Assembly: GCA_947475165.1 (NCBI GenBank)
Contig: CANJLD010000001.1
Span: forward strand, 186,001-250,000
From: Bacteroidota bacterium
GTDB taxonomy: Bacteria; Bacteroidota; Bacteroidia; Chitinophagales; LD1
Direction: 5' to 3'
DNA length: 64,000 nucleotides
This document shows, in pieces, positions 1 to 64,000 of the stretch (position 1 is its first letter; every line of letters starts with the position of its first letter). Below the pieces are notes generated by a model, which searched no databases, was not told where the DNA came from, and saw nothing but the letters and a program-made list of their open reading frames with translations. A program made the translations under genes and the position numbers.

Positions 1-440
1 TTAAAGATGAAGTGCGTAAAGCAGGAAAGGAACTTGGATTAGTGCCGGAGATTCTTTTTCGTCATCCGTTCCCTGGTCCCGGTTTAGCGGTGCGTATTCT
101 TGGAGATATTACACCAGAGAAAGTGCGTATACTTCAAGAGGCTGACCATATTTATATTGAGAATTTAAAGAAGTATAATTTATATAACGAAGTGTGGCAG
201 GCCGGTGCCATTCTTACACCACTTAAAACTGTTGGTGTAATGGGCGATGAAAGAACTTATGAGCATGTAGTAGCTTTGCGCGCAGTAAATTCTACCGATG
301 GTATGACAGCGGATTGGAGTCATTTACCTTATGAGTTTCTCGCTAAAACTTCTAATGAAATTATTAACCAAGTTAAAGGAGTGAATAGAGTGGTGTATGA
401 TATTTCGAGTAAACCACCGGCAACTATTGAGTGGGAATAG
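1..440 (+). CDS. guaA: GMP synthase (glutamine-hydrolysing), C-terminal part
   Basis: This is the 3' end of GMP synthase, which aminates XMP to GMP in purine synthesis. The reading frame is open from base 3 (Lys-Asp-Glu-Val), so the GTG at 12 is an internal valine and the gene starts left of the window. The visible part is the C-terminal dimerisation domain. It contains [16 protein letters not shown], the [17 protein letters not shown] stretch and the family's characteristic end [10 protein letters not shown] short palindrome (TCCCCT-AA-AGGGGA, 453-466) follows the stop and belongs to a dispersed repeat type seen again near 8350. The identification is firm. Confidence 0.95.
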
Positions 441-478
441 AACACCACTAAATCCCCTAAAGGGGACTTGAATACAAA

Positions 479-1723
479 ATGAAACTTCTTCAATCTTCAA
501 TTTTCAATTTTCAATCTTCAATCAGGATTTTTGCTTCTGTTGTCTGTTGTCTATCGTGTGTTGTCTCTTCAGCACAAACTGATTCCATTTTCCGCATTGG
601 TTTAATTCTTCCTTTTCAGGCAAGCAGTACCGTAGATAGATTAGAAGCCTACTCGAACGCGCACGATTTATTTACAGCGCACAAAATTCATTTGAATGAA
701 GATGCTGTTACTTCGCTCGATTTTTATCAGGGCGTTTTAGAAGCACTAAGCGAATCGAAGGACAGTGTTAAAATTGAATTAAGCATTTATGATAACTGGA
801 ACAGCGATTCTGTTACTGCAGAGATTCTCAAGAATCCGGAACTAAAAAAACTACACGTCATTATAGGTAGTGTTTCTACTTCATCAGCCAAGTTGGTGGC
901 CGATTACTGCAAGCAGAATAAAATCGTAAACATTCAACCTTTTACGCCTTCCAAAAGTTTAACTGTAGAAAATCCTTACCACTTGAAGCTTGCACCTACT
1001 ATCGATGCCCATGCCGATGCCATGTTCAATTCCATAGTTGATTCATTTCCTGCTGCCAACATTATTATTTACACACCTGATGCAGAAAAAAGTTTAAGTG
1101 TAGCTAAACGTTTCGATTCGCTTTTCTGCACTTACAATAAAACTGCTGTTCAAAAATTTACCGTTGCTTTTCTAAATACTAAAGACATGCTGCTGAACGG
1201 AAAGAAAACCACTGCGGTTGAGCAATTGAAAACAGATAAGCAAAACATCCTAATCATCACTTCTTTCGATGAATCGTTTGTAAATGGAAATCTGCGTTTA
1301 CTGCACGAACAATTAGCGAAAGATTCTACCATTGTTGTTTACGGAATGCCTACCTGGCTAAACGGAGATATTCTTCGACTGGATTATGTAAACGATTTTA
1401 ATACGAGAATCTCCGATGCGTTTAATCCTGATTCACCACATTCCGAAACAATTGTGTTTAATCATTTCTACACCGATAATTTTGGTACAGAGCCAAGCCG
1501 TTATTCTTATTTAGGATTTGATGTAATGAATTTTGTGTTCTACAATTTAAAGAATTACGGAAACGATTTCCTCAATTCTATTGCCACACAACATTACACC
1601 GGTGCGGTTTACAAATTCGATATTGCAAAAAACACTAAAGACAAAGCTACGCTGAACTACTATGAGAACCGCGCAGTAAATGTTTTTATGGTAGAAAATT
1701 ATTTGCTGAAGCGCGTTTATTGA
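479..1723 (+). CDS. Periplasmic-binding-protein-like exported protein
   Basis: A 414-residue protein with an N-terminal export signal, a hydrophobic core (IFASVVCCLSCVV) and a likely cleavage site after SSA. The mature part begins with IGLILPF. It continues with alternating strand/helix segments such as VIIGSVSTSSAKLVADYC and IVNIQPFTPSKSL, which resemble the type I periplasmic-binding fold of amino-acid ABC transporter receptors. Bacteroidota relatives often sit beside guaA and carry a LysM domain; none is evident here. No transporter genes are adjacent, so a ligand cannot be named. The signal-peptide codons contain five copies of the heptamer TTCAATY (489-523), described separately. Confidence 0.7.
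   Translation: MKLLQSSIFNFQSSIRIFASVVCCLSCVVSSAQTDSIFRIGLILPFQASSTVDRLEAYSNAHDLFTAHKIHLNEDAVTSLDFYQGVLEALSESKDSVKIELSIYDNWNSDSVTAEILKNPELKKLHVIIGSVSTSSAKLVADYCKQNKIVNIQPFTPSKSLTVENPYHLKLAPTIDAHADAMFNSIVDSFPAANIIIYTPDAEKSLSVAKRFDSLFCTYNKTAVQKFTVAFLNTKDMLLNGKKTTAVEQLKTDKQNILIITSFDESFVNGNLRLLHEQLAKDSTIVVYGMPTWLNGDILRLDYVNDFNTRISDAFNPDSPHSETIVFNHFYTDNFGTEPSRYSYLGFDVMNFVFYNLKNYGNDFLNSIATQHYTGAVYKFDIAKNTKDKATLNYYENRAVNVFMVENYLLKRVY
489..523 (+). repeat. Heptanucleotide repeat (TTCAATY)x5 in a signal-peptide coding region
   Basis: Five tandem 7-nt units, TTCAATC or TTCAATT, directly after the start of the binding-protein-like gene. They encode the LQSSIFNFQSSIR part of the signal peptide. Seven is not a multiple of three, so gain or loss of one unit shifts the frame. 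The same heptamer recurs in the porin gene at 15363-15397. Confidence 0.85.
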
Positions 1724-1726
1724 AAA

Positions 1727-2236
1727 ATGAATACTTATCCGCATATCGTTATTTCGCAGGAGATGATTGACGAAGCGAAACGTTTGATTCCGCAAACAAA
1801 AGTAGAGCGCACCGTTGCTTCTAAAATTGATACACTCACCGGACATTTAGGAGAATTTGTTTTCGCCCAGTTTATGTTTAACGACTGGCGAAAAAATTTT
1901 GTAGGCAAAAACAAAGGCGAAAGCGATTTTGGCGATTTTGAAATTAAAACTTCGGCTTTCCCTTTCAACGAAAAATTAAACCTGCTGGTGCGTGAAGATT
2001 ATGCACGTAAACGCAAACCAAAGTTTTATGTGCAGCTCATTATTGACGTAGCTTCACACTTAGCCGATTCAATTCCTGCCAATACCCGCGCTTACCTATG
2101 CGGCTATGCTACCAGCGAAGAAGTTGACAAAGCACCCTTAAAAGACTTTGGAAGTAAGTTGAGCGATAAAGGCGGCTACCGGTGTCATTATATTTCTATT
2201 AAAAAGTTAAAACCGGTAAAAGAGCTACTGCGTTAA
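1727..2236 (+). CDS. Predicted PD-(D/E)XK nuclease-like protein
   Basis: A 169-residue protein starting 3 bases after the previous stop, so probably co-transcribed. No signal peptide is present. Residues 38-75 hold GHLGEFVFAQF, then GESDFGDFEIKTS. A conserved-looking Glu, then Asp, then E-I-K is the layout of the PD-(D/E)XK nuclease core (E...D...ExK). The surrounding strand/helix pattern and the YARKRKPKFYVQLIIDV segment would fit that fold. I do not recognise a named family. It could be a stand-alone nuclease, a methyl-directed or repair enzyme, or a fold relative without activity. The assignment rests on one motif. Confidence 0.5.
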   Translation: MNTYPHIVISQEMIDEAKRLIPQTKVERTVASKIDTLTGHLGEFVFAQFMFNDWRKNFVGKNKGESDFGDFEIKTSAFPFNEKLNLLVREDYARKRKPKFYVQLIIDVASHLADSIPANTRAYLCGYATSEEVDKAPLKDFGSKLSDKGGYRCHYISIKKLKPVKELLR

Positions 2237-2312
2237 CGTCTTATACCCGCTTAGCAATTGGCTGTTTTGTTTGCAGTGTAATAATCTATTTTCACCTGCT
2301 TAAAATTTATAA

Positions 2313-4697
2313 ATGAAAAGAATCGTTTGTCTTTTGTCTCTTGCTTTTTGCGCTTTGGTTTTGTTTTCGCAAAAAAATATTTCCCTGCTTGGTCACTTGC
2401 CCTATGCCGGTAATGTAGAATGCTCGAACCTTGGTGGCTATGTTGATTCGCTGGGCAGAGAGTATGCTTTGGTGGGAACCACTCAAGGTCTTTCTATTGT
2501 AGCTATTGATACGCCAACCAATCCGCATGAATTATTTTTGGTTCCCGGTGCCACCGGTCAGGGCGGTATGTGGCGCGAAGTGCGCGAGTATAAAGGTTAC
2601 GCGTATGTAACCACCGAGCAGAGCAGCGGATTAGTAGTAGTAAATCTGAAATACCTGCCGGACAGTATTCAATACCACACTATCAACCCTGATGGCATGC
2701 ATACTTCGCACGATATTTTTATTGATGAACACGGCATTGCATACGTAAACGGAACCGATAAAGGACAGTTGTTTTTAGATTTGAATACAAATCTTTGGAA
2801 CCCCACTTATCTCGGAAAATTCACCAACAATTATGTGCACGATTGTTATGTGCGCAACGATACCATGTGGGCGGCCTGCATTAACGATGGAATAATTAAA
2901 GTGGTGGATGTGCGAAACAAAACAACAGCCGATTTACCGGTAAACAATATTGTGCAATGGGCAACGCCACTCAACTTTGCACACAACTGCTGGCTGAGCG
3001 ATGACAGCAAATATCTTTTTACTACCGATGAAAAGCCAAACTCTACACTTACCTGTTACGATATTTCTGATTTGAATAACGTAACTGAAACCAATCAAGC
3101 GCAAGTGCAACCGGGTAGCAATACAATTATTCACAACACTTATTTTTTGAATAATTACTGCGTTACTTCTTATTACACTTATGGTGTTGCCATTTTTGAT
3201 GTATCGCGCAAAAACAATTTAGTAGAGGTGGGCAACTTTGATACTTCACCCGGCTTTTCGGGAGATGGTTTTAATGGGCAATGGGGAGTTTGGCCTTTCC
3301 TGCCATCCGGCAATTTAATTTGCTCTGATATGCAAACCGGTTTATGGATTTTAAAACCAACCTACAAACGCGCTGCTTATATTGAAGGAGTAGTGAAAGA
3401 TTCTATTTGCCAAACTTTTCTTACCGGTGTAAAAATTGAAATTCTTGGCGACTCGGTTATTGATTATACCGCATCTTTCGGTAAATACTCTACCGGTACG
3501 GTTGATAGCGGCACCTACACCATTCGCTTTTCAAAAAATGGTTATCAGTCTGTAGATATTCCTAACGTAAATCTGACAAACGGAAGTCTGCACACGTTCA
3601 ACATTAGTCTGTTTCCTGTTTCTACTTCTAACTTAGTTGTAAAAACTGTTGATGCTTCGAGCGGAAATGCGCTGCCTAATATACAAGTGATAATACAGGA
3701 CAGCACCGGTGTTACTTATCAGGAAATAAACACCGATAACAACGGGCAGTTTTCTTTCTGCGATTTTGTGCAGGGCAAATACAATTTTTACGGAGGCAAA
3801 TGGGGGCGCGTAACTACACTGATTGCAAAAACTGTTTCATCAAGTGTTGATACAGTAATTATTGCCCTGCCTAAAGGATACTATGATGATTTTATAATGG
3901 ACTTTGGATGGACAGAAACTTCCACTGCCACAAAAGGAATTTGGGAAAAAGGTGAACCAATCGGCACCGATTACAATGCCTCCGGTGATTGCAATACAGA
4001 TAATGATGTTACCGGAGATTTTGGTTTGGAATGTTATGTAACAGGCAACAACGGTGGCGACCCGAGCGAAGATGATATAGATAACGGATACACGCTGCTC
4101 AGTTCACCGGTGTTTGATTTAACCGGTTATGCTGACCCTTATATTAGTTATTACCGCTGGTTTTTTAACGATGGCGGACAAGGAACTAATCCTAACGATT
4201 CATTAAAAGTTTTTTTGACCAACGGAACTGATACTGCATTGATTGATATGACAGATGTTGATTCCACGAAAAGCCAATGGGTTTATAGAAATTTACGAGT
4301 AAGCAATTATATGTTTACCTCAGCCAACATGCACGTTATTTATAAGGCAGGGGATGCAAGTCCCGGTCATTTAGTGGAAGCTGGGCTTGATTTATTTCAG
4401 GTAGTTGACTCAGGCGCAACGGCTATTGCGGTGTTGAATAACGAAAATGAGATTTCATTAAAGGCTTTTCCAAATCCTTTCAGCAGCGAATTTTTTATTC
4501 AGGTAAAGAATGTAACGGGAGCTAATTGCTCTGTTGAAGTTGCAAACTGTTTAGGGCAAACTGTTTTTACACAAAAAATAAATTCGGTAAACCAGATGGT
4601 GCAGATGGATAAAGAATTTTCTTCCGGCATATATCTGGTTAAGCTGATGCAGCAAAGCAGAACAGTAAAAACATTAAAACTAATCTGCGTTGACTGA
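2313..4697 (+). CDS. Choice-of-anchor B type secreted protein with T9SS type A sorting domain
   Basis: A 794-residue secreted protein with a signal peptide (residues 1-18, FCALVLFSQ). Residues about 20-345 are a beta-propeller-like LVIVD/choice-of-anchor B region (GLSIVAIDTPTNPHEL, HDIFIDEHGIAYVNG, GVAIFDVSRK). Two carboxypeptidase-regulatory-like beta domains follow at about 355-435 (GVVKDSICQTFLTGVKIEI) and 440-515. Next comes an immune-inhibitor-like jelly-roll segment. The last 80 residues form a type A sorting domain (LKAFPNPFSSEFFIQ ... FSSGIYLVKLMQQSRTVKTLKL). It is probably exported by type IX secretion and attached to the cell surface. Its substrate or ligand is not evident. Confidence 0.85.
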   Translation: MKRIVCLLSLAFCALVLFSQKNISLLGHLPYAGNVECSNLGGYVDSLGREYALVGTTQGLSIVAIDTPTNPHELFLVPGATGQGGMWREVREYKGYAYVTTEQSSGLVVVNLKYLPDSIQYHTINPDGMHTSHDIFIDEHGIAYVNGTDKGQLFLDLNTNLWNPTYLGKFTNNYVHDCYVRNDTMWAACINDGIIKVVDVRNKTTADLPVNNIVQWATPLNFAHNCWLSDDSKYLFTTDEKPNSTLTCYDISDLNNVTETNQAQVQPGSNTIIHNTYFLNNYCVTSYYTYGVAIFDVSRKNNLVEVGNFDTSPGFSGDGFNGQWGVWPFLPSGNLICSDMQTGLWILKPTYKRAAYIEGVVKDSICQTFLTGVKIEILGDSVIDYTASFGKYSTGTVDSGTYTIRFSKNGYQSVDIPNVNLTNGSLHTFNISLFPVSTSNLVVKTVDASSGNALPNIQVIIQDSTGVTYQEINTDNNGQFSFCDFVQGKYNFYGGKWGRVTTLIAKTVSSSVDTVIIALPKGYYDDFIMDFGWTETSTATKGIWEKGEPIGTDYNASGDCNTDNDVTGDFGLECYVTGNNGGDPSEDDIDNGYTLLSSPVFDLTGYADPYISYYRWFFNDGGQGTNPNDSLKVFLTNGTDTALIDMTDVDSTKSQWVYRNLRVSNYMFTSANMHVIYKAGDASPGHLVEAGLDLFQVVDSGATAIAVLNNENEISLKAFPNPFSSEFFIQVKNVTGANCSVEVANCLGQTVFTQKINSVNQMVQMDKEFSSGIYLVKLMQQSRTVKTLKLICVD

Positions 4698-4724
4698 TGC
4701 TCCTATTCAACTAAGCACATCGGG

Positions 4725-4732
4725 TAAATTTG
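4725..4732 (+). promoter_or_regulatory. Bacteroidota -7 promoter element TAAATTTG
   Basis: A perfect match to TAnnTTTG, 50 bases before the ATG of the small gene at 4783, so transcription could begin near 4739. No clear -33 TTG partner is visible. The match is seen directly; its function is inferred. Confidence 0.4.
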
Positions 4733-4782
4733 CGGCTGATAATTTTAGTTGAATTCCTATTTTAGCGTAGTTCTAAAAACAC

Positions 4783-5166
4783 ATGGAAGTAAGAAACGTT
4801 CGAAAATCTTTCTTGAAGGTACTGATGCTGGTGAGCATTTATTCGCTGCATCTGTTTTTTATTCAGGTGTTGATGGCAGTGCCATCGGCAACTACGTTTC
4901 AGCATTTTAAAGTTTACTTTTCCAATACCAAATCAAAGCAAAATCCACGCCCACCGGTTACCGATTACTATCAACTGCATAAGCATGAGAGTAAACAGAG
5001 CCGCACTGAAGTTTACTGTCCGGTAACCGCACTTGAGCCCTCTCCCGTTATTGTTTGTCCGGCTCAGGGTATTCCTGCTTTAACTACTACAGTTTCTACT
5101 TTTTTTTCTTCGCTTTCTGACGATGCTTTCAAACTGTATCGAAAGCACCGCAGTTTCCTTATTTAG
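4783..5166 (+). CDS. Small hypothetical exported or membrane-anchored protein
   Basis: A 127-residue protein with one strong hydrophobic segment near the N-terminus (residues 11-32, VLMLVSIYSLHLFFIQVLMAVP). That segment could be an uncleaved signal anchor or a signal peptide. The rest is polar, with two cysteines (VYCPV and VIVCPAQ) and no recognised domain. It lies 86 bases after the sorted protein and has its own promoter-like element. I do not recognise the family. Confidence 0.5.
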   Translation: MEVRNVRKSFLKVLMLVSIYSLHLFFIQVLMAVPSATTFQHFKVYFSNTKSKQNPRPPVTDYYQLHKHESKQSRTEVYCPVTALEPSPVIVCPAQGIPALTTTVSTFFSSLSDDAFKLYRKHRSFLI

Positions 5167-5269
5167 ACATTTCCTGTTTCAGCGAAAACGATTTCGCGCT
5201 CCGGTAATTACACAATTTAATGAGCGGATTTCTATAGATATGTTTTTTGAATTTGAAAGAACTCAGCTA

Positions 5270-5473
5270 ATGAATAAGGATTTGAAAAAGAAAAAAGATA
5301 AAGGACTACTCGATTTTTTCTGCCCCGTGTGCGGCCACAATAAATTTGACCGAACACCAAGAACGGTATTCGAAAAACTAAAATTCTATTTATCGTTTGG
5401 CAAAAGCGCCAACAAGAAATTTGTATGTAAAAGCTGCGGCTGGGAGGTGTTGTTAGGAAAAAGCAACCGCTGA
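5270..5473 (+). CDS. Small zinc-ribbon protein
   Basis: A 67-residue basic protein with CPVCG near the N-terminus and CKSCGW near the C-terminus, about 35 residues apart. This is a classic two-knuckle zinc ribbon. I chose the ATG at 5270 (MNKDLKKKKDK); an in-frame ATG at 5240 adds ten residues, and the open frame back to 5123 overlaps the previous gene. Zinc binding is likely; a role is not evident. Its stop codon TGA abuts the stop of the convergent gene without a single base between them. Confidence 0.6.
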   Translation: MNKDLKKKKDKGLLDFFCPVCGHNKFDRTPRTVFEKLKFYLSFGKSANKKFVCKSCGWEVLLGKSNR

Positions 5474-8272
5474 TTACTCCTGCTTTACTACTTTCTTAAC
5501 AGACGTTTTTGAGTTGGCAGTAACATATATCAGATAGGTGCCGGTAGCGCAGTTACGATTTGCAGCATCTCTTCCATCCCACATTACCGGTTGGTTGTTT
5601 TCGGTTTTCAGTTTTCTAATCAGTCTGCCGGTTATGTCAAAAATTTCAATCTGCGCTTCGCCCTTTAGTTCTTCGCCAAACGAAATGGTAACAGTGCTGC
5701 TAAACGGATTGGGGTAGCAGTTCACTTTCAATTCGTCCTTCTTAATTTCTGCTACCGATGAAGGATTGAAGACTTTATTGGAATACATACCGTTGCCATG
5801 AGTAGCTACTACAATGGTATTGTCGAAAGTGCGTGAGGTAATCATGTTGATAGATACATTGCCGATGGTGTTTGCTCCTTCCATCACCCAAACGGTGTTT
5901 GTTCCATTTAAAAAATCGGTGGAATAGAGACCGGTGCTGGTGCCCACATAATATTTTACTGCAGTGCCATCGTTATAAATATGTCCCCAGGTTACCGATG
6001 GTCCGTTGCCGGTGCCATCCGGGTTTTGTTCCAGATTACCGCTTACGTCTGTCCAATTAGCTCCGCCATCGGTGGTGTAGAAAATGCTTTTTACCCCGTA
6101 GTTAGAGAAGGTAACCATTACGTTATTCGCATTCAGCCTGTCGGTTTCAATACAGCTTACGTATGCACCGGTTGGGAAATTGCTACCGGTTACATTTACT
6201 TTAGTGGTGGTGTTTAGTTTGCAGCTATCTAATTTGTAAACCGCACCGGCATCGGTGCCGAAGTAAAGGCGGTTGGTGTTGGCTTCGCTTACATCGAGTG
6301 CGGTAATGTTTGGCGAGGCAATACTTACACCGGTGGTAGTGCCGTTCATTTTGCTCCAGCCCTGTGAGATGAGCCCGTATTCATCGCCATTCATTACAAT
6401 GGCACCGAGCGAATCGTTGCGCCAGATGCTTTTGCCTGCGCAGAAATACATCCGGTTATCATCGAGCGGGTCCATAATAAGCGGGCTTATAAATATATAT
6501 CCGCCACCACCGGTGGGGCTGATGTTGCGGAAATTGTTGACCACACCGTTATCGCTTACATCGAGCTTAAACGCTTTGCCCTGCTGTATGCTGAAATAAT
6601 AATTGGTGCGGCCGCGCGTAATAGCGCAGTAGCTGCCATCGCCTTTAAACACCTTGGGCCAGTCTTGTGTGTAATCGAGTGTGTTGGTGTGGTACGTGCC
6701 GTTATCCTGCAGGCCGCCAATGATGGTGTTGCTGGTGGTGTTGCCCGGTTCAATGGCGCAGGTATAAAACTGCCCGGTGTTGTAACCGTTGTTCATCCAT
6801 TGCCAAACGGTTTGACCGGTGGTAATATCATTGGTCTTCATCACGCCCCCATCGTTTCCTGAATAGGCTTTGTTGGTGTTGGATGGAAGAAAAATAAGTT
6901 TGTGCTGGTCGGGGTGGTGACCGGGGTAAACATAGTTGGAGATAGTGGCGGTGTCGCACCAGTAGCCGCCTATCCAGTCATAAGCAGCGGTGGCAAAGCC
7001 ATCGTATGAGCGGTAGATGTCGGTGCCGCCCAAGAAAACAAGATTAGGGTCGGTAGGATGAACGACCATAAACATATCGTAAGAGCTTTGCGAATTGTAT
7101 TTGCGGAAATCGAAATTGTAGTAACCGGTGCAGTGGTCATCGGGAATGTTAGCGGTGCGGTTGTTCCAGGTACCACCGGCACCGGTGCCATCGCCCGAGT
7201 TGTATTTATATTTCCACAGCGCGTGACCGGTGGTGCCGGTGCCGGGTGCCTGTGCTATAAAGTAAACCTGCGTTTCATCGCTTGGGGCAATGCCTATTTC
7301 TATACGGGCGTAAGAAGAAGGGAAACCGGAGGGTGTAATTTTTGTCCAGGTAATGCCGTCTTCGCTGCGCCATATTCCTTTGCTGGGGGTTTCGCTGCTG
7401 ATGGTGGCGTATAACACACCGGTTGAGGTAATGGCAATATCGCTGTATTCAGAAATACCAACTGCTGCGCTGGTATCTAAACCAAGCACCGGTGACCATG
7501 AAGTGCCGCCATTTACACTGCGCCAAATGCCGTTTACCACGGCAGCGTAGACTTCATCTTCTGCCGCGTTACTTGCATCAGTAACCATATCCCACACAAA
7601 ATCGAAATCGCGCTTTTGGTAAAGCGTTGTTGGCGAACCGGAGGTAGTAGAAGACAATTGCGCCCAGGTAATACCGCCATCGGTTGATTTAAAAATACCA
7701 TCGCCACTAAACTGCGAGCTGAAACTGGCGGCACTTACCAAGCCGTAATGCTCACCGGTTCCGTAATACCATACGTTGGTGTGACCGGTGCGCCTATCCT
7801 GCACCACACAGTTGCAGGAGTGGAGCTGACCCGGTTGGGTGCATTTGGTAAAATGGTCACCGGCATCGGTGCTGCGCCACATGCCGCCACTTACCTGCCC
7901 TGCCAGAATTATGTTTTCGTTAGTTACATCGAGCGCGAGTGCGCGGGTTCTGCCGCCTAAGTTGTAGGGGCCGCGGTTTTCCCACTGGGTGCTGCGCTGT
8001 GCCTGATTGAACGTTGGGAGCGTAGCGGCAAATGCCAGTTCGTTCTTCCTGAAATCCTGCGGAATTAAACCGGTGGCGGGATTGCGCAGGCGCATAAAGT
8101 TATAGGCATCGGCTCCTTCTTCGTCATCAAAGCCACCGTTTTCGTAAAGCGTTCTTTCGTTTTCCTTTTCTGCTATATGGTTAGCTGCCGGTTTAAACTT
8201 TGTTTGTGTAACAGCGCATAATACCAATACACTGAACACCAGCGATACAATTACGGTAGGGGATATTTTCAT
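5474..8272 (-). CDS. Sortilin/BNR-repeat secreted protein with T9SS type A sorting domain
   Basis: A 932-residue protein with an N-terminal hydrophobic signal (VIVSLVFSVLVLCAV). The body is a large beta-propeller of the sortilin/VPS10-like type, with several BNR or Asp-box motifs: FKSTDGGITWAQL, WRSVNGGTSWSPV, WRSEDGITWTKI and FYTTDGGANWTDV. The last 80 residues are a type A sorting domain (VNCYPNPFSSTVTISF ... NCATGTYLIYVTANSKTSVKKVV). Such proteins are exported by type IX secretion and often carry binding or glycan-active propellers; no catalytic residues are evident. The gene is very rich in ACCGGT and related CCGGT words. Confidence 0.88.
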   Translation of the reverse strand: MKISPTVIVSLVFSVLVLCAVTQTKFKPAANHIAEKENERTLYENGGFDDEEGADAYNFMRLRNPATGLIPQDFRKNELAFAATLPTFNQAQRSTQWENRGPYNLGGRTRALALDVTNENIILAGQVSGGMWRSTDAGDHFTKCTQPGQLHSCNCVVQDRRTGHTNVWYYGTGEHYGLVSAASFSSQFSGDGIFKSTDGGITWAQLSSTTSGSPTTLYQKRDFDFVWDMVTDASNAAEDEVYAAVVNGIWRSVNGGTSWSPVLGLDTSAAVGISEYSDIAITSTGVLYATISSETPSKGIWRSEDGITWTKITPSGFPSSYARIEIGIAPSDETQVYFIAQAPGTGTTGHALWKYKYNSGDGTGAGGTWNNRTANIPDDHCTGYYNFDFRKYNSQSSYDMFMVVHPTDPNLVFLGGTDIYRSYDGFATAAYDWIGGYWCDTATISNYVYPGHHPDQHKLIFLPSNTNKAYSGNDGGVMKTNDITTGQTVWQWMNNGYNTGQFYTCAIEPGNTTSNTIIGGLQDNGTYHTNTLDYTQDWPKVFKGDGSYCAITRGRTNYYFSIQQGKAFKLDVSDNGVVNNFRNISPTGGGGYIFISPLIMDPLDDNRMYFCAGKSIWRNDSLGAIVMNGDEYGLISQGWSKMNGTTTGVSIASPNITALDVSEANTNRLYFGTDAGAVYKLDSCKLNTTTKVNVTGSNFPTGAYVSCIETDRLNANNVMVTFSNYGVKSIFYTTDGGANWTDVSGNLEQNPDGTGNGPSVTWGHIYNDGTAVKYYVGTSTGLYSTDFLNGTNTVWVMEGANTIGNVSINMITSRTFDNTIVVATHGNGMYSNKVFNPSSVAEIKKDELKVNCYPNPFSSTVTISFGEELKGEAQIEIFDITGRLIRKLKTENNQPVMWDGRDAANRNCATGTYLIYVTANSKTSVKKVVKQE

Positions 8273-8399
8273 TCAAATATTTTGAGGTGCCAAAATAGCG
8301 GATTAGTTGATGGAGAGAAGTGCGCGCGCAACCAGCCGCGCAACCCTCTAACTCCCTAAAGGGAGAACCGCAGCGCACATCCTTCTCCCAAGTTTAGGC

Positions 8400-8770
8400 T
8401 CCACCGTTGGCATTTATCTTCCACCGCTGGCGTTTGTGTTTCCACCGTTGGGGTTTTGGTTTCCACCGATGGGGTTCGCGGTTCCACCGATGGCATTTTC
8501 GTTTCCACCGCTCGTGTTCGCGATTCCACCACTGGCGTTTTCGTTTCCACCGATGGGGTTCGCGTTTCCACCGATGGCATTTTCGTTTCCACCGCTCGTG
8601 TTCGCGATTCCACCGCTGGGGTTTTCGTTTCCACCAATGGGGTTCGCGGTTCCACCGATGGCATTTTCGTTTCCACCGCTCGTGTTCGCGATTCCACCAC
8701 TGGCGTTTTCGTTTCCACCGATGGGGTTCGCGGTTCCACCGCTGGCATTTGTGTTTCCACCGTTCTTTAG
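8400..8770. repeat. 21-bp tandem array 1 (18 units, 84-bp higher-order period)
   Basis: Eighteen units each begin TCCACC, at 8400, 8420 and then every 21 bases to 8756. The constant core is followed by a variable 15-nt part. From 8462 a block of four different units (GATGGGGTTCGCG, GATGGCATTTTCG, GCTCGTGTTCGCG, CTGGNGTTTTCG types) repeats three times as an 84-bp higher-order unit. All six frames are open over most of it because 21 is a multiple of 3. On the minus strand it would read as heptapeptides such as VETKTPV and VESRTRA, but no credible start context is present. I read it as non-coding DNA. There are no unique spacers, so it is not CRISPR. Confidence 0.9.
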
Positions 8771-8885
8771 TTTTTAGTTAAAATTCATGTGTTTTGGATG
8801 GAAAGTGAGGTTTTGGGCGAATTTCATGGGGAAGGTTCGAAGATGTCTTTGGAGTACTGCCTCATCCGCCTCGCTTTGCTTGGCA

Positions 8886-9073
8886 CCTTCTCCATTGGAA
8901 TGGAGAAGGGATGGAATGAAAGGCAGTCTTTTTATCCGTCAGCTGAAGCTGACGGCAATGAAGGGGAAATTTGTTGTTGGTCAGGCGACCAACAACTGCG
9001 GAGGAATGGAATGAGAGGCACTCTCTTTTATCCGTCAGCTTCCCGCTGAGGCGGGATGAAACAGAAGCTGACG
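8886..9073. repeat. Palindrome cluster with an internal imperfect duplication
   Basis: Four hairpins follow one another. They are CCTTCTCCATT/AATGGAGAAGG (8886-8909), CCGTCAGCT/AGCTGACGG (8936-8955), GTTGTTGGTC/GACCAACAAC (8973-8996) and CGTCAGCTTC/GAAGCTGACG (9033-9073). The last encloses a second stem, CCCGC/GCGGG. The stretches from about 8911 and 9008 are near copies (GGAATGAAAGGCAGTC against GGAATGAGAGGCACTC). The second copy carries extra bases in the hairpin loop. There is no open frame of merit here. The third hairpin recurs inverted at 51546-51569. Confidence 0.75.
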
Positions 9074-9180
9074 CAATGAAGGAGGGTCAGAAAGAGAAAA
9101 TTTTATATTCGCTCACAACAAAAACAGAATTGTTATAGATAAAATTTAAGAACAAAGACATATAAGAATTTGCGTTAGCT

Positions 9181-9306
9181 AATTCTCCACTACCGAAAAC
9201 TGGCAGTTTTTAAAACAATGGAGAGACAAAGCGAAACGCTCACGCAATGCGTGGGCTTTCTCTTATCTCCATTGCAGGTATGCCAGTACCTCGGTAGTGA
9301 GTAATT
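9181..9306. other. 126-nt imperfect palindrome (structured RNA or small transposable element)
   Basis: Nested complementary arms, from outside in: CACTACCGA (9188-9196) with TCGGTAGTG (9291-9299), ACTGGCA (9199-9205) with TGCCAGT (9281-9287), CAATGGAGA (9216-9224) with TCTCCATTG (9266-9274), and a tip formed by CTCACG/CGTGGG around CAATG near 9239-9254. TGCGTGGG at the tip can also pair with CCCACGCA at 9314-9321, so two folds compete. The element ends 46 bases before the methyltransferase start. It could be a leader RNA that controls the restriction system, or a miniature inverted-repeat element. Pairing is seen directly; function is inferred. Confidence 0.6.
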
Positions 9307-9352
9307 GAAATAACCCACGCAGATTTTTTGTGGCTGGCACTACAAAAAGTCA

Positions 9353-11029
9353 ATGAAAAAAGAAAAGTATGACGGCTATAGCCGTGAACAGCTAATTGCT
9401 GAGTTGAAGAAACTGAACAAACGTAAGAAGTACGGCTTGGTTTGGGAAGAAGAAAAGACAAAAGAAAAATTTGAAGACGAGTCCTCAGGGAAGCTGCCTG
9501 TTTTAGTAGAGGACAAGAAGCGGGAAATAAAAACCGCTGATGATAAGCCCACCCATATTTTAATTGAGGGCGATAATTACCACGCACTCTCTGTTTTGAA
9601 TTACACGCATGCCAAAAGCATTGATGTAATTTATATAGACCCACCATATAATACCGGTGCAAGAGATTGGAAATACAATAACGACTATGTCGATAAAGAA
9701 GATGCTTATCGACACAGTAAGTGGTTGTCCTTTATGCATAATCGTTTGGTCCTGGCAAAGAAACTCTTAAAACCAAATGGAGTTTTAATTATCACGATAG
9801 ATGATTATGAACTTTTAAGTGTTTTAGGATTGCTCGAAAATTTGCGAGCAAAAACGCTCGGAAGAGTTTCAATATGTATTAAACCGGAAGGTAGAAGACA
9901 AAGCAAATACATAATGGAAGCCCATGAATATGCAATATTTGTTTCGTGGGGTAATCCAATAACTAGAAACCTGAATTCAGACTTTGGATTAGATTTTCCA
10001 GAAGAAGATAAAGTATCAAAATTCAGATGGGAGGGTTTAATGCGAAGAGATGCTGGAAGAGAGGACAGAGGTTCGGATTATTGGTATCCATTTTATGTAG
10101 ATGCTGAAGGGAACTTAAGTACGGAATACTTTAAAGGAAGTAAGGAGCTTTTACCTATAAATACAAAAGGGATTGAAAGAGTTTGGTTGTGGGACAAGGC
10201 GAGGGCAAAAGAAAATATAAAAGAGTTACAAGCCGTAGTCAGAAAAGAAAGAACTACTATTTATTATAAAAGGCGGGAACAGGGAAGGGTAAAACCAACA
10301 TCATTTTGGTTCGGTAGTAAATATAATGCGAACGCCTATGGAACTCGATTACTAACGCAAATACTCCCTGCTAACGATTTTGATTACCCCAAGAGTTTAT
10401 ACTCAGTATTAGATTGCATAGACCTCTTTTTACCCGAAGATGGAATTGTGGTCGACTTTTTTGCCGGTAGTGGTACAACCGGACATGCAACATTAGAACT
10501 GAATAAAGAAGATAAAGGCAGCCGTCAGTTCATTATTTGTACAAATAATGAAAACAATATTTGCCATCATGTTACATATCCGAGAATTGAAAAAGTAATT
10601 AAGGGATATAAAATACAAAATGGAGATACCGTAAACGGCTTAGGCAATAGTTTAAAATACTATAAGACCAACTATGTCGGTTCGGAGCCAACGCACCGTA
10701 ATAAAAAAATGCTTACTGAGAAGAGTGTGGAAATGCTTTGCATGAAAGAAAACACTTTTGAAGAAGTAGTAAGCAAGCGGGACATTTTTATTTACAGAAG
10801 CAAAGAAAAATACACTGCTATACTACTTAACGAATTAAAGTTAGGAGAGTTTAAAAAGGAAGTTGCCAAACTGAAATTTCCTGTTTCGGTTTATGTGTTC
10901 TCATTAGAGGGGGATGATTTTGCGGAAGACTTACAAGACCTTAAGAACAACATTACTATTTGCTCGATACCCGAAGCTATTTTAAAAGTGTACCGAAGAA
11001 TTTACGAACATGCTAAACCCAAGAAATAA
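9353..11029 (+). CDS. Type III restriction-modification system, modification subunit (adenine-N6 DNA methyltransferase)
   Basis: A 558-residue enzyme that would transfer a methyl group from S-adenosylmethionine to adenine in a short asymmetric site. The catalytic motif IDPPYNTG is at residues 95-102. The SAM-binding motif DFFAGSGTTGHATLEL lies near residue 364, with a target-recognition region between them. This is the motif order of beta-class Mod proteins. The N-terminal 60 residues are charged and probably helical. It is followed after 3 bases by the restriction subunit, so the two are one operon. The 126-nt palindrome lies just upstream. ACCGGT is scarce here compared with neighbouring core genes, which fits horizontal transfer. 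Confidence 0.9.
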   Translation: MKKEKYDGYSREQLIAELKKLNKRKKYGLVWEEEKTKEKFEDESSGKLPVLVEDKKREIKTADDKPTHILIEGDNYHALSVLNYTHAKSIDVIYIDPPYNTGARDWKYNNDYVDKEDAYRHSKWLSFMHNRLVLAKKLLKPNGVLIITIDDYELLSVLGLLENLRAKTLGRVSICIKPEGRRQSKYIMEAHEYAIFVSWGNPITRNLNSDFGLDFPEEDKVSKFRWEGLMRRDAGREDRGSDYWYPFYVDAEGNLSTEYFKGSKELLPINTKGIERVWLWDKARAKENIKELQAVVRKERTTIYYKRREQGRVKPTSFWFGSKYNANAYGTRLLTQILPANDFDYPKSLYSVLDCIDLFLPEDGIVVDFFAGSGTTGHATLELNKEDKGSRQFIICTNNENNICHHVTYPRIEKVIKGYKIQNGDTVNGLGNSLKYYKTNYVGSEPTHRNKKMLTEKSVEMLCMKENTFEEVVSKRDIFIYRSKEKYTAILLNELKLGEFKKEVAKLKFPVSVYVFSLEGDDFAEDLQDLKNNITICSIPEAILKVYRRIYEHAKPKK

Positions 11030-11032
11030 GCT

Positions 11033-13264
11033 ATGATTATTAAGACGTTACAATACAAAGAGAAAGCTATTGGTGAACTGCTGAACAAAGCCAATGAGTT
11101 GCTTGAAAGTAAATACAACGACAGTATTATTTTTAAAGCACCAACCGGTGCGGGGAAAACAATTATAATGGCTGATTTTCTGTTACGTTTTGTAAGCAAC
11201 AGAAAGGACAGCCGCACCTTTTCGTTTATATGGGCAGCTCCGCGCAAACTGCATTTGCAGAGTAAGGAGAAACTTGATGAGTTTTATAAAGAAAATCGTG
11301 TGTTGGAGTGTTCGAATATTGAAGACCTGACAGACAAGAAAATTGCGGAGAACGAAATACTGTTTTTGAATTGGGAGAGCATCAATAAAAAGGACAATGT
11401 TTTTATAAAGGAAAACGAATCTGATTTTAACCTTACAGCGATTGTCAATAATACTTTAGAAGACGGCAGGGATATAATTTTAGTTATTGACGAAAGCCAT
11501 CATACCGCCAGTGCTGAAAACACAAAGGGGTTGATTGAAATAATGAACCCGAAGATTACTATTGAGGTTTCGGCTACGCCACATATGAACTCGGACAATG
11601 TTGTGAAAGTGAAGTTTGAAGATGTGGTTGCAGAAGGAATGATAAAAGAAAAAATAGCCCTTAACCCGGATTTGAAAGAAGATAAGTTGGAGGGAGAAGG
11701 CAGCGATGAGTTTGTTTTGCGTGAAGCACTAAAGAAAAGAGAAGAATTACTGCAAAAATTTGAAGAAGCAGGAAGGGAACACATTAATCCGCTTTTATTA
11801 ATTCAATTACCGGATAGCAGCAGTTTAGATTTTAGCGATAAGCAAGATGAAATAGAAAATTTGCTGGCGAAGAAGTTTGGAATTACTACAGAGAATGGAA
11901 AACTGGCGGTTTATCTTTCAGAAGACAAACGAAACCTGGAAAATATTTCTAAAAATGATAACGAGGTAGAGGTTTTGCTTTTTAAACAGGCTATTGCCCT
12001 TGGTTGGGATTGCCCACGCGCTTATATTTTGGTTTTATTCAGAGAGTGGCACTCGGAAAAGTTTTCGATACAAACGGTGGGAAGAATTATGCGTATGCCG
12101 GAAATTATGCGCTACAATATTGAAGCGTTAGACAAGGGATATGTTTATACAAACATTGCTAACAACAAGATAAAAATTGAAGAGGAGTTAGCACGTGATT
12201 ATTTTACGATTTATACCAGCCGCAGAAAACCAAGTTGGGAAGATATAGACCTTGTTTCGTATCACATCATGCGACAGAGAGAAACCACACGTTTAAATCC
12301 TGTGTTCATCAATTTGTTTTTGAAACATGCGAAGGAATTTACGCTCGCGAAGAAATTAGATGTCAAGGTTGCCAGCATTACAGACCATATACCTATTGAT
12401 GGTGTTATTCATATGGAGAACGTGGGAACATATACCGAGCCGTTTGAAGTTTATCAAAACATTTCGTTGGCAAAGACTAATACAGAATTAGAGTTGGCAT
12501 TTAAATATTTTATACAGGAAGCATTACATGCGGGTGGCATGTTTCCGGAGCAAAGGTCTGTTGGAAGAGTATGTACTGCTATTTATGAATTCTTTAATGA
12601 TGAATTCAAAATGGATTACACGGAAGTGCAGCGAGAAATAATGACGGTAGTGTTGAGTGAAAAGAATGAGCAGCATTTTAAAGATGTTATCAATGCTACG
12701 TTAGACGAGTACAAACTGATGCACCCTAAGGCAAAGAATAAATCTGTGGAAAATGATTCGCTTTGGAATGTTCCAGAGAAGATAGAACTGAATGCTAACA
12801 ACAAAGAACGAGACCCAAAAGCTAAAAAAGCGATAGTAAACCCTTATTACGAATCGACTTCACCTACCAAAACGTGGGAGACGGAAAAATCTTTCATCGA
12901 GTTTTTGGAGAATCATAAATCGATTGAGTGGTGGTTTAAGAACGGTGAACGTGACGGAACTTATTTTGCGGTGCCTTATAAAGATGATGAAGGAGAAGAC
13001 CAATCTTTTTATGTTGACTTTATAGTAATGTTTAAAGACGGTAGAATTGGTTTGTTTGATACGAAATCAGGATGGACAGCGAAAGAAGCGGGAAATAAAT
13101 CGGATGGTTTGCAGAAATACATTAAAGAGCAAAACAAACAGGGCAAAAATCTTTTGGGCGGTATTATACAGCCTAAAGCCGATTCGTTTTATACATATAC
13201 AGCTATACCTTATAAATGGGATAAGGCTTTGACCGGATGGAAGATTGTTGAGTTTGAAAAGTAA
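11033..13264 (+). CDS. Type III restriction-modification system, restriction/helicase subunit
   Basis: A 743-residue superfamily 2 helicase-nuclease, the Res partner of the upstream methyltransferase. Walker A is APTGAGKT (residues 36-43), and the DEAD-box equivalent is VIDESHHTAS near residue 150. SATPHM is motif III, and VGRIMRMPE is motif VI-like. The C-terminus has a PD-(D/E)XK-type nuclease core, YVDFIVMFKDGRIGLFDTKSG, with Asp and DTK as likely catalytic residues. The protein is shorter than many Type III Res subunits but all key motifs are present. The system looks intact and should cut foreign DNA carrying unmethylated sites in opposite orientation. Confidence 0.88.
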   Translation: MIIKTLQYKEKAIGELLNKANELLESKYNDSIIFKAPTGAGKTIIMADFLLRFVSNRKDSRTFSFIWAAPRKLHLQSKEKLDEFYKENRVLECSNIEDLTDKKIAENEILFLNWESINKKDNVFIKENESDFNLTAIVNNTLEDGRDIILVIDESHHTASAENTKGLIEIMNPKITIEVSATPHMNSDNVVKVKFEDVVAEGMIKEKIALNPDLKEDKLEGEGSDEFVLREALKKREELLQKFEEAGREHINPLLLIQLPDSSSLDFSDKQDEIENLLAKKFGITTENGKLAVYLSEDKRNLENISKNDNEVEVLLFKQAIALGWDCPRAYILVLFREWHSEKFSIQTVGRIMRMPEIMRYNIEALDKGYVYTNIANNKIKIEEELARDYFTIYTSRRKPSWEDIDLVSYHIMRQRETTRLNPVFINLFLKHAKEFTLAKKLDVKVASITDHIPIDGVIHMENVGTYTEPFEVYQNISLAKTNTELELAFKYFIQEALHAGGMFPEQRSVGRVCTAIYEFFNDEFKMDYTEVQREIMTVVLSEKNEQHFKDVINATLDEYKLMHPKAKNKSVENDSLWNVPEKIELNANNKERDPKAKKAIVNPYYESTSPTKTWETEKSFIEFLENHKSIEWWFKNGERDGTYFAVPYKDDEGEDQSFYVDFIVMFKDGRIGLFDTKSGWTAKEAGNKSDGLQKYIKEQNKQGKNLLGGIIQPKADSFYTYTAIPYKWDKALTGWKIVEFEK

Positions 13265-13276
13265 TTAAAGGCAGAA

Positions 13277-13479
13277 GATTGCTTCGTTCCCCGCAATGAC
13301 GAACCGGTGAGTGGAGGGCGGCTGTTTGCGTTAGGGATTGGAGCGGAAATCTTTTTTTGCTTTTGGCGTAACAGTTACACTTACAATTGAGGGGATTGCT
13401 TCGCGGAGCCTCGCAATGACGATTGTTGGGGGAGCAAAAAAAATTGGAGCGGAAAGCCCGACCGCCTGCCTTGAGGCGG
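13277..13479. repeat. Dispersed palindromic repeats between res and the porin gene
   Basis: Two half-copies of a dispersed element with GATTGCTTCG and CGCAATGACG (13277-13302 and 13391-13421), then a palindrome CCGCCT/AGGCGG (13462-13479). The same words occur at 48006-48070 and 50903-51028. The small open frames here are chance readings through repeats. No gene is seen between the restriction subunit and the porin. Confidence 0.65.
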
Positions 13480-13497
13480 GAACGCCCTTATCTGCCC

Positions 13498-15435
13498 TTA
13501 TTCAAAAAACCTCCACTTAACCCCTACCTTAAAAGAGATATCGGGAGCCGGATAAGCATAAAGCGATTGGTAACCCTTAGGCCCGAACGAGCCACTGATA
13601 TTATCTACCTTCAAGAACACGCGCACCGTTTTAATTTTCAGGTTCAAAAAGAAATCGAGCACCGGATACGATTTGCTGGTGGCATAAGCCGGGTAGAAAG
13701 ACGCGAGGAAAGGGTCGTAATAAGGCGCGTTGTTTTGCAGGTTGTAGCGCAAATCGAACCCCACGGCAAACCACAGAAACTTTTTAAACACTCTGCGCTC
13801 GTAATAAATACTGTGTTTGGTGACCAGCATAGGGAAGGTGCGCTTTACTACACCCTCGTTAGGCGCAGCGGTAAACCAGATATCGTTATCTAAATGAAAA
13901 CCAAACCAGCCGTTGCGGTTGGCAAAGTGCGCCACCAGAATATTCTCTACACCGGTGGTTATGTACGCACTGCCGGCATAAGGATAAACCGGCAGATGGT
14001 CCACCACATAATAATTTACATCGGCCGTTAAACCGTAAGGTATGTTCTGATACTTACCACCCACCACAAACTGCTTGGTCTTTGGCAAATCAACATGCCA
14101 GTCCACCGGATGCGAAGTGTAACGCTCAAACATATAAGGCGCCTCCTTTAACTGGTAAGTAACATTGCCGCTGAACATTCCGAACTTGCCAAAATCGTAA
14201 CCCACATAGCCATCGGCAAGCAAATCGTTTTGGTTCCAGCCGTAAGGAAAATACTTTACACTGCCCCGGTAAAACAAATGCGAACCCGATGCCGCATTAC
14301 TGCGGAAAGTTCCGCCCACATATAAATTGCTGGTATTGCTTTTAAACCGGTTCTGCTCCAGCAGATAATAGTCAAACCCCGCTTCGGCTTCGGCAATAAA
14401 ATTCTTTTCAACGTAGGCAGAATCGGAATTGAGTTTGCGCGCGTGGTAATCGAGCAAGAGCGAGTTGCCAATCTTCACATAATTCATATCGTTAAACACG
14501 GAATCGGCTAAATAGAAATCCTGATAATAATTCGGGTCAGGGTCGCGGTCGCGGAATTTATTTTTGTTGCTCTCCACATTAAACTGGTGCGATATGCGGA
14601 AGATAGGCATGAGCATTTGCGGTCGCGTGCTATCTACTCTTGCACCAAAATATTTCTTGCCAATGTTGTAAGAGCTCTTTAAATAAAAATCAATGTTCAC
14701 GTATTTGTTTTCGGCAATCCTTTCGCTTAATCCATCCAAAGCCACCGGTACCAGTTTTTTCTGGAAGAAAGAAGAATCGAATGGGTTCGTAAGCACGCCT
14801 CCGTTCTCGTGCACCTTAAACGAATTAAAAATTAAATCGGCCTGCACATTCCAGTGCTTGTTCTTGGAGTTAAAAATACCGTAGAGGTTAAAACTGTTGT
14901 CGAGTGCTTTCTGGTTCAGGTAAGTACCGGTAGAAGAAATTCTGCGGAAATCAACTCCGTAATAAATAATACCCTTGTGCTGGTTGGCAAACTTGCCCTG
15001 AAACATCTGCTCCTGATTTAAACCAATCAGAATACTCAGCTCGGTATAAGGACGAATTACCTGATAATACTTCACCGAGTCTTTGGTGTACCGGTAAAGG
15101 TCAAACTGATTATAGCCCAAATTAAAACCGGCTGACCGGTTAGCCGAAAACACCAAAGGATGAGCAGCCGTGCCGGTGTTGCCAGCGTTGGCATATTCCA
15201 CACCATTGCGCTGCGCCTCGTTGTAATACTGAATACCAAAAATGGAAGAATCAATTACATAGTGCGTCTCCGGTTCGGCATTCAGAAACCAGGTATCGTT
15301 TTTAGTAGAGGGAACCATGCGCTTGGTAATAAGCGACTTTACGGAATCAACGGGGCCGGCAATTGAAAATTGAAAATTGAAAATTGAAAATTGAAAAACC
15401 AGTAAGAGCCCAAGAACTTGTTTAATGCTCATCAA
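13498..15435 (-). CDS. Putative outer-membrane porin (Porin_10-type)
   Basis: A 645-residue beta-barrel protein with an N-terminal signal peptide. The mature part has many alternating amphipathic strands, frequent aromatic girdle residues and a C-terminus ending in an aromatic residue (KVGVKWRFFE), all typical of outer-membrane barrels. The sequence resembles the Bacteroidota 'putative porin' family (Porin_10). The downstream position after lpxK and purine nucleoside phosphorylase is typical of that family. The signal peptide (LVFQFSIFNFQFSIAG) is encoded by five copies of a heptanucleotide, so expression may be phase variable. The substrate is unknown. Confidence 0.82.
   Translation of the reverse strand: MMSIKQVLGLLLVFQFSIFNFQFSIAGPVDSVKSLITKRMVPSTKNDTWFLNAEPETHYVIDSSIFGIQYYNEAQRNGVEYANAGNTGTAAHPLVFSANRSAGFNLGYNQFDLYRYTKDSVKYYQVIRPYTELSILIGLNQEQMFQGKFANQHKGIIYYGVDFRRISSTGTYLNQKALDNSFNLYGIFNSKNKHWNVQADLIFNSFKVHENGGVLTNPFDSSFFQKKLVPVALDGLSERIAENKYVNIDFYLKSSYNIGKKYFGARVDSTRPQMLMPIFRISHQFNVESNKNKFRDRDPDPNYYQDFYLADSVFNDMNYVKIGNSLLLDYHARKLNSDSAYVEKNFIAEAEAGFDYYLLEQNRFKSNTSNLYVGGTFRSNAASGSHLFYRGSVKYFPYGWNQNDLLADGYVGYDFGKFGMFSGNVTYQLKEAPYMFERYTSHPVDWHVDLPKTKQFVVGGKYQNIPYGLTADVNYYVVDHLPVYPYAGSAYITTGVENILVAHFANRNGWFGFHLDNDIWFTAAPNEGVVKRTFPMLVTKHSIYYERRVFKKFLWFAVGFDLRYNLQNNAPYYDPFLASFYPAYATSKSYPVLDFFLNLKIKTVRVFLKVDNISGSFGPKGYQSLYAYPAPDISFKVGVKWRFFE
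15363..15397 (-). repeat. Heptanucleotide repeat (TTTTCAA)x5 in the porin signal peptide
   Basis: Five perfect tandem copies of TTGAAAA on the plus strand (TTTTCAA in the coding sense). They encode the hydrophobic FQFSIFNFQFSI stretch. A change of one unit would shift the reading frame of the porin. The unit is a rotation of the heptamer in the signal peptide at 489-523. Confidence 0.9.
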
Positions 15436-15459
15436 ATATTCAATCTTCAGTTTTAAATA

Positions 15460-16284
15460 TTAAATACTTTTCAGCAGTTCTGTAATCAACAGCGTCATCT
15501 TCGGCTCAGCCTCTGCCGCTTTCTTCAGCACAAATTCGTGCGTCACTTTATCAGCCTTCTCAAACGGATAACCGATATCGCTGATAACCGAAATAGCGAA
15601 TACATCCATGCCGCCATGTCGCGCCACTATTACTTCGGGCACTGTGCTCATGCCCACCGCATCTGCGCCAATCACGTGCAGCATTTTATATTCTGCCGGA
15701 GTTTCGAAAGTAGGTCCCTGCAAACCGGCATATACACCGGTGTGGACCTCAATATCGTTATCCAGTGCAACCTGCAATCCTTTCTTCACCAGTTCCTGGC
15801 AGTAAGCATTATTCATATTCGGAAACCGTGGACCGAGTTCTTCATAATTCTTTCCGCGCAAAGGATGCTCTGCATGCAGATTGATATGGTCGGTAATAAT
15901 CATCAAGTCGCCCACTTCAAAATCCGCATTCATTCCACCGCTTGCATTTGAAACCAAAAGTGTTTCCACGCCCAGTGCTTTCATCACCCTCACCGGAAAG
16001 GTTACTTCTTCCATTGAATAACCTTCGTAGTAGTGAAAGCGTCCGCTCATAGCCACAATATTTTTTCCGCCCAGCTCACCAAAAATCAAACTTCCCCCAT
16101 GCCCCTTTACAGTTGACACCGGAAAATTCGGAATCTCCGTGTAAGGAATCTTTACGTGGTTCGAAATTTCCTTAGTCAGGTTTCCAAGGCCTGAGCCCAG
16201 TATAACTCCGTGTTTATAATCGCGGTCAATCTTTCCTTTTAAAAAATTGCTTGTCTCTTTAATCTTCTCTAACAGATTGGCCAT
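15460..16284 (-). CDS. Purine-nucleoside phosphorylase
   Basis: A 274-residue enzyme that phosphorolyses inosine or guanosine to the free base and ribose 1-phosphate in purine salvage. Family 2 (trimeric) motifs are visible: GSGLGNL near residue 31, KGHGGSLIFG near 60, SGRFHYYEGYSMEEVTFPVR near 80, SNASGGMN near 113 and GPTFETPAEY near 190. A base-binding stretch DAVGMSTVPEVIVARH follows. It is transcribed with lpxK upstream (23-base gap) and the porin downstream (24-base gap). Confidence 0.93.
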   Translation of the reverse strand: MANLLEKIKETSNFLKGKIDRDYKHGVILGSGLGNLTKEISNHVKIPYTEIPNFPVSTVKGHGGSLIFGELGGKNIVAMSGRFHYYEGYSMEEVTFPVRVMKALGVETLLVSNASGGMNADFEVGDLMIITDHINLHAEHPLRGKNYEELGPRFPNMNNAYCQELVKKGLQVALDNDIEVHTGVYAGLQGPTFETPAEYKMLHVIGADAVGMSTVPEVIVARHGGMDVFAISVISDIGYPFEKADKVTHEFVLKKAAEAEPKMTLLITELLKSI

Positions 16285-16307
16285 AGTTGTATTTTGGTTT
16301 TTATTTT

Positions 16308-17339
16308 TTATTCCTGTTTACTCTTTACGTGTTCAATATAACTCAGCACATCCGCATTAAACTTATCTCCGTCATCGTCAATAAACTTCACGGTTATCGG
16401 CTGCACGAATATTTCAATTTTATTTTCTGAAAACCAATTCGTGTGCTCTTCCAATCGCGCGGCATCTTTTTCTGTCGTCACCATTATCTTATTAACGTCA
16501 CCTAAGTTACTGAACGTTTCGCGTATGGCGTCTAAATCGTACCGGTCAAACCGGTGATGGTCGCGGTAGTCGCGCACATATACGTTCCGAGCTTTCGTTT
16601 CCAGATAGGTTTTCAATTCATCATGTTTTGCAATTCCGCAAACCAGCAACACATCTGCTTCTTTATTCAAGGCTAATTTCAAATGCACATCATAAAACGA
16701 ATACAGCGGAGCATATTGTATGACAGAGAAATAAACTTTCTGATATTTAAATGGTTTTATCTCTGCTATAATCTTCTCCCTCTCTTGCTTCGAAATATCC
16801 ATCGGACACTTGGTAACAATAATAATATCAGCGCGATGATAATTGCTTTTTGCTTCCCGCAACCATCCCACCGGCAGCAATTCATCCTGCGTAAACCGGT
16901 TTGAATATTCCGTAAGCAGAACTGATAAACCAGCACGAATACTCCGGTGCTGAAAAGCGTCATCTAATAAAATCACATCAGTATCAGGGCGTTCGTGCAG
17001 AATTTTAGGTAAAGCCAGAACCCTGTCCTCACCAACACCAATAATAGTCTCCGGAAATTTCTTTTTAAACTGTCGCGGTTCATCTCCAATTTGCGAAGCA
17101 GTAGAGTTTTCATCGCCCAAAACAAATCCGTGCGATTTCCTTCCGTAGCCTCTGCTGAGTGTTGCCACTTTAAGAACATACTGCAGGTGAAAAATCAAAT
17201 ACTCAATGTGCGGGCTCTTACCGGTTCCGCCTGCCGAAAGATTTCCTACACCAATCACCGGAAAATCGAAACGGACAGATTTCAGAATTTTCCTGTCGTA
17301 AAGAAAATTGCGAAAGGCCGTCACCAAACCATAAACCAC
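16308..17339 (-). CDS. lpxK: Tetraacyldisaccharide 4'-kinase
   Basis: LpxK phosphorylates the 4' position of the lipid A disaccharide precursor at the inner membrane. The P-loop is GGTGKSPH (residues about 37-44) within VIGVGNLSAGGTGKS. Also visible are LLDDAFQHR and VTTEKDAARL, typical of the family. The only standard start is GTG at 17339, giving 343 residues. The frame stays open and family-like upstream (ISKILLYPLAV, about ten residues), as if the true N-terminal helix begins at a non-standard ATT near 17369. It is divergent from the Nif3 gene. Its presence shows an LPS-type outer membrane. Confidence 0.92.
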   Translation of the reverse strand: MVYGLVTAFRNFLYDRKILKSVRFDFPVIGVGNLSAGGTGKSPHIEYLIFHLQYVLKVATLSRGYGRKSHGFVLGDENSTASQIGDEPRQFKKKFPETIIGVGEDRVLALPKILHERPDTDVILLDDAFQHRSIRAGLSVLLTEYSNRFTQDELLPVGWLREAKSNYHRADIIIVTKCPMDISKQEREKIIAEIKPFKYQKVYFSVIQYAPLYSFYDVHLKLALNKEADVLLVCGIAKHDELKTYLETKARNVYVRDYRDHHRFDRYDLDAIRETFSNLGDVNKIMVTTEKDAARLEEHTNWFSENKIEIFVQPITVKFIDDDGDKFNADVLSYIEHVKSKQE

Positions 17340-17402
17340 TGCCAGCGGATAAAGAAGTATTTTTGAAATTGTATTGATATTATTGACTTTGAAATCAAAA
17401 GT

Positions 17403-18497
17403 ATGAGAATTAAAGACATCACCGACTACCTCGAAACTATTGCCCCGCTCAGCTATCAGGAAAGCTATGATAACAGCGGCCTTATTGTAGGCGATAAAAA
17501 CTCACCGGTAAAGAAAGTACTCATCACGCTTGATGCTACCGAAGAAGTAGTGGATGAAGCCATCAAAGAAAAATGCCAGCTCGTTATAGCGCACCATCCC
17601 ATCATTTTTGGCGGACTGAAAAAACTCAACGGCAAAAACTATGTAGAGCGCGTGGTGATTAAAGCCATTAAAAACAACATCGCTATCTACGCCATTCATA
17701 CCAATTACGATAATGTTATAGAAGGAGTAAATGCAGAAATCTGTAAGCGAATAGGTTTGGTTGATTGCGAAATTCTTGTTCCTAAAAAGCAATTGCTGAA
17801 AAAGCTTTATACGTTTATTCCGGTGGCCTATCACGCAAAGGTTACAAAAGCTGTATTCGATGCCGGAGCAGGTTACATCGGCAATTACAGCGAAACAAGT
17901 TTCAATATGCTGGGCATCGGCACCTTTAAAGGCAACGAAAAATCGAATCCCTTTATTGGCAAAAAGAATGTTTTAGAAAACGCGGAAGAAGTAAAATTCG
18001 AAACCATTTTCCCTGCACACATCGAAAACAAAGTGATTGCAGCTTTGCTCGAAGCACATCCTTACGAAGAAGTAGCTTACGATATTGTTTCGCTGGATAA
18101 TGCCTTTCAGAGTGTGGGAAGTGGCATGGTGGGCAATTTAAAAACACCTTTAGATGAACTCGCTTTCCTTAAATCGGTTAAAAAAGGTTTAAAAACCGAC
18201 TCTATTCGCTATACCAAATTGCTTGAAAAAAAGGTAAAAAGAGTAGCCGTTTGCGGAGGCTCGGGCCGGTTTTTGCTCAATAATGCCATAGCGGCAAATG
18301 CCGATGTTTTCATTACAGGCGACTTCAAATACCACGATTTTTTCGATGCCGATAACAGGATAGTGGTGGCGGATGTCGGACACTATGAAAGTGAGCAGTT
18401 TACCAAAGATTTACTGTTGCGCCACCTTTCAGAAAAATTTCCTATACTTGCCGCCCTAATTTCAAGCATAAATACAAACCCGATTAAATATCTATAA
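17403..18497 (+). CDS. Nif3-like dinuclear metal centre protein
   Basis: A 364-residue member of the Nif3/YbgI family (often labelled GTP cyclohydrolase 1 type 2-like), which forms a hexameric ring with a two-metal site. Metal-ligand motifs are visible: VIAHHPIIFGGL near residue 62, HTNYDN near 97, and the C-terminal ITGDFKYHDFFDA and VADVGHYESEQ. A central inserted domain (about 130-230) of the kind found in longer homologues is present. The next gene starts 2 bases after the stop, and that pairing with a zinc-ribbon coiled coil is common in Bacteroidota. The exact reaction of the family remains unsettled. Confidence 0.9.
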   Translation: MRIKDITDYLETIAPLSYQESYDNSGLIVGDKNSPVKKVLITLDATEEVVDEAIKEKCQLVIAHHPIIFGGLKKLNGKNYVERVVIKAIKNNIAIYAIHTNYDNVIEGVNAEICKRIGLVDCEILVPKKQLLKKLYTFIPVAYHAKVTKAVFDAGAGYIGNYSETSFNMLGIGTFKGNEKSNPFIGKKNVLENAEEVKFETIFPAHIENKVIAALLEAHPYEEVAYDIVSLDNAFQSVGSGMVGNLKTPLDELAFLKSVKKGLKTDSIRYTKLLEKKVKRVAVCGGSGRFLLNNAIAANADVFITGDFKYHDFFDADNRIVVADVGHYESEQFTKDLLLRHLSEKFPILAALISSINTNPIKYL

Positions 18498-18499
18498 TA

Positions 18500-19255
18500 A
18501 TGGCAGCAAAAACAGCAGTAAAAGACATTTCAGTAGACGAGAAATTGCAACAACTTTGGGAGCTTCAGGAAATTGATACCAAGATTGACAAAATTCAGAT
18601 TCTGAAAGGTGAACTTCCAATAGAAGTAAAAGAACTGGAAGATGAAGTAGAAGGTCTCCGCACACGTTTGCAGAACTCAGAAGTAGAAGCTGCTGAGATG
18701 GAAGAGGAAATCAAGAACCGCAAGAACGCTAAATCGATGGCGAAGGAATTGATTACCCGTTACGAAAAGCAACAGGATAACGTAAAGAACAATCGCGAAT
18801 ACGATGCGCTTTCGAAAGAAATAGAATTACAGCGTTTGGAAATTCAGTTGTGCGATAAAAAAATTGGCGATGCTACTGCAAAAATTGATGCTAAACAGGC
18901 AACACTTGAAGCTACAGAAAAGACAATTAAAGAGCGCGAGAAGAACCTGAAGAACAAGAAAAAAGAACTCGAAAAAATTATCGAGGAAACAGATAAAGAA
19001 GAAAAAGAACTTCAAAAAGAATCGGCTAAAGAAGCTAAGAAAGTTGAAGAAAGGTTGCTAAAAGCATACGTGCGTATTCGCGGTGCTTACAAAAACGGAT
19101 TAGCCGTAGTAGCCGTATTGCGCGATGCATGTGGCGGTTGCTACGCAAAAATTCCACCTCAACGTCAATTAGAAATTCGTCAGCACAAGCGCATTATTAC
19201 CTGCGAACACTGTGGAAGAATTATGGTGGCTTGGGAAGAACCAGCTAAAGATTAG
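18500..19255 (+). CDS. Coiled-coil protein with C4 zinc ribbon (CT398-like)
   Basis: A 251-residue cytosolic protein. Residues about 10-190 form a long charged antiparallel coiled coil (EEEIKNRKNAKSMAKEL, EKNLKNKKKELEKIIEE). The C-terminus has CGGCYAKIPPQ and, about 25 residues later, CEHCGRIM, which together form a C4 zinc ribbon. This is the architecture of CT398-like proteins, proposed to bind sigma-54 or to act in secretion and nucleic-acid binding. It is translationally linked to the Nif3 gene and ends at a strong terminator. Confidence 0.88.
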   Translation: MAAKTAVKDISVDEKLQQLWELQEIDTKIDKIQILKGELPIEVKELEDEVEGLRTRLQNSEVEAAEMEEEIKNRKNAKSMAKELITRYEKQQDNVKNNREYDALSKEIELQRLEIQLCDKKIGDATAKIDAKQATLEATEKTIKEREKNLKNKKKELEKIIEETDKEEKELQKESAKEAKKVEERLLKAYVRIRGAYKNGLAVVAVLRDACGGCYAKIPPQRQLEIRQHKRIITCEHCGRIMVAWEEPAKD

Positions 19256-19261
19256 AAAATT

Positions 19262-19290
19262 AAAAACCCTCTCCAATCGAGAGGGTTTTT
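19262..19290 (+). terminator. Rho-independent terminator after the Nif3/zinc-ribbon operon
   Basis: A 12-bp stem AAAAACCCTCTC/GAGAGGGTTTTT with loop CAATC, ending in a T run, 6 bases after the stop codon. Confidence 0.9.
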
Positions 19291-19322
19291 AATTTTACGC
19301 CATCCAAGTTTATCTTTCCGCT

Positions 19323-20804
19323 GTGTTTAGAAAAATCCCTCTTCTTTTCCTTCTTCTCGTTGCTTTCAATTCTATTCATGCGCAGGTTTTCGATTTCAAC
19401 GAAAATTGCCGCAAAGCATACAACGCTACTATCGCTTTAAAACTTAATGAGGGCACTACGCTGCTGAACGCAGAGGAGAAAAAAAATCCCGATAATCTTA
19501 TTCCGGTTTATCTCGAAAACTATGTTGATTTTCTAAATGTTTATACCACCGATACGCGCGCAAAGTATGAACTGCTGAAAAAAAATAAAGACGTTCGGCT
19601 CACCCAATTAATGGAGGGCGACCCGGGCTCACCATATTATCTGTTTACTCAGGCGGAAGTTAATTTACAGTGGGCTGCGCTGAGTATTAAGTTCGGAGAA
19701 TACCTAAACTCCATTTTTGAAATTCGCAAGGCATACAAACTGCTGGAAGAAAATCAAAGCAAGTTTCCTGATTTTAAAGCCAACAAAAAATCGCTCGGAG
19801 TGCTTTATGCATTACTCGGCAGTGTGCCAGATAAATATAAGTGGGGAGTGAACCTGTTAGGAATGGAAGGTAGTATTGAGCGCGGAATCAATTATTTAAA
19901 AGAGGTAACTGAATACGGTAAGAAGAACGACTTCATCTATCACGAAGAAACAGTTACTATTTACGCCTTTCTGCTTTTGCATTTGCAAAACGATGGAGAA
20001 ACTGCCTGGAAGGTTTTACAGGAAAACGGTTTTCCGAAAAAAGAAAACCTGATGAATGTTTATACCTGCGCGCATATTTGTGTGTATGGAAAACATACTG
20101 ACGAGGCTTTGAAAATTCTCGCTAATCAGCCAACCGGTGGGGCTTTTACTTCTTTCCCTCACCTTAATTATTTAACCGGTCTGGCTAAACTCAATAAACT
20201 CGAAAACGATGCTGATTCGTTTTTCAAAAAATATGTGGTGGAGTATAAAGGGGAGAACCACATTAAATCTTCTTTTCAAAAAATTGCATGGAGCTATTTG
20301 ATAAAGGGTGACACAATCAACTATTTTCATTTCATCAACAAAGCAGAAAACATAGGCGGCAGTATGGTAGATGCTGATAAGCAGGCATTAAAGGAAGCAC
20401 AGAGCAATCGTATTCCTAATATCAGTTTACTCCGCGCACGTTTATTGTTTGATGGCGGTTATTATCAGAAAGCCGCGAATGAAATGAATAAGGTATCGGA
20501 AGGGTATTTTAAAACGGCTGAACAACAAACAGAATATTTTTACCGCACAGCAAGAATTTACGATGAATGGAACAAGAAAGATTCTGCACTTATACTTTAC
20601 AGCAAAGCCATAGAAAGCGGAAAATATCTTCCGCGCTATTTTGCCGCCAACTCTGCTTTTGAAACAGGAAAGATTTACGAAGAGCGCGGGGTAAAAGAAA
20701 AAGCAATAGAGTATTACAATCTTTGTTTAAGTTTCGAAAATCACGAATACAAAAATGGCTTAGACCAGAAAGCGAAAGCAGGATTGAACAGAATTAGTAA
20801 ATGA
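19323..20804 (+). CDS. Secreted tetratricopeptide-repeat-like protein
   Basis: A 493-residue protein starting at GTG, with a clear signal peptide (IPLLFLLLVAFNSIHAQ). The mature part is almost entirely helical, with TPR-like pairs. The clearest is near the C-terminus: TGKIYEERGVKEKAIEYYNLCLSF and ARIYDEWNKKDSALILYSKAI. It is probably periplasmic and may scaffold protein contacts. The murB gene follows after 21 bases on the same strand, so they may share a transcript. I recognise the fold type but no named family. Confidence 0.7.
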   Translation: MFRKIPLLFLLLVAFNSIHAQVFDFNENCRKAYNATIALKLNEGTTLLNAEEKKNPDNLIPVYLENYVDFLNVYTTDTRAKYELLKKNKDVRLTQLMEGDPGSPYYLFTQAEVNLQWAALSIKFGEYLNSIFEIRKAYKLLEENQSKFPDFKANKKSLGVLYALLGSVPDKYKWGVNLLGMEGSIERGINYLKEVTEYGKKNDFIYHEETVTIYAFLLLHLQNDGETAWKVLQENGFPKKENLMNVYTCAHICVYGKHTDEALKILANQPTGGAFTSFPHLNYLTGLAKLNKLENDADSFFKKYVVEYKGENHIKSSFQKIAWSYLIKGDTINYFHFINKAENIGGSMVDADKQALKEAQSNRIPNISLLRARLLFDGGYYQKAANEMNKVSEGYFKTAEQQTEYFYRTARIYDEWNKKDSALILYSKAIESGKYLPRYFAANSAFETGKIYEERGVKEKAIEYYNLCLSFENHEYKNGLDQKAKAGLNRISK

Positions 20805-20825
20805 GTAAATTGAACAAATCTGTAA

Positions 20826-21860
20826 ATGAAAATTGAAGAGAATAAAGCGCTTGATGATTTAAACACTTTCGGCCTTATTGTCGGTGCAAAATATTTTGCC
20901 GAAGTAAAATCAGTTGATGAGTTCAGCGAATTAGTTCAAAACGAAACTTACACCGGGAACAAGAAACTTATTCTTGGAGGCGGCAGCAATATTCTTTTCA
21001 CCGATTGCTTTGACGGAATCGTAATAAAAAACTCCATCAAAGGAATTTCAGTAGTAAGTGAAACCGAGAGAGAGGTAATTGTAAAAGCAAATGCTGGTGA
21101 AGTATGGCATGAGTTTGTGCTCTGGTGCATTGAGCAAAATTATGCCGGCATCGAAAACCTTTCTTTGATTCCGGGATTAGTTGGAGCCGCGCCTATGCAA
21201 AACATTGGGGCTTACGGAGTAGAGATAAAAGATGTATTTCAGGAGTTGGAAGCATTGAATATTGAAACCGGTGAGTTGACTGTATTTAATCTAAACGATT
21301 GCAATTTCGGCTACCGCGAAAGTGTTTTTAAAAATAAATTCAAAGACAAATTCTTTATCGCATCAGTTTCTTTCAAGCTCACTAAACTTTCTTCGCCAAA
21401 TGCTTTGTATCGTTTTAAAACCGATTATGGTGATATTAAAAACACGCTGAGCGAGATGCAGGTGTATGATTTGAATTTAAAAGCAGTGAGCGATGCGGTA
21501 ATTAAAATTCGCCAATCAAAACTACCGGACCCTAAAGTGTTGGGAAATGCCGGAAGTTTTTTCAAGAATCCTTTGGTGCTAAAAGAAAAGTATGAAGAAT
21601 TGATTGCTAAGAATCCGGTAATGCCGAACTATCCCCAAAAAGACGGCACAGTAAAAATTCCTGCCGGTTGGCTGATTGAGCAATGTGGCTGGAAAGGAAA
21701 GGTTGTAGGCAACACCGGTTCGCATAAATCACAGGCACTTGTTCTTGTCAACTATGGAAACGCTTCCGGTAATGAAATATGGAACCTTGCTCTTGAAATA
21801 AAAAAATCTGTCCTCGATAAATTCGGAATTGAAATAACTCCCGAAGTGAACGTGGTGTAA
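20826..21860 (+). CDS. murB: UDP-N-acetylenolpyruvoylglucosamine reductase
   Basis: MurB reduces UDP-GlcNAc-enolpyruvate to UDP-MurNAc with NADPH and FAD, the second committed step of peptidoglycan synthesis. FAD-binding motifs are present: LGGGSNILFTD near residue 50, IPGLVGAAPMQNIGAYGVEI near 120, and the MurB C-terminal domain with GNAGSFFKNP near 238 and AGWLIEQCGWKG. The YRESVFK segment near 160 carries the conserved Tyr-Arg pair. Its 344 residues fit the type I (E. coli-like) enzyme. A terminator follows immediately. Confidence 0.95.
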   Translation: MKIEENKALDDLNTFGLIVGAKYFAEVKSVDEFSELVQNETYTGNKKLILGGGSNILFTDCFDGIVIKNSIKGISVVSETEREVIVKANAGEVWHEFVLWCIEQNYAGIENLSLIPGLVGAAPMQNIGAYGVEIKDVFQELEALNIETGELTVFNLNDCNFGYRESVFKNKFKDKFFIASVSFKLTKLSSPNALYRFKTDYGDIKNTLSEMQVYDLNLKAVSDAVIKIRQSKLPDPKVLGNAGSFFKNPLVLKEKYEELIAKNPVMPNYPQKDGTVKIPAGWLIEQCGWKGKVVGNTGSHKSQALVLVNYGNASGNEIWNLALEIKKSVLDKFGIEITPEVNVV

Positions 21861-21868
21861 ATAAAAAC

Positions 21869-21888
21869 GGAACCTTTTCAGGTTCCGC
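21869..21888. terminator. Terminator after murB
   Basis: Hairpin CGGAACCT-TTTC-AGGTTCCG, 8 bases after the murB stop and 21 bases from the end of the convergent gene. It has no good T run downstream on the plus strand but has A-rich sequence upstream, so it may mainly serve the minus-strand gene. Confidence 0.65.
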
Positions 21889-21908
21889 TCTATGAGTAAA
21901 GTAAACTC

Positions 21909-23549
21909 TTAATGTCTCTTAATCATTCCTCCATTCTGCGGTGCAGGTGCAGGAGTAAAACTCTTTTGTTGAGGAACTGAACGCGGTTGCTGTTGTTGAA
22001 TGCTCGGGCGCGCCTGTTGTTGCGGCTGCACATTCATTCGCGGTTGTTGTTGTTGCGGTTGAGTATTTACTCTTGGCTGCGGTGCATTTTGCTGCTGCGG
22101 TTTACTCCAGTTGCCATTATTGTTTTCGTTGCGCGGCTGCGGTGCATACTGCGGGGTAGGGTTACTTCTCTGAGGCTCTGCATAATTATTTCCTCTCGGC
22201 TGTGCAGTATTCTGATTCGGCTGCGGTTGAGGTTGCTGTTGCGGTTGCGTTGGCTGTTGTGTTGCTGTCTTGTTACTCCATCTGTCAGGCGGAGCGTTAT
22301 ACCAACCAACCGGTTGTTGATTGTTTTGCTGCACAAAAGGTTTTGTATTCGCAGGCTCGCTTGACTTACCTGTATTGTTAGTACCGGTGTTCGTATTGGT
22401 TGGCTGCACATTGCCGCCATTAAAAGTCTTAACCGGTTCATCTTTCTTATCCCCTTTAGTAGGATTGTTGTTGTAGACCCCGGCATTACTTTCGTTTGGC
22501 TTTACAACTACGCCCGGCTTGGTAGTGCTGGTTGTTGCACCGTTCTGGTTTACATAAGGCTTTGCCGTATTCGCTTCTACTTTAACTCCTCCGGTAGTAG
22601 CCGGGTTATTATTCGGAATAAACGGTTTGGTTATTCCTTCTTTCGGAATATCTGTTTTTACTATTTCTCCATTGGGAGTATGCGGCTTGCCAAAAGGTGT
22701 TGTTGGATTAGATGAAGCCGTAACCGGTATTCGGTTATTGTTCTCCTGATTCCCTCCATTGTTATCGCCTTGGCGATGGTGCGGATAATATCCACCACCA
22801 TAACCATACGCACTGCTATTCCATCCATCGTTATAGCCGTTCCAGTAACCGTTGTTGTATCCGTTATTGTAGCTGTTGTAATAGCCGCCACAAAATCCAC
22901 CATTGTTATTTCCCCAGCCGTTGTAACCCCAACTGCTGTAACCACCGTAGTAATTGCAACTGTTATAACCCCAGTAAGGGTTGCTCCACGAGTTATAATA
23001 AGCGCAACTGTTCCAGCCAAAATTCCAATCCCAGAAAGGGTCGTACACAACTACAGTAGTGGTATGGCGGCCTCTGTTCCATCTCCACCAAGGGTCTTGA
23101 TACCACGGGTTGTACGAAACCACATAACTTGTTCCCCACGAATTATAATATGCGGGTGTATACCAATAGCTGTAATAATCTACACCGTAGTTAGGTCTGT
23201 AGTACCGGTGAAGGCGATTGGTGTAAAAATAAGTTTCGTAGTCATCATCATAATACCCTGCATCGGTAGCGTAAGCATCGCTATTGTAGGAGTTTGAACT
23301 GTAATTATCGCGCGGGTCGTATTTATCGGCAGGGTTTCCGTAGCCATCTGTTTTATCTGCCTCCGGTTGCGGAGTATTGTTTTCGCTGATGGTAGAATTC
23401 TGATTGCTGTTATCAGCAGGCTGCGAAGTATTCTGTTTGCCCGGGTCTTTATTCGGGTCGTAGTACTGGTCGTCTTGCGCAAACGAATTTGCAACGAACG
23501 AAAAAGTAAAGAATAAAACAGCAGAGAAAATTGCGAATGACCGTTTCAT
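21909..23549 (-). CDS. Exported Q/N/G/Y-rich low-complexity protein
   Basis: A 546-residue protein. I chose the ATG at 23549 because it begins a clean signal peptide (MKRSFAIFSAVLFFTFSFVANSFAQ) and follows a -7 promoter match. The longer frame to 23636 has no signal at its start. The mature protein has an N-terminal disordered DPNKD/NQNST region, then a Tyr/Trp/Gly/Asn-rich section (about 100-240; WGYNSCNYYGG, YNNGYNNGYWNGYN). A Pro/Gln-rich tail (about 400-540) follows. No catalytic domain is visible. Its composition suggests a cell-surface or matrix protein that self-associates. Confidence 0.72.
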   Translation of the reverse strand: MKRSFAIFSAVLFFTFSFVANSFAQDDQYYDPNKDPGKQNTSQPADNSNQNSTISENNTPQPEADKTDGYGNPADKYDPRDNYSSNSYNSDAYATDAGYYDDDYETYFYTNRLHRYYRPNYGVDYYSYWYTPAYYNSWGTSYVVSYNPWYQDPWWRWNRGRHTTTVVVYDPFWDWNFGWNSCAYYNSWSNPYWGYNSCNYYGGYSSWGYNGWGNNNGGFCGGYYNSYNNGYNNGYWNGYNDGWNSSAYGYGGGYYPHHRQGDNNGGNQENNNRIPVTASSNPTTPFGKPHTPNGEIVKTDIPKEGITKPFIPNNNPATTGGVKVEANTAKPYVNQNGATTSTTKPGVVVKPNESNAGVYNNNPTKGDKKDEPVKTFNGGNVQPTNTNTGTNNTGKSSEPANTKPFVQQNNQQPVGWYNAPPDRWSNKTATQQPTQPQQQPQPQPNQNTAQPRGNNYAEPQRSNPTPQYAPQPRNENNNGNWSKPQQQNAPQPRVNTQPQQQQPRMNVQPQQQARPSIQQQQPRSVPQQKSFTPAPAPQNGGMIKRH

Positions 23550-23569
23550 GTTTTCGGTTTTTATTATGA

Positions 23570-23577
23570 CAAATTTA
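23570..23577 (-). promoter_or_regulatory. Bacteroidota -7 promoter element TAAATTTG (minus strand)
   Basis: A perfect TAnnTTTG match reading leftwards, about 20 bases before the ATG at 23549. This leaves a short 5' leader and supports that start over the longer open frame, which would begin upstream of the promoter. Confidence 0.5.
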
Positions 23578-23660
23578 GTTCTATTAAGTTTAAGCGTGCG
23601 TGATTTTGATATTTTAGCGCGCACTTTAACATTCATCTAAACATCGTACCACAATCTGTT

Positions 23661-25133
23661 ATGGCAAAGGAAATCACTTCGAGAGTTAACGATTATTCAC
23701 AATGGTATAACGACCTTGTAATTAAAAGCGGCATGGCCGACCACAGCAGTGTGCGCGGCTGCATGGTTATTAAACCTTATGGTTATGCTATCTGGGAAAA
23801 GATGCAGGCGGCACTCGACAAAATGTTTAAAGAAACCGGTCACGTGAACGCTTATTTTCCGCTTCTGATTCCTAAAAGTTTTTTGAGTAAAGAAGCAGCG
23901 CACATTGAAGGCTTTGCAAAAGAGTGCGCTGTGGTTACGCACTACCGATTAATCAACGACCCAAACGGCAAGGGATTAGTAGTTGACCCGGATGCTAAAC
24001 TAGAAGAAGAATTAATCATTCGCCCCACTTCCGAAACTATTATCTGGAATACTTACAAGAACTGGATTCAATCGTATCGCGATTTGCCTTTGCTGATTAA
24101 CCAGTGGGCGAATGTGGTGCGCTGGGAAATGCGCACGCGTTTGTTTTTGCGCACCGCTGAGTTTCTTTGGCAGGAAGGACATACCGCGCACTCTACCGAA
24201 AAAGAAGCCGTTGAAGAAACCGAACGCATGTTAGAAGTGTATGCCGAGTTTACCGAAAAGTTTATGGCACTACCGGTGCTGAAAGGAAAGAAAACACCAA
24301 ACGAACGCTTTGCCGGTGCTATAGATACCTACTGTATTGAAGCCATGATGCAGGACGGACAGGCATTACAGGCAGGAACCTCACATTACCTTGGGCAGAA
24401 TTTTGCCAAGGCGTTTGATGTAAAATTTGCCAATAAAGAAGGTAAAGAAGAATTTGTGTATGCCACTTCATGGGGTGTTTCTACACGTTTAATTGGCGCA
24501 TTAATTATGGCGCACAGCGATGATGAAGGACTGGTGCTGCCTCCTATGCTTGCACCTTTACAAGTAGTTATTGTTCCAATAGGAAAAGGCGGTGAAGACT
24601 TTAAAAAGATTTTTGAAAAGTGTGAACCGGTTATTAAACAACTGAAGGCGAAAGGAGTTTCGGTAAAGTTTGATGATGATGACACCAAGCGCCCTGGCTT
24701 TAAGTTTGCGGAATATGAAATGAAAGGCGTGCCCATTCGCCTGGCAATGGGTATGCGCGATTACGAAGCAGGAACTATTGAAGTGGCGCGCAGAGACACC
24801 AAAGAAAAATCGGTGCAGCAGTTTGAAGGCATTGGCAATTATGTAGAGCAATTGCTGGAAGATATACAGGCAAACATTTACAACCGCGCTAAAACTTTCC
24901 GCGATAGCCACATACGCGAGGTAAACACCTGGGAAGAATTTCAGAAAGCTATTGAAGAGCCGGGCTTTATCTCCGCCCACTGGGACGGCACACCGGAAAC
25001 CGAAGAGAAGATTAAAGAACTGACCAAGGCAACTATCCGTTGTATTCCTTTAAACAATCCTCAGCAGGAAGGCAAGTGTGTGCTTACTGGTAATGCAAGT
25101 AAGGAGAGAGTGGTGTTTGCGAGAGCGTATTGA
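23661..25133 (+). CDS. proS: Prolyl-tRNA synthetase (archaeal/eukaryotic-type, short form)
   Basis: ProS charges tRNA-Pro with proline. Its 490 residues and lack of an editing insertion domain mark the type 3 enzyme common in Bacteroidota. Class II motifs are visible: motif 2 region [20 protein letters not shown] near residue 150, [20 protein letters not shown] near 230, and motif 3 region [16 protein letters not shown] near 275. The anticodon-binding domain follows ([12 protein letters not shown]). The gene ends with the family's typical tyrosine. A strong terminator follows. Confidence 0.96.
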
Positions 25134-25154
25134 AAAGGGCAGGCAATAAATACA

Positions 25155-25182
25155 AAGCGCGAAGGGTTTTTCCTTCGCGCTT
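25155..25182 (+). terminator. Rho-independent terminator after proS
   Basis: Stem AGCGCGAAGG/CCTTCGCGCT closed by GTTTTT and followed by TTTGTTTTC, 22 bases after the stop. Confidence 0.9.
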
Positions 25183-25225
25183 TTGTTTTCACTTTACTTT
25201 AGGTGCCTTCATTCACGTTGGTGAA

Positions 25226-25453
25226 TCATTTAGACAGGCTCGAGTCAATTAGGGGAAGATAAATAGGATTGACTGAATAACAACCACGAGAACTCTTTTT
25301 GAAGTAAGGTGTGTATTCTCCAGGATTGCCAATGGAATGCTTAGAAAGAAAACTAGGACTTTTATGTAAAAAGCCAAAGTCGCTAGCTTTAAATGATTTC
25401 GGCATTTTATGAATGTTTGTTTGATTTAATATTTGCTTAAATAATTTAGACAT
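25226..25453 (-). CDS. Possible small hypothetical protein
   Basis: A 75-residue open frame from an ATG, rich in Ser, Lys and Phe, with no signal peptide or recognised motif. It lies in an AT-rich accessory patch (25.2-26.8 kb) downstream of, and on the same strand as, the zinc-ribbon membrane gene. Coding status is uncertain. The rest of 25134-25550 holds only the proS terminator. Confidence 0.3.
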   Translation of the reverse strand: MSKLFKQILNQTNIHKMPKSFKASDFGFLHKSPSFLSKHSIGNPGEYTPYFKKSSRGCYSVNPIYLPLIDSSLSK

Positions 25454-25550
25454 AGACGGTATAATTGTTTTGTTATAAATAGTGGCTTATTCATGAAAAA
25501 TAAGATTTGAGACTGCTTTTAACAAAGTAGTCGATTTTGAATTCTTGCTA

Positions 25551-26366
25551 TCATAAATCTGCCGTGCAATAAGGACATTTCCTAGCTAACCTTGGAATTT
25601 TTTTCTGACAAAACCGACACCTACCTGAAGCAATTTGGATGGCTGCTAACTCTGCTCTTTCATCAGCAATTTTCCTTTTTTCCTTCTCCTTCTTTTGCCT
25701 TTTATCCCAGTTATCGTCAAGTTCATCTATAATATCATAAGCTTTAACTCCACTCCTTTTTCCCTCTCTTTCAGCACTAGCCCACCTTTTTTCATTATTT
25801 TTTTTAATAGAACTAAAATACGTTTTAGCTTTTTTTCTTTCTTCTTTCAACCTATCCCAGGTAAATTCCGAATAATTTTGTTTTGCGACCCTGAAATTTT
25901 CATCGTTTGCTAAATTGACAATACAAATCACATCTCTATCACCCGAAGATGTACGGTAAGGTGCACTAATGCTTTCGTATTCTTTTTCCTCCCACCAGTC
26001 TCTATCGTATTTTTCCAGTCTATATTCAATAATAAAAGAAGCCGAAAGAGTAATATAGTCGTGTGATTTTTTTTGCTCACTATCCCTCAATATTTCCTGG
26101 GATAAAATCACTATGCTATTAAAAAATTGTCTTTCCTTTTTAGCTTTTACTACTAGTTTATATACGCCAAATATACATATGCCCAAAATCGCAAGCATAA
26201 GTAATCCTAACAATACGTATTCAACTACACTCCTGGTATCTTCAATAAGCGAATAGCACCCTAAGATTAAAAATATTGAAAACAATGCAACTGTAACCGT
26301 TCCATTACATTCATAACACGGTGTTTTTACTTTGTATTTTAGAATTTCATCTCTCTTCATTAGCAT
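25551..26366 (-). CDS. Membrane protein with C-terminal zinc ribbon, unknown function
   Basis: About 271 residues from the ATG at 26366; ATG 26360 is equally possible, and TTG 26387 is less likely. Residues about 15-80 hold CYEC, then two hydrophobic helices (VALFSIFLILGCYSLI and VLLGLLMLAILGICIFGVYKL). A soluble domain with WWEEKEYESISAPYRTSSGD follows. A long charged helix (KKEKEKRKIADERAELA) leads to a terminal zinc ribbon, CRFCQ...KCPYC. I do not recognise the family. The gene is AT-rich, has no ACCGGT, and lies beside tandem array 2, so it looks acquired. Confidence 0.6.
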   Translation of the reverse strand: MLMKRDEILKYKVKTPCYECNGTVTVALFSIFLILGCYSLIEDTRSVVEYVLLGLLMLAILGICIFGVYKLVVKAKKERQFFNSIVILSQEILRDSEQKKSHDYITLSASFIIEYRLEKYDRDWWEEKEYESISAPYRTSSGDRDVICIVNLANDENFRVAKQNYSEFTWDRLKEERKKAKTYFSSIKKNNEKRWASAEREGKRSGVKAYDIIDELDDNWDKRQKKEKEKRKIADERAELAAIQIASGRCRFCQKKIPRLARKCPYCTADL

Positions 26367-26400
26367 AATAGCAGATTTGTTCCCCAAATCTAACCTTCCT

Positions 26401-26756
26401 TTCCCTTTCCAAAAACTTTATTTGGCTACTATTAGTCATTTTCATGGCTTTCCCCTCATTTTACCCCATTCCGGTCTTCTTCCCATCGGTTCCGGTCTTC
26501 TCCCCAACCATTCCCGCCTTCTCCCTAACCGTTCCCGGCTTCTCCCCATCCATTCCCGCCTTCTCCCCATCCATTCCCGCCTTCTCCCCATCAGTTCCCG
26601 CCTTCTCCCCAACCATTCCCGCCTTCTGCCCAACCGTTCCCGCCTTCTCCCCATCCATTCCGGCCTTCTCCCCAACAGTTCCTTCCTTACCAAAATCTGC
26701 CTTTAAGTAGCTGTTTGCGTTTCGTATCGGCATCCCTTTCCAAAAATTTTATTCGG
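26401..26756. repeat. 25-nt direct repeats flanking tandem array 2
   Basis: Near-identical 25-mers (22 of 25 matching) lie at 26401-26425 and 26732-26756, both containing CCCTTTCCAAAAA. They bracket array 2 and about 40-55 bases on each side of it. This looks like a duplicated boundary of an inserted or expanded segment. The remainder of 26367-26841 shows no gene. Confidence 0.7.
26468..26690. repeat. 21-bp tandem array 2 (10 full units and a partial one)
   Basis: Units of [A/G]TTCC-[C/G]G-N-CTTCTCCCCA-[A/T]C start at 26468 and every 21 bases to 26678. They vary mainly at the first base, after TTCC, and in the last four bases (ATCC, AACC, ATCA, AACA). Minus-strand reading would give heptapeptides such as MDGEKAG and TVGQKAG; the other frames are open too. 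There are no spacers, no adjacent cas genes, and no convincing start codon. I treat it as non-coding. Confidence 0.9.
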
Positions 26757-26841
26757 TTCGCGCAACAAATCAATTTCTGTTTAACCACATCCTTTAGCAT
26801 CCGCAAACTCGCAATCTGCCCAATAAAACTACTTTCGCGCC

Positions 26842-27783
26842 ATGCTTCGCTACCGTGCCGATATACGCACCCTGCTTACTGTTGCCTTCTACTTTGCCGT
26901 GGCAATTACTCCCTGGTTTTTGTGGGAGCAGATGAACTGGTGGCAGGTTACGCTTTGGGTGGCGGTTAACTGCCTGCTCTCTTTCATTTGCGCTACTATT
27001 GTGCACAACACCATTCACGTTCCTATTTTTAAAAAACGCTGGCTCAACAAAGTGTTTCAGGTGGTGCTTGGTTTTACTTACGGGCATAGCACCAGTGCGT
27101 ATGTGCCCGGGCATAATTTCAGCCACCACAAATACACGCAAACACCTAAAGATGCTATACGCACCAGCAAGGCGCGTTTTAAACTGAATCTGCTCAATCA
27201 GCTTTTCTTCTTTTTTATTATGAGTGGCGATATTCTGAAAGGCGAAATACGCTTTGCAAAGAAGATGTATACCGAACGTCCGCTCTGGTTTCGCCAGTAC
27301 CTGCTCGAAATGGTATTGGTGATTGGTGCTAAAGTGGTGCTGGCATTTATTAACTGGAAATGCTTTTTACTGTTTGTTTTTATTCCGCATCAATACGCGG
27401 CATGGGGTATTGTAGGCACCAACTATTTTCAGCACGATGGCTGCGATGAAGAACACCCTTATAACCACAGCCGCAACTTTACCGGTGGGTTCTTAAACTG
27501 GCTGCTGTTCAACAACGGTTACCACGGTGCGCACCACATGAAACCGAATTTGCACTGGAGCTTGTACCCGGAGTATCACGAAAAAAACCTGCGTCCGTTT
27601 ATTCATCCTGCATTAGATAGAAAAAATCTGCTTCCGTATCTAATCACCACGCATATTTATCCGGCAAAGCGTATTGATTATCTCGGCAACCCGATAGTGC
27701 TTCCCGAACCGGTGAAGGACGAAGACTGGGTAGGCGAAATTAAAGTGCAGGAACACGTAACCGATATGGCAGGCTCCTACTAA
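26842..27783 (+). CDS. Fatty acid desaturase family membrane protein
   Basis: A 313-residue integral membrane di-iron enzyme. The three histidine boxes are present: HNTIH (residues about 54-58), HNFSHH (about 92-97) and HGAHH near residue 230. Four hydrophobic segments surround them, including TLLTVAFYFAVAITPWFLW, VTLWVAVNCLLSFICATIV and LFFFFIMSGDIL. The family inserts double bonds or hydroxyl groups into fatty acyl chains or carotenoids; the exact substrate cannot be read from sequence. The stand-alone Smr gene follows after 21 bases. Confidence 0.85.
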   Translation: MLRYRADIRTLLTVAFYFAVAITPWFLWEQMNWWQVTLWVAVNCLLSFICATIVHNTIHVPIFKKRWLNKVFQVVLGFTYGHSTSAYVPGHNFSHHKYTQTPKDAIRTSKARFKLNLLNQLFFFFIMSGDILKGEIRFAKKMYTERPLWFRQYLLEMVLVIGAKVVLAFINWKCFLLFVFIPHQYAAWGIVGTNYFQHDGCDEEHPYNHSRNFTGGFLNWLLFNNGYHGAHHMKPNLHWSLYPEYHEKNLRPFIHPALDRKNLLPYLITTHIYPAKRIDYLGNPIVLPEPVKDEDWVGEIKVQEHVTDMAGSY

Positions 27784-27804
27784 ATCGGTGTAATTCCAAA
27801 CATC

Positions 27805-28065
27805 ATGGCACGCATTAAAGTTGACCTTCATCCTATTTACAACAACAGCAAAGCAATTGACAAAGCTTTGCAAGATGCTTTTGAAGAAGCCATTGATTGT
27901 AAAATTAAAGAGGTAGAAATTATACCCGGCAAAGGCAGCGGGCAATTGCGCAAGAAAGTAGAGCGGTTTCTGCAACTGCCGCATATTAAATCAAAGTATC
28001 ACCGTATTGAAAACGACAGCAAGAATTTTGGAAGGCTGTTTGTCTATTTCCGGTTCGATAAATAA
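27805..28065 (+). CDS. Stand-alone Smr domain protein
   Basis: An 86-residue protein that is essentially one Smr domain, as found at the C-terminus of MutS2. The signature pieces are DLHPIY at residues 7-12 (DLH motif) and IIPGKGSGQLRKKVERFL near residue 40 (GKGSG motif). Smr domains bind or nick branched DNA or RNA. It follows the desaturase closely and ends at a long palindromic terminator shared with a convergent gene. Confidence 0.85.
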   Translation: MARIKVDLHPIYNNSKAIDKALQDAFEEAIDCKIKEVEIIPGKGSGQLRKKVERFLQLPHIKSKYHRIENDSKNFGRLFVYFRFDK

Positions 28066-28069
28066 CATA

Positions 28070-28111
28070 AAACAGAAAGCCTCCCGATAGCTATCGGGAG
28101 GCTTTCTGTTT
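28070..28111. terminator. Bidirectional terminator, 42-bp perfect palindrome
   Basis: Perfect 21-bp arms without a loop offset, centred at 28090/28091. The GC core is GCCTCCCGATAG/CTATCGGGAGGC, with A-rich sequence to the left and T-rich to the right. It lies between the convergent Smr gene and the gene at 28126, so it can stop both transcripts. Confidence 0.9.
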
Positions 28112-28125
28112 ATAGATTATCGCAA

Positions 28126-28479
28126 TTATTTCTTTCCGTTCATCGAGAACTCGTCTTTCAACAGTTTCTCTTTAAGTAAATCCTGACGTCTTTCAATCAT
28201 ATCAAAAGCTGCCAGTTCGGGAAGTTCCATATTTACATCTACCGTAGTATTTTCTTCGAGGTTTAACTGCAGCTTCAGCGCCTTCGCATTTATAATCTGG
28301 TCTTCCCAAATGTGGAGCAGTTCAATAGCATCATACTGTTCGTATTTGCGCGCACTGGCAATTTGCTTTTTAATAAGCTGCAATTTGGTATTAAGCCTGG
28401 CTACCGGTAAGTGCGCCAGCACAGAAACTGTTTCTGTGTCAGTATCAAGGGCGGTGGAAATGCGTTGTATGTAATTCAT
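28126..28479 (-). CDS. Hypothetical protein
   Basis: A 117-residue, mostly helical, charged protein with no signal peptide. It shows an N-terminal ISTALDTDTETVSVLAHLP segment and a central helix KLQLIKKQIASARKYEQYDA. Its clean start, size and terminator support a real gene. I do not recognise the family. The acyltransferase gene upstream is on the same strand, with a 96-base gap. Confidence 0.6.
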   Translation of the reverse strand: MNYIQRISTALDTDTETVSVLAHLPVARLNTKLQLIKKQIASARKYEQYDAIELLHIWEDQIINAKALKLQLNLEENTTVDVNMELPELAAFDMIERRQDLLKEKLLKDEFSMNGKK

Positions 28480-28575
28480 AAGTTAAAGATGATATTTTAA
28501 TACATTATTCAGACTGTATACGTATTTTAATTATAAACGTTGCCTATGCGAAAATGTATGTGAACATAGACAAGT

Positions 28576-29121
28576 TTACTCAATCACTCCTTTCTCGGGA
28601 TGCTTCCCTTTAATAGGACGGTAGAATTTTTTCATTTCTTCCATATCCTTTTCAATATCTCCTGTAGGATAAAACACAGGGCCAATGCCAGCCACCCTTC
28701 TTCCAAAATCAATATAGGTGAGCACAATAGGCACTTTTGCCTGTAAGGCAATGTAGTAAAAGCCTGTTCGCCATTTAGCTACATACTCGCGCGTACCTTC
28801 GGGAGAAAGGGCGAGAATAAAATGTTCGCGCTCGTTAAAAGTCTTTACCGCCTGCTCTACCATGTTGTGTTTGCTAGCGCGGTCAACCGGTATACCACCA
28901 AGTGCCTTAAAAATAAAACCATATGGCGTGCTGAAAATTTCCTGCTTACCGAAAAACGAAAAGTCTAATTCGAAAATGTATTTGGCAAACAAGCCGTATA
29001 TCACATCCCATGCGCTGGTATGCGGAGCCATGATGGCTACAAACTTCTTCAGCTTAGGCACTTCGCCTTCGGTTTTCCAACCGGTAAGCCAGTAAAAGAA
29101 GCGGGCGAGTAGTTTCATCAT
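28576..29121 (-). CDS. Lysophospholipid acyltransferase family protein (PlsC-like)
   Basis: A 181-residue acyltransferase. The catalytic motif HTSAWD (HX4D) is at about residues 33-38. The glycerol-phosphate-binding-type motifs LGGIPVDR near 75 and SPEGTR near 104 follow. It lacks long extra domains, so it is a minimal PlsC-like enzyme that transfers an acyl chain in phospholipid or ornithine-lipid type synthesis. It is divergent from serine palmitoyltransferase, 183 bases away. Nothing else is visible in that gap. Confidence 0.85.
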   Translation of the reverse strand: MMKLLARFFYWLTGWKTEGEVPKLKKFVAIMAPHTSAWDVIYGLFAKYIFELDFSFFGKQEIFSTPYGFIFKALGGIPVDRASKHNMVEQAVKTFNEREHFILALSPEGTREYVAKWRTGFYYIALQAKVPIVLTYIDFGRRVAGIGPVFYPTGDIEKDMEEMKKFYRPIKGKHPEKGVIE

Positions 29122-29304
29122 TCATTTAACTGTGTTCTCTCAAAAATCATATTTAATCATGACAATCCTGATAATTTGCTTTCCATTGTATTCATCAGTT
29201 TTCCACACTCACTTCCATTCAAGCGAATTTTTCTCAAATAATCCCATCTTTGCCGCCAACCCGTAAGTAAAGCGGGTTCAAATTGTTCACGAAATAAACC
29301 CGCT

Positions 29305-30519
29305 ATGGCTTTATTCGACAAATGTTTTGGTTATAACGATGCTGATGAAACCAAGGATAAAGGCATCTATCCTTACTTCCGCCCCATTCAGGAAAGCGAA
29401 GGACCGGTAGTAAAAATGGAAGGGCGGAAAGTGGTAATGGCAGGCAGTAATAACTACCTCGGGCTTACCTCTCACCCCAAAGTAAAAGAAGCGGCTATTG
29501 CGGCTCTCGACAAATACGGCAGCAGTTGCTCAGGCTCCCGTTTCCTCACCGGCACTATCGATTTACATATTGAACTGGAACATAAGATTGCCAAATTTAT
29601 GGGCAAACAGGCCGCCTTGCTTTTCAGCACCGGTTATCAGGCAGGGCAGGGGGTTATCTTCCCGCTCATCAGCAAAGGCGATTATATACTCAGCGATAAA
29701 GACAACCATGCCAGCATAGTGGCGGGCAACCTGATGAGCACCGCCATAGGTGCGCATGTAGTGCGCTACAAGCATAACGACATGAAAGATTTGGAGAACC
29801 GTCTCCAAAAGATTCCTGAAGGAGCTAACAAACTGATTGTAACAGATGGCGTTTTCAGTGCGCACGGTTTGGTAGTAGATATGAAAGGCATTGTTGAACT
29901 GGCGAAGAAATACAAGGCTCAAACTCTGGTAGATGATGCACATGGTTTTGGTGTGCTCGGTCCTTTAGGTAAAGGAACGGTACATCACTTTGGTGCAGAA
30001 AACGATGTGGACTTAATTGTCTGCACCTTCAGTAAAACACTGGCATCTATCGGTGGATTTGTGGTGGGTGATGAGCGGGTTATCAATTACCTCAAACACA
30101 AGTCACCAGCACTTATTTTCTCTGCATCGCCAACACCGGCAAGTGTAGCCGCAGCAAACGCAGCATTAGATATTTTGATTGAACAACCGGAACTGGCAAC
30201 GCGCGTTCGCAGAAACGCTAACCGTGTACGCAAAGGTTTACGCGAAGCGGGCTATCATGTAATAGATGGCGAAGCGGCAATTGTCCCTGTAATCATAGGT
30301 GACGATGAAAAAACTTTCACCATCTGGAAAATGCTTTACGATGAAGGCGTTTTTGTAAACGCGTTTATTTCTCCTGCTACTCCACCGGGCATGCAAATGC
30401 TCCGTACCAGCTATATGGCAAGCCACGAAGACAAGCACCTCGATTTTATTATTGAGAAATTTATCAAAGTGGGCAAGCAATTGGATTTATTAAACAAAGA
30501 TGTTCCGGTTCTGCATTAG
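29305..30519 (+). CDS. spt: Serine palmitoyltransferase-type alpha-oxoamine synthase
   Basis: A 404-residue PLP enzyme of the alpha-oxoamine synthase group (KBL, BioF, HemA, SPT). The N-terminal PYFRPIQESEGPVVKMEG region and SNNYLGLTSHPKVKEAA are typical of bacterial SPT. The PLP sites are VDDAHGFGVLG near residue 210 and the lysine in TFSKTLASIGGFVVG near 245. SPT condenses serine with an acyl-CoA or acyl-ACP to begin sphingolipid synthesis, which is common in Bacteroidota. Glycine C-acetyltransferase is the main alternative. The next gene starts 24 bases later and probably acts with it. Confidence 0.8.
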   Translation: MALFDKCFGYNDADETKDKGIYPYFRPIQESEGPVVKMEGRKVVMAGSNNYLGLTSHPKVKEAAIAALDKYGSSCSGSRFLTGTIDLHIELEHKIAKFMGKQAALLFSTGYQAGQGVIFPLISKGDYILSDKDNHASIVAGNLMSTAIGAHVVRYKHNDMKDLENRLQKIPEGANKLIVTDGVFSAHGLVVDMKGIVELAKKYKAQTLVDDAHGFGVLGPLGKGTVHHFGAENDVDLIVCTFSKTLASIGGFVVGDERVINYLKHKSPALIFSASPTPASVAAANAALDILIEQPELATRVRRNANRVRKGLREAGYHVIDGEAAIVPVIIGDDEKTFTIWKMLYDEGVFVNAFISPATPPGMQMLRTSYMASHEDKHLDFIIEKFIKVGKQLDLLNKDVPVLH

Positions 30520-30543
30520 GCTGTTTACCGTCAACTATTAACT

Positions 30544-31845
30544 ATGAGCAAACAACGACACTACTACAACATTACCGGCAAGAACGCTGCCACCGGTGAA
30601 ATTGAATACACGCAACGCCCGTTAGTATGCGATGATAAGTTCGAGCAGGATTTAGTAATGCTTGCCTTCCCTATAAAAATGCTGGAAGACATCAGCCCGC
30701 TTTTAAAAAATTTTAAACTGCGCGATGATGCCGCTTACTTTTTCAGCGAGTGTAAAGAAGTAGTGAGCGTGCCTGAGAAACACGTAAACGAAAAAGGCGA
30801 AGGCAAACTCACTTTCATGAGTTACTTCCATCAGTTCCCTCAATCAGTTTCTAATTTTTTTGATGATGCTATTGTGGTTGTTGTCATTCACCCGCTCGGA
30901 AAAATAAACGAACAAGGGTTACAAGACTATAACATGATTGGCTACATACACGCCAACATTATTCATTTTAAAGATGCTGACGGAAATGTAAATGAAGGCT
31001 ACTACTATAATGTGTTGCGCATGAGCGAAGCCACCGTGGAAGGCGAAGCTATTTACCGCAGAAAAAGAATTTTCACCACTGTGTTTAGCGTGCTGCTCGA
31101 CTTGACTATTGTGAATGATATTCACTTTGTATACGCCAACATGGGTCGCGAGAACCAGGGAATATTAGATGCGTTGAAAATGAACAGCGAACGCACCGGT
31201 AAGTTGTATGAAACTTTCCCGATGCGCAACAACACGCATATCAATTTGCTTTTCGATAGCCGCAGTGCTTCTAAAAAACTGATTGATATTTCGAAAGATG
31301 AAAAGCGATTGAAAGAATACTATCAAATGATAGTAGCCTCACGTCAGAACTATGTATTTCATCAACTGCACAGCGAAGAAAAATTCTTTAGCATGGTCAA
31401 TCGTATTCTCAGTTCTTCGCCCAGCAGTAAAATTTATATGCTGCCGGATGCTAACGGAAACATAGCATCTGCAGGGTTCTTTATTAACTGGGCGGATTAT
31501 CTGCATTTAAAGCTTCAAAACCCAAAAGGGCTGTTCAAGGTGATTGATAACCTTCAGATTATAGACCGTATTCTGTATATTACCTTGATGGTAGGCGATG
31601 AAAAAAGCGTCCGCCAATTGGCTAAAGGCGGAGCTTTCCGTTTCAGGAAAGAACATGGGAATTTAGTTACTGTATTAAATGCACACGAAGGCGACCCGCA
31701 TTTTGAAGTAAAGAAAAGCTTCATCTACGATCCCTTCGTATACTTTGCAATTTACGACAGACCGGAAATGTTCGAACGCATGAAAAACAAAAGCAAAGAC
31801 GAACATGGCAACGTCCGCATTTTTATTGATACACCGATGCTTTAG
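30544..31845 (+). CDS. Conserved-looking protein downstream of SPT, possible N-acyltransferase
   Basis: A 433-residue soluble protein without signal peptide or membrane segment. Segments such as FTTVFSVLLDLTIVNDIHFVYANMG and GILDALKMNSERTGKLYETFP resemble a GNAT-like strand-helix arrangement, but no motif is decisive. It sits 24 bases after serine palmitoyltransferase on the same strand. In Caulobacter the ceramide N-acyltransferase is a GNAT-fold protein encoded near SPT, so a role in N-acylating the sphingoid base is a reasonable hypothesis. I do not recognise the family directly. Confidence 0.55.
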   Translation: MSKQRHYYNITGKNAATGEIEYTQRPLVCDDKFEQDLVMLAFPIKMLEDISPLLKNFKLRDDAAYFFSECKEVVSVPEKHVNEKGEGKLTFMSYFHQFPQSVSNFFDDAIVVVVIHPLGKINEQGLQDYNMIGYIHANIIHFKDADGNVNEGYYYNVLRMSEATVEGEAIYRRKRIFTTVFSVLLDLTIVNDIHFVYANMGRENQGILDALKMNSERTGKLYETFPMRNNTHINLLFDSRSASKKLIDISKDEKRLKEYYQMIVASRQNYVFHQLHSEEKFFSMVNRILSSSPSSKIYMLPDANGNIASAGFFINWADYLHLKLQNPKGLFKVIDNLQIIDRILYITLMVGDEKSVRQLAKGGAFRFRKEHGNLVTVLNAHEGDPHFEVKKSFIYDPFVYFAIYDRPEMFERMKNKSKDEHGNVRIFIDTPML

Positions 31846-31942
31846 ATTTTTTTCACAAAATTCGCGCATACTAAAAAGCAGACATACTGCGTTATAAAAC
31901 TGAAAGCGAAAATTCTTTAACCCCAAACAAAAATCCATCATT

Positions 31943-32893
31943 ATGAAATCGCACCATCGTTTAGCAGTTATCATTGGTGTTAGCTTAGCCCTATTTACCA
32001 GCTGTATTAAGCCGAAGAACAATACGATAGCTGACCCTAATGCCAAGCAGCACAATGAAGATATTTCAAATACAAAATCGGAATCGGACAATGTAAACAC
32101 CGATATCAATACCGTGCTAAACGGTGTATCGGGTTTTGGTAAAACAGATGAAACAACCGGAACTATCAATATTTGCGGAGCTACCATTGACAGTTCGCAG
32201 CAAAATGGTTCGCCTAAAACAATCATTATTCACTTTGACGGAGTAACTGCTTGTGGAAGTCCTTCACGCATAAGAGGCGGTGATGTAAAAGTGGAGTTAA
32301 TAAGCGGAAATAAATGGAGCGATGCCGGTGCAGTGCTCAGAGTAACGCATACAGATTACAAAGTGACTTTCGTAAATCTGAATAATCATTTTGTAACCTT
32401 CAACGGAGTAAAATACCTGACTAACGTGGATGGCTTTGATTGGCTTACTTATGCTTTTACAGGTAACGTAACAACACATATCAAAGAAAGAACTGATGGT
32501 ATAACTGTAACCTTTGAAAACGGACAAACTTCTGTTTGGAATTTTGCGCGACTCACCACCTATGCAGTTACCAACTATTCAACTATTACCGCTACTGTAA
32601 ATGGTGACACTACAATGGCCGGCAAAACAATTGACTCGTGGGGTACTACCCGCTTCAATACAAACTTTACTACCGAAATGATTACGCCTTGGAAATCGGG
32701 AACTGCTTGCGGATGGTGGAAACCGACACAAGGTAAATACACCAGCACTACCGATAATTTTTCTATTACCGCCACCTGTAGCGTTAACTCAAGCGGCAAT
32801 GCAGTTAGCGGCTGTGGTGCCTACGGATATAAAATAGAGTGGGATTATAACAATGGAACCGCTACCGGTAATGCGGTGGTTCCGTATTTCTAA
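31943..32893 (+). CDS. Hypothetical lipoprotein
   Basis: A 316-residue protein with a lipoprotein signal: a hydrophobic stretch VIIGVSLALF, then TSC at residues 19-21. The mature part begins with a disordered polar linker (about 22-60). A beta-rich region full of Thr, Gly and Asn follows (TGTINICGATI, VKVELISGNKW, AYGYKIEWDYNNG), and several cysteines could form disulphides. It is probably anchored in the outer membrane. No family is recognised. A very long hairpin follows the stop. Confidence 0.65.
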   Translation: MKSHHRLAVIIGVSLALFTSCIKPKNNTIADPNAKQHNEDISNTKSESDNVNTDINTVLNGVSGFGKTDETTGTINICGATIDSSQQNGSPKTIIIHFDGVTACGSPSRIRGGDVKVELISGNKWSDAGAVLRVTHTDYKVTFVNLNNHFVTFNGVKYLTNVDGFDWLTYAFTGNVTTHIKERTDGITVTFENGQTSVWNFARLTTYAVTNYSTITATVNGDTTMAGKTIDSWGTTRFNTNFTTEMITPWKSGTACGWWKPTQGKYTSTTDNFSITATCSVNSSGNAVSGCGAYGYKIEWDYNNGTATGNAVVPYF

Positions 32894-32900
32894 TATTTCA

Positions 32901-32960
32901 AATTCTTTATAACAAAAAAGTCCCGCTAAGTGTAGCGGGACTTTTTTGTTATAAAGAATT
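32901..32960 (+). terminator. Exceptionally long perfect hairpin after the lipoprotein gene
   Basis: Perfect 28-bp arms around the loop AGTG. The core is AGTCCCGCTA/TAGCGGGACT, extended on both sides by AT pairs up to AATTCTTTATAAC/GTTATAAAGAATT. It starts 8 bases after the stop and has a T run after the core, so it works as a terminator. The arms are about twice as long as needed. Confidence 0.9.
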
Positions 32961-32987
32961 GCCGCATTATCGCAAATTCGCACCCCC

Positions 32988-33608
32988 ATGCAACAAGAAA
33001 CTATTACAGATTCTGTATTGGCAGAAACGCTTTCTTTTGAAGAGTATCTTCAACTCACGGATGATATTCTGAAAGAAAAGATTCCGCGCGCGGGTATTTA
33101 CGTGGCAGATAATACGTTTCGTTACACACGGTCTAATCAGGAGCGCATGAAGAAGGTGTTGGATAATATTGTGCTGAACCAAAAATTGTATAATCTGCTT
33201 TCAGATTTGCAAGAAAAATGGATTTGGCTTGTTATCAGCGAGCCTTGGTGTGGCGATGCCAGTTGGGGAGTTCCCGCTCTGTGCATGATAGCATCTGCCA
33301 GCGATAAAATTGATTTCCGCATTTTGCTGCGCGATAAACATCCTGAGATAATTAAAGCGTATCAAACGGCAGTGAGCGATTCTATTCCCAAATTGATTTG
33401 CCTAAACAAAAGCGATTTGAAAGTTTTAGGAACTTGGGGACCACGACCAAAAGAATTGCACGAAATGGTTTTAAAATTTAAAGACGATGTTAATTTCGAT
33501 TATCGCGAAAGTGTAAGAAGATTACACGCCTGGTTCGAAACTGACATGACAAAATCAACACAGGAAGAAATAATTGATTGCGTAAAAGAGTGGAAAGAGA
33601 AACTGTAG
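32988..33608 (+). CDS. Thioredoxin-fold protein
   Basis: A 206-residue cytosolic protein of the Thioredoxin_9-like group common in Bacteroidota. The active-site-like motif is EPWCGDASW near residue 85, with one cysteine (CxxS arrangement) rather than a full CxxC. The strand segments DFRILLRD and IPKLICLN and the segment GTWGPRPKELHEMV fit the fold. It probably acts in thiol chemistry or as a redox chaperone. gldC follows after 32 bases on the same strand. Confidence 0.82.
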   Translation: MQQETITDSVLAETLSFEEYLQLTDDILKEKIPRAGIYVADNTFRYTRSNQERMKKVLDNIVLNQKLYNLLSDLQEKWIWLVISEPWCGDASWGVPALCMIASASDKIDFRILLRDKHPEIIKAYQTAVSDSIPKLICLNKSDLKVLGTWGPRPKELHEMVLKFKDDVNFDYRESVRRLHAWFETDMTKSTQEEIIDCVKEWKEKL

Positions 33609-33640
33609 AATTTATTAAATCTAAAATCTAAAAATTACAA

Positions 33641-33994
33641 ATGGCAGAAGTAGTAAAGACCTCCGAAATACGATTCAAAATTGGTTTAGATGACAAGAAC
33701 GTTCCGCTCGATATTAAGTGGATGGCAACTGACTCGAAGAACAACGAATTGCGCGATTGTAAAAGCATTATGGTTTCTATCTGGGATGCTGTGCAAAACG
33801 AAACACTTAAAATTGATTTGTGGACCACCGCCATGACCACCGATGAAATGCACTCGCACTTTTTTCAAACCATGTTAAGCATGAGCGAAAGCTATGCCAA
33901 GGCAACCGGTAACCCGTATGCTATTGAGGAGGTAAAAAAATTCGCACAACAATTAGCGAAGAAAACCGCTGATTGGGAAGACGTAAAAAAATAA
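33641..33994 (+). CDS. gldC: Gliding motility protein GldC
   Basis: A 117-residue soluble protein matching the GldC family throughout: SEIRFKIGLDDKNVPLDIKWMATDS at the start, CKSIMVSIWDA and LKIDLWTTAMTTDEMHSHFFQTMLSMSESY. GldC is tied to Bacteroidota gliding and type IX secretion machinery, although it is accessory. This agrees with the five sorting-domain proteins in the window. It is probably co-transcribed with the thioredoxin-like gene. Confidence 0.88.
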   Translation: MAEVVKTSEIRFKIGLDDKNVPLDIKWMATDSKNNELRDCKSIMVSIWDAVQNETLKIDLWTTAMTTDEMHSHFFQTMLSMSESYAKATGNPYAIEEVKKFAQQLAKKTADWEDVKK

Positions 33995-33997
33995 TTA

Positions 33998-34117
33998 TCA
34001 GGCAGCTGTATTAATTGCTACATCCTCGACCTTTTCTATTTTAGGAAGAATATACTCCGATAAATCCTGAGTAGGTTTAGTAGCAGTTTCGTTGGTACTG
34101 GATGGGCACTTAATCAT
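33998..34117 (-). CDS. Possible 39-residue small protein
   Basis: An ATG-initiated frame of 39 codons on the minus strand, convergent with gldC. It starts MIKCPSSTNETATKPT and ends KVEDVAINTAA. A purine-rich AAGGA lies about 10 bases before the ATG. The peptide has a polar N-terminal half and an acidic/hydrophobic middle (LSEYILPKIEKVED), which resembles a small precursor or regulatory peptide. Apart from this, 33995-34302 shows no gene. Confidence 0.4.
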   Translation of the reverse strand: MIKCPSSTNETATKPTQDLSEYILPKIEKVEDVAINTAA

Positions 34118-34302
34118 AAAAACGGTTCCTTAATTTTTAAAGCAACGCTGTTTAAACAGCCTTAACTTATTAGTTAAAAGAAGATACGTGTTGCAGGCTG
34201 TTGGGTTGGGCTTTTGCAGGAGTTAGTTACAAGCCTCGCATTGTTTGTGTATAAAAAAACAAGTATCAGCAATTGACAAAAGTCAAATTTGGGAAGAGAT
34301 TT

Positions 34303-36204
34303 TTACTGTTTAATAAATTTATTTATCAGCACTTGCCCGCCATTCGTAATTTTAAGAAGATACATTCCACGTGAATAGTTAGCTGTTGACAGTTGGCTGT
34401 TGGCAACAAGTTTTTGTTCGTCCATTTTCCTACCGGTTACATCAAATACTTCTACTTGACAAATACTGGAACCTTTAATAGCAAACAGGAAACCATCAAT
34501 CGTTTGTGCAAAAGCAACGTCATTTTTCAAGTCATTTACCGAAGTTGCCACATCAACACTTATAGTAAGCGTATCTATCTCTTTACAACCAAGTTGATTT
34601 TCTACCGTAACGGTAATCAGGTATTCTCCATTCTGCGGATATTGATGAAACACATTTGGCGAAGCAACCGAAGCACTATCGCCATCGCCAAAATTCCAGA
34701 AATAAGAAACAGTATTGGTAACCGGTGTATAAAAGAAAGCATTGTGACTGTTCAACTGGTAAGTAATACTTGCCACCGGACAAGAGTCAATTGTAAATGA
34801 TGCAGAGAAAGTATCGACACAAAAATTATTAGTAGCAACAAGAGTTGCCTCATAAGTTCCTCCGCCTAAATAACTTTTAGGAGATGGATTTGTGTCAGCT
34901 GAAAAAGTGTTGTCGCCAAAATTCCATTCGTAATTATCCGCAGCAGCAGAAAGGTTTGTAAAAGAAACTTCCAACTCATTAGTGATAAAACTGAAATTAC
35001 TTTGCGCATGGGGAATTACCTGCGTTTGAAAATTCCTCTCCTCTCCTACTGCCAAAATGTAATTCAACTCTTTAACCGTTACCGAAACCAATCCGGTATC
35101 ATTCCAAAGCACCGCAATAGAATGGTTGTTGTTAGAAATGACAGTTCCGTTACCGGTAATGCTCCAGCAATATTTACTGCCGGTTGTATTAACCACAGAA
35201 TAAGTCGCGGTAGTTCCGGCACATACCGTTGTATCTCCAGTAATAGCAGAAGTAACCGGCTTCAGCAAGTCGTAAAGAAACGGGCGGGTGTAATTGTAAA
35301 TAGTGTCGTTCAATTGCGGTGAAAGCAGTTCCGGTTCATGCCCAAAACCAACTAACGGGTGAAGCACATTTTTTATTCCAACATTGGTTAACCTCGGATG
35401 AATAGAGGCACTGCCATAAACCTGTGGGAACACTGGTAACGAAAAAGGATATCCGAAAGTATACGGCACTAAAATATCCTGGTCGCCATGAAAAGAAATA
35501 ACGGGAGTATTTTCTGAGGCATCAATAAACGAAGTATCCATAATAGCTCCCCACTGGTTTACAATAGCTTTAATATGCGGAATGTGTTGCGCAAAATCTG
35601 TATTGCCCGAACAATCTAAGCAGCCCAAATCATCAGGCTCTAAAAAACTTCCAAAAGAAGAAGCCGGTCGCTCGGCATCGCTAGTAAACGCATTTGCGAA
35701 TGCGCAAAAACATCCGGCACTGGTACCGGTGAGGACAATAAGCGAAGTATCGAACTTAAACTGAGGCGCACGCTGACAGAGATAACGAATAGCAGAACGC
35801 TCATCTTGCACACCACGGTAATATGCGCGGACGGTGCTGTTAGTGTCTAAGGGATTTAAACCTATGCGGTAATCAATACTGGCCACTGCATAACCGCATT
35901 TGGCAAAGTAATTACAGAAGCCAGGTATATCCGGCTCGCTGCGCCAGCCAATGGTAAAGCCACCGCCAAACTGAAAAACAATCAGCGGACGTTTGCTTAA
36001 AGTATCACCGGTGGGTTGATAAAAATCTAAATACAAATCTTGCGGCTGCGCCAGCAAACCATAAGGTGTGGCAGTGCCAAATTTAAATGTGCTTACAGTA
36101 ACCTGATGAAAGATAGTATCCTGATAACGGAGCGAGTTACACGATTGTGCAATACTGAAAACTGAAACCAGAATAGAAGATACAAGAAGTAAAATTCTCT
36201 TCAT
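34303..36204 (-). CDS. Secreted alpha/beta-hydrolase (esterase) with PKD domains and T9SS type A sorting domain
   Basis: A 633-residue protein with signal peptide (ILLLVSSILVSVFSIAQS). Residues about 20-320 are an alpha/beta hydrolase of the carboxylesterase type: the oxyanion-hole segment VFQFGGGF near 90, the nucleophile elbow GTSAG near 160, and likely acid and His residues at DQDILVPY and GFGHEPEL. Beta domains follow, with PKD-type motifs (YEWNFGDN and FWNFGDGDSASV). The C-terminus is a type A sorting domain (FDVTGRKMDEQKLV ... YSRGMYLLKITNGGQVLINKF). It probably acts outside the cell on esters of plant or polymer material. Confidence 0.85.
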   Translation of the reverse strand: MKRILLLVSSILVSVFSIAQSCNSLRYQDTIFHQVTVSTFKFGTATPYGLLAQPQDLYLDFYQPTGDTLSKRPLIVFQFGGGFTIGWRSEPDIPGFCNYFAKCGYAVASIDYRIGLNPLDTNSTVRAYYRGVQDERSAIRYLCQRAPQFKFDTSLIVLTGTSAGCFCAFANAFTSDAERPASSFGSFLEPDDLGCLDCSGNTDFAQHIPHIKAIVNQWGAIMDTSFIDASENTPVISFHGDQDILVPYTFGYPFSLPVFPQVYGSASIHPRLTNVGIKNVLHPLVGFGHEPELLSPQLNDTIYNYTRPFLYDLLKPVTSAITGDTTVCAGTTATYSVVNTTGSKYCWSITGNGTVISNNNHSIAVLWNDTGLVSVTVKELNYILAVGEERNFQTQVIPHAQSNFSFITNELEVSFTNLSAAADNYEWNFGDNTFSADTNPSPKSYLGGGTYEATLVATNNFCVDTFSASFTIDSCPVASITYQLNSHNAFFYTPVTNTVSYFWNFGDGDSASVASPNVFHQYPQNGEYLITVTVENQLGCKEIDTLTISVDVATSVNDLKNDVAFAQTIDGFLFAIKGSSICQVEVFDVTGRKMDEQKLVANSQLSTANYSRGMYLLKITNGGQVLINKFIKQ

Positions 36205-36222
36205 GTAATAAAGCTAAAAACA

Positions 36223-36255
36223 AAAAGCGTCCCGCAAAAAATGCGGGACGCTTTT
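36223..36255 (-). terminator. Terminator between two secreted-protein genes
   Basis: Stem AAAAGCGTCCCGCA/TGCGGGACGCTTTT with an A5 loop on the plus strand, followed on the minus strand by TGTTTTT. It ends the gene at 36277-39081 and separates it from the esterase gene. Confidence 0.85.
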
Positions 36256-36276
36256 ACTAACTCAATCGGTTTGCAA

Positions 36277-39081
36277 TTACTGTTTTACAAACTTCGTATT
36301 AAAGTGTCCTTTATCGGTAGTAAAATTCAGCATGTAAATTCCCGAAGCCAGATTATTGAGCCTAACCATGTGTTGGTGCGGTCCTCTGTTCTGCATTTCG
36401 TTTGTTACATCTATTACTTTTCTTCCGGTTAAATCAATTACCGAAATTTGCGTGAAAGTAGGGTCGTTTAATTCGTAAGCAACATTCAGCACATCGTTAG
36501 CCGGATTAGGCTGAACGGAGAAACTCATGAGGGATGAAATATTATTGATACCTGCGCACACCACCGTATATTGGTCAGAAGTATCAACACAACCGTTTTG
36601 AGAAACCACTACTGTATGATATTCTCCAACATCGCCACAGGTAACCGTATCTAATTGTGTAGTTGTAAACTCAACCGAGTAAACGCCATTAGGCTGTGCT
36701 TGAAACAACCATTGGTAAGTAGCATTTGAAGGACTTGCCTGCAATAAGGCATAACCGTTTGCACTTCCCAATTCGGCAATAGTTGCATTTGGAGTTACGT
36801 TTACAAAAACCGTTGGCGGATTTAAAGAAATACCGGGACAACTGTTTTGAGTTACTGTTACATTATACGTACCGGTAGAATCAACTGCAATAGTTTGTGT
36901 GGTTTCTCCATTGCTCCACAAATAAGCCGAATAACCTGCCCCGGCATCTAAGGTGATAGTTTGACCCGAACAAATATTCTGCGTGCCTGCCGGTGATATA
37001 GCAGGAGTTGGCAGCGATGTTACACTTACTACAATCGGATTTGCCGAAGCTCCATCACAACCATTCTGCGTAACAGTTACACTATAACTTCCGGCCGATG
37101 ATACAGAAGTAGTTTGTGTATGGTCGCCATTGCTCCACGAATAAGCAGAGTAACCGGTACCGGCATCTAAAGTAATACTGCTACCGCTGCAAATAGTTTG
37201 GTTCCCCGCTGGGGTTGGAGATGGTGTAGGAAGGGTATTAATAGTAACTATTGTACTTGCAGTAGCACTGCATGCGTTATTATCTACAACAGTAACCGTA
37301 TAAGTATTTGACGAGCTAACATCAATATTTTGACCTGATTGATTGGTACTCCATTCGTAAGAGTTATGCCCAGCACCGGCATCTAAAGTAATTACATCAC
37401 CGGTGCAACCCGATGGATTATTAGGAGTAAGATTTACAGTAACCGGAAAATTGCCAATGTTTACAGTAGCTGAAGCTGTTCCTGTACAAGCCCCCTGCGA
37501 AACAGTTATTGTATAAGTGCCCCCGGTACCCGTAGTTACTGTTTGGTTCGTTCCCCCGCTATTATTCCAGGCGTAAGACGTATAACCCGTACCGACATCT
37601 AATACAGTGCTTCCGCCCTGGCATAAATCTAAACCGTTATTAGCTGTAATAACTGGCGAAAGACTGCTGCCCGAAACCGTAACGGTAATTGAATTTGAAG
37701 TTCCGCTGCAACTGCCTTGTGTCACGGTGCAATCATAACTGCCACCTGCTGTTACCACTTTGGTTTGTCCGGTTCCTCCACCGCTCCATGCATAAGCAAT
37801 ATAGCCCGCACCGGCATCAAGCGTTACGCTTCCACCAGTGCAAAAACTTACCGGCCCGTTGGCTGTAATAGTTGGTGTTGGGTTACCAACAGTTACCGTA
37901 GCTGTATTAGAAGTTCCGCTGCAGCCGTTTAGCGTTACAGTGCAATCATAACTGCCTCCGGCAGTTACCACTTTGGTTTGTCCGGTTCCGCCACCGCTCC
38001 AGGCGTAAGTAGTATAACCGGCACCGGCATCAAGTGTTACGCTTCCGCCACTGCAAAAACTTACCGGTCCGTTAGCTGTAACGGTTGGCGTTGGATTATT
38101 ATTTAAAGTAACGGCAACTGTGTTGGTAGTTCCGGTGCAGCCGTTTTGTGTAACCGTACAATTGTAATTGCCGGTTGCATTGTAAGTAGCTGTTTGGCTG
38201 GTTCCTCCACCATTGCTCCAACTGTAAGCCGAGAATCCGCTGCCCGCATTCAAGGTTACACTGCCTCCGGTGCAAAAGGTAGTTGGCCCGTTTGCCGTTG
38301 CAGTTGCCGAAACGGTAGTAGTAGTAATTGTTTTAGTAGCCGTAGCCGATGCACAGTTAGCATACACGGTAACGGTATAAGTGCCGGCACCGGCAGTAAT
38401 AGTAGAGGTAAGTGCACCGGTGCTCCATTGGTAAGCATAATAGTTTCCTCCGCTTAAACCTAAGGTGGTGGTTGCCCCTGAGCAAACTGCACTGCTGCCT
38501 GTAATAGTTGGCACAGGTGCTGTGCCCGATGTATGCGCGGTAAGACCAGGTGAAAGCGTATCAACCGGTACGCAGATGCCGCCCGCTTGTTTTACACGCA
38601 GGTAATATTTCAAATTCATTACCGAATCAATATTCAGGTTGCTCAGTGTAATTGGAAAAATCCCTACAGTCACGTTTACATCGGCATATACTATAATGTT
38701 GTATTCGCCCGGTGCATCGTAGGTAATTCCCTGAATACGAACGCAACCGGTAGCATTGCCGTTCACCTTATCCTGACTATCGTTACTGCGCCAGCACATA
38801 CCGCAAGGCGAGTTATCTATGTGCAGAATTTTAATCCAGTTTAAGGTATAACCCTGCGCTGTTGGCGGTGTATGAAAATTAATAACCGTATCGAACGGCT
38901 GACCGATAATCATGCACGGCAAGGCGGTGTCTGGCGGATAAAACCCCAGTTGAGTTAAGCCGGGTGTAGGCGTACAAACACCGGAACCCGATGCCTGCGC
39001 ACAATGTTGTGCGTTAATAGTTGAGGAAAATAGAAGCGTGGTAATAAGAACTACCGTCAGGTGGTAAATCTTCTTGTTCAT
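36277..39081 (-). CDS. Secreted Ig-like repeat protein with T9SS type A sorting domain
   Basis: About 934 residues from the ATG at 39081, which begins a good signal peptide (MNKKIYHLTVVLITTLLFSSTINAQ) and lies just after a -7 promoter match. The longer frame to 39192 starts upstream of that promoter. After an N-terminal domain there are eight tandem repeats of about 80-90 residues, each with C-x-G-x-x-x-T-L-D-A-G-x-G-Y and a Y-x-W-S core (GPVSFCSGGSVTLDAGAGY type). They resemble Ig-like adhesin domains. The end is a type A sorting domain (VQPNPANDVLNVAYEL ... LASGIYMLNFTTDKGHFNTKF). A surface adhesin role is likely. Confidence 0.85.
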   Translation of the reverse strand: MNKKIYHLTVVLITTLLFSSTINAQHCAQASGSGVCTPTPGLTQLGFYPPDTALPCMIIGQPFDTVINFHTPPTAQGYTLNWIKILHIDNSPCGMCWRSNDSQDKVNGNATGCVRIQGITYDAPGEYNIIVYADVNVTVGIFPITLSNLNIDSVMNLKYYLRVKQAGGICVPVDTLSPGLTAHTSGTAPVPTITGSSAVCSGATTTLGLSGGNYYAYQWSTGALTSTITAGAGTYTVTVYANCASATATKTITTTTVSATATANGPTTFCTGGSVTLNAGSGFSAYSWSNGGGTSQTATYNATGNYNCTVTQNGCTGTTNTVAVTLNNNPTPTVTANGPVSFCSGGSVTLDAGAGYTTYAWSGGGTGQTKVVTAGGSYDCTVTLNGCSGTSNTATVTVGNPTPTITANGPVSFCTGGSVTLDAGAGYIAYAWSGGGTGQTKVVTAGGSYDCTVTQGSCSGTSNSITVTVSGSSLSPVITANNGLDLCQGGSTVLDVGTGYTSYAWNNSGGTNQTVTTGTGGTYTITVSQGACTGTASATVNIGNFPVTVNLTPNNPSGCTGDVITLDAGAGHNSYEWSTNQSGQNIDVSSSNTYTVTVVDNNACSATASTIVTINTLPTPSPTPAGNQTICSGSSITLDAGTGYSAYSWSNGDHTQTTSVSSAGSYSVTVTQNGCDGASANPIVVSVTSLPTPAISPAGTQNICSGQTITLDAGAGYSAYLWSNGETTQTIAVDSTGTYNVTVTQNSCPGISLNPPTVFVNVTPNATIAELGSANGYALLQASPSNATYQWLFQAQPNGVYSVEFTTTQLDTVTCGDVGEYHTVVVSQNGCVDTSDQYTVVCAGINNISSLMSFSVQPNPANDVLNVAYELNDPTFTQISVIDLTGRKVIDVTNEMQNRGPHQHMVRLNNLASGIYMLNFTTDKGHFNTKFVKQ

Positions 39082-39105
39082 GGTGAGGTTGGTTTTGCGT
39101 GTAAA

Positions 39106-39113
39106 CAAATATA
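39106..39113 (-). promoter_or_regulatory. Bacteroidota -7 promoter element TATATTTG (minus strand)
   Basis: A perfect TAnnTTTG match reading leftwards, 24 bases before the ATG at 39081. It supports that start. The rest of the 39082-39415 gap holds overlapping small inverted repeats near 39293-39325 (GGAACCT/AGGTTCC and CCTATC/GATAGG) and no gene. Confidence 0.5.
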
Positions 39114-39415
39114 TAAATCGGTTTCGGCTTTTTTGCTGCTGTTTATGATTGGTTGGTAAGGGCGAATAAGAAAGCGGTAACAAGAAAGACAAAGCATGTA
39201 AAGTGTTCTGTTTAGAAAAGTCTATTTACTAGGAAAAAGGAAGCCACTTTTTGTTTATTATAGTTATGTGGCTAAAGATTCTCCACCTCCGGAACCTTTA
39301 GCCTATCCGCCTGATAGGTTCCCTGCCTTGCTCATGCCTGCTCCAGAAGAACCTGTCTGGCCTCAAAGCTGAAAGACCCCGCATTAGGAATATTCCTCTT
39401 GTTAAAACATTTCCC

Positions 39416-41938
39416 TTAATTACACTTCAACAACAAACCACCGGCATTACCCGGGCGTGAGTGCAGAATTTTTGAGGTTACGGGCTTCTTAAACTTAATG
39501 TCTTTCTTATCGCCTTCTGCGCCACATTCATATACATCTATGCGCAAAGTATTCAACCCGTAGCGACCGGTGTTCCAAGCTTTTGCAATTAAGTAATTCT
39601 GCTCACCGGGTATAAGAGTTACGGTGCGCTTAAAGGCTCCGTTTTCTTTCAGCCGTATCATATCGCGGTTTACAATTACTTCATCGTTAAAAATAATAGT
39701 TACCGAATCGTTGTCCTGCTCGCCATCGTCATAAATTAAAAGTGTAAGCTCGCAATTGCTTACGGTAGCGTTATGCTCGTAGTGTACCGAGTCGTTACCA
39801 AGGGCAAGAGCGGCATCCAGTTTCTGTGGCGGTGCAAAGTTAGCCAAGGTGGCATCTTCTTTTATAATTACGCTGTAGGTGCAAACCTGAAAGTTACCGG
39901 CAGCATCGTAGGCTTTAAAAATAAACGGGTGCACACCAAGCGGTAGAAAGCAACCGTCTTTGGTGCCGGCCATCATTACCATACTATCTACACCCACGTT
40001 ATCGGTAGCCACCGGTGTTTTGTAATGATAAATTAAACCCTTGCGGTTTGGCGGAAGCAGAATAAGCGTATCGCCCGGGCAGGCAATGCGTGGAGCTTGA
40101 ACATCTTTACGCGTTTTAATTTTTGCAATGTGCTCGCGCGCTGCTGTTTCTTTGGCTGCTACAATGGCATCGGCTTTGGCATTTTCTAAACGTTCTTTTT
40201 CTACTGCATCTTTTGCTATGCGTTCTTGCTCCTCTTGTGCCTTTGCTTTGGCAAGGGCATTGGCTTTGGCTTTATCTAAAAGCTCTTTCTCTGCCAACAC
40301 GTTTGTCAGTCGCTCTTTTTCTGCAATGGCTTTTTCTTTTTCCAGTTTCTCCCTTTCTATCGCAGCCTTTGCTTCGGCAAGCGCATCGGCTTTAACTTTA
40401 TCTAAAAGCTGTTTCTCTTCCAGCATTTTTGCAAACCGCTCATTTTCTGCATTGGCTTTTTCTTTTTCAAGCCGGTATTTTTCTGCTTCGGCTTTTGCAT
40501 CGGCTTTAGCTTTATCTAAGCGTTCTTTTTCGGCTGCTGTTTTTTCCCGGGCAATGCGTTCTCTTTCGGCAGTTTCTTTGGCGGGGTCTTTAGCTTCGGC
40601 TACCGGGCTTATCAGCAAATTGGGTTCATAAACTACTGCAGGGCTTTTTCTTTCTTCCTCTTTAATATCGTTTACGTGTGTCTTCGGTTCTTCTTTAACC
40701 GGTGCGGCATCGGCTGTTACAGTTATTTTAAAACTGCATTGCACTTTATTACCCGCTGCATCGGTTGCCTGATATTTTACCTGCGTAACACCCATAGGAA
40801 ACACCGCACCGGATGGCAGCCCTTCCAGCAATTCTAATTTTAAGTTGGGGCAATTATCGGTAACCGACAGGCCGGGGTAATCAACCTCCACACCGGTAGT
40901 GTTGGCGTGTGCCTTAGCCACAGCATCAGTAATACAATTGAACACCGGTGGCTCGTTATCAATTACCGTAACCTGAAAACTATCCACCATTTTTTTATCG
41001 CCAACCACCGCTTCGTACACCAAACTATTTCTGCCTAAACCAAAACGCGAACCGCTGGGCAAACCGGTTAGCTGTTTCATAACCACCGAGCCGCAACCCA
41101 TAGTTACTTCCGGTTCCTTGAAGAAAGCAATAGCCGAGCAGGTTCCGTTATCGGTATGTTTTTCTATGCTCTTCGGAAAGCTCACTTTCATTTCCTCCGT
41201 AATCGCCTTACCGGTTTCATCTTTAAACAGCGAATTAATTTCGGCAAACGATAAACCGCGGCTGTAAATGCGCAAATCGTCTAAGCAACCGTTGAAATAC
41301 CTTTTGCCGGCAACAATATCGCGCCCTATTTCAAGTGCAAAATCGTTTGGCTGAAAAGGTTTGTTCTTCGGTGCCTGACAAATCAACTTACCATCCTGAT
41401 ACACCTGCACAAAATTTTCTTCGTACGTAATGGCAATAAAATACCATTGGTTATACTCCATAGGGTGGTTGTTATACAACTTATCCTGAAATGAGAAATC
41501 GCTGCTAAGCGAAATGGTGCTGTACGAATCGCCAAAGTTTCTTTTAATCTGAAAACAATACTGCGGTTTAATATCTGTTCCGTTTTCAATACCGGGCTTG
41601 GCAAGCAAAATCAAGTTCAAATCGTTCGAAGAATTATTTCCTTTTTCCGGTTTAACCCACGCAGTAACGGTAAGCGAATTAGCCGGTGCTTTTAAAGAAA
41701 CTGAATTAGGTGCAGATACATAACAACCGGTGCCTATAAACCGAAATGCCCCGCAAGGATTCCCGAATCTATCGGCAGCAGGGGCTACTGCGCCATAAAT
41801 CTGTCCGTCATTTTTATTGCCGCTTTCGTCAGCCGCATTGTTGTTAAACGGATAGTAAGCAGACAACCCCCCGGTGGGCAACTGCGCCTGAACACAACTG
41901 AATAACAGCATAAAGCACACAGCAGCAATAATTCTCAT
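39416..41938 (-). CDS. Secreted LamG - HYR - coiled-coil - HYR-like protein
   Basis: About 840 residues from the ATG at 41938 (MRIIAAVCFMLLFSCVQAQ signal peptide); the longer frame adds a non-signal extension. Residues about 20-250 form a LamG/concanavalin-like domain (LSAYYPFNNNAADESG, WVKPEKGN, YQDGKLICQ). Two HYR-type beta domains follow (DNEPPVFNCITDAVAKA and VTDNCPNLKLELLEGLPSGAVFPMGVTQVKYQATDAAGN). A Lys/Glu/Ala-rich coiled coil of about 160 residues (EKERLDKAKADAKAEAEK type) comes next, then another HYR-like domain (APRIACPGDTLILLPPN). No sorting domain is evident at the C-terminus. A binding or structural surface role is likely. Confidence 0.75.
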   Translation of the reverse strand: MRIIAAVCFMLLFSCVQAQLPTGGLSAYYPFNNNAADESGNKNDGQIYGAVAPAADRFGNPCGAFRFIGTGCYVSAPNSVSLKAPANSLTVTAWVKPEKGNNSSNDLNLILLAKPGIENGTDIKPQYCFQIKRNFGDSYSTISLSSDFSFQDKLYNNHPMEYNQWYFIAITYEENFVQVYQDGKLICQAPKNKPFQPNDFALEIGRDIVAGKRYFNGCLDDLRIYSRGLSFAEINSLFKDETGKAITEEMKVSFPKSIEKHTDNGTCSAIAFFKEPEVTMGCGSVVMKQLTGLPSGSRFGLGRNSLVYEAVVGDKKMVDSFQVTVIDNEPPVFNCITDAVAKAHANTTGVEVDYPGLSVTDNCPNLKLELLEGLPSGAVFPMGVTQVKYQATDAAGNKVQCSFKITVTADAAPVKEEPKTHVNDIKEEERKSPAVVYEPNLLISPVAEAKDPAKETAERERIAREKTAAEKERLDKAKADAKAEAEKYRLEKEKANAENERFAKMLEEKQLLDKVKADALAEAKAAIEREKLEKEKAIAEKERLTNVLAEKELLDKAKANALAKAKAQEEQERIAKDAVEKERLENAKADAIVAAKETAAREHIAKIKTRKDVQAPRIACPGDTLILLPPNRKGLIYHYKTPVATDNVGVDSMVMMAGTKDGCFLPLGVHPFIFKAYDAAGNFQVCTYSVIIKEDATLANFAPPQKLDAALALGNDSVHYEHNATVSNCELTLLIYDDGEQDNDSVTIIFNDEVIVNRDMIRLKENGAFKRTVTLIPGEQNYLIAKAWNTGRYGLNTLRIDVYECGAEGDKKDIKFKKPVTSKILHSRPGNAGGLLLKCN

Positions 41939-42085
41939 ATAGCAAAAGTCGCACTTATGTTCCAAACACAAGCGTTTTTTAACTCAGGTTCCACCCTGTA
42001 AATGTTTAAATCTTAAACGAACAGTATACAGTTTGTGTTTCAGTTTGGAAGCAGAGAGATTATCAGCTTTACAAGAAATAAGTTG

Positions 42086-42397
42086 TTATGAGGTGCTATT
42101 AAACACAGTTCTGAACGGATGAACCTTTGCAGTCATTACTCCATTTGTAACACAAGGGTCGTTTTGCATTATGCGGTTTGCCTGTTCTTCGTTCTCCGCT
42201 TCAAAGATTGAAATGCCGCGGTTATCGACATGGTCAATATCGTATTCTGTTTTGCCAACAAACTTCACCACGCCTTGTTCAAACAGATTCTTTAGGTAAT
42301 TAAGATGCTCTCCAACAATGCGATTGGTATCGTCTGTCCAGTTTTCATGTTTGGTGTATTGCGCTTGTAGCTGAAGAATGTATATCCACTGTTGCAT
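42086..42397 (-). CDS. YCII-related domain protein
   Basis: A 103-residue protein matching the YCII family: WIYILQLQAQY at the start, VGEHLNYLKNLFEQGVVKFVGKTE, and an acidic ISIFEAENEEQANRIMQNDPCVTNGVMTAKVHPF end. The fold is a ferredoxin-like dimer with a conserved His/Asp pair. Members are proposed to act as small enzymes, but no reaction is assigned here. It is divergent from the methyltransferase gene. Confidence 0.85.
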   Translation of the reverse strand: MQQWIYILQLQAQYTKHENWTDDTNRIVGEHLNYLKNLFEQGVVKFVGKTEYDIDHVDNRGISIFEAENEEQANRIMQNDPCVTNGVMTAKVHPFRTVFNSTS

Positions 42398-42552
42398 AGA
42401 ACAATTTCAACGAAGATAATTCCATGTTCGGTTTAGCAAAGTTCATTACCGCCAACTTCTCTGGTTGCTACTCCTCGCCTACTGCGCTTTTTCCTATCAT
42501 TGCCGCTGTGAAATATTTTGCCATACCCGGAGAGCATCTGACCAATTACCGC

Positions 42553-43734
42553 ATGGTGGCCAAAACCATTTTTGGTTTAGAAGAATTATGCGCAACAGAA
42601 TTAAAGTTGCTGGGTGCCGAAAGCATAGAGATACATAACCGCGCAGTAAGTTTTACCGGCAACATGGGCGTAATGTATAAAGCCAATTTACTGTTGCGCA
42701 CAGCTTTACGCGTGCTGGTTCAGTTTGCCGAGTTTGAAGTGGAAGATGAACACGAGTTATACAACCAGGTAAAAGCTATAGCGTGGGAAACGCTGATTAC
42801 CCCGGCTGAAACCATTGCCATTGATACCGTACTGAACACCGAAGTATTCACCCACTCGCAATACATTTCGCAAAAAACAAAAGATGCCATCTGCGACAGG
42901 TTCCGCGAAAAGACCGGTGTGCGTCCTTCCGTAGAATTAGATAAGCCTACGTTGCGGTTGCACTTACACGTTTCGCGCAACCGGTGCGTGCTGGCATTGG
43001 ATAGCTCCAGCGACTCGCTGCACAAAAGAGGCTACCGCGAAAAAACCAACCTCGCTCCCATAAACGAAGTACTGGCTGCCGGTTTGGTGCAGCTAACCGA
43101 ATGGGACAGGCGCAGCACTTTCGTTGACCCTATGTGCGGCTCCGGTACTATTTTAATTGAAGCAGCTATGCTTGCGGCAAACATCCCTTCAGGTTATTTC
43201 CGTGACTGGTTTGGCTTTATGAGTTGGAAACAGTTGTTGCCATTCAACGAAGAACTGTGGGCGAAGATTCACACCGCTGCTATTGAAAGAATCTCTACCG
43301 AAAATATTTCGCTCTACGGCATTGAGCTTTCACCAAACGTAGCGCGCAAGGCAAAAGAAAATGTAAAACGCTCCAAGACCGAAGACATGATTAAGATTCG
43401 TTCTGCCGATTTTCTCACCAGCGATGCACCGCCATTAGTGGGCAACAAACCGGTGCTGCTAATGAACCCGCCTTATGGCGAGCGGATGGACCAGGAAGAT
43501 ATTGGCGAGCTTTACCACAACTGTGGCGATACCTTTAAAAAGAAATACGAAGGTTACGATTGCTGGATGATTTCTTCCAACCACGAAGCATTAAAGTTGG
43601 TAGGACTTGCTACTTCAAAACGCTTAACCGTTTACAACGGGCAGTTAGAGTGCCGGTTCTTCCGCTACAGCATGTATAAAGGAACAAGAGTGAAAGAGAA
43701 GATTAAGAAGGATGATGATACTACTTCTGCTTAA
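42553..43734 (+). CDS. THUMP-domain RNA methyltransferase (RlmL/RlmK-type N2-guanine)
   Basis: About 393 residues from the ATG at 42553 (MVAKTIFGLEELCATELKLLG), where family homology begins; the frame open from 42424 lacks it. A THUMP domain occupies residues about 1-160. The methyltransferase part has DPMCGSGTILIEAAM near 200 (SAM motif) and the catalytic NPPYGERM near 310. It is related to the enzymes that methylate guanine 2445 of 23S rRNA. The last 14 bases overlap the end of the convergent sorted-protein gene. Confidence 0.9.
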   Translation: MVAKTIFGLEELCATELKLLGAESIEIHNRAVSFTGNMGVMYKANLLLRTALRVLVQFAEFEVEDEHELYNQVKAIAWETLITPAETIAIDTVLNTEVFTHSQYISQKTKDAICDRFREKTGVRPSVELDKPTLRLHLHVSRNRCVLALDSSSDSLHKRGYREKTNLAPINEVLAAGLVQLTEWDRRSTFVDPMCGSGTILIEAAMLAANIPSGYFRDWFGFMSWKQLLPFNEELWAKIHTAAIERISTENISLYGIELSPNVARKAKENVKRSKTEDMIKIRSADFLTSDAPPLVGNKPVLLMNPPYGERMDQEDIGELYHNCGDTFKKKYEGYDCWMISSNHEALKLVGLATSKRLTVYNGQLECRFFRYSMYKGTRVKEKIKKDDDTTSA

Positions 43735-45721
43735 TCAGCTTTTGAGTATACCGGTGTTGTGAAGTTTCTATAGAAACAAGATAAATTCCCTCTGACCAGT
43801 TTTCTGTTTTAATTGTTGCTGCTCTGTTCAGCGTTTTATCTTGATACACTTCCTGCCCCAACATGTTCAGCACTTTTATTGTTACCGGTTGATTTTCGAA
43901 AGCCGATAAATCAAGATTTACAATAGCGTTTGCCGGGTTTGGAAATAATTTGAATTCCTGACTGTTTACATAAACATCTTTAATACCTGTTGATGTAGAA
44001 GTATCAATACCCCAGGCATACTCAACAGTTGTTGAGTCAACAACAATCTTAGAGTAATACACCACCTCGTTTGTCAACGTATCGAAATACCATTTTGTTT
44101 CAAATTGCGATTGCTGAATAACCGTTTCGAAATTATTGAAACTGCCATACATATCGCTGTCACCCACCATAATCACCCAGCTTTGTCCGTCAATTGTATT
44201 ACAAGCCGCCACGTTACTAATAGTATCTAAACAATTTCTTCTCACTGCCACATAACCGGTGCCTTGTCTGCCAATTAACCAAGAACTATCATTTCGAACT
44301 TCATCAAAATCCTGCGCTTTAAAATGCAGTGCCACATCTTTGTTTTGAAAAGAAACACCGATAAGTGCAGGCGTTACTTCCGGACGATACATGAGCAATG
44401 CCACATTCTTCTTTTGCTTTACCTGCGGCAAATGCACATTGGCGTTGTTCGGGCTACGGTCCCCCCAATCGGCAAATACCTCACCGGAACCAAGATATAC
44501 TGCGGTAGTGCCAACATTTGCCACACAAGTGTGTTGCTGAAAGCCAACCTTGCCTTTCCAGAAATCGGGAACAGAAGCAAGGGTTACAGAATGATGTTTA
44601 AAGAGATTAATATCCTGCCCAGATATCACCGAGCTTTTAGAAATGCAACTAAGTGAGGTTGCAAGAGCCGGTGCCGATTGCGGAGTAACAATAGAAGCCA
44701 CAGGCTTTAGTAAAGCAAAATCAACATGGTTCCACATGTTTGAATCTATTAGTAACTGAACCGTTTCTGACACTACCTGCGGATGAAAGTAAGCCCCGGA
44801 ACTCCATTGAAACACTACTTTATCAACCGGACTCATTCCGCTGTTTAATATAAAACCGGTATCAAGCGAGTGACCAATATGAAATAAAGTATCAAGCACA
44901 GGTACCCACGAATTAATAATAGTATCAACCGGTAAGGTAGATGAAGAAAGAAAAGGACCGGCTGCCGATGCCCCATAAGGTGCCTGCCCCATACCGGTTA
45001 GCAGATAAATTAAGTTGTTGTGATTTTGTCCGTAAGCAGATTCATACTTACCGGGATAGTTGCGACCTGCCACAGGAAAGTAAACACCTTTATCATTAGT
45101 AAAGCGCAACATATCTGTCAGTAAACGTTGGGCAGCTTGTGTTGCCAGGGTTTTTATTTGTGCATCCTGCGCAAAATCGGCAAGGTTAAGAATCCCGCTA
45201 AGTGAATAAGGAGAATACACTGAAGAGAAAAATTCATAATAGCCGTATTGCACTTTCAACTGAAGGTAATGCACTACCCTGTTGCGCAAATTGGCATCTA
45301 TGGGTTTGTTGTATTTTTCATGCAGCAACCAATCGCTGCTCATCCACATAATCATGTGGTTCTCGCTCCAGTAATTGCGAACAGTGTCGTAATTATTTAT
45401 CCAGTAAGGAACAGAATTGATGACCGGTAGTATTTTTGAATCGTAAGTTCCGCTGCTTAAATACAGAATGCGAACCATTTCTATAATATCGAAATCGCTG
45501 GTTTCACCGGTGGCAATGTTGTTGAGTTTTGCGTTCAGCGCAAATGTATCAACCGGTACGCCTTTGTATGCCTGCAACACAATTTTAGCTCCGGTGTTGG
45601 CTGAAAGTGCAGAGTCAATATAATCAAGCCTGCGCTGTTCGTAGGTAGCGTTGTTGGCTTGTAGGTTGTAAGAAATAAATACCAAAGAGAGTAAAAGAAG
45701 AATAGTAGAACTGCGTTGCAT
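43721..45721 (-). CDS. Large secreted protein with T9SS type A sorting domain, possible alpha/alpha-toroid enzyme
   Basis: A 666-residue protein with signal peptide (STILLLLSLVFISYNLQA). Residues about 20-300 are helical and rich in aromatic residues (WSENHMIMWMSSDWLLHEKY, YGYYEFFSSVYSPYSLSGILNLAD, YESAYGQNHNNLIYLLTGMG). This recalls alpha/alpha-barrel polysaccharide lyases and related glycan enzymes. A beta-rich part follows (about 360-580). The C-terminus is a type A sorting domain (FKLFPNPANAIVNLDL ... WSEGIYLVSIETSQHRYTQKLI). No catalytic residue can be assigned with confidence, so a lyase role is only a suggestion. Confidence 0.7.
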   Translation of the reverse strand: MQRSSTILLLLSLVFISYNLQANNATYEQRRLDYIDSALSANTGAKIVLQAYKGVPVDTFALNAKLNNIATGETSDFDIIEMVRILYLSSGTYDSKILPVINSVPYWINNYDTVRNYWSENHMIMWMSSDWLLHEKYNKPIDANLRNRVVHYLQLKVQYGYYEFFSSVYSPYSLSGILNLADFAQDAQIKTLATQAAQRLLTDMLRFTNDKGVYFPVAGRNYPGKYESAYGQNHNNLIYLLTGMGQAPYGASAAGPFLSSSTLPVDTIINSWVPVLDTLFHIGHSLDTGFILNSGMSPVDKVVFQWSSGAYFHPQVVSETVQLLIDSNMWNHVDFALLKPVASIVTPQSAPALATSLSCISKSSVISGQDINLFKHHSVTLASVPDFWKGKVGFQQHTCVANVGTTAVYLGSGEVFADWGDRSPNNANVHLPQVKQKKNVALLMYRPEVTPALIGVSFQNKDVALHFKAQDFDEVRNDSSWLIGRQGTGYVAVRRNCLDTISNVAACNTIDGQSWVIMVGDSDMYGSFNNFETVIQQSQFETKWYFDTLTNEVVYYSKIVVDSTTVEYAWGIDTSTSTGIKDVYVNSQEFKLFPNPANAIVNLDLSAFENQPVTIKVLNMLGQEVYQDKTLNRAATIKTENWSEGIYLVSIETSQHRYTQKLIKQK

Positions 45722-45766
45722 TACTTAGATTTTAAGTAAATATAAAAAACACAGTTCAACCAAAAA

Positions 45767-47896
45767 CTACTTAACAGAACTTGTATTGGATAAATCTACA
45801 CCATCAGCTTTCTTAATCGGATGATAAATGCGTTCAGCTTGCTGATAAATTTTGGCTTTATCAATCGTCATTAGTTTTAGCTTCTGCTCTACATACATCT
45901 GCATTTGGTCGGTTGAGTGTGGAGCACCGGGTTTAGAAGAAGCACCAAAGGCATTCACAGTTTCTATCTCCAAAGTATCTTTTGAGTAGCGCACTAACTC
46001 AATGTAAGACTCCCCTACAAAGGTTTTCCGCATTCCGTTTTTATAAGGTTGAGTAACGTTAGCTGCAAGCACTTCGGGCATTCCGCCAAAAGGCAATTCA
46101 ACATTTCCGCGCACATGTTTTTGAACATCGCCTAAAGAAATTGTAAGCGTACTGAAATATTTGAGCATGTGCTTCTTCGCGCTTCGTAAAGCGTCAACAT
46201 ATTCCTTCTCCGTAAACGAATTGGCTTCATTCTCTCTGCCACGAGAAGTTATTTTATCAATCAATGGATACATCGTGAAGGTTACCAAAGCCGCTTCTTT
46301 GTTGTTTACATCGCTGGAGCGATTCCAGTTTTTTAATACAGCAATGGCATCGACTAAGTCAGGATACTTTTCGGGGCTGAGATTAAAGAGCACCGGTATA
46401 TTATTCAACCCGTATTCGTAAAGACTATCGTTAAAGCTTTGATTGAATTTTATTTTCTTGAATTCTTCGTAGCTGAATTTATCTTGTTGAGCTAGCAGAT
46501 AATGCCCCATAATACTCCGGTTGTTTCTTTCCGTTCCAAAACCGTAAGTCGGGTTTATCTTTTTTATATCCGGATTATCACCGGCACCCGAAACTTCAAA
46601 GCAGGAGTTGTTGGTGTTAAGCAAATACCCGCTCTTCGGATTCAGCACTTGCGGCAATTCGCTAAAAGGCAGAAAAGGTTTTTGCCAAAGTGTTTGCGAA
46701 CTGTTGCCGGGCAATACTTTCTCCCAATCGTATTTCGGATTACGGTCGGCAAACTGTCCGTTGCTTACGTAAAAAGTAGTATCAGTTCTATCAGCATAAA
46801 TAAAATTCACACCGGGAAAAGCATTCTGCGCCATTACATTTTTCCACTCGGTAAAGTTACGCGCTTTGTTCAGATGATATAAAGCTTCGGAACCGCGAAT
46901 ATCCATGTTGGCGGGAAAGCGGATGGAGTAGAACCCATCTTTGTTCTTCAGCGTAGTTCCGTATTTGCTCCAATAAAAGGTTTTAGTAAACGGAATGCGG
47001 ATGGCTCCGAGCTTTACGTGTATCGTTTTCTTCCGCACTTGTAAGGTTTCCCATTTGCCATCGAATTTATACTGCAACCGGTGCTTCGGATTCATTTCTA
47101 ATTTATATACATCGTCTAAATCGGGACTGTTGAGTGTGCATGCCCAACCAAGGTTTGGTGTGGTGCCTAAAAACACATTCATACCACCCGGGAAAGTTCC
47201 TCCGAGAATATTCATGCCCTCATCGCTCACTATGTGCGCTTCATACCAACTGAACAAACCTTCGAGCGGCTGATGCGAATTGATGGCGAGATAAGTTTGT
47301 CCGTCTTTCGTTCTGCTTGAGCTAATGGCAAAAGCATTTGAACCGGATGGCAGATTGGTTTCGTATTTCTTTATATCGCCTAAAAATATTTTCTGTACAT
47401 CAAGGTAAACACCGGTGAGCAATACGTTGGTGAGAATGTATTGTGCAATTACATCTCTAGAGGTAACCGGAAACAGTTTAGGGCGCACCACTTCTTGCGG
47501 ATTAGCAGCCGCGTAATCGTTTAAGCCTTGCGTGTAGGCTTCTACAATTTTCTTGTATTCGGGCGAAAACGTAGATTCATACGAAGTATCTACTATTTCC
47601 TCAGCACCTGAGATGAACGAAATAAAATCTAACACCGCACCGCCCTTGCCATCTGTTTCTGCCAGCCTTCCTTTTACGGTCAGCAACATTCTTTGAATGG
47701 TGCCGAAATCATCTTCGCACACCGCCCACGCTAAGCCATAGGTAGCATCGGCATCGGTTTTACCATAAATGTGTGGCACTCCCCATTTATCTCTTACTAT
47801 CTCAACGTTCTGCGGATTGATTTGCGCATACCCTGTAAACGAAAAAAGCAAAGCGACAATAGCTGAAAGATAGAATTTGCGTAGGCATGAAAACAT
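45767..47896 (-). CDS. Penicillin acylase family N-terminal-nucleophile hydrolase
   Basis: About 710 residues from the ATG at 47896 (signal peptide FYLSAIVALLFSFTGYAQ). The N-terminal part has the family motif IVRDKWGVPHIYGKTDADATYGLAWAVCEDDF. The autoprocessing site is LPSGSNAFAIS, in which the serine after the glycine would become the new N-terminal nucleophile of the beta subunit. NSHQPLEG and GGMNVFLG further on also match. Members hydrolyse amides such as acyl-homoserine lactones or beta-lactam side chains; the substrate here is unknown. It is probably periplasmic. Confidence 0.88.
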   Translation of the reverse strand: MFSCLRKFYLSAIVALLFSFTGYAQINPQNVEIVRDKWGVPHIYGKTDADATYGLAWAVCEDDFGTIQRMLLTVKGRLAETDGKGGAVLDFISFISGAEEIVDTSYESTFSPEYKKIVEAYTQGLNDYAAANPQEVVRPKLFPVTSRDVIAQYILTNVLLTGVYLDVQKIFLGDIKKYETNLPSGSNAFAISSSRTKDGQTYLAINSHQPLEGLFSWYEAHIVSDEGMNILGGTFPGGMNVFLGTTPNLGWACTLNSPDLDDVYKLEMNPKHRLQYKFDGKWETLQVRKKTIHVKLGAIRIPFTKTFYWSKYGTTLKNKDGFYSIRFPANMDIRGSEALYHLNKARNFTEWKNVMAQNAFPGVNFIYADRTDTTFYVSNGQFADRNPKYDWEKVLPGNSSQTLWQKPFLPFSELPQVLNPKSGYLLNTNNSCFEVSGAGDNPDIKKINPTYGFGTERNNRSIMGHYLLAQQDKFSYEEFKKIKFNQSFNDSLYEYGLNNIPVLFNLSPEKYPDLVDAIAVLKNWNRSSDVNNKEAALVTFTMYPLIDKITSRGRENEANSFTEKEYVDALRSAKKHMLKYFSTLTISLGDVQKHVRGNVELPFGGMPEVLAANVTQPYKNGMRKTFVGESYIELVRYSKDTLEIETVNAFGASSKPGAPHSTDQMQMYVEQKLKLMTIDKAKIYQQAERIYHPIKKADGVDLSNTSSVK

Positions 47897-48005
47897 AATG
47901 CGATTCGGGTGGTTTTGTTGCTTAAAATTTAAGGCTATGTGAAGGTGTCGAATACAAAGAGAAAAAATTGCAGGTGGTTGAGTATTTATTTTCATCAGAA
48001 ATTTT

Positions 48006-48070
48006 CGTCATTGCGAGGCTCTGCGAAGCAATCCCTTCATTACGTAAGGAGATTGCCTCGCAATGATGAC
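48006..48070. repeat. Dispersed inverted-repeat element (CGTCATTGCGAGG family)
   Basis: Left arm GTCATTGCGAGGC (48007-48019) and right arm GCCTCGCAATGATGAC (48055-48070), with a second stem inside. The right end carries an ATG in frame with the DUF2851 gene, 27 bases before the likely true start. Other members are at 13277-13421 (half-copies), 50903-51028 and, diverged, 53055-53163. Confidence 0.8.
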
Positions 48071-48089
48071 ACTTTTTTATATTCATTTT

Positions 48090-49361
48090 ATGAATGAAAA
48101 ACTGCTTCACTTCATCTGGAAGTTCCGGCTGTTCGAACAGAATAATCTTTTTACTACCGAAGGTGAGAAGGTGGAAATTGTTCATCAAGGAACACACAAT
48201 ACCGATGCCGGTGCCGATTTTCAGAATGCTAAAATCAGGATTGGCAAAACACTTTGGGCGGGTAATATTGAAATTCACATCAACTCGAAAGACTGGTTTG
48301 TGCACAAGCACGAACAGGATGCTTCTTATAATAATGTAATTCTTCATGTAGTGAATGAGAGCGCAGGTAAAATTGCTTCGCGCAAGAGCGGTGAGATAAT
48401 TCCAACACTGGAGTTGAAGAGCAGAATAAACTCTAACACACTTTACCGGTACGAAGAATTAGCCAAACGCATAGCGTGGATTCCCTGTGCTAAGTTTTTT
48501 AAAGAGATAGATGAGTTTACAGCAAAGAATTTTCTTGAACGTTTACTGATTGAACGATTGGAAACCAAAGTAGAACAAATCAATCTTCTTCTTGCAGCAT
48601 CTGAGAATGATTGGGAGAATGTAATGTTCCAAATGATTGGCCGCTACTTCGGTGCCAGCATCAATAAAGAGCCTTTCTTCCTTCTTGCTAAATCGTTACC
48701 GGTTAAGGTTTGGGCAAAGCATCAGAACGATTTGTTGCAGATGGAAGCTTTGCTATTCGGGCAGGCCGGATTTTTAGAAGAGAAGTTTGATGATGAATAT
48801 CCTAACCAGTTACGCAAAGAGTATTTGTATTTAAAACGCCTGCATAATCTTCAGCCTTTAAAGAAAGAAGTTTGGAAATTTCTTCGTCTGCGACCTTCCA
48901 ATTTTCCTACGCTACGGTTTGCTCAGCTGGCGGCTTTAATGAATAAGGAGGTAAAACTCTTCTCTAAAATTATGGATGCAAGAAATGCCAAAGCCATTCA
49001 TCAACTCTTTGATGTTGACGTTTCGGCTTACTGGCAAAACCATTATCAGTTCGACAAGCCTTCTAAGAAGGTGAACTCACATCTCGGTTCTTCGATGAAA
49101 AACATTTTACTGATTAACGCAGTGGCACCGGTGCTGTTTGCTTACGGCAAATACAAAGACAACGAAGCCTATTGCGACAAGGCAATTGCTTTGCTGGAGA
49201 AATGCGAAGCCGAAAGTAATTCCATCGTCACCGGTTGGAAGAAATTGAACTTAACTGCTGCCAACGCGTATGAAACACAAGCCATGCTTCAACTCAAAAA
49301 TGAATACTGCGATAAGTTCCGGTGTTTGAATTGCGCTATCGGCACTAAAATTTTGAAATGA
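48090..49361 (+). CDS. DUF2851 family protein
   Basis: About 423 residues. I chose ATG 48090 (MNEKLLHFIWKFRLF), which matches the usual family start; ATG 48063 lies inside a dispersed repeat. Typical DUF2851 segments are GTHNTDAGADFQNAKIRIG and AGNIEIHINSKDWFVHKH near residue 60. The N-terminal part resembles a nuclease-like fold, but no function is established. The PspC-like gene follows 36 bases later, and the pair recurs in Bacteroidota. Confidence 0.88.
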   Translation: MNEKLLHFIWKFRLFEQNNLFTTEGEKVEIVHQGTHNTDAGADFQNAKIRIGKTLWAGNIEIHINSKDWFVHKHEQDASYNNVILHVVNESAGKIASRKSGEIIPTLELKSRINSNTLYRYEELAKRIAWIPCAKFFKEIDEFTAKNFLERLLIERLETKVEQINLLLAASENDWENVMFQMIGRYFGASINKEPFFLLAKSLPVKVWAKHQNDLLQMEALLFGQAGFLEEKFDDEYPNQLRKEYLYLKRLHNLQPLKKEVWKFLRLRPSNFPTLRFAQLAALMNKEVKLFSKIMDARNAKAIHQLFDVDVSAYWQNHYQFDKPSKKVNSHLGSSMKNILLINAVAPVLFAYGKYKDNEAYCDKAIALLEKCEAESNSIVTGWKKLNLTAANAYETQAMLQLKNEYCDKFRCLNCAIGTKILK

Positions 49362-49397
49362 AAATCTTTTTATCTTCATTAAACAAAACCGTGAACT

Positions 49398-49622
49398 ATG
49401 CCTATTGAAACGTTTAAGTTTTTAATTGAATCTCATGCATTCGGAGTTTGTGAACGAATTGGCGAGCGGCTTAAAATGCCCGCTAAAGACATCCGTATGT
49501 TTTTCATTTACGCCAGCTGCATGACCATCGGTTCTCCCGTTATCATCTACATGATTCTCGCCTTCTGGATCCGCATGAAAGATTATGTGAACGGTAAACG
49601 AAGCACCGTTTGGGATTTTTAA
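49398..49622 (+). CDS. PspC-domain small membrane protein
   Basis: A 74-residue protein with one membrane segment (MFFIYASCMTIGSPVIIYMILAFWI) after a short amphipathic start containing GVCERIGERLKMPAKDIR, the PspC signature region. PspC-like proteins act at the inner membrane in envelope stress. It follows the DUF2851 gene and is probably co-transcribed. Confidence 0.8.
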   Translation: MPIETFKFLIESHAFGVCERIGERLKMPAKDIRMFFIYASCMTIGSPVIIYMILAFWIRMKDYVNGKRSTVWDF

Positions 49623-49633
49623 CCTCTCCCCTA

Positions 49634-49681
49634 CCCTCTCCGAAGGAGAGGGAGAGAAAATCCTTCTCCTTCGGAGAAGGA
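49634..49681. repeat. Pair of dispersed hairpins after the PspC-like gene
   Basis: CCCTCTCC-GAA-GGAGAGGG (49634-49652) and TCCTTCTCC-TTC-GGAGAAGGA (49661-49681). They could weakly terminate transcription, but the sequence resembles the dispersed hairpins near 8350 and 8886, so a repeat origin is more likely. Confidence 0.6.
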
Positions 49682-49741
49682 TTTAGGATGAGGTGGTTAT
49701 TTTCGTGCAATAAATATTCAACTCTCATCGTTTCATAACTA

Positions 49742-50737
49742 ATGAAAAAACTTCTTTCAGTTCTTCTTCTTCTTACCGTTACCCTTATTTCTTTCTCGCA
49801 GCAACCTGTAGGTAAAAGCAAAAGCAAAAAACCGGTGGCAAATCCCGCTATGAGCAAAGCCGATTTGCAAAAAGTAAAACTCATCGAAGATTCCCTCCAC
49901 TTGCTCTGTGTTCAGTTCACTACCGATACTTCTATCCAAGCCCGCATAAAAGCCTGCTACGCTTTTATTCCAAAACTGGTCAGCGCGCTTAAACTCAACA
50001 ACTCCTTTTATTATCATTTCGATTCGCTCGAAACCGTTTCAACCGTTTACCCGCCCGATAGCTCCTTCCGCATTCTCACCTGGCAACTGGTTTTGCCTAA
50101 AGGGCAGTTCCGCTATTATGGCGTAATGCAGCTAAAGAGTTCTAAAATGAAAATCTACCCCCTGCACGACCTCAGCGACACCATGCAATACCACACCCAG
50201 CAGCAAACCACCAACGATAACTGGTATGGCGCGCTTTACTACAATGTTATTCAGCAGCAGGTGGGCCTGCCTGCCGGTCAGGCAGGCAAGCAAAACATTT
50301 ACACCCTCTTCGGTTTCGAGGCTGCCGACTACATCACCCGCAGAAAAGTGGTGGAGATTCTCACCTTCTCTCAAACCGGCAAGCCGCAGTTTGGCGCGCC
50401 CCTTTTTCATTTTAAATACGACAGCACACACATCAAACTGCTCGACACCATGAGCCGCTTTTTTATCGAATACAAATACAAAGCCCCCACCGTGCTTAAT
50501 TACGACCGGCAAATGCAGATGATTGTGTTCGACCACGTAGCCCCGCAAAACGAAAAGGCAAAGGGTGCCACCTTTACCTATGTGCCCGATGGAACCTACG
50601 AAGGTTTCCTCTGGACCAAAGACCACTGGCAGTGGGTGGAGAAGGTTTTCACTTTCAGCATTGACGAGAACGATAATCCCCCTATTCCTCAGCCTTTGTT
50701 TGGGCAGCCGGGGCGACAGCCTGAAATGCCTAAGTAG
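49742..50737 (+). CDS. Hypothetical exported protein with an in-frame palindrome insertion
   Basis: A 331-residue protein with signal peptide (LLSVLLLLTVTLISFSQ) and a Lys-rich linker. A helical and beta region follows with WYGALYYNVI, FGAPLFHFKYDSTHIKLLD and a Pro-rich tail. No known domain is recognised. Residues VGLPAGQAGKQ (near 178) are encoded by a GCCTGCCTG/CAGGCAGGC palindrome at 50265-50287, apparently inserted in frame. The protein is probably periplasmic or outer-membrane associated. Confidence 0.65.
   Translation: MKKLLSVLLLLTVTLISFSQQPVGKSKSKKPVANPAMSKADLQKVKLIEDSLHLLCVQFTTDTSIQARIKACYAFIPKLVSALKLNNSFYYHFDSLETVSTVYPPDSSFRILTWQLVLPKGQFRYYGVMQLKSSKMKIYPLHDLSDTMQYHTQQQTTNDNWYGALYYNVIQQQVGLPAGQAGKQNIYTLFGFEAADYITRRKVVEILTFSQTGKPQFGAPLFHFKYDSTHIKLLDTMSRFFIEYKYKAPTVLNYDRQMQMIVFDHVAPQNEKAKGATFTYVPDGTYEGFLWTKDHWQWVEKVFTFSIDENDNPPIPQPLFGQPGRQPEMPK
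50265..50287. repeat. REP-like palindrome inside a coding sequence
   Basis: Arms GCCTGCCTG and CAGGCAGGC around CCGGT. A relative, a perfect 20-bp palindrome, lies at 51378-51397, and weaker forms occur at 13462-13479 and 9042-9055. In the gene it encodes LPAGQAG without breaking the frame. Confidence 0.8.
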
Positions 50738-50747
50738 AAAAAAGAAA

Positions 50748-51028
50748 TGTCATACTGAGCGGAGTCGAAGTATGGGGTTCCCGGTGCACAGCCACCGGTC
50801 GGGCTATCCGTTACAAGTCCTCGTGCCACGCAAAAAAGGCAACGCACACTGCGGGCTTTCCACTACTATCCCTAACCCAACAGCCGCCTTCACTCACCTG
50901 TTCGTCATTGCGAGGCACTGCGAAGCAAATGGAGCGAAGCGGAATTCATGAATACCCGTAAAAAATATACGTGTATGAATAATCCCCTCTTTACGCAGGG
51001 AGATTGCTTCGTAAACCTCGCAATGACG
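50748..51028. repeat. Dispersed repeats downstream of the exported-protein gene
   Basis: First a short element with CATACTGAGCGGAGTCGAAG (from about 50750). Then comes a long inverted element whose ends are CGTCATTGCGAGGC (from 50903) and CCTCGCAATGACG (to 51028), with AAGCAA and TTGCTTCG inside the arms. The roughly 65 bases between the arms hold no gene. Confidence 0.7.
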
Positions 51029-51095
51029 TTTTTGGCGAAAGAGCCATCCGAAAGGGTGGCTTTTTTTATGTTACCTCTCCAAAACACCAAAAAGC

Positions 51096-51284
51096 CATGT
51101 AGTTTGCCTCTTGCTTCATGTAGGTTGGCTCTTGCTTCATGTAGTTTGCCTCTTGTGCCATGTAGGTTGGCTCTTGCTTTATGTAGTTTGCCTCTTGTGC
51201 CATGTAGGTTGGCTCTTGTTTCATGTAATTTGCCTCTTGCTGCATGTAGGTTGGCTCTTGCTTCATGTAGTTTGCCTCTTTCAA
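51096..51284. repeat. 21-bp tandem array 3 (9 units, 42-bp alternating period)
   Basis: Units starting at (C)ATGTAG recur every 21 bases from 51096 to 51264. They alternate strictly between TTTGCCTCTTG and GTTGGCTCTTG cores, giving a 42-bp higher-order period. The last four bases vary (CTTC, TGCC, CTTT, TTTC, CTGC). Minus-strand reading would give heptapeptides such as MKQEPTY and MAQEANY. All frames are open, and none has a credible gene context. Confidence 0.9.
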
Positions 51285-51377
51285 CAAAATATTTGCATTT
51301 TATATCAGTTTTTTCTTGTTTTACCTTACAATTTTTGGTTTTCAGGCTAAGCAACTCTGTTTCTCCCTGTTTTAAAT

Positions 51378-51397
51378 CCTGCCTGCCGGCAGGCAGG
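51378..51397. repeat. Perfect 20-bp REP-like palindrome
   Basis: CCTGCCTGCCGGCAGGCAGG, self-complementary over its full length, 94 bases after array 3. Same family as the palindrome inside the gene at 50265-50287. Confidence 0.85.
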
Positions 51398-51450
51398 TCC
51401 CGGTTGCCACGCCTTTTGCCTCAAATTGTTTGTTCACCAACTCATTTCAC

Positions 51451-51543
51451 ATGGCTACAGCACAAATTAACGAAGAACGTTTAGGACATTATATGGGAGA
51501 CCCCGTGTTTCTCGAACACAACCGCACCATTCACGCGCACTAG
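51451..51543 (+). CDS. Possible 30-residue gene remnant or small protein
   Basis: An ATG frame of 30 codons, beginning MATAQINEERLGHYMGD and ending EHNRTIHAH. It has natural-looking protein composition, unlike the repeats around it. Its stop lies 2 bases before the inverted hairpin at 51546-51569, as if a longer gene had been cut by the repeat. It could also be a genuine small protein. The family is not recognised. Confidence 0.35.
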   Translation: MATAQINEERLGHYMGDPVFLEHNRTIHAH

Positions 51544-51545
51544 CT

Positions 51546-51569
51546 GTTGCTGGTCGCCTGACCAACAAC
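51546..51569. repeat. Hairpin matching the 8973-8996 hairpin in inverted orientation
   Basis: GTTGCTGGTC-GCCT-GACCAACAAC, the reverse complement of the hairpin at 8973-8996 with one mismatch. Its last base is the first base of the stop codon region (51569-51571, minus strand) of the OstA-like gene. Confidence 0.85.
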
Positions 51570-53053
51570 TACTGCATCAATTCTTCCCTGCTCTTAGGTC
51601 TCCGGTCTATCTGCCAGTTAAAGTCTTTCAGTTTATACTGCTCGGGCTTGAGCATTTTTATAGGAGTAAAAACCGCTTCGGGCTTCTGTATAAAAACAAT
51701 CTTGTTAATCTTCTTATCCTTAAAGTATAAAGTAATGTCCGTGCTCAGCGCCTTGTTGTTGCCTATGTATTTGTTCTTCTCGTCCTTGCCAAAATAAATG
51801 CTCTCGCCATTGCCCTTCACATCCATGTAGTCCAGCTCGTTATCCTTAAAGTATCCGAAAATATTAATGCCCTTTATCTGGTCGAAGTATTTATCGCTAC
51901 TGGGCGAAATAATAAAGCCCGCTTTAAAAATGCTCAGCTTCTCGGCCTTCTTGTTTTTCGTTTGCAGGTGAATAGTGTCGCCACTCATCTGAATATTATC
52001 GCCCCACATAACAGGCTTGTAATACATGCGGAAGGTAGAATCCTCGAAGGAATAAAACAGCGAGTCGCACGCGCCCTGTATGTCTTTCATAAACATGCGC
52101 ACCTTATGGTAAGCAAAAAAATTGCGGATAGTATCCTGTGCGCTCTTGCGCATACTCTTTAAAGTATCGCTTGTAAGAAACAGCGAGTCTTTATCCATCT
52201 TGTAAATCAGCAGCGGCTTTTGCGTAGCCATAATGTATTGCTGCGCATCAATAAACTCACCGTAGTGTCCGCGTATCTCCACATCCATACTCGAGTCAAC
52301 CCAGGTAAAGTTGCCTATGGCTTTACCAAAGCCGCGAAACCTTTCGTAATACAAACTATCACCGGTAAGCCGCTGCGGAGGATTCACCACCACGGTATTC
52401 CTGCCAAACGAAGAAACATCGCGCTGACTATCATACCATCCGTTGTTGCAATAGATGCGGCTGTCATCATTCACAATAACCGTATTGCCGTAGAAGTTCG
52501 AAATCTTAGTCTCCACCTGATACATCAGTGTATCGGAAGTCAGATTATAGTTCGGGTCAAGCATCACTACGCTGTCCCTGAAAAACACTTCATGCGTTTT
52601 GCTGTAGTAATAACCCTTGCGGCTGGTAATAATGGTAGAATCTTTATACACCTTGCCACCGGTGAGGTAGTAGCTCATTTTATTCTTTACATCGTAATAC
52701 AACTCATCGGTGTAAAGAATCATTTTGCTGTCCGTAAGCTTTACATTGTTGTTCAGCTTCGAAAACTTTTTATTGCCATCGTGGTGCAGCGTTTGCGAGT
52801 AAGCATCAATCGTATCTTGCCGAATGTGGACATGACCGTAAGCATCAACCGAGTTAGTTTCTTTATCCAACACAGCACTATCGCACCACATTAATATTTC
52901 ATCTTGCTTTAAGGCTACGTTGCCTACAAGGCGCGTATACTTCTTGCCGTCAACTTCCTGCATCTTCAAATAATCGGCATTGATTATTTCTACTTCTTTT
53001 TGTTCGGGTTGTTGGGAAAAGGTGAAGAGAGGAAGGCAGAATAAAAACAACAT
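51569..53053 (-). CDS. OstA/LptA-like protein
   Basis: About 494 residues from ATG 53053 (53059 is also possible), beginning MLFLFCLPLFTFSQQ. The longer frame to 53188 reads through a dispersed repeat and is rejected. The mature part is a beta-jelly-roll-rich OstA domain (VEIINADYLKMQEVDGKKYTRLVGNVALKQDEILMWCDSAVLD), with repeated strands to residue about 400. LptA-type proteins carry LPS across the periplasm to LptD. The LptD-like, MCE and amidase genes nearby support an outer-membrane biogenesis role. Confidence 0.85.
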   Translation of the reverse strand: MLFLFCLPLFTFSQQPEQKEVEIINADYLKMQEVDGKKYTRLVGNVALKQDEILMWCDSAVLDKETNSVDAYGHVHIRQDTIDAYSQTLHHDGNKKFSKLNNNVKLTDSKMILYTDELYYDVKNKMSYYLTGGKVYKDSTIITSRKGYYYSKTHEVFFRDSVVMLDPNYNLTSDTLMYQVETKISNFYGNTVIVNDDSRIYCNNGWYDSQRDVSSFGRNTVVVNPPQRLTGDSLYYERFRGFGKAIGNFTWVDSSMDVEIRGHYGEFIDAQQYIMATQKPLLIYKMDKDSLFLTSDTLKSMRKSAQDTIRNFFAYHKVRMFMKDIQGACDSLFYSFEDSTFRMYYKPVMWGDNIQMSGDTIHLQTKNKKAEKLSIFKAGFIISPSSDKYFDQIKGINIFGYFKDNELDYMDVKGNGESIYFGKDEKNKYIGNNKALSTDITLYFKDKKINKIVFIQKPEAVFTPIKMLKPEQYKLKDFNWQIDRRPKSREELMQ

Positions 53054-53054
53054 T

Positions 53055-53163
53055 GTCATGCCGAGGAACAGCCTGTCCCGATTTTTTATCGGGAAGGCAT
53101 CTTGTATTTTAAATCTGTTCCATACAAGGTTCCTCACTACGCAAAGCCTGCGTTCGGAATGAC
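53055..53163. repeat. Diverged dispersed repeat at the start of the OstA-like gene
   Basis: Ends GTCATGCCGAGG (from 53055) and CGGAATGAC (to 53163). An internal hairpin CCCGAT/ATCGGG encloses a T run. The left end reaches the ATG ATG region of the OstA-like gene, so the element supplies or abuts its start codon and replaces its native upstream sequence. The remaining bases to 53290 show no gene. Confidence 0.65.
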
Positions 53164-53290
53164 AAAAAGAATGAATTGATTTAATCACAAAAGCAAAAAT
53201 GAGAAAAAGGTAAAGAACAAAAAGTAAATATTACCCGAATGGCTTTGTGATTTTGTATTTGTCTAACGTCTTGTGTCTAACATCTAACAT

Positions 53291-54268
53291 CTATTTCCCG
53301 CTCTCATCATACTTCTTCGCTCTGCGCTCTTCGGCTTTCTTTGCGCCTAACACATTGATAGTAATGTAGCGGTAAGGACGTTGTTTTACATCTTTCAGCA
53401 ACACGTTCAGGTTAGTAACCGCAGAATCAACCTTGGTGTAAAGTTCATCGTTCTTCACAATTTTGCCGAGTGTTCCTTTGCCTGCATTTACATCTTTCAG
53501 CACTCCATTCAACTGACCAATTGCGCTGTTCAAATTCTCCACCATCTGTTTCAGGTTTGCCTGTTGCAATGAATCGGTCACGTTCTGTGCGTTCTTCAAA
53601 ATAGCTTCAATAGCTCCGTTATTCTTTTCAATGTTACCGGTAATGCTTTGCAGGTTCTTCAAAGTAAGTTGAAGCGTTTCCTGATTTTGTTGCAGTATCA
53701 CATTAATACTTGCAATAGCGCGGTTAACACCATCAAGCGTAACATAAATACCCTTCGGATTCTGCTGGTCGAACAAATATTTAATACCGGTAATAGTGGT
53801 ATCAAGTCCGGGAAGCATGTGGCGCACATCGCCCATAATCGGGTCTATCTGCTCGCCCAGTTGCTCGGTCAAATCTTTTTTAAAGAATGTATTGATGGTG
53901 TCGCCATCTTCATAAAATGTGGTAGAGTTACCAAACACCAAACGCACTTTTTTACTTCCTAAAAAATCGGTAGAAATAAGTGAGGCATACGTGCTATCTG
54001 TTTTCGGTATCTGAACTCCTTTATCTAAATCAAGCTGAACTACAATATCTCCGGTTAACGGATTGCGTTCCATATTGCCCACCTTACCCACCGGAAAGCC
54101 ATTTACATCAACTATGTTCGATTTATACAAACCATCTACACGTTTGTAAACAGCGTAGTAAACATTCTTGCGAACAAAAAGGTTAGTGCCTTTCAGGAAG
54201 TAAAAACCGAGAACAAAAATGATAATAGAAGCGGTAGAAAATATGCCAACCTTAGCCTGATTTGTCAC
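53291..54268 (-). CDS. MCE/MlaD family lipid-transport protein
   Basis: A 325-residue protein with one N-terminal membrane anchor (IIIFVLGFYFLKGTNLF), then an MCE domain (YYAVYKRVDGLYKSNIVDVNGFPVGKVGNME, with a characteristic G-x-x-V-G pattern). A coiled tail follows (VILQQNQETLQLTLKNLQSITGNIEK). MlaD-type proteins bind phospholipid in the periplasm and pass it between membranes with an ABC transporter, not encoded here. It lies in an outer-membrane biogenesis group with the OstA-like gene and the amidase. Confidence 0.9.
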   Translation of the reverse strand: MTNQAKVGIFSTASIIIFVLGFYFLKGTNLFVRKNVYYAVYKRVDGLYKSNIVDVNGFPVGKVGNMERNPLTGDIVVQLDLDKGVQIPKTDSTYASLISTDFLGSKKVRLVFGNSTTFYEDGDTINTFFKKDLTEQLGEQIDPIMGDVRHMLPGLDTTITGIKYLFDQQNPKGIYVTLDGVNRAIASINVILQQNQETLQLTLKNLQSITGNIEKNNGAIEAILKNAQNVTDSLQQANLKQMVENLNSAIGQLNGVLKDVNAGKGTLGKIVKNDELYTKVDSAVTNLNVLLKDVKQRPYRYITINVLGAKKAEERRAKKYDESGK

Positions 54269-54331
54269 AGCGTATAAATTTTATCAAAAATATGATTTAG
54301 AAGTAGAATACAAAATGAAGAGCGAACAGGT

Positions 54332-55831
54332 TTACTTCTCGAATGCTTTCATTTGTTCTATGCCCATCCGGTTGCCGTCTTTAAATCCGACTATGTAAGC
54401 ATCGGGGTATCCGCCCGCTTTGGCAATGTCCAGCAATTTCTTTGCACCGGCATACGAGTTCGCTTTACCACCGTAATAGCGCGTATAACCGTTTGATAAA
54501 GCTTCGGTGCTAACGGTGCTTAAAAGTTTTTCTGCCTTGCTGTATTCCTTGCTATTTACTTCGGTTTTCAAAGCAAACAATTGAATCTTGAACACTACCG
54601 CAGTTTCTGCTTTAGGTTCAGCTGCAACAGGCTTAGGTTCTTCTTTCTTTTCAACTACTACCGGTTTTGGTTTCGGCTCTTCTTTTTTATCCACTACAAC
54701 CGGCTTTGGCTCTTCTTTCCTTACTACCGGCTCTTCTTTTTTAGTCAACACCGGCTCAGATTTAGGCACAGCCTTTCCACCGCCACTGGAATGCTCTATA
54801 GGCTTCTTAATATTCTTTCCGCTTTTGGTCATAACAAAATCAGGGTTAGCAGCAGTTTTAGTTTTAACAGGCTCTGCTTCTTTCTTTACTACAGGTGATT
54901 CTGTTTTAACCGGTTCAACTTCTTTTTTAACTACAGGAGCCTCTGTTTTAGTTTCTGCCTTAACCGGTTCTGCATCTTTCTTCACTACCGGTCCTTCGGT
55001 TTTGGTTTCTGTTTTAACCGGAGTAGACTCTTCTTTTTGCTCAGCAGCCATTTTATCGCCTAAGCCGCCTTCCATTTCTGTTTTGTAATTACGGAAAGCA
55101 TTCAACAACGCAGTAGCCAGTTGGTCTTGTCCTTTCACGCTTCCCAAAAACTTTTCTTCCTCGGGGTTGGAGATAAAACCTATTTCTGCCAGTAAACTCG
55201 GCATAGTGGTTTTGTATAAAACATAAAATCCTGCTTGCTTTACTCCTAAACTTTTACGCTTGGCATAATTCTCAAACTGGTTTTCAACTTTCGATGCAAG
55301 GTCAATGCTCTGGTCTAAAAATGCATTCATCTTCATGCTCATGATGATGTGACCTTCCGGTGAGTTCGGGTCGAACTCGTAATTCTTATCGCGGTCATCT
55401 TCCAATAAAATTACCGAGTTCTCGCGCTTGGCTACTTCTAAGTTGGCTTCGGTGCGATGCAAACCCAACACATACGTACTGGTTCCGTAAAATTCAGGAT
55501 TAGGCGAAGAGTTGATGTGAATGGCAATAAATAAATCAGCTTTTGCTTTGTTGGCAATTTCAGCGCGCTCGTGTAATTCGAGAAACACATCGGTCTTGCG
55601 GGTGTAAATAACGTTAACGTCAGGAAAATTTTTGGTGATGTAGTCGCCCAGTTTCAGTGCAACTATCAGCGCAATATCTTTTTCGTTGGTTTTACCCGGA
55701 CCGGATGCACCAGGGTCTTTGCCACCATGTCCTGCATCTATCACCACTGTTTTGATAGAAAAGTTGTTATTCGCGTTAGCGTGAGCAAAAAGAAAGAAGG
55801 ACGTTATAAACAATATGCTTTTAAATCTCAC
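54332..55831 (-). CDS. N-acetylmuramoyl-L-alanine amidase with SPOR domain
   Basis: A 499-residue exported protein (signal FITSFFLFAHANA). An Amidase_3 catalytic domain occupies residues about 27-250, with zinc ligands in VIDAGHGGKDPG (His), NEKDIALIVALKLG (Glu) and AIHINSSPN (His), and the catalytic Glu in LLAEIGFIS. A disordered linker of Lys/Glu/Pro/Val repeats (PVKAETKTEAPVVKKE type) follows. The C-terminal SPOR domain (VFKIQLFALKTEV ... GYPDAYIVGFKDGNRMGIEQ) binds denuded glycan strands at division sites. It is divergent from the LptD-like gene. Confidence 0.92.
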   Translation of the reverse strand: MRFKSILFITSFFLFAHANANNNFSIKTVVIDAGHGGKDPGASGPGKTNEKDIALIVALKLGDYITKNFPDVNVIYTRKTDVFLELHERAEIANKAKADLFIAIHINSSPNPEFYGTSTYVLGLHRTEANLEVAKRENSVILLEDDRDKNYEFDPNSPEGHIIMSMKMNAFLDQSIDLASKVENQFENYAKRKSLGVKQAGFYVLYKTTMPSLLAEIGFISNPEEEKFLGSVKGQDQLATALLNAFRNYKTEMEGGLGDKMAAEQKEESTPVKTETKTEGPVVKKDAEPVKAETKTEAPVVKKEVEPVKTESPVVKKEAEPVKTKTAANPDFVMTKSGKNIKKPIEHSSGGGKAVPKSEPVLTKKEEPVVRKEEPKPVVVDKKEEPKPKPVVVEKKEEPKPVAAEPKAETAVVFKIQLFALKTEVNSKEYSKAEKLLSTVSTEALSNGYTRYYGGKANSYAGAKKLLDIAKAGGYPDAYIVGFKDGNRMGIEQMKAFEK

Positions 55832-55911
55832 GTTTTGGATTTTTATTTTTGATGCTGTTTAAATCAAATTCCATAACAATTACCGCTGTAACAAATTTGT
55901 TTTAATCCCAC

Positions 55912-55919
55912 TAAGTTTG
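55912..55919 (+). promoter_or_regulatory. Possible -7 promoter element TAAGTTTG before the LptD-like gene
   Basis: A perfect TAnnTTTG match that overlaps the proposed TTG start at 55917. If it is real, transcription would begin after that start codon, so either the element is chance or the start is wrong. Confidence 0.25.
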
Positions 55920-58646
55920 AATTTGCTGAACCAAATATATCCGAACATCAAGTGTTATGCGCCAGGTATTGCTTTGTATTTAACAACAGTATTTATAGGT
56001 CTGTCTAATATTCTGAATGCAAATTCTTCTATCGTAGCTCCTGCTCAAAAATATGTTTTTGCCGCGCCTGCCGATAGTTTAATTGGAAAGAAGCTTTCAT
56101 TCGGTTCAGATTCTCTGCAATTAAACGATTCTTCCTACACAGTTATTGCAGATACCATCAGCAGAAATGATACTATAAATAAAGCCGATGACGGAGAAAT
56201 TAAAGATGTAATTACTTACAAAGCGGCTGATTCGATTGTGTATGATATGAATACGAAGAAGATGTATTTGTATAACGGCAGCGATGTGCATTACCAGAAA
56301 ATACAGCTCAACGCCAACCTGGTTGACTTTGACTGGAACACATTTACGCTCACCTCTCAGGGAACGATAGACAGTTCCGGTGCGCTGGAAGGAAATCCGG
56401 TTTTTACCGATGACGGTAAAGAGTATAAAGCCAAGAAGATGAAATACAATTTCAAAACAAAAAAAGGAATTGTGTTTGAAGTGCTGACGAAAGAAGGCGA
56501 AGCCTATATACATAGCGAGGTTGTAAAGAAAAATGAGTTTGACGAATGGTATGGGCAGGGAACAAAATACACCACCTGCGATATTGAAGACCATCCGCAT
56601 TTTTATTTTAAGGCAAAGAAAGTGAAGATGGTTCCGGGCAAAGTAATGGTAACCGGTCCGGCTAATTTGTGGGTGGGCGATGTACCTACTCCGCTTTATC
56701 TTCCGTTTGGAATTTTTCCAGTTAAGCAAGGTAAGCGTTCGGGAATTGTTTTGCCTGAATACGGACAGGATGCTATCCTTGGGTTCTTTATTCGCAACGG
56801 TGGTTACTACTGGGCGGTGAACGATTACCTCGGTTTAAAGTTCACCGGACAGGTTTCTACTAACGGAACAGTCGGTGCAGGATTAAATGCGCAATACGCT
56901 TTGCGGTACAAGTTCACCGGCTCGCTTAACTTCTCTTATCTCCGCTCGCGCCCATTTGACCCCGATTTGCCTAATGCAAAATCAACCAACGCTTACAGTT
57001 TAAGTTGGTCGCATACACAAGACCCTCGCTCGTTGCCCAATTCGAGTTTTGGCGCGAGTGTGCAAATGCAGACTGCCGATTTTTATCAGGCAAGTAGAAT
57101 TACCGATACACGCTTACTGAATACATCTTTCAATTCATCGGTCAATTACGGACACGTTTTTGTCAGCACTCCGTTTTCTATTTCGGTAAACATGAGCCAT
57201 CAGCAAAATTTGTTGAACCGCACCATCAGTTTCGGACTTCCTACTGTTCGGCTTTCCATGTCGCGCGTGTCTCCTTTTAAAAGTAAAATACAAAGCGGTG
57301 CGCCTAAATGGTATGAGAGTATTGGCTTTACTTATGCTTTTGAGTTTCAGAATCGCGTGAGTACGTATGATTCTATTCTTTTCCGTGCAGAGACCGGTGA
57401 TAAATTTCGCTTTGGTATCAACCAAAATTTTAGTGTAGATGCTCCATTGCGCGTGTTGAAGTATCTCAACATTACTCCTTCATTTAATTATCAGGAGCGC
57501 ACTTATTTTAAAGGTATTGAAAAATCGTGGGACCCTGATACTGTTTATGTAATAAGAAGCGACAGTAAAGTAGATACACTTAACGGGCAGATAAAAACCG
57601 ATACTATTTGGAAGTTTAATTCATCGCGTAATTTCTCTGCTTCCATTTCTTTCAGCACTAAGGTGACCGGTATTTTTAAGTTCAAAAGCAAATACCTCAG
57701 AGCCATCAGGCATACGTTTACTCCGGGTGTTTCGTTTGTGTATAGTCCCGATTTTGGAAGCGATTTCTGGAAATACAATAAGTATGTACAGGGTGATGCC
57801 AACGGAACACGAAAAAAATATTCGGTATTTGAACCGGATGCCATTTACGGAGCACCGGGCTACGGACAGGTAGCGCAACTCAACTGGAGTTTGAATAATA
57901 ACTTTGAAATGAAAACCTATTCGAAGAAAGATACGGTGAATCACGAACAGAAAGTTGGTTTGTTCGACCAGGTTAATTTGAGTGGTGGGTATAATTTTAT
58001 TGCTGATTCGTTGCGACTGCAACCATTTAATTTATCGGTAGTAGCTGCGCGTATTTTTAATCTCATCAATTTAAACTTCAGCGCACAGTTTGACCCTTAT
58101 GCAGTGGATTCTTTCAACCGGAAAATAAATACGTTTCAGTTTTCTAAAAACCGTCAGCTGCTTCGCTTTGCTACGGCTAATATCAGCGCGAGTATGTCAT
58201 TACATTCTAAACAGCGGCCGTCACTTACCGGTAACGATGCACTACCAAATTTTATGGGCGATTATGTTTCGTACAACCCCGACCAGATTTACAACTTCGA
58301 TATTCCGTGGAATTTATCGCTGGGCTATAACTTTAATATTTCGAAGGGAACTACCTATAATCCCGATACTATTCTTACTGTGCAATCGCTTCGTGGTGCA
58401 GTTGATTTTAATTTAACTCCGCATTGGAAAGTGGCGGTAAGCAGCGGCTTCGATATTTCGCGTAAACAGATTACGCTTACCAATGTAACCGTAGTTCGCG
58501 ATTTACATTGCTGGGAACTTTCCTTTACCTGGACTCCGGCACTGCCCACTTTCAATCAGCAACAGTTTACCATTATCCTTCATCCTAAATCGGCAACGCT
58601 GAAAGATTTGAAATTGCAGAAGAAGAATTCGTTGCAGAATTTGTAA
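55917..58646 (+). CDS. LptD-like LPS assembly outer-membrane protein
   Basis: A 909-residue protein starting at TTG, with a hydrophobic signal (CYAPGIALYLTTVFIGLSNIL). Residues about 75-260 are an OstA-like periplasmic domain (VYDMNTKKMYLYNGSDVHYQ, VFTDDGKEYKAKKMKYNFKTKKG). The rest is a large beta-barrel rich in aromatic strand ends (FKGSLN/YSWSH-type strands, GYNFNISKG near the end). LptD inserts LPS into the outer leaflet. No other start is clearly better, but see the overlapping promoter match. It is divergent from the amidase and close to the OstA-like gene. Confidence 0.85.
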   Translation: MNLLNQIYPNIKCYAPGIALYLTTVFIGLSNILNANSSIVAPAQKYVFAAPADSLIGKKLSFGSDSLQLNDSSYTVIADTISRNDTINKADDGEIKDVITYKAADSIVYDMNTKKMYLYNGSDVHYQKIQLNANLVDFDWNTFTLTSQGTIDSSGALEGNPVFTDDGKEYKAKKMKYNFKTKKGIVFEVLTKEGEAYIHSEVVKKNEFDEWYGQGTKYTTCDIEDHPHFYFKAKKVKMVPGKVMVTGPANLWVGDVPTPLYLPFGIFPVKQGKRSGIVLPEYGQDAILGFFIRNGGYYWAVNDYLGLKFTGQVSTNGTVGAGLNAQYALRYKFTGSLNFSYLRSRPFDPDLPNAKSTNAYSLSWSHTQDPRSLPNSSFGASVQMQTADFYQASRITDTRLLNTSFNSSVNYGHVFVSTPFSISVNMSHQQNLLNRTISFGLPTVRLSMSRVSPFKSKIQSGAPKWYESIGFTYAFEFQNRVSTYDSILFRAETGDKFRFGINQNFSVDAPLRVLKYLNITPSFNYQERTYFKGIEKSWDPDTVYVIRSDSKVDTLNGQIKTDTIWKFNSSRNFSASISFSTKVTGIFKFKSKYLRAIRHTFTPGVSFVYSPDFGSDFWKYNKYVQGDANGTRKKYSVFEPDAIYGAPGYGQVAQLNWSLNNNFEMKTYSKKDTVNHEQKVGLFDQVNLSGGYNFIADSLRLQPFNLSVVAARIFNLINLNFSAQFDPYAVDSFNRKINTFQFSKNRQLLRFATANISASMSLHSKQRPSLTGNDALPNFMGDYVSYNPDQIYNFDIPWNLSLGYNFNISKGTTYNPDTILTVQSLRGAVDFNLTPHWKVAVSSGFDISRKQITLTNVTVVRDLHCWELSFTWTPALPTFNQQQFTIILHPKSATLKDLKLQKKNSLQNL

Positions 58647-58657
58647 GCTTGAACGCT

Positions 58658-59974
58658 TTATAGTTCCATTATCTCTTCCCACTCCCTAACTAACTGTTGC
58701 CTGTGCAATAGAAGCACCTCAATCATCTCTTTATTATTTTGTGCTAAGGAAAACAGATTCCAGCACGCATAAGTTTTTTTCATAAACGAATAAAACCGCA
58801 GACTATACAAACCAGAGGCGGGAATAAATAAGGCAAAGGCGAGCGTAATAGGATTGCTTTTTATAAACAGGGCAATAATTAGTAACTGAAAAAGGTAATA
58901 GCCAATCCAACCGAACATACCAATCACAAAATTTACGGAAGCATGAAAATGCACTTGCTTTACTTTTGTATCAGCCGTGTTGTAAGCAAACCGGTAAGGC
59001 AGATAGTTGAAGGCGATGCTCAGAAGATGTAAAGGCATGCCCAGTCCAACAGCAAAAATATTTTGAGCCGCAGCAGCAAAATTAAGCTGCTCCACATTTT
59101 TACGGATAAACAAACGATGCGGAATTTGTAATTTATCAAGTGCCTCGTGATAATCGCGCAAGCGATGTTTAAATTCTTTTAAACGTTCGTGATTGTTATT
59201 ATGAAGACGGTTGATACTATCTGCTATTTGCCGGTTGATTTTATAATCATCCTGCAGGCTCTTTGTAGTTGGCTTATACAACGCGAGCACATCTTCATAC
59301 AACCGGTCGTTACTGTGTTGGTGAATATCTACTACAAGCGTGCGCATTTCACTTTCAATGTGTTGCGTAAAAGCGTTAATCGCCTTCACAGGGTCTTGCG
59401 CATACTGCTCCTGATACTCTTTCAAATAAACAGGCTCTCCAATATTGATAAACAGGTTACTTCTGAAATTTTTGGCAGCCGAATAATTGAGTCCCACTTG
59501 CAACATGCGGAGGTTCAGGTCGAAATTGTTTTTTGCTTCAGTGCGTAAGGCAATTCGCGCGGCTCCTTTCTTCAGTTTGCGCAGTCGCTTTTCAGTTACA
59601 CAATCTCCTTCGGGATACATGATTATAGATTGTCCTTGCCCGAGTAAATCAACACACCTTTCAAAGGTAACTTCGTTCATCTTCATCATTTCATCCGCTT
59701 CACCTTTGCGGTAAATAGGAATAATACGCAGGGCACTCAACACTTTTCGGATGAACGGTTTCTTAAACATATCGCCCCGGGCTATCGAATAAATCTGAGG
59801 CTTGGCAAACATCTGCACTACGAGCGCATCTAAAAAAGCATTGGTGTGATTCGATACAATTAAGGTCGGCACAGCTTCGTTCAACCGCTCGCGGTTTGCA
59901 ATTTCTATCTTCTTGTAGAAGATATGAACCGCAGTGGTTACAACCGGTTTTAGAAGCTGATAGAGTATGGACAC
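58658..59974 (-). CDS. Lysophospholipid acyltransferase family protein with C-terminal membrane helices
   Basis: A 438-residue PlsC-like enzyme. The catalytic motif is NHTNAFLDAL near residue 42, and further family motifs are IIPIYRKGE near 85 and MYPEGDC near 122. Residues about 320-410 contain hydrophobic helices (FVIGMFGWIGYYLFQLLIIALF and FALFIPASGLYSLRF), so the enzyme is membrane bound. It probably acylates a glycerol phosphate or lysolipid. It ends 12 bases from the convergent LptD-like gene. Confidence 0.88.
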   Translation of the reverse strand: MSILYQLLKPVVTTAVHIFYKKIEIANRERLNEAVPTLIVSNHTNAFLDALVVQMFAKPQIYSIARGDMFKKPFIRKVLSALRIIPIYRKGEADEMMKMNEVTFERCVDLLGQGQSIIMYPEGDCVTEKRLRKLKKGAARIALRTEAKNNFDLNLRMLQVGLNYSAAKNFRSNLFINIGEPVYLKEYQEQYAQDPVKAINAFTQHIESEMRTLVVDIHQHSNDRLYEDVLALYKPTTKSLQDDYKINRQIADSINRLHNNNHERLKEFKHRLRDYHEALDKLQIPHRLFIRKNVEQLNFAAAAQNIFAVGLGMPLHLLSIAFNYLPYRFAYNTADTKVKQVHFHASVNFVIGMFGWIGYYLFQLLIIALFIKSNPITLAFALFIPASGLYSLRFYSFMKKTYACWNLFSLAQNNKEMIEVLLLHRQQLVREWEEIMEL

Positions 59975-60053
59975 GGAAACTAAATTAAACCGTTGAAGCA
60001 GTTTGCCAAATCCATACGCATTTTAAGCATCATATTTTAATATTGTAGCCGCA

Positions 60054-62222
60054 ATGAGTATTACACGCGCAAAAGAAATTCTTAAACATCAGTTCGGTTA
60101 CGATTCATTCCGCATGAATCAGCAGCAGGCTATTGAAACTGTGCTGCAGAAAAAAGATTGCGTGGTGCTGATGCCCACCGGTGGCGGAAAATCTTTATGC
60201 TATCAGATTCCCGCGCTGATGTTAGATGGATTGGCGGTAGTTATTTCTCCGCTCATCTCTTTAATGAAAGACCAAGTAGATGCATTGATGAGCAATGGAG
60301 TGAATGCTGCGTTTCTTAATTCAACACAAAGCACCTCGCAGCAAGGCGAAGTATTTCGTGCTATCAGTAACAACAAACTAAAATTACTTTATGTGGCACC
60401 GGAGCGTTTAATGCAAACCGGTGACCAGTTTATTGATTACCTGAAGCAACTAAACGTTTCGCTTTTTGCAATTGATGAAGCACACTGCATTTCAAGTTGG
60501 GGACACGATTTTCGCCCCGAGTATATGCAGTTGGCAAAACTGAAAGTTCACTTTCCGAACATACCTGTTATTGCGCTTACCGCCACAGCAGATAAATTGG
60601 TGCGGCAGGATATTATGGAGAAACTGGAGATGCACAATCCGGATCTTTTTATTTCCAGTTTTAACCGGCCTAATATTTTTTACAATGTCGAAGCCAAGCG
60701 GAACTCGTATTCGCAGTTGATAGATTATCTGTCGAAGCATCGAAATGATAGCGGCATTATTTATTGCCTGAGCAGAAATTCAGTAGAAAATTTAGCTGAA
60801 GATTTAAAGCAGGATGGATTTAATGCTTTGCCCTACCATGCAGGCTTGGAAAGAAATATCCGCGAAAAAAATCAGGAACTCTTTTTAAAAGACGAAGTGA
60901 AAATTATAGTAGCCACCATCGCTTTTGGAATGGGTATTGATAAATCGAACGTGCGCTTTGTGGTACACATGGATTTGCCTAAGAATGTTGAAAGCTACTA
61001 TCAGGAAACCGGAAGAGCAGGCAGAGATGGATTACAAAGTGAAGCATTGTTGTTTTTCAGTTGGGGCGATGTAATTAAGATGAAGAAGTTTGCTGAGGTT
61101 GAGAACAACGAAGGGCAAACCAAAATCATGTTGAAGAAGCTGAACCAGATGGGCGAGTTTGGCGATTTAAAAACCTGCCGCAGAAAATACCTGCTCAATT
61201 ATTTTTCGGAAGAAACAAAAGACATTTGTGGAAGTTGCGATAACTGCAACACGCAATACGAACGTTTTGATGGCACCATTGTAGCGCAAAAAGCATTAAG
61301 CGCAGTAAAAAGATTAGAGCAGCGATGGGGAACAACTTATGTAATAGACTTTCTGCGCGGAAGCAAATCGGAAAAGATACATGGTGAACACAAGGAGATA
61401 AAAACTTACGGTGTGGGTGCTGATATTTCAAAAGATAATTGGTTCGGCTACATCAAAGATTTAATTGCGCAAGGCTATCTGAAACAAACCGATGGACAGT
61501 ATCCGGTGCTTACGCTTACCGAAAAGAGCGAACCGGTTTTAAGAGGAGTAGAGAAAGTGGATTTAATAAAGGTGAAAATTAAAGAAGAGAAGAAAGCATC
61601 GCTGGTGAGCGAAGAAGCACAGGATTATTTCCGCGATTTGTTTAGCAGTTTGAAACGCGTTAGAAAAAACATTGCGGAGCGCGAGAACCTTGCGGCCTTT
61701 ATTGTTTTTTCTGATGCTACTTTAATTGAGATGTCGAGTTACCTGCCTTTGTCGCTGGAGGAAATGAAAAAGATAAGCGGAGTGAGTGATACCAAAGCGG
61801 AGAGATACGGTGCTGCGTTTTTGAAAGAGATAAAAGGTTATTGCGAAGTAAATCAATTGGAGTCGCGGATTCATTTGAAAGTGCCTAAGCGCGAACGCAA
61901 AAGCCGTCCGAAGAAAAATTCGAATGGCGATGATACTTACAGTATTTCGTTCGATATGTTTAAGTCCGGTTTGTCAATTGCTGATATTGCTGAATCAAGG
62001 GGATTGGCAAAGACCACTATTGAAACACATTTAGTCCGCTTTATTGAAAGCGGAGAAATAAAACTGGAGCAAATTGTGCCATCGCATAAAATTGAACCAA
62101 TCAGAAAGGCGATTATAAAACTGAATGCCGGTTTTGCTACCGCACCGGTTAAAGAATTTTTAGGAGATGATTACAGCTATGGAGAAATACGCGCTGTAAT
62201 GACGAGCATGAGTAAAGAATAA
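60054..62222 (+). CDS. recQ: ATP-dependent DNA helicase RecQ
   Basis: A 722-residue RecQ helicase. Walker A is MPTGGGKSLCYQ near residue 40, DEAHCISSWGHDFRPEY (DEAH) near 140, SFNRPNIFY near 200 and YYQETGRAGRDG (motif VI) near 325. A zinc-binding domain follows, with C-(x)16-type spacing CRRKYLLNYF ... CGSCDNC. Winged-helix and HRDC domains occupy the C-terminus. The protein unwinds DNA in recombination and fork repair. The cinA gene starts 12 bases after the stop. Confidence 0.95.
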   Translation: MSITRAKEILKHQFGYDSFRMNQQQAIETVLQKKDCVVLMPTGGGKSLCYQIPALMLDGLAVVISPLISLMKDQVDALMSNGVNAAFLNSTQSTSQQGEVFRAISNNKLKLLYVAPERLMQTGDQFIDYLKQLNVSLFAIDEAHCISSWGHDFRPEYMQLAKLKVHFPNIPVIALTATADKLVRQDIMEKLEMHNPDLFISSFNRPNIFYNVEAKRNSYSQLIDYLSKHRNDSGIIYCLSRNSVENLAEDLKQDGFNALPYHAGLERNIREKNQELFLKDEVKIIVATIAFGMGIDKSNVRFVVHMDLPKNVESYYQETGRAGRDGLQSEALLFFSWGDVIKMKKFAEVENNEGQTKIMLKKLNQMGEFGDLKTCRRKYLLNYFSEETKDICGSCDNCNTQYERFDGTIVAQKALSAVKRLEQRWGTTYVIDFLRGSKSEKIHGEHKEIKTYGVGADISKDNWFGYIKDLIAQGYLKQTDGQYPVLTLTEKSEPVLRGVEKVDLIKVKIKEEKKASLVSEEAQDYFRDLFSSLKRVRKNIAERENLAAFIVFSDATLIEMSSYLPLSLEEMKKISGVSDTKAERYGAAFLKEIKGYCEVNQLESRIHLKVPKRERKSRPKKNSNGDDTYSISFDMFKSGLSIADIAESRGLAKTTIETHLVRFIESGEIKLEQIVPSHKIEPIRKAIIKLNAGFATAPVKEFLGDDYSYGEIRAVMTSMSKE

Positions 62223-62234
62223 TTCAACACAAAA

Positions 62235-63479
62235 ATGAAAGCAACCGTAATAACCATTGGCGATGAAATTTTGATAGGGCAGATAGTTGATACCAACAGC
62301 GCGTGGCTCGGGCAGAAGTTTTCTGAACTTGGAGTAAAACTGCATGAAATAATTTCAGTGGGCGATGATGCTGTTCAGATTATTGATGCACTTAACCGCG
62401 CAAAATCTTCTTCGCAAATTGTTTTACTGACAGGTGGGCTGGGACCAACAAAAGATGATATTACCAAAAAAACATTGGTAGATTATTTTCAAACGGAACT
62501 GGTGTTGAACGAAGAAGTTTGGGAAAAGATGAAACAGATTTTCGAGAAGCGCGGATTGAAGGTTCTGGAGATGAACCGGTCGCAGGCAATGATTCCGAAA
62601 GCCTGCACTATGCTGCCGAACACGCGCGGCACTGCGCAGGGTATGTGGTTCGGTATTGAAGGAGTGGTGTTTGTATCCATGCCCGGTGTGCCGCACGAAA
62701 TGAAACACTTGATGGAAACACAAGTGATTCCGAAGCTGAAGGAGAAATTTTCTTTCCCTAAAATTATTCATGCCACTATCATGTCGGCCGGGGCAGGTGA
62801 ATCTGTTATTGCTAATACGCTTAATGATTTTGAAAATGATTTGCCTTCAAATATTAAGCTGGCTTACCTGCCCGATTTAGGAACGGTAAAACTGCGTTTA
62901 ACCGCCAGCGGAGACGGTGATGAATTAAAAAATGAAGTAGCTGCACAAAAAGAAAAAATGAAAATCCTGCTTGGCGATTTTGTATATGCCGAAGGCGAAG
63001 AAAAACTGGAAAGTGTAATTGGAAAATTACTTATTGAAAGAAACGAAACAGTAAGCTGTGCCGAAAGCTGCACCGGTGGCTACATTGCGCACCTGTTTAC
63101 CTCTGTGCCCGGAAGCTCAAAATATTTCGATGGCGGAGTTGTTTCGTATTCATACGATGTGAAAGAGAAAATTCTTGGCGTAAAGAATTCAACGCTTAAT
63201 TCCGTAGGCGCGGTAAGCGAAGAATGTGTGCGCGAAATGCTGGAAGGCTTATTGAAAGCCACCGTTACAACCTATGGCATTTCGGTAAGCGGCATTGCCG
63301 GACCCGATGGCGCAACGCCCGATAAACCGGTAGGCACAGTTTGGATTGCAGTTGGCTCTAAAGAAAAAATAGTAGCAAAGAAATTTCAGTTCTTCCCATC
63401 GCGTATGGAAAACATAAGGGTGTTTTCTAATGCTGCACTAAACCTGTTGCGGTTATTTATTTTAGGTAAGCTGAATTGA
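62235..63479 (+). CDS. cinA: CinA family nicotinamide-nucleotide amidohydrolase
   Basis: A 414-residue CinA protein. The N-terminal MoCF-like domain has VITIGDEILIGQIVDTNS and LTGGLGPTKDDITKKTL. The C-terminal CinA domain has SCAESCTGGYIAHLFTSVPGSSKYFDGGVVSYS and VSGIAGPDGATPDKPVGTVWIAV, the catalytic serine region. It deamidates NMN to nicotinic acid mononucleotide and hydrolyses ADP-ribose in NAD recycling. It is co-transcribed with recQ. Its TGA stop abuts the stop of the next, convergent gene. Confidence 0.95.
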   Translation: MKATVITIGDEILIGQIVDTNSAWLGQKFSELGVKLHEIISVGDDAVQIIDALNRAKSSSQIVLLTGGLGPTKDDITKKTLVDYFQTELVLNEEVWEKMKQIFEKRGLKVLEMNRSQAMIPKACTMLPNTRGTAQGMWFGIEGVVFVSMPGVPHEMKHLMETQVIPKLKEKFSFPKIIHATIMSAGAGESVIANTLNDFENDLPSNIKLAYLPDLGTVKLRLTASGDGDELKNEVAAQKEKMKILLGDFVYAEGEEKLESVIGKLLIERNETVSCAESCTGGYIAHLFTSVPGSSKYFDGGVVSYSYDVKEKILGVKNSTLNSVGAVSEECVREMLEGLLKATVTTYGISVSGIAGPDGATPDKPVGTVWIAVGSKEKIVAKKFQFFPSRMENIRVFSNAALNLLRLFILGKLN

Positions 63480-64000
63480 TTATTTTAAATCAATCCGTTT
63501 CACTTTATCAAATTGCAGAATAAAATCTGCCCCGAAAACAGTTGCCGGTGTAAGCGTGCCGTGTGGCGGTTCTTTCTCCAGAATATTTTGCACAATTTTT
63601 ACAGCGGTGAGTGCTGTTAATGTATAGCCTTCAGGCAATTCGAGCATAGCGCGAACGTGTGCACCAAAACTGTTTTTTACTTCGCCCCAAACTACACTGG
63701 TTGAAGTTTCTCTTTCTTCATTGCTCGGTCCAGCCGGGCGTTTTTTTATGCGATTGATGATAAAATTCTTCACCGGTCGCCACTTTAAAATAAAGCCTAT
63801 GCGGTTGCTCATTTTCATGCTCGCGATTACTTTATCTGGCAGACAATTATAGATGGTGATGTTAGGAATACCGGTGGTGCGGTAAGCAGTTGAAATATCA
63901 CCCCACGGAATAGCTACTCCTTTCTTTTTTCTTCCCTGTTCAAATTTTATTTCCCTGACGAGGGTTCCATTTGGTATTTTTTCCAGTTTCCCGTTTCTGC
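63480..64000 (-). CDS. Saccharopine dehydrogenase family protein, C-terminal part
   Basis: The C-terminal part of a gene that continues beyond the right edge. The frame is open to the end of the window, so the ATG at 63818 is internal. Translation upstream of it gives REIKFEQGRKKKGVAIPWGD, then ISTAYRTTGIPNITIYNC, which are typical of saccharopine-dehydrogenase-like enoyl reductase proteins. The C-terminus has TPATVFGADFILQF. The N-terminal Rossmann domain lies outside. The substrate is unknown. Confidence 0.85.
   Translation of the reverse strand, partial: RNGKLEKIPNGTLVREIKFEQGRKKKGVAIPWGDISTAYRTTGIPNITIYNCLPDKVIASMKMSNRIGFILKWRPVKNFIINRIKKRPAGPSNEERETSTSVVWGEVKNSFGAHVRAMLELPEGYTLTALTAVKIVQNILEKEPPHGTLTPATVFGADFILQFDKVKRIDLK

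Follow-up and report, generated by a model that had tools for sequence, protein, structure and literature searches.

A heptanucleotide array within a porin signal peptide

Five tandem copies of TTTTCAA lie inside the signal peptide of a porin gene in this Bacteroidota genome, which raises the question of whether the array is a dedicated on/off switch for that one gene, as an earlier note had suggested in calling the porin possibly phase-variable, or one instance of something that acts across the genome. The window, meaning the whole 64,000-nucleotide stretch of DNA analysed, holds the following features that bear on this question.

13498 to 15432, minus strand: Porin_10 (PF14121) gene, with an ATG start at 15432, in an enclosing open reading frame at 13498-15435 (minus strand)
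15358 to 15432, minus strand: porin signal peptide MSIKQVLGLLLVFQFSIFNFQFSIA, predicted by reading the sequence, with cleavage judged by eye to fall after SIA
15361 to 15397, minus strand: heptamer array (TTTTCAA)x5.3 (TRF: period 7, 5.3 copies, 100% matches)
15435 to 15465, minus strand: degenerate 7-periodic leader arm, complementary to the porin array at 25/31 positions and ending just before the start codon
15460 to 16284, minus strand: PNP_UDP_1 gene (purine nucleoside phosphorylase family), directly upstream of the porin
479 to 1723, plus strand: periplasmic binding protein-like gene (Peripla_BP_6, E=7e-7, slightly short of the curated cut-off)
487 to 523, plus strand: a second heptamer array, TCTTCAA/TTTTCAA x5.3, in the signal peptide of the gene at 479 to 1723
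536 to 566, plus strand: degenerate heptamer array of the TTGTCTG type, in that same signal peptide

The porin assignment is firm, with the Porin_10 profile matching residues 56-644, most of the protein, above the curated cut-off (E=2.5e-77, 261 bits). Translation from the ATG at 15432 gives the N-terminus MSIKQVLGLLLVFQFSIFNFQFSIAGPVDS; the array spans codons 12-24 and encodes VFQFSIFNFQFSI, which makes up the C-terminal half of the hydrophobic stretch of the signal peptide. Together with TRF and the profile match, a pattern search (three exact overlapping minus-strand matches to a 21-base array pattern and none in 100 shuffles) confirmed that five in-frame copies lie in the signal peptide. 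A start codon downstream of the repeat, which the earlier note had named as fatal to its reading, is unlikely because the next Met (codon 39) would give no signal peptide, and array-free orthologs in congeners place the signal peptide identically.

The heptamer cycle itself, TTT TCA ATT TTC AAT TTT CAA, is stop-free and gives FSIFNFQ in all three frames, and the break in reading frame after a unit change falls only downstream of the array. A stop-free heptamer array is easily tolerated as coding filler because it yields the same seven-residue cycle whichever frame is read.

Period-7 arrays are abundant across the genome and fall mostly within genes

Counting near-perfect tandem arrays by period over 864 kb of this genome revealed 40 arrays of period 7, compared with counts of 0-4 at any of the remaining periods between 5 and 13 (a period of 14 in this spectrum is a harmonic of 7), while 60-bp block shuffles of the first 464 kb gave no period-7 arrays at the same threshold. 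Tandem 7-nt units here occur beyond chance and are over-represented against other unit lengths, as expected of long heptanucleotide simple sequence repeats, and the density of ~46 per Mb extrapolates from the 864 kb to roughly 180 arrays in the 3.88-Mb genome. Such arrays are common in the signal peptides of this genome, contrary to the earlier view that a heptamer there is unusual. In sequence beyond the recognised arrays the lag-7 signal was weak, and with so small an excess we rejected a global lag-7 homogenisation of all unconstrained DNA.

Nearly all of these arrays are genic, with 37 of the 40 lying inside open reading frames of at least 150 aa. Gene starts are strongly favoured, as 20 of the 37 intragenic arrays fall in the first ~46 codons against the 11% expected from the share of coding sequence (p about 1e-10), and the other 17 lie far from starts. 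The N-terminal arrays sit mostly in signal peptides of lipoproteins, outer-membrane proteins and cell-wall enzymes (hosts include LptC-like, PorP/SprF, BatD, Omp28, CHU_C, GH3, NlpC/P60 and EnvC/M23), and the internal ones in linkers and loops (E2 acyltransferase, MutL, YidC, PheT, GalT, glycosyltransferases and an HI0933-like flavoprotein) or in type IX sorting tails. Pfam matches support genuine genes around the arrays, for example in PheT, YidC, MutL, E2, LptC and PorP/SprF. Strand choice follows position, with coding-strand pyrimidine fractions of 0.70-0.89 in most h-region arrays and mostly 0.11-0.5 in n-region and linker arrays; T-rich units thereby lie in hydrophobic regions (LLSVVCCLLSV, or VFQFSIFNFQFSI in the porin) and A-rich units mostly in n-regions and linkers (EIRNQKSEIRN, KFKVQSSKFKV). 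The linker array of the mismatch-repair gene mutL (this genome, G000, C2:188507-190354) is (GAAATCA)x4.4, and none of the orthologs of this gene in the genus has its frame broken inside a single contig. In the congener G009 an in-frame (TTTTCAA)x3 lies midway through an open reading frame (C9:190023-193043) that was identified by eye as leucyl-tRNA synthetase-like.

The unit vocabulary is restricted, with 26 distinct canonical heptamers among the 40 arrays against 37.3 expected, and the commonest, AAATCAG, accounts for eight arrays where simulations never exceeded six. A number of units turn up again in other congeners and in further families of the order. Selection for stop-free units encoding benign peptides explains part of this restriction, though perhaps not all of it.

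Longer repeats also came to light. The window has three long arrays, at 8393-8762, 26466-26676 and 51096-51280, built of units of 21 bp (also 42/84 bp); their unit lengths are multiples of 7 with no obvious inner 7-nt periodicity, and the first two are crossed in several frames by open reading frames encoding 7-residue repeats. Tandem duplications of about two copies each occur at 37693-38098 (213 bp) and 40239-40468 (126 bp). A member of a distant family of the same order (G046) carries much longer heptamer arrays, including TATACTC over at least 133 bp, up to the edge of the stretch examined.

Array sites are shared across the genus with mostly different units

Orthologs of six array genes (porin, SpoU-family methyltransferase, PheT, EnvC, E2 and GalT) were compared over the genus, with one genome per species, at sites picked because this genome (G000) bears arrays there; the relatives are mostly draft assemblies, and their array density was gauged from samples of tens of kb. 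On that basis G001, G004, G009, G010, G015, G016 and G017 rank with G000 as array-rich, and G002, G003, G005, G006, G011, G013 and G014 as array-poor. A contig scan for a second genome of the species gave one other MAG (LJ_bin-3609), apparently the same genome as G017. All six families have an array at a common site in at least two species, and the units mostly differ. The porin signal peptide alone holds arrays in six species with five canonical units, namely AAAATTG (G000), AATATTC (G016), AATAGAC (G004 and G015), AATGGTC (G010) and AAAATGG (G009), with two TTTTCAA copies in G007, a degenerate array in G017, and ordinary signal peptides at this site in array-poor congeners. In G011 the porin signal peptide holds a CCTCCCCCTTCGGGGGAGG palindrome and no heptamer array, and the site therefore accepts other repeats too.

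The remaining families follow the same pattern. At the SpoU-family site we found AAATCAG (G000 and G017), AAATACG (G001) and AAAATTG (G009), with no array in the others, and in the PheT loop AAATCAG (G000), AAAGTTC (G001, degenerate in G017) and AAGATTG (G016). EnvC has separate n-region and h-region arrays whose unit differs between nearly all array-rich species, and E2 and GalT likewise share array sites with mostly different units. This distribution, as read from the orthologous sequences, suggests either that homogenisation keeps replacing the units of arrays at lasting sites or that tolerant sites are recolonised very often.

The PheT loop further revealed that replacement is length-neutral, as its anchor-to-anchor span is 120 nt both in the array-bearing species and in the array-free G009, G010 and G003. 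PheT is taken to be an essential gene. Single-unit slippage always breaks the frame, and arrays in essential genes therefore cannot have grown stepwise through viable intermediates. Because single-unit growth would need such frameshifted intermediates and the length is unchanged, we infer that the PheT array arose by length-neutral copying or by multi-unit events.

Frame retention, natural slippage and the prospect of porin switching

Across the six families, array-bearing alleles numbered 6 for the porin, 4 for SpoU, 5 for PheT, 7 for EnvC, 6 for E2 and 3 for GalT, and 30 of these 31 are in frame (24 of 25 once the six query alleles of this genome are set aside). The exception is the SpoU-family gene of G017: measured against G000, its array with flanks is short by exactly one AAATCAG unit (7 nt), and the coding sequence breaks into two frames at the array. 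This is direct evidence, from a single draft assembly, that one-unit slippage does occur naturally in the lineage, and it shows why arrays in needed genes stay in frame.

These data bear on whether the porin array is a contingency locus, selected because strand slippage in 7-nt units turns translation off and on. The frame arithmetic behind that proposal works, as porin variants translated in silico reach a stop after 28 codons with 4 units and after 30 with 6, and recover an open frame with 2 or 8, bearing out that a slip of one unit shifts the frame and that three restore it. Outer-membrane proteins are classic targets of such switching, the slipped SpoU-family gene is a natural case of one-unit frame loss in a relative, and heptanucleotide phase variation exists in Haemophilus influenzae hmwA (PMC8262952), although with 11-24 copies there against five here. 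What did not stand is the idea that the array singles out the porin: with some 180 similar arrays expected genome-wide, the same type of array occurs in dozens of further genes, and rather than concentrating in dispensable surface or antigen genes these repeats reach PheT, YidC, MutL, E2, GalT and SpoU. The off state of PheT or YidC should be lethal. All array-bearing porin alleles across the genus are in frame with no out-of-frame allele among them, in line with the 30 of 31 overall, and in the congeners G004 and G015 the array has identical length with decayed, imperfect units. The genome-wide survey thus weakened a porin-specific contingency locus to an improbable reading; switching of the porin is possible but unsupported, and its array is no longer special.

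Other explanations for the arrays

Slightly less probable still, and doubtful on these data, is the proposal that the arrays are functional nucleic-acid sites, such as binding sites or hairpins at translation initiation, as has been proposed for TAACTGA in Beggiatoaceae (PMC4679880). The strong enrichment at gene starts would fit such a role, as would the leader arm complementary to the signal-peptide array, which is present in G000, G016 and G010, but this complementarity is absent in G004, G015, G017, G009 and G007, nearly half of the intragenic arrays lie far from any start, and units differ between species at a common site. With complementarity in only 3 of 8 species and a porin leader that folds no better than its shuffles (z-score -0.14), we rejected an RNA hairpin over the porin start, and we regard the leader arm as more of the array material, lying in a leader free of constraint, rather than a demonstrated switch. 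Several gene-boundary arrays elsewhere in this genome are inverted pairs resembling imperfect hairpins, with an A-rich arm, a short loop and a T-rich arm.

An origin of the arrays as a dispersed element, mobile or MITE/REP-like, that inserts into genes is very improbable, for although they are dispersed, share a vocabulary and include some intergenic copies in inverted pairs, there are many different units with no common element beyond the heptamer, and a defined insertion adding length with a target duplication is not what the PheT site shows, its 120-nt span being identical with and without a clean array.

Comparison with known heptanucleotide systems

Heptanucleotide repeats as such are known; it is the intragenic, site-stable and unit-labile form that is unusual, and our search of the open-access literature turned up no account of heptamer arrays that lie within genes, keep the frame and switch units at conserved sites. 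As relayed in PMC4679880 and PMC4692102, Mrazek et al. (2007) reported that heptanucleotides outnumber other long simple repeats in most of the bacterial genomes they surveyed and proposed 7 nt as a polymerase contact length that favours slippage. The period-7 excess seen here resembles the repeats of that relayed account and departs from them in that nearly all arrays are intragenic and in frame, sites are conserved across the genus with changing units, and essential genes are hit. In that account, repeats in coding regions mostly had unit lengths divisible by three (PMC4679880).

TAACTGA direct repeats, known from Beggiatoaceae, some Cyanobacteria and a few Bacteroidetes, lie mainly between genes and adjoin gene starts (PMC4679880). 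Like our arrays they are heptamers often placed beside start codons, with related strains differing by indels in 7-nt steps, whereas the TAACTGA system has one fixed heptamer placed mostly upstream of starts and this genome has 26 units, with 37 of 40 arrays in open reading frames. The GGGAATC/GGGGATT heptamers of Xanthomonas and Nostoc share the genome-wide excess and the variation in length and sequence between relatives, but are G-rich, quadruplex-forming and over-represented in intergenic DNA, where ours are A/T-rich and intragenic (PMC4692102). The (ATCTTTC)n repeat of hmwA is also linked to a surface protein gene, but lies in the promoter and grades expression, in contrast to an array within a signal peptide (PMC8262952). 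Tandem repeats of archaeal Borg elements similarly evolve rapidly and add residues to proteins (PMC9879509), but Borgs are extrachromosomal, and our arrays are chromosomal with a unit of 7, which is not divisible by 3. A tree-of-life survey reports that Bacteroidota are dense in STRs, both genome-wide and within genes, and does not discuss heptamers.

A probable genome-wide rewriting process and its implications

Taken with the array survey and the genus comparison, the porin array is probably one instance of a genome-wide, period-7-specific process that rewrites units while leaving sites in place, rather than a dedicated switch. Such a lineage-wide process would create heptanucleotide tandem arrays and keep homogenising them, such that each site remains an array while its unit changes with time. 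Arrays would persist wherever the constraint on protein or regulation is slight, with the T-rich strand tolerated in signal-peptide h-regions, the A-rich strand in n-regions, and either strand in linkers, surface loops, type IX sorting domains, leaders and spacers. One-unit slippage would break the frame and selection would remove the slipped alleles in needed genes, and any on/off switching of the porin would be a by-product, not the purpose. The molecular step is most likely one in which the polymerase misaligns by 7 nt and then realigns; this would copy a neighbouring unit and leave length unchanged. Alternatively, arrays may be copied or converted from other arrays, and the restricted unit vocabulary fits poorly with purely local homogenisation. 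Y-family polymerases were considered as a discriminator and rejected, as they are present in all 18 genus genomes and do not separate array-rich from array-poor species.

More tentatively, and with odds that we place well below those of the general process, there may be an active, lineage-specific replication or repair activity with a length-neutral 7-nt offset that continually rewrites weakly constrained segments and signal peptides. In practice, short signal-peptide repeats in genomes of this kind should not be called phase-variable without population data. The lineage also lends itself to work on a long-standing puzzle, the preference for a repeat length of 7 in many bacteria, and if the 7-nt-offset activity is real, unrelated proteins of one organism would share filler peptides such as EIRNQKSEIRNQKSE, SSKFKVQSSKFKV and FSIFNFQ.
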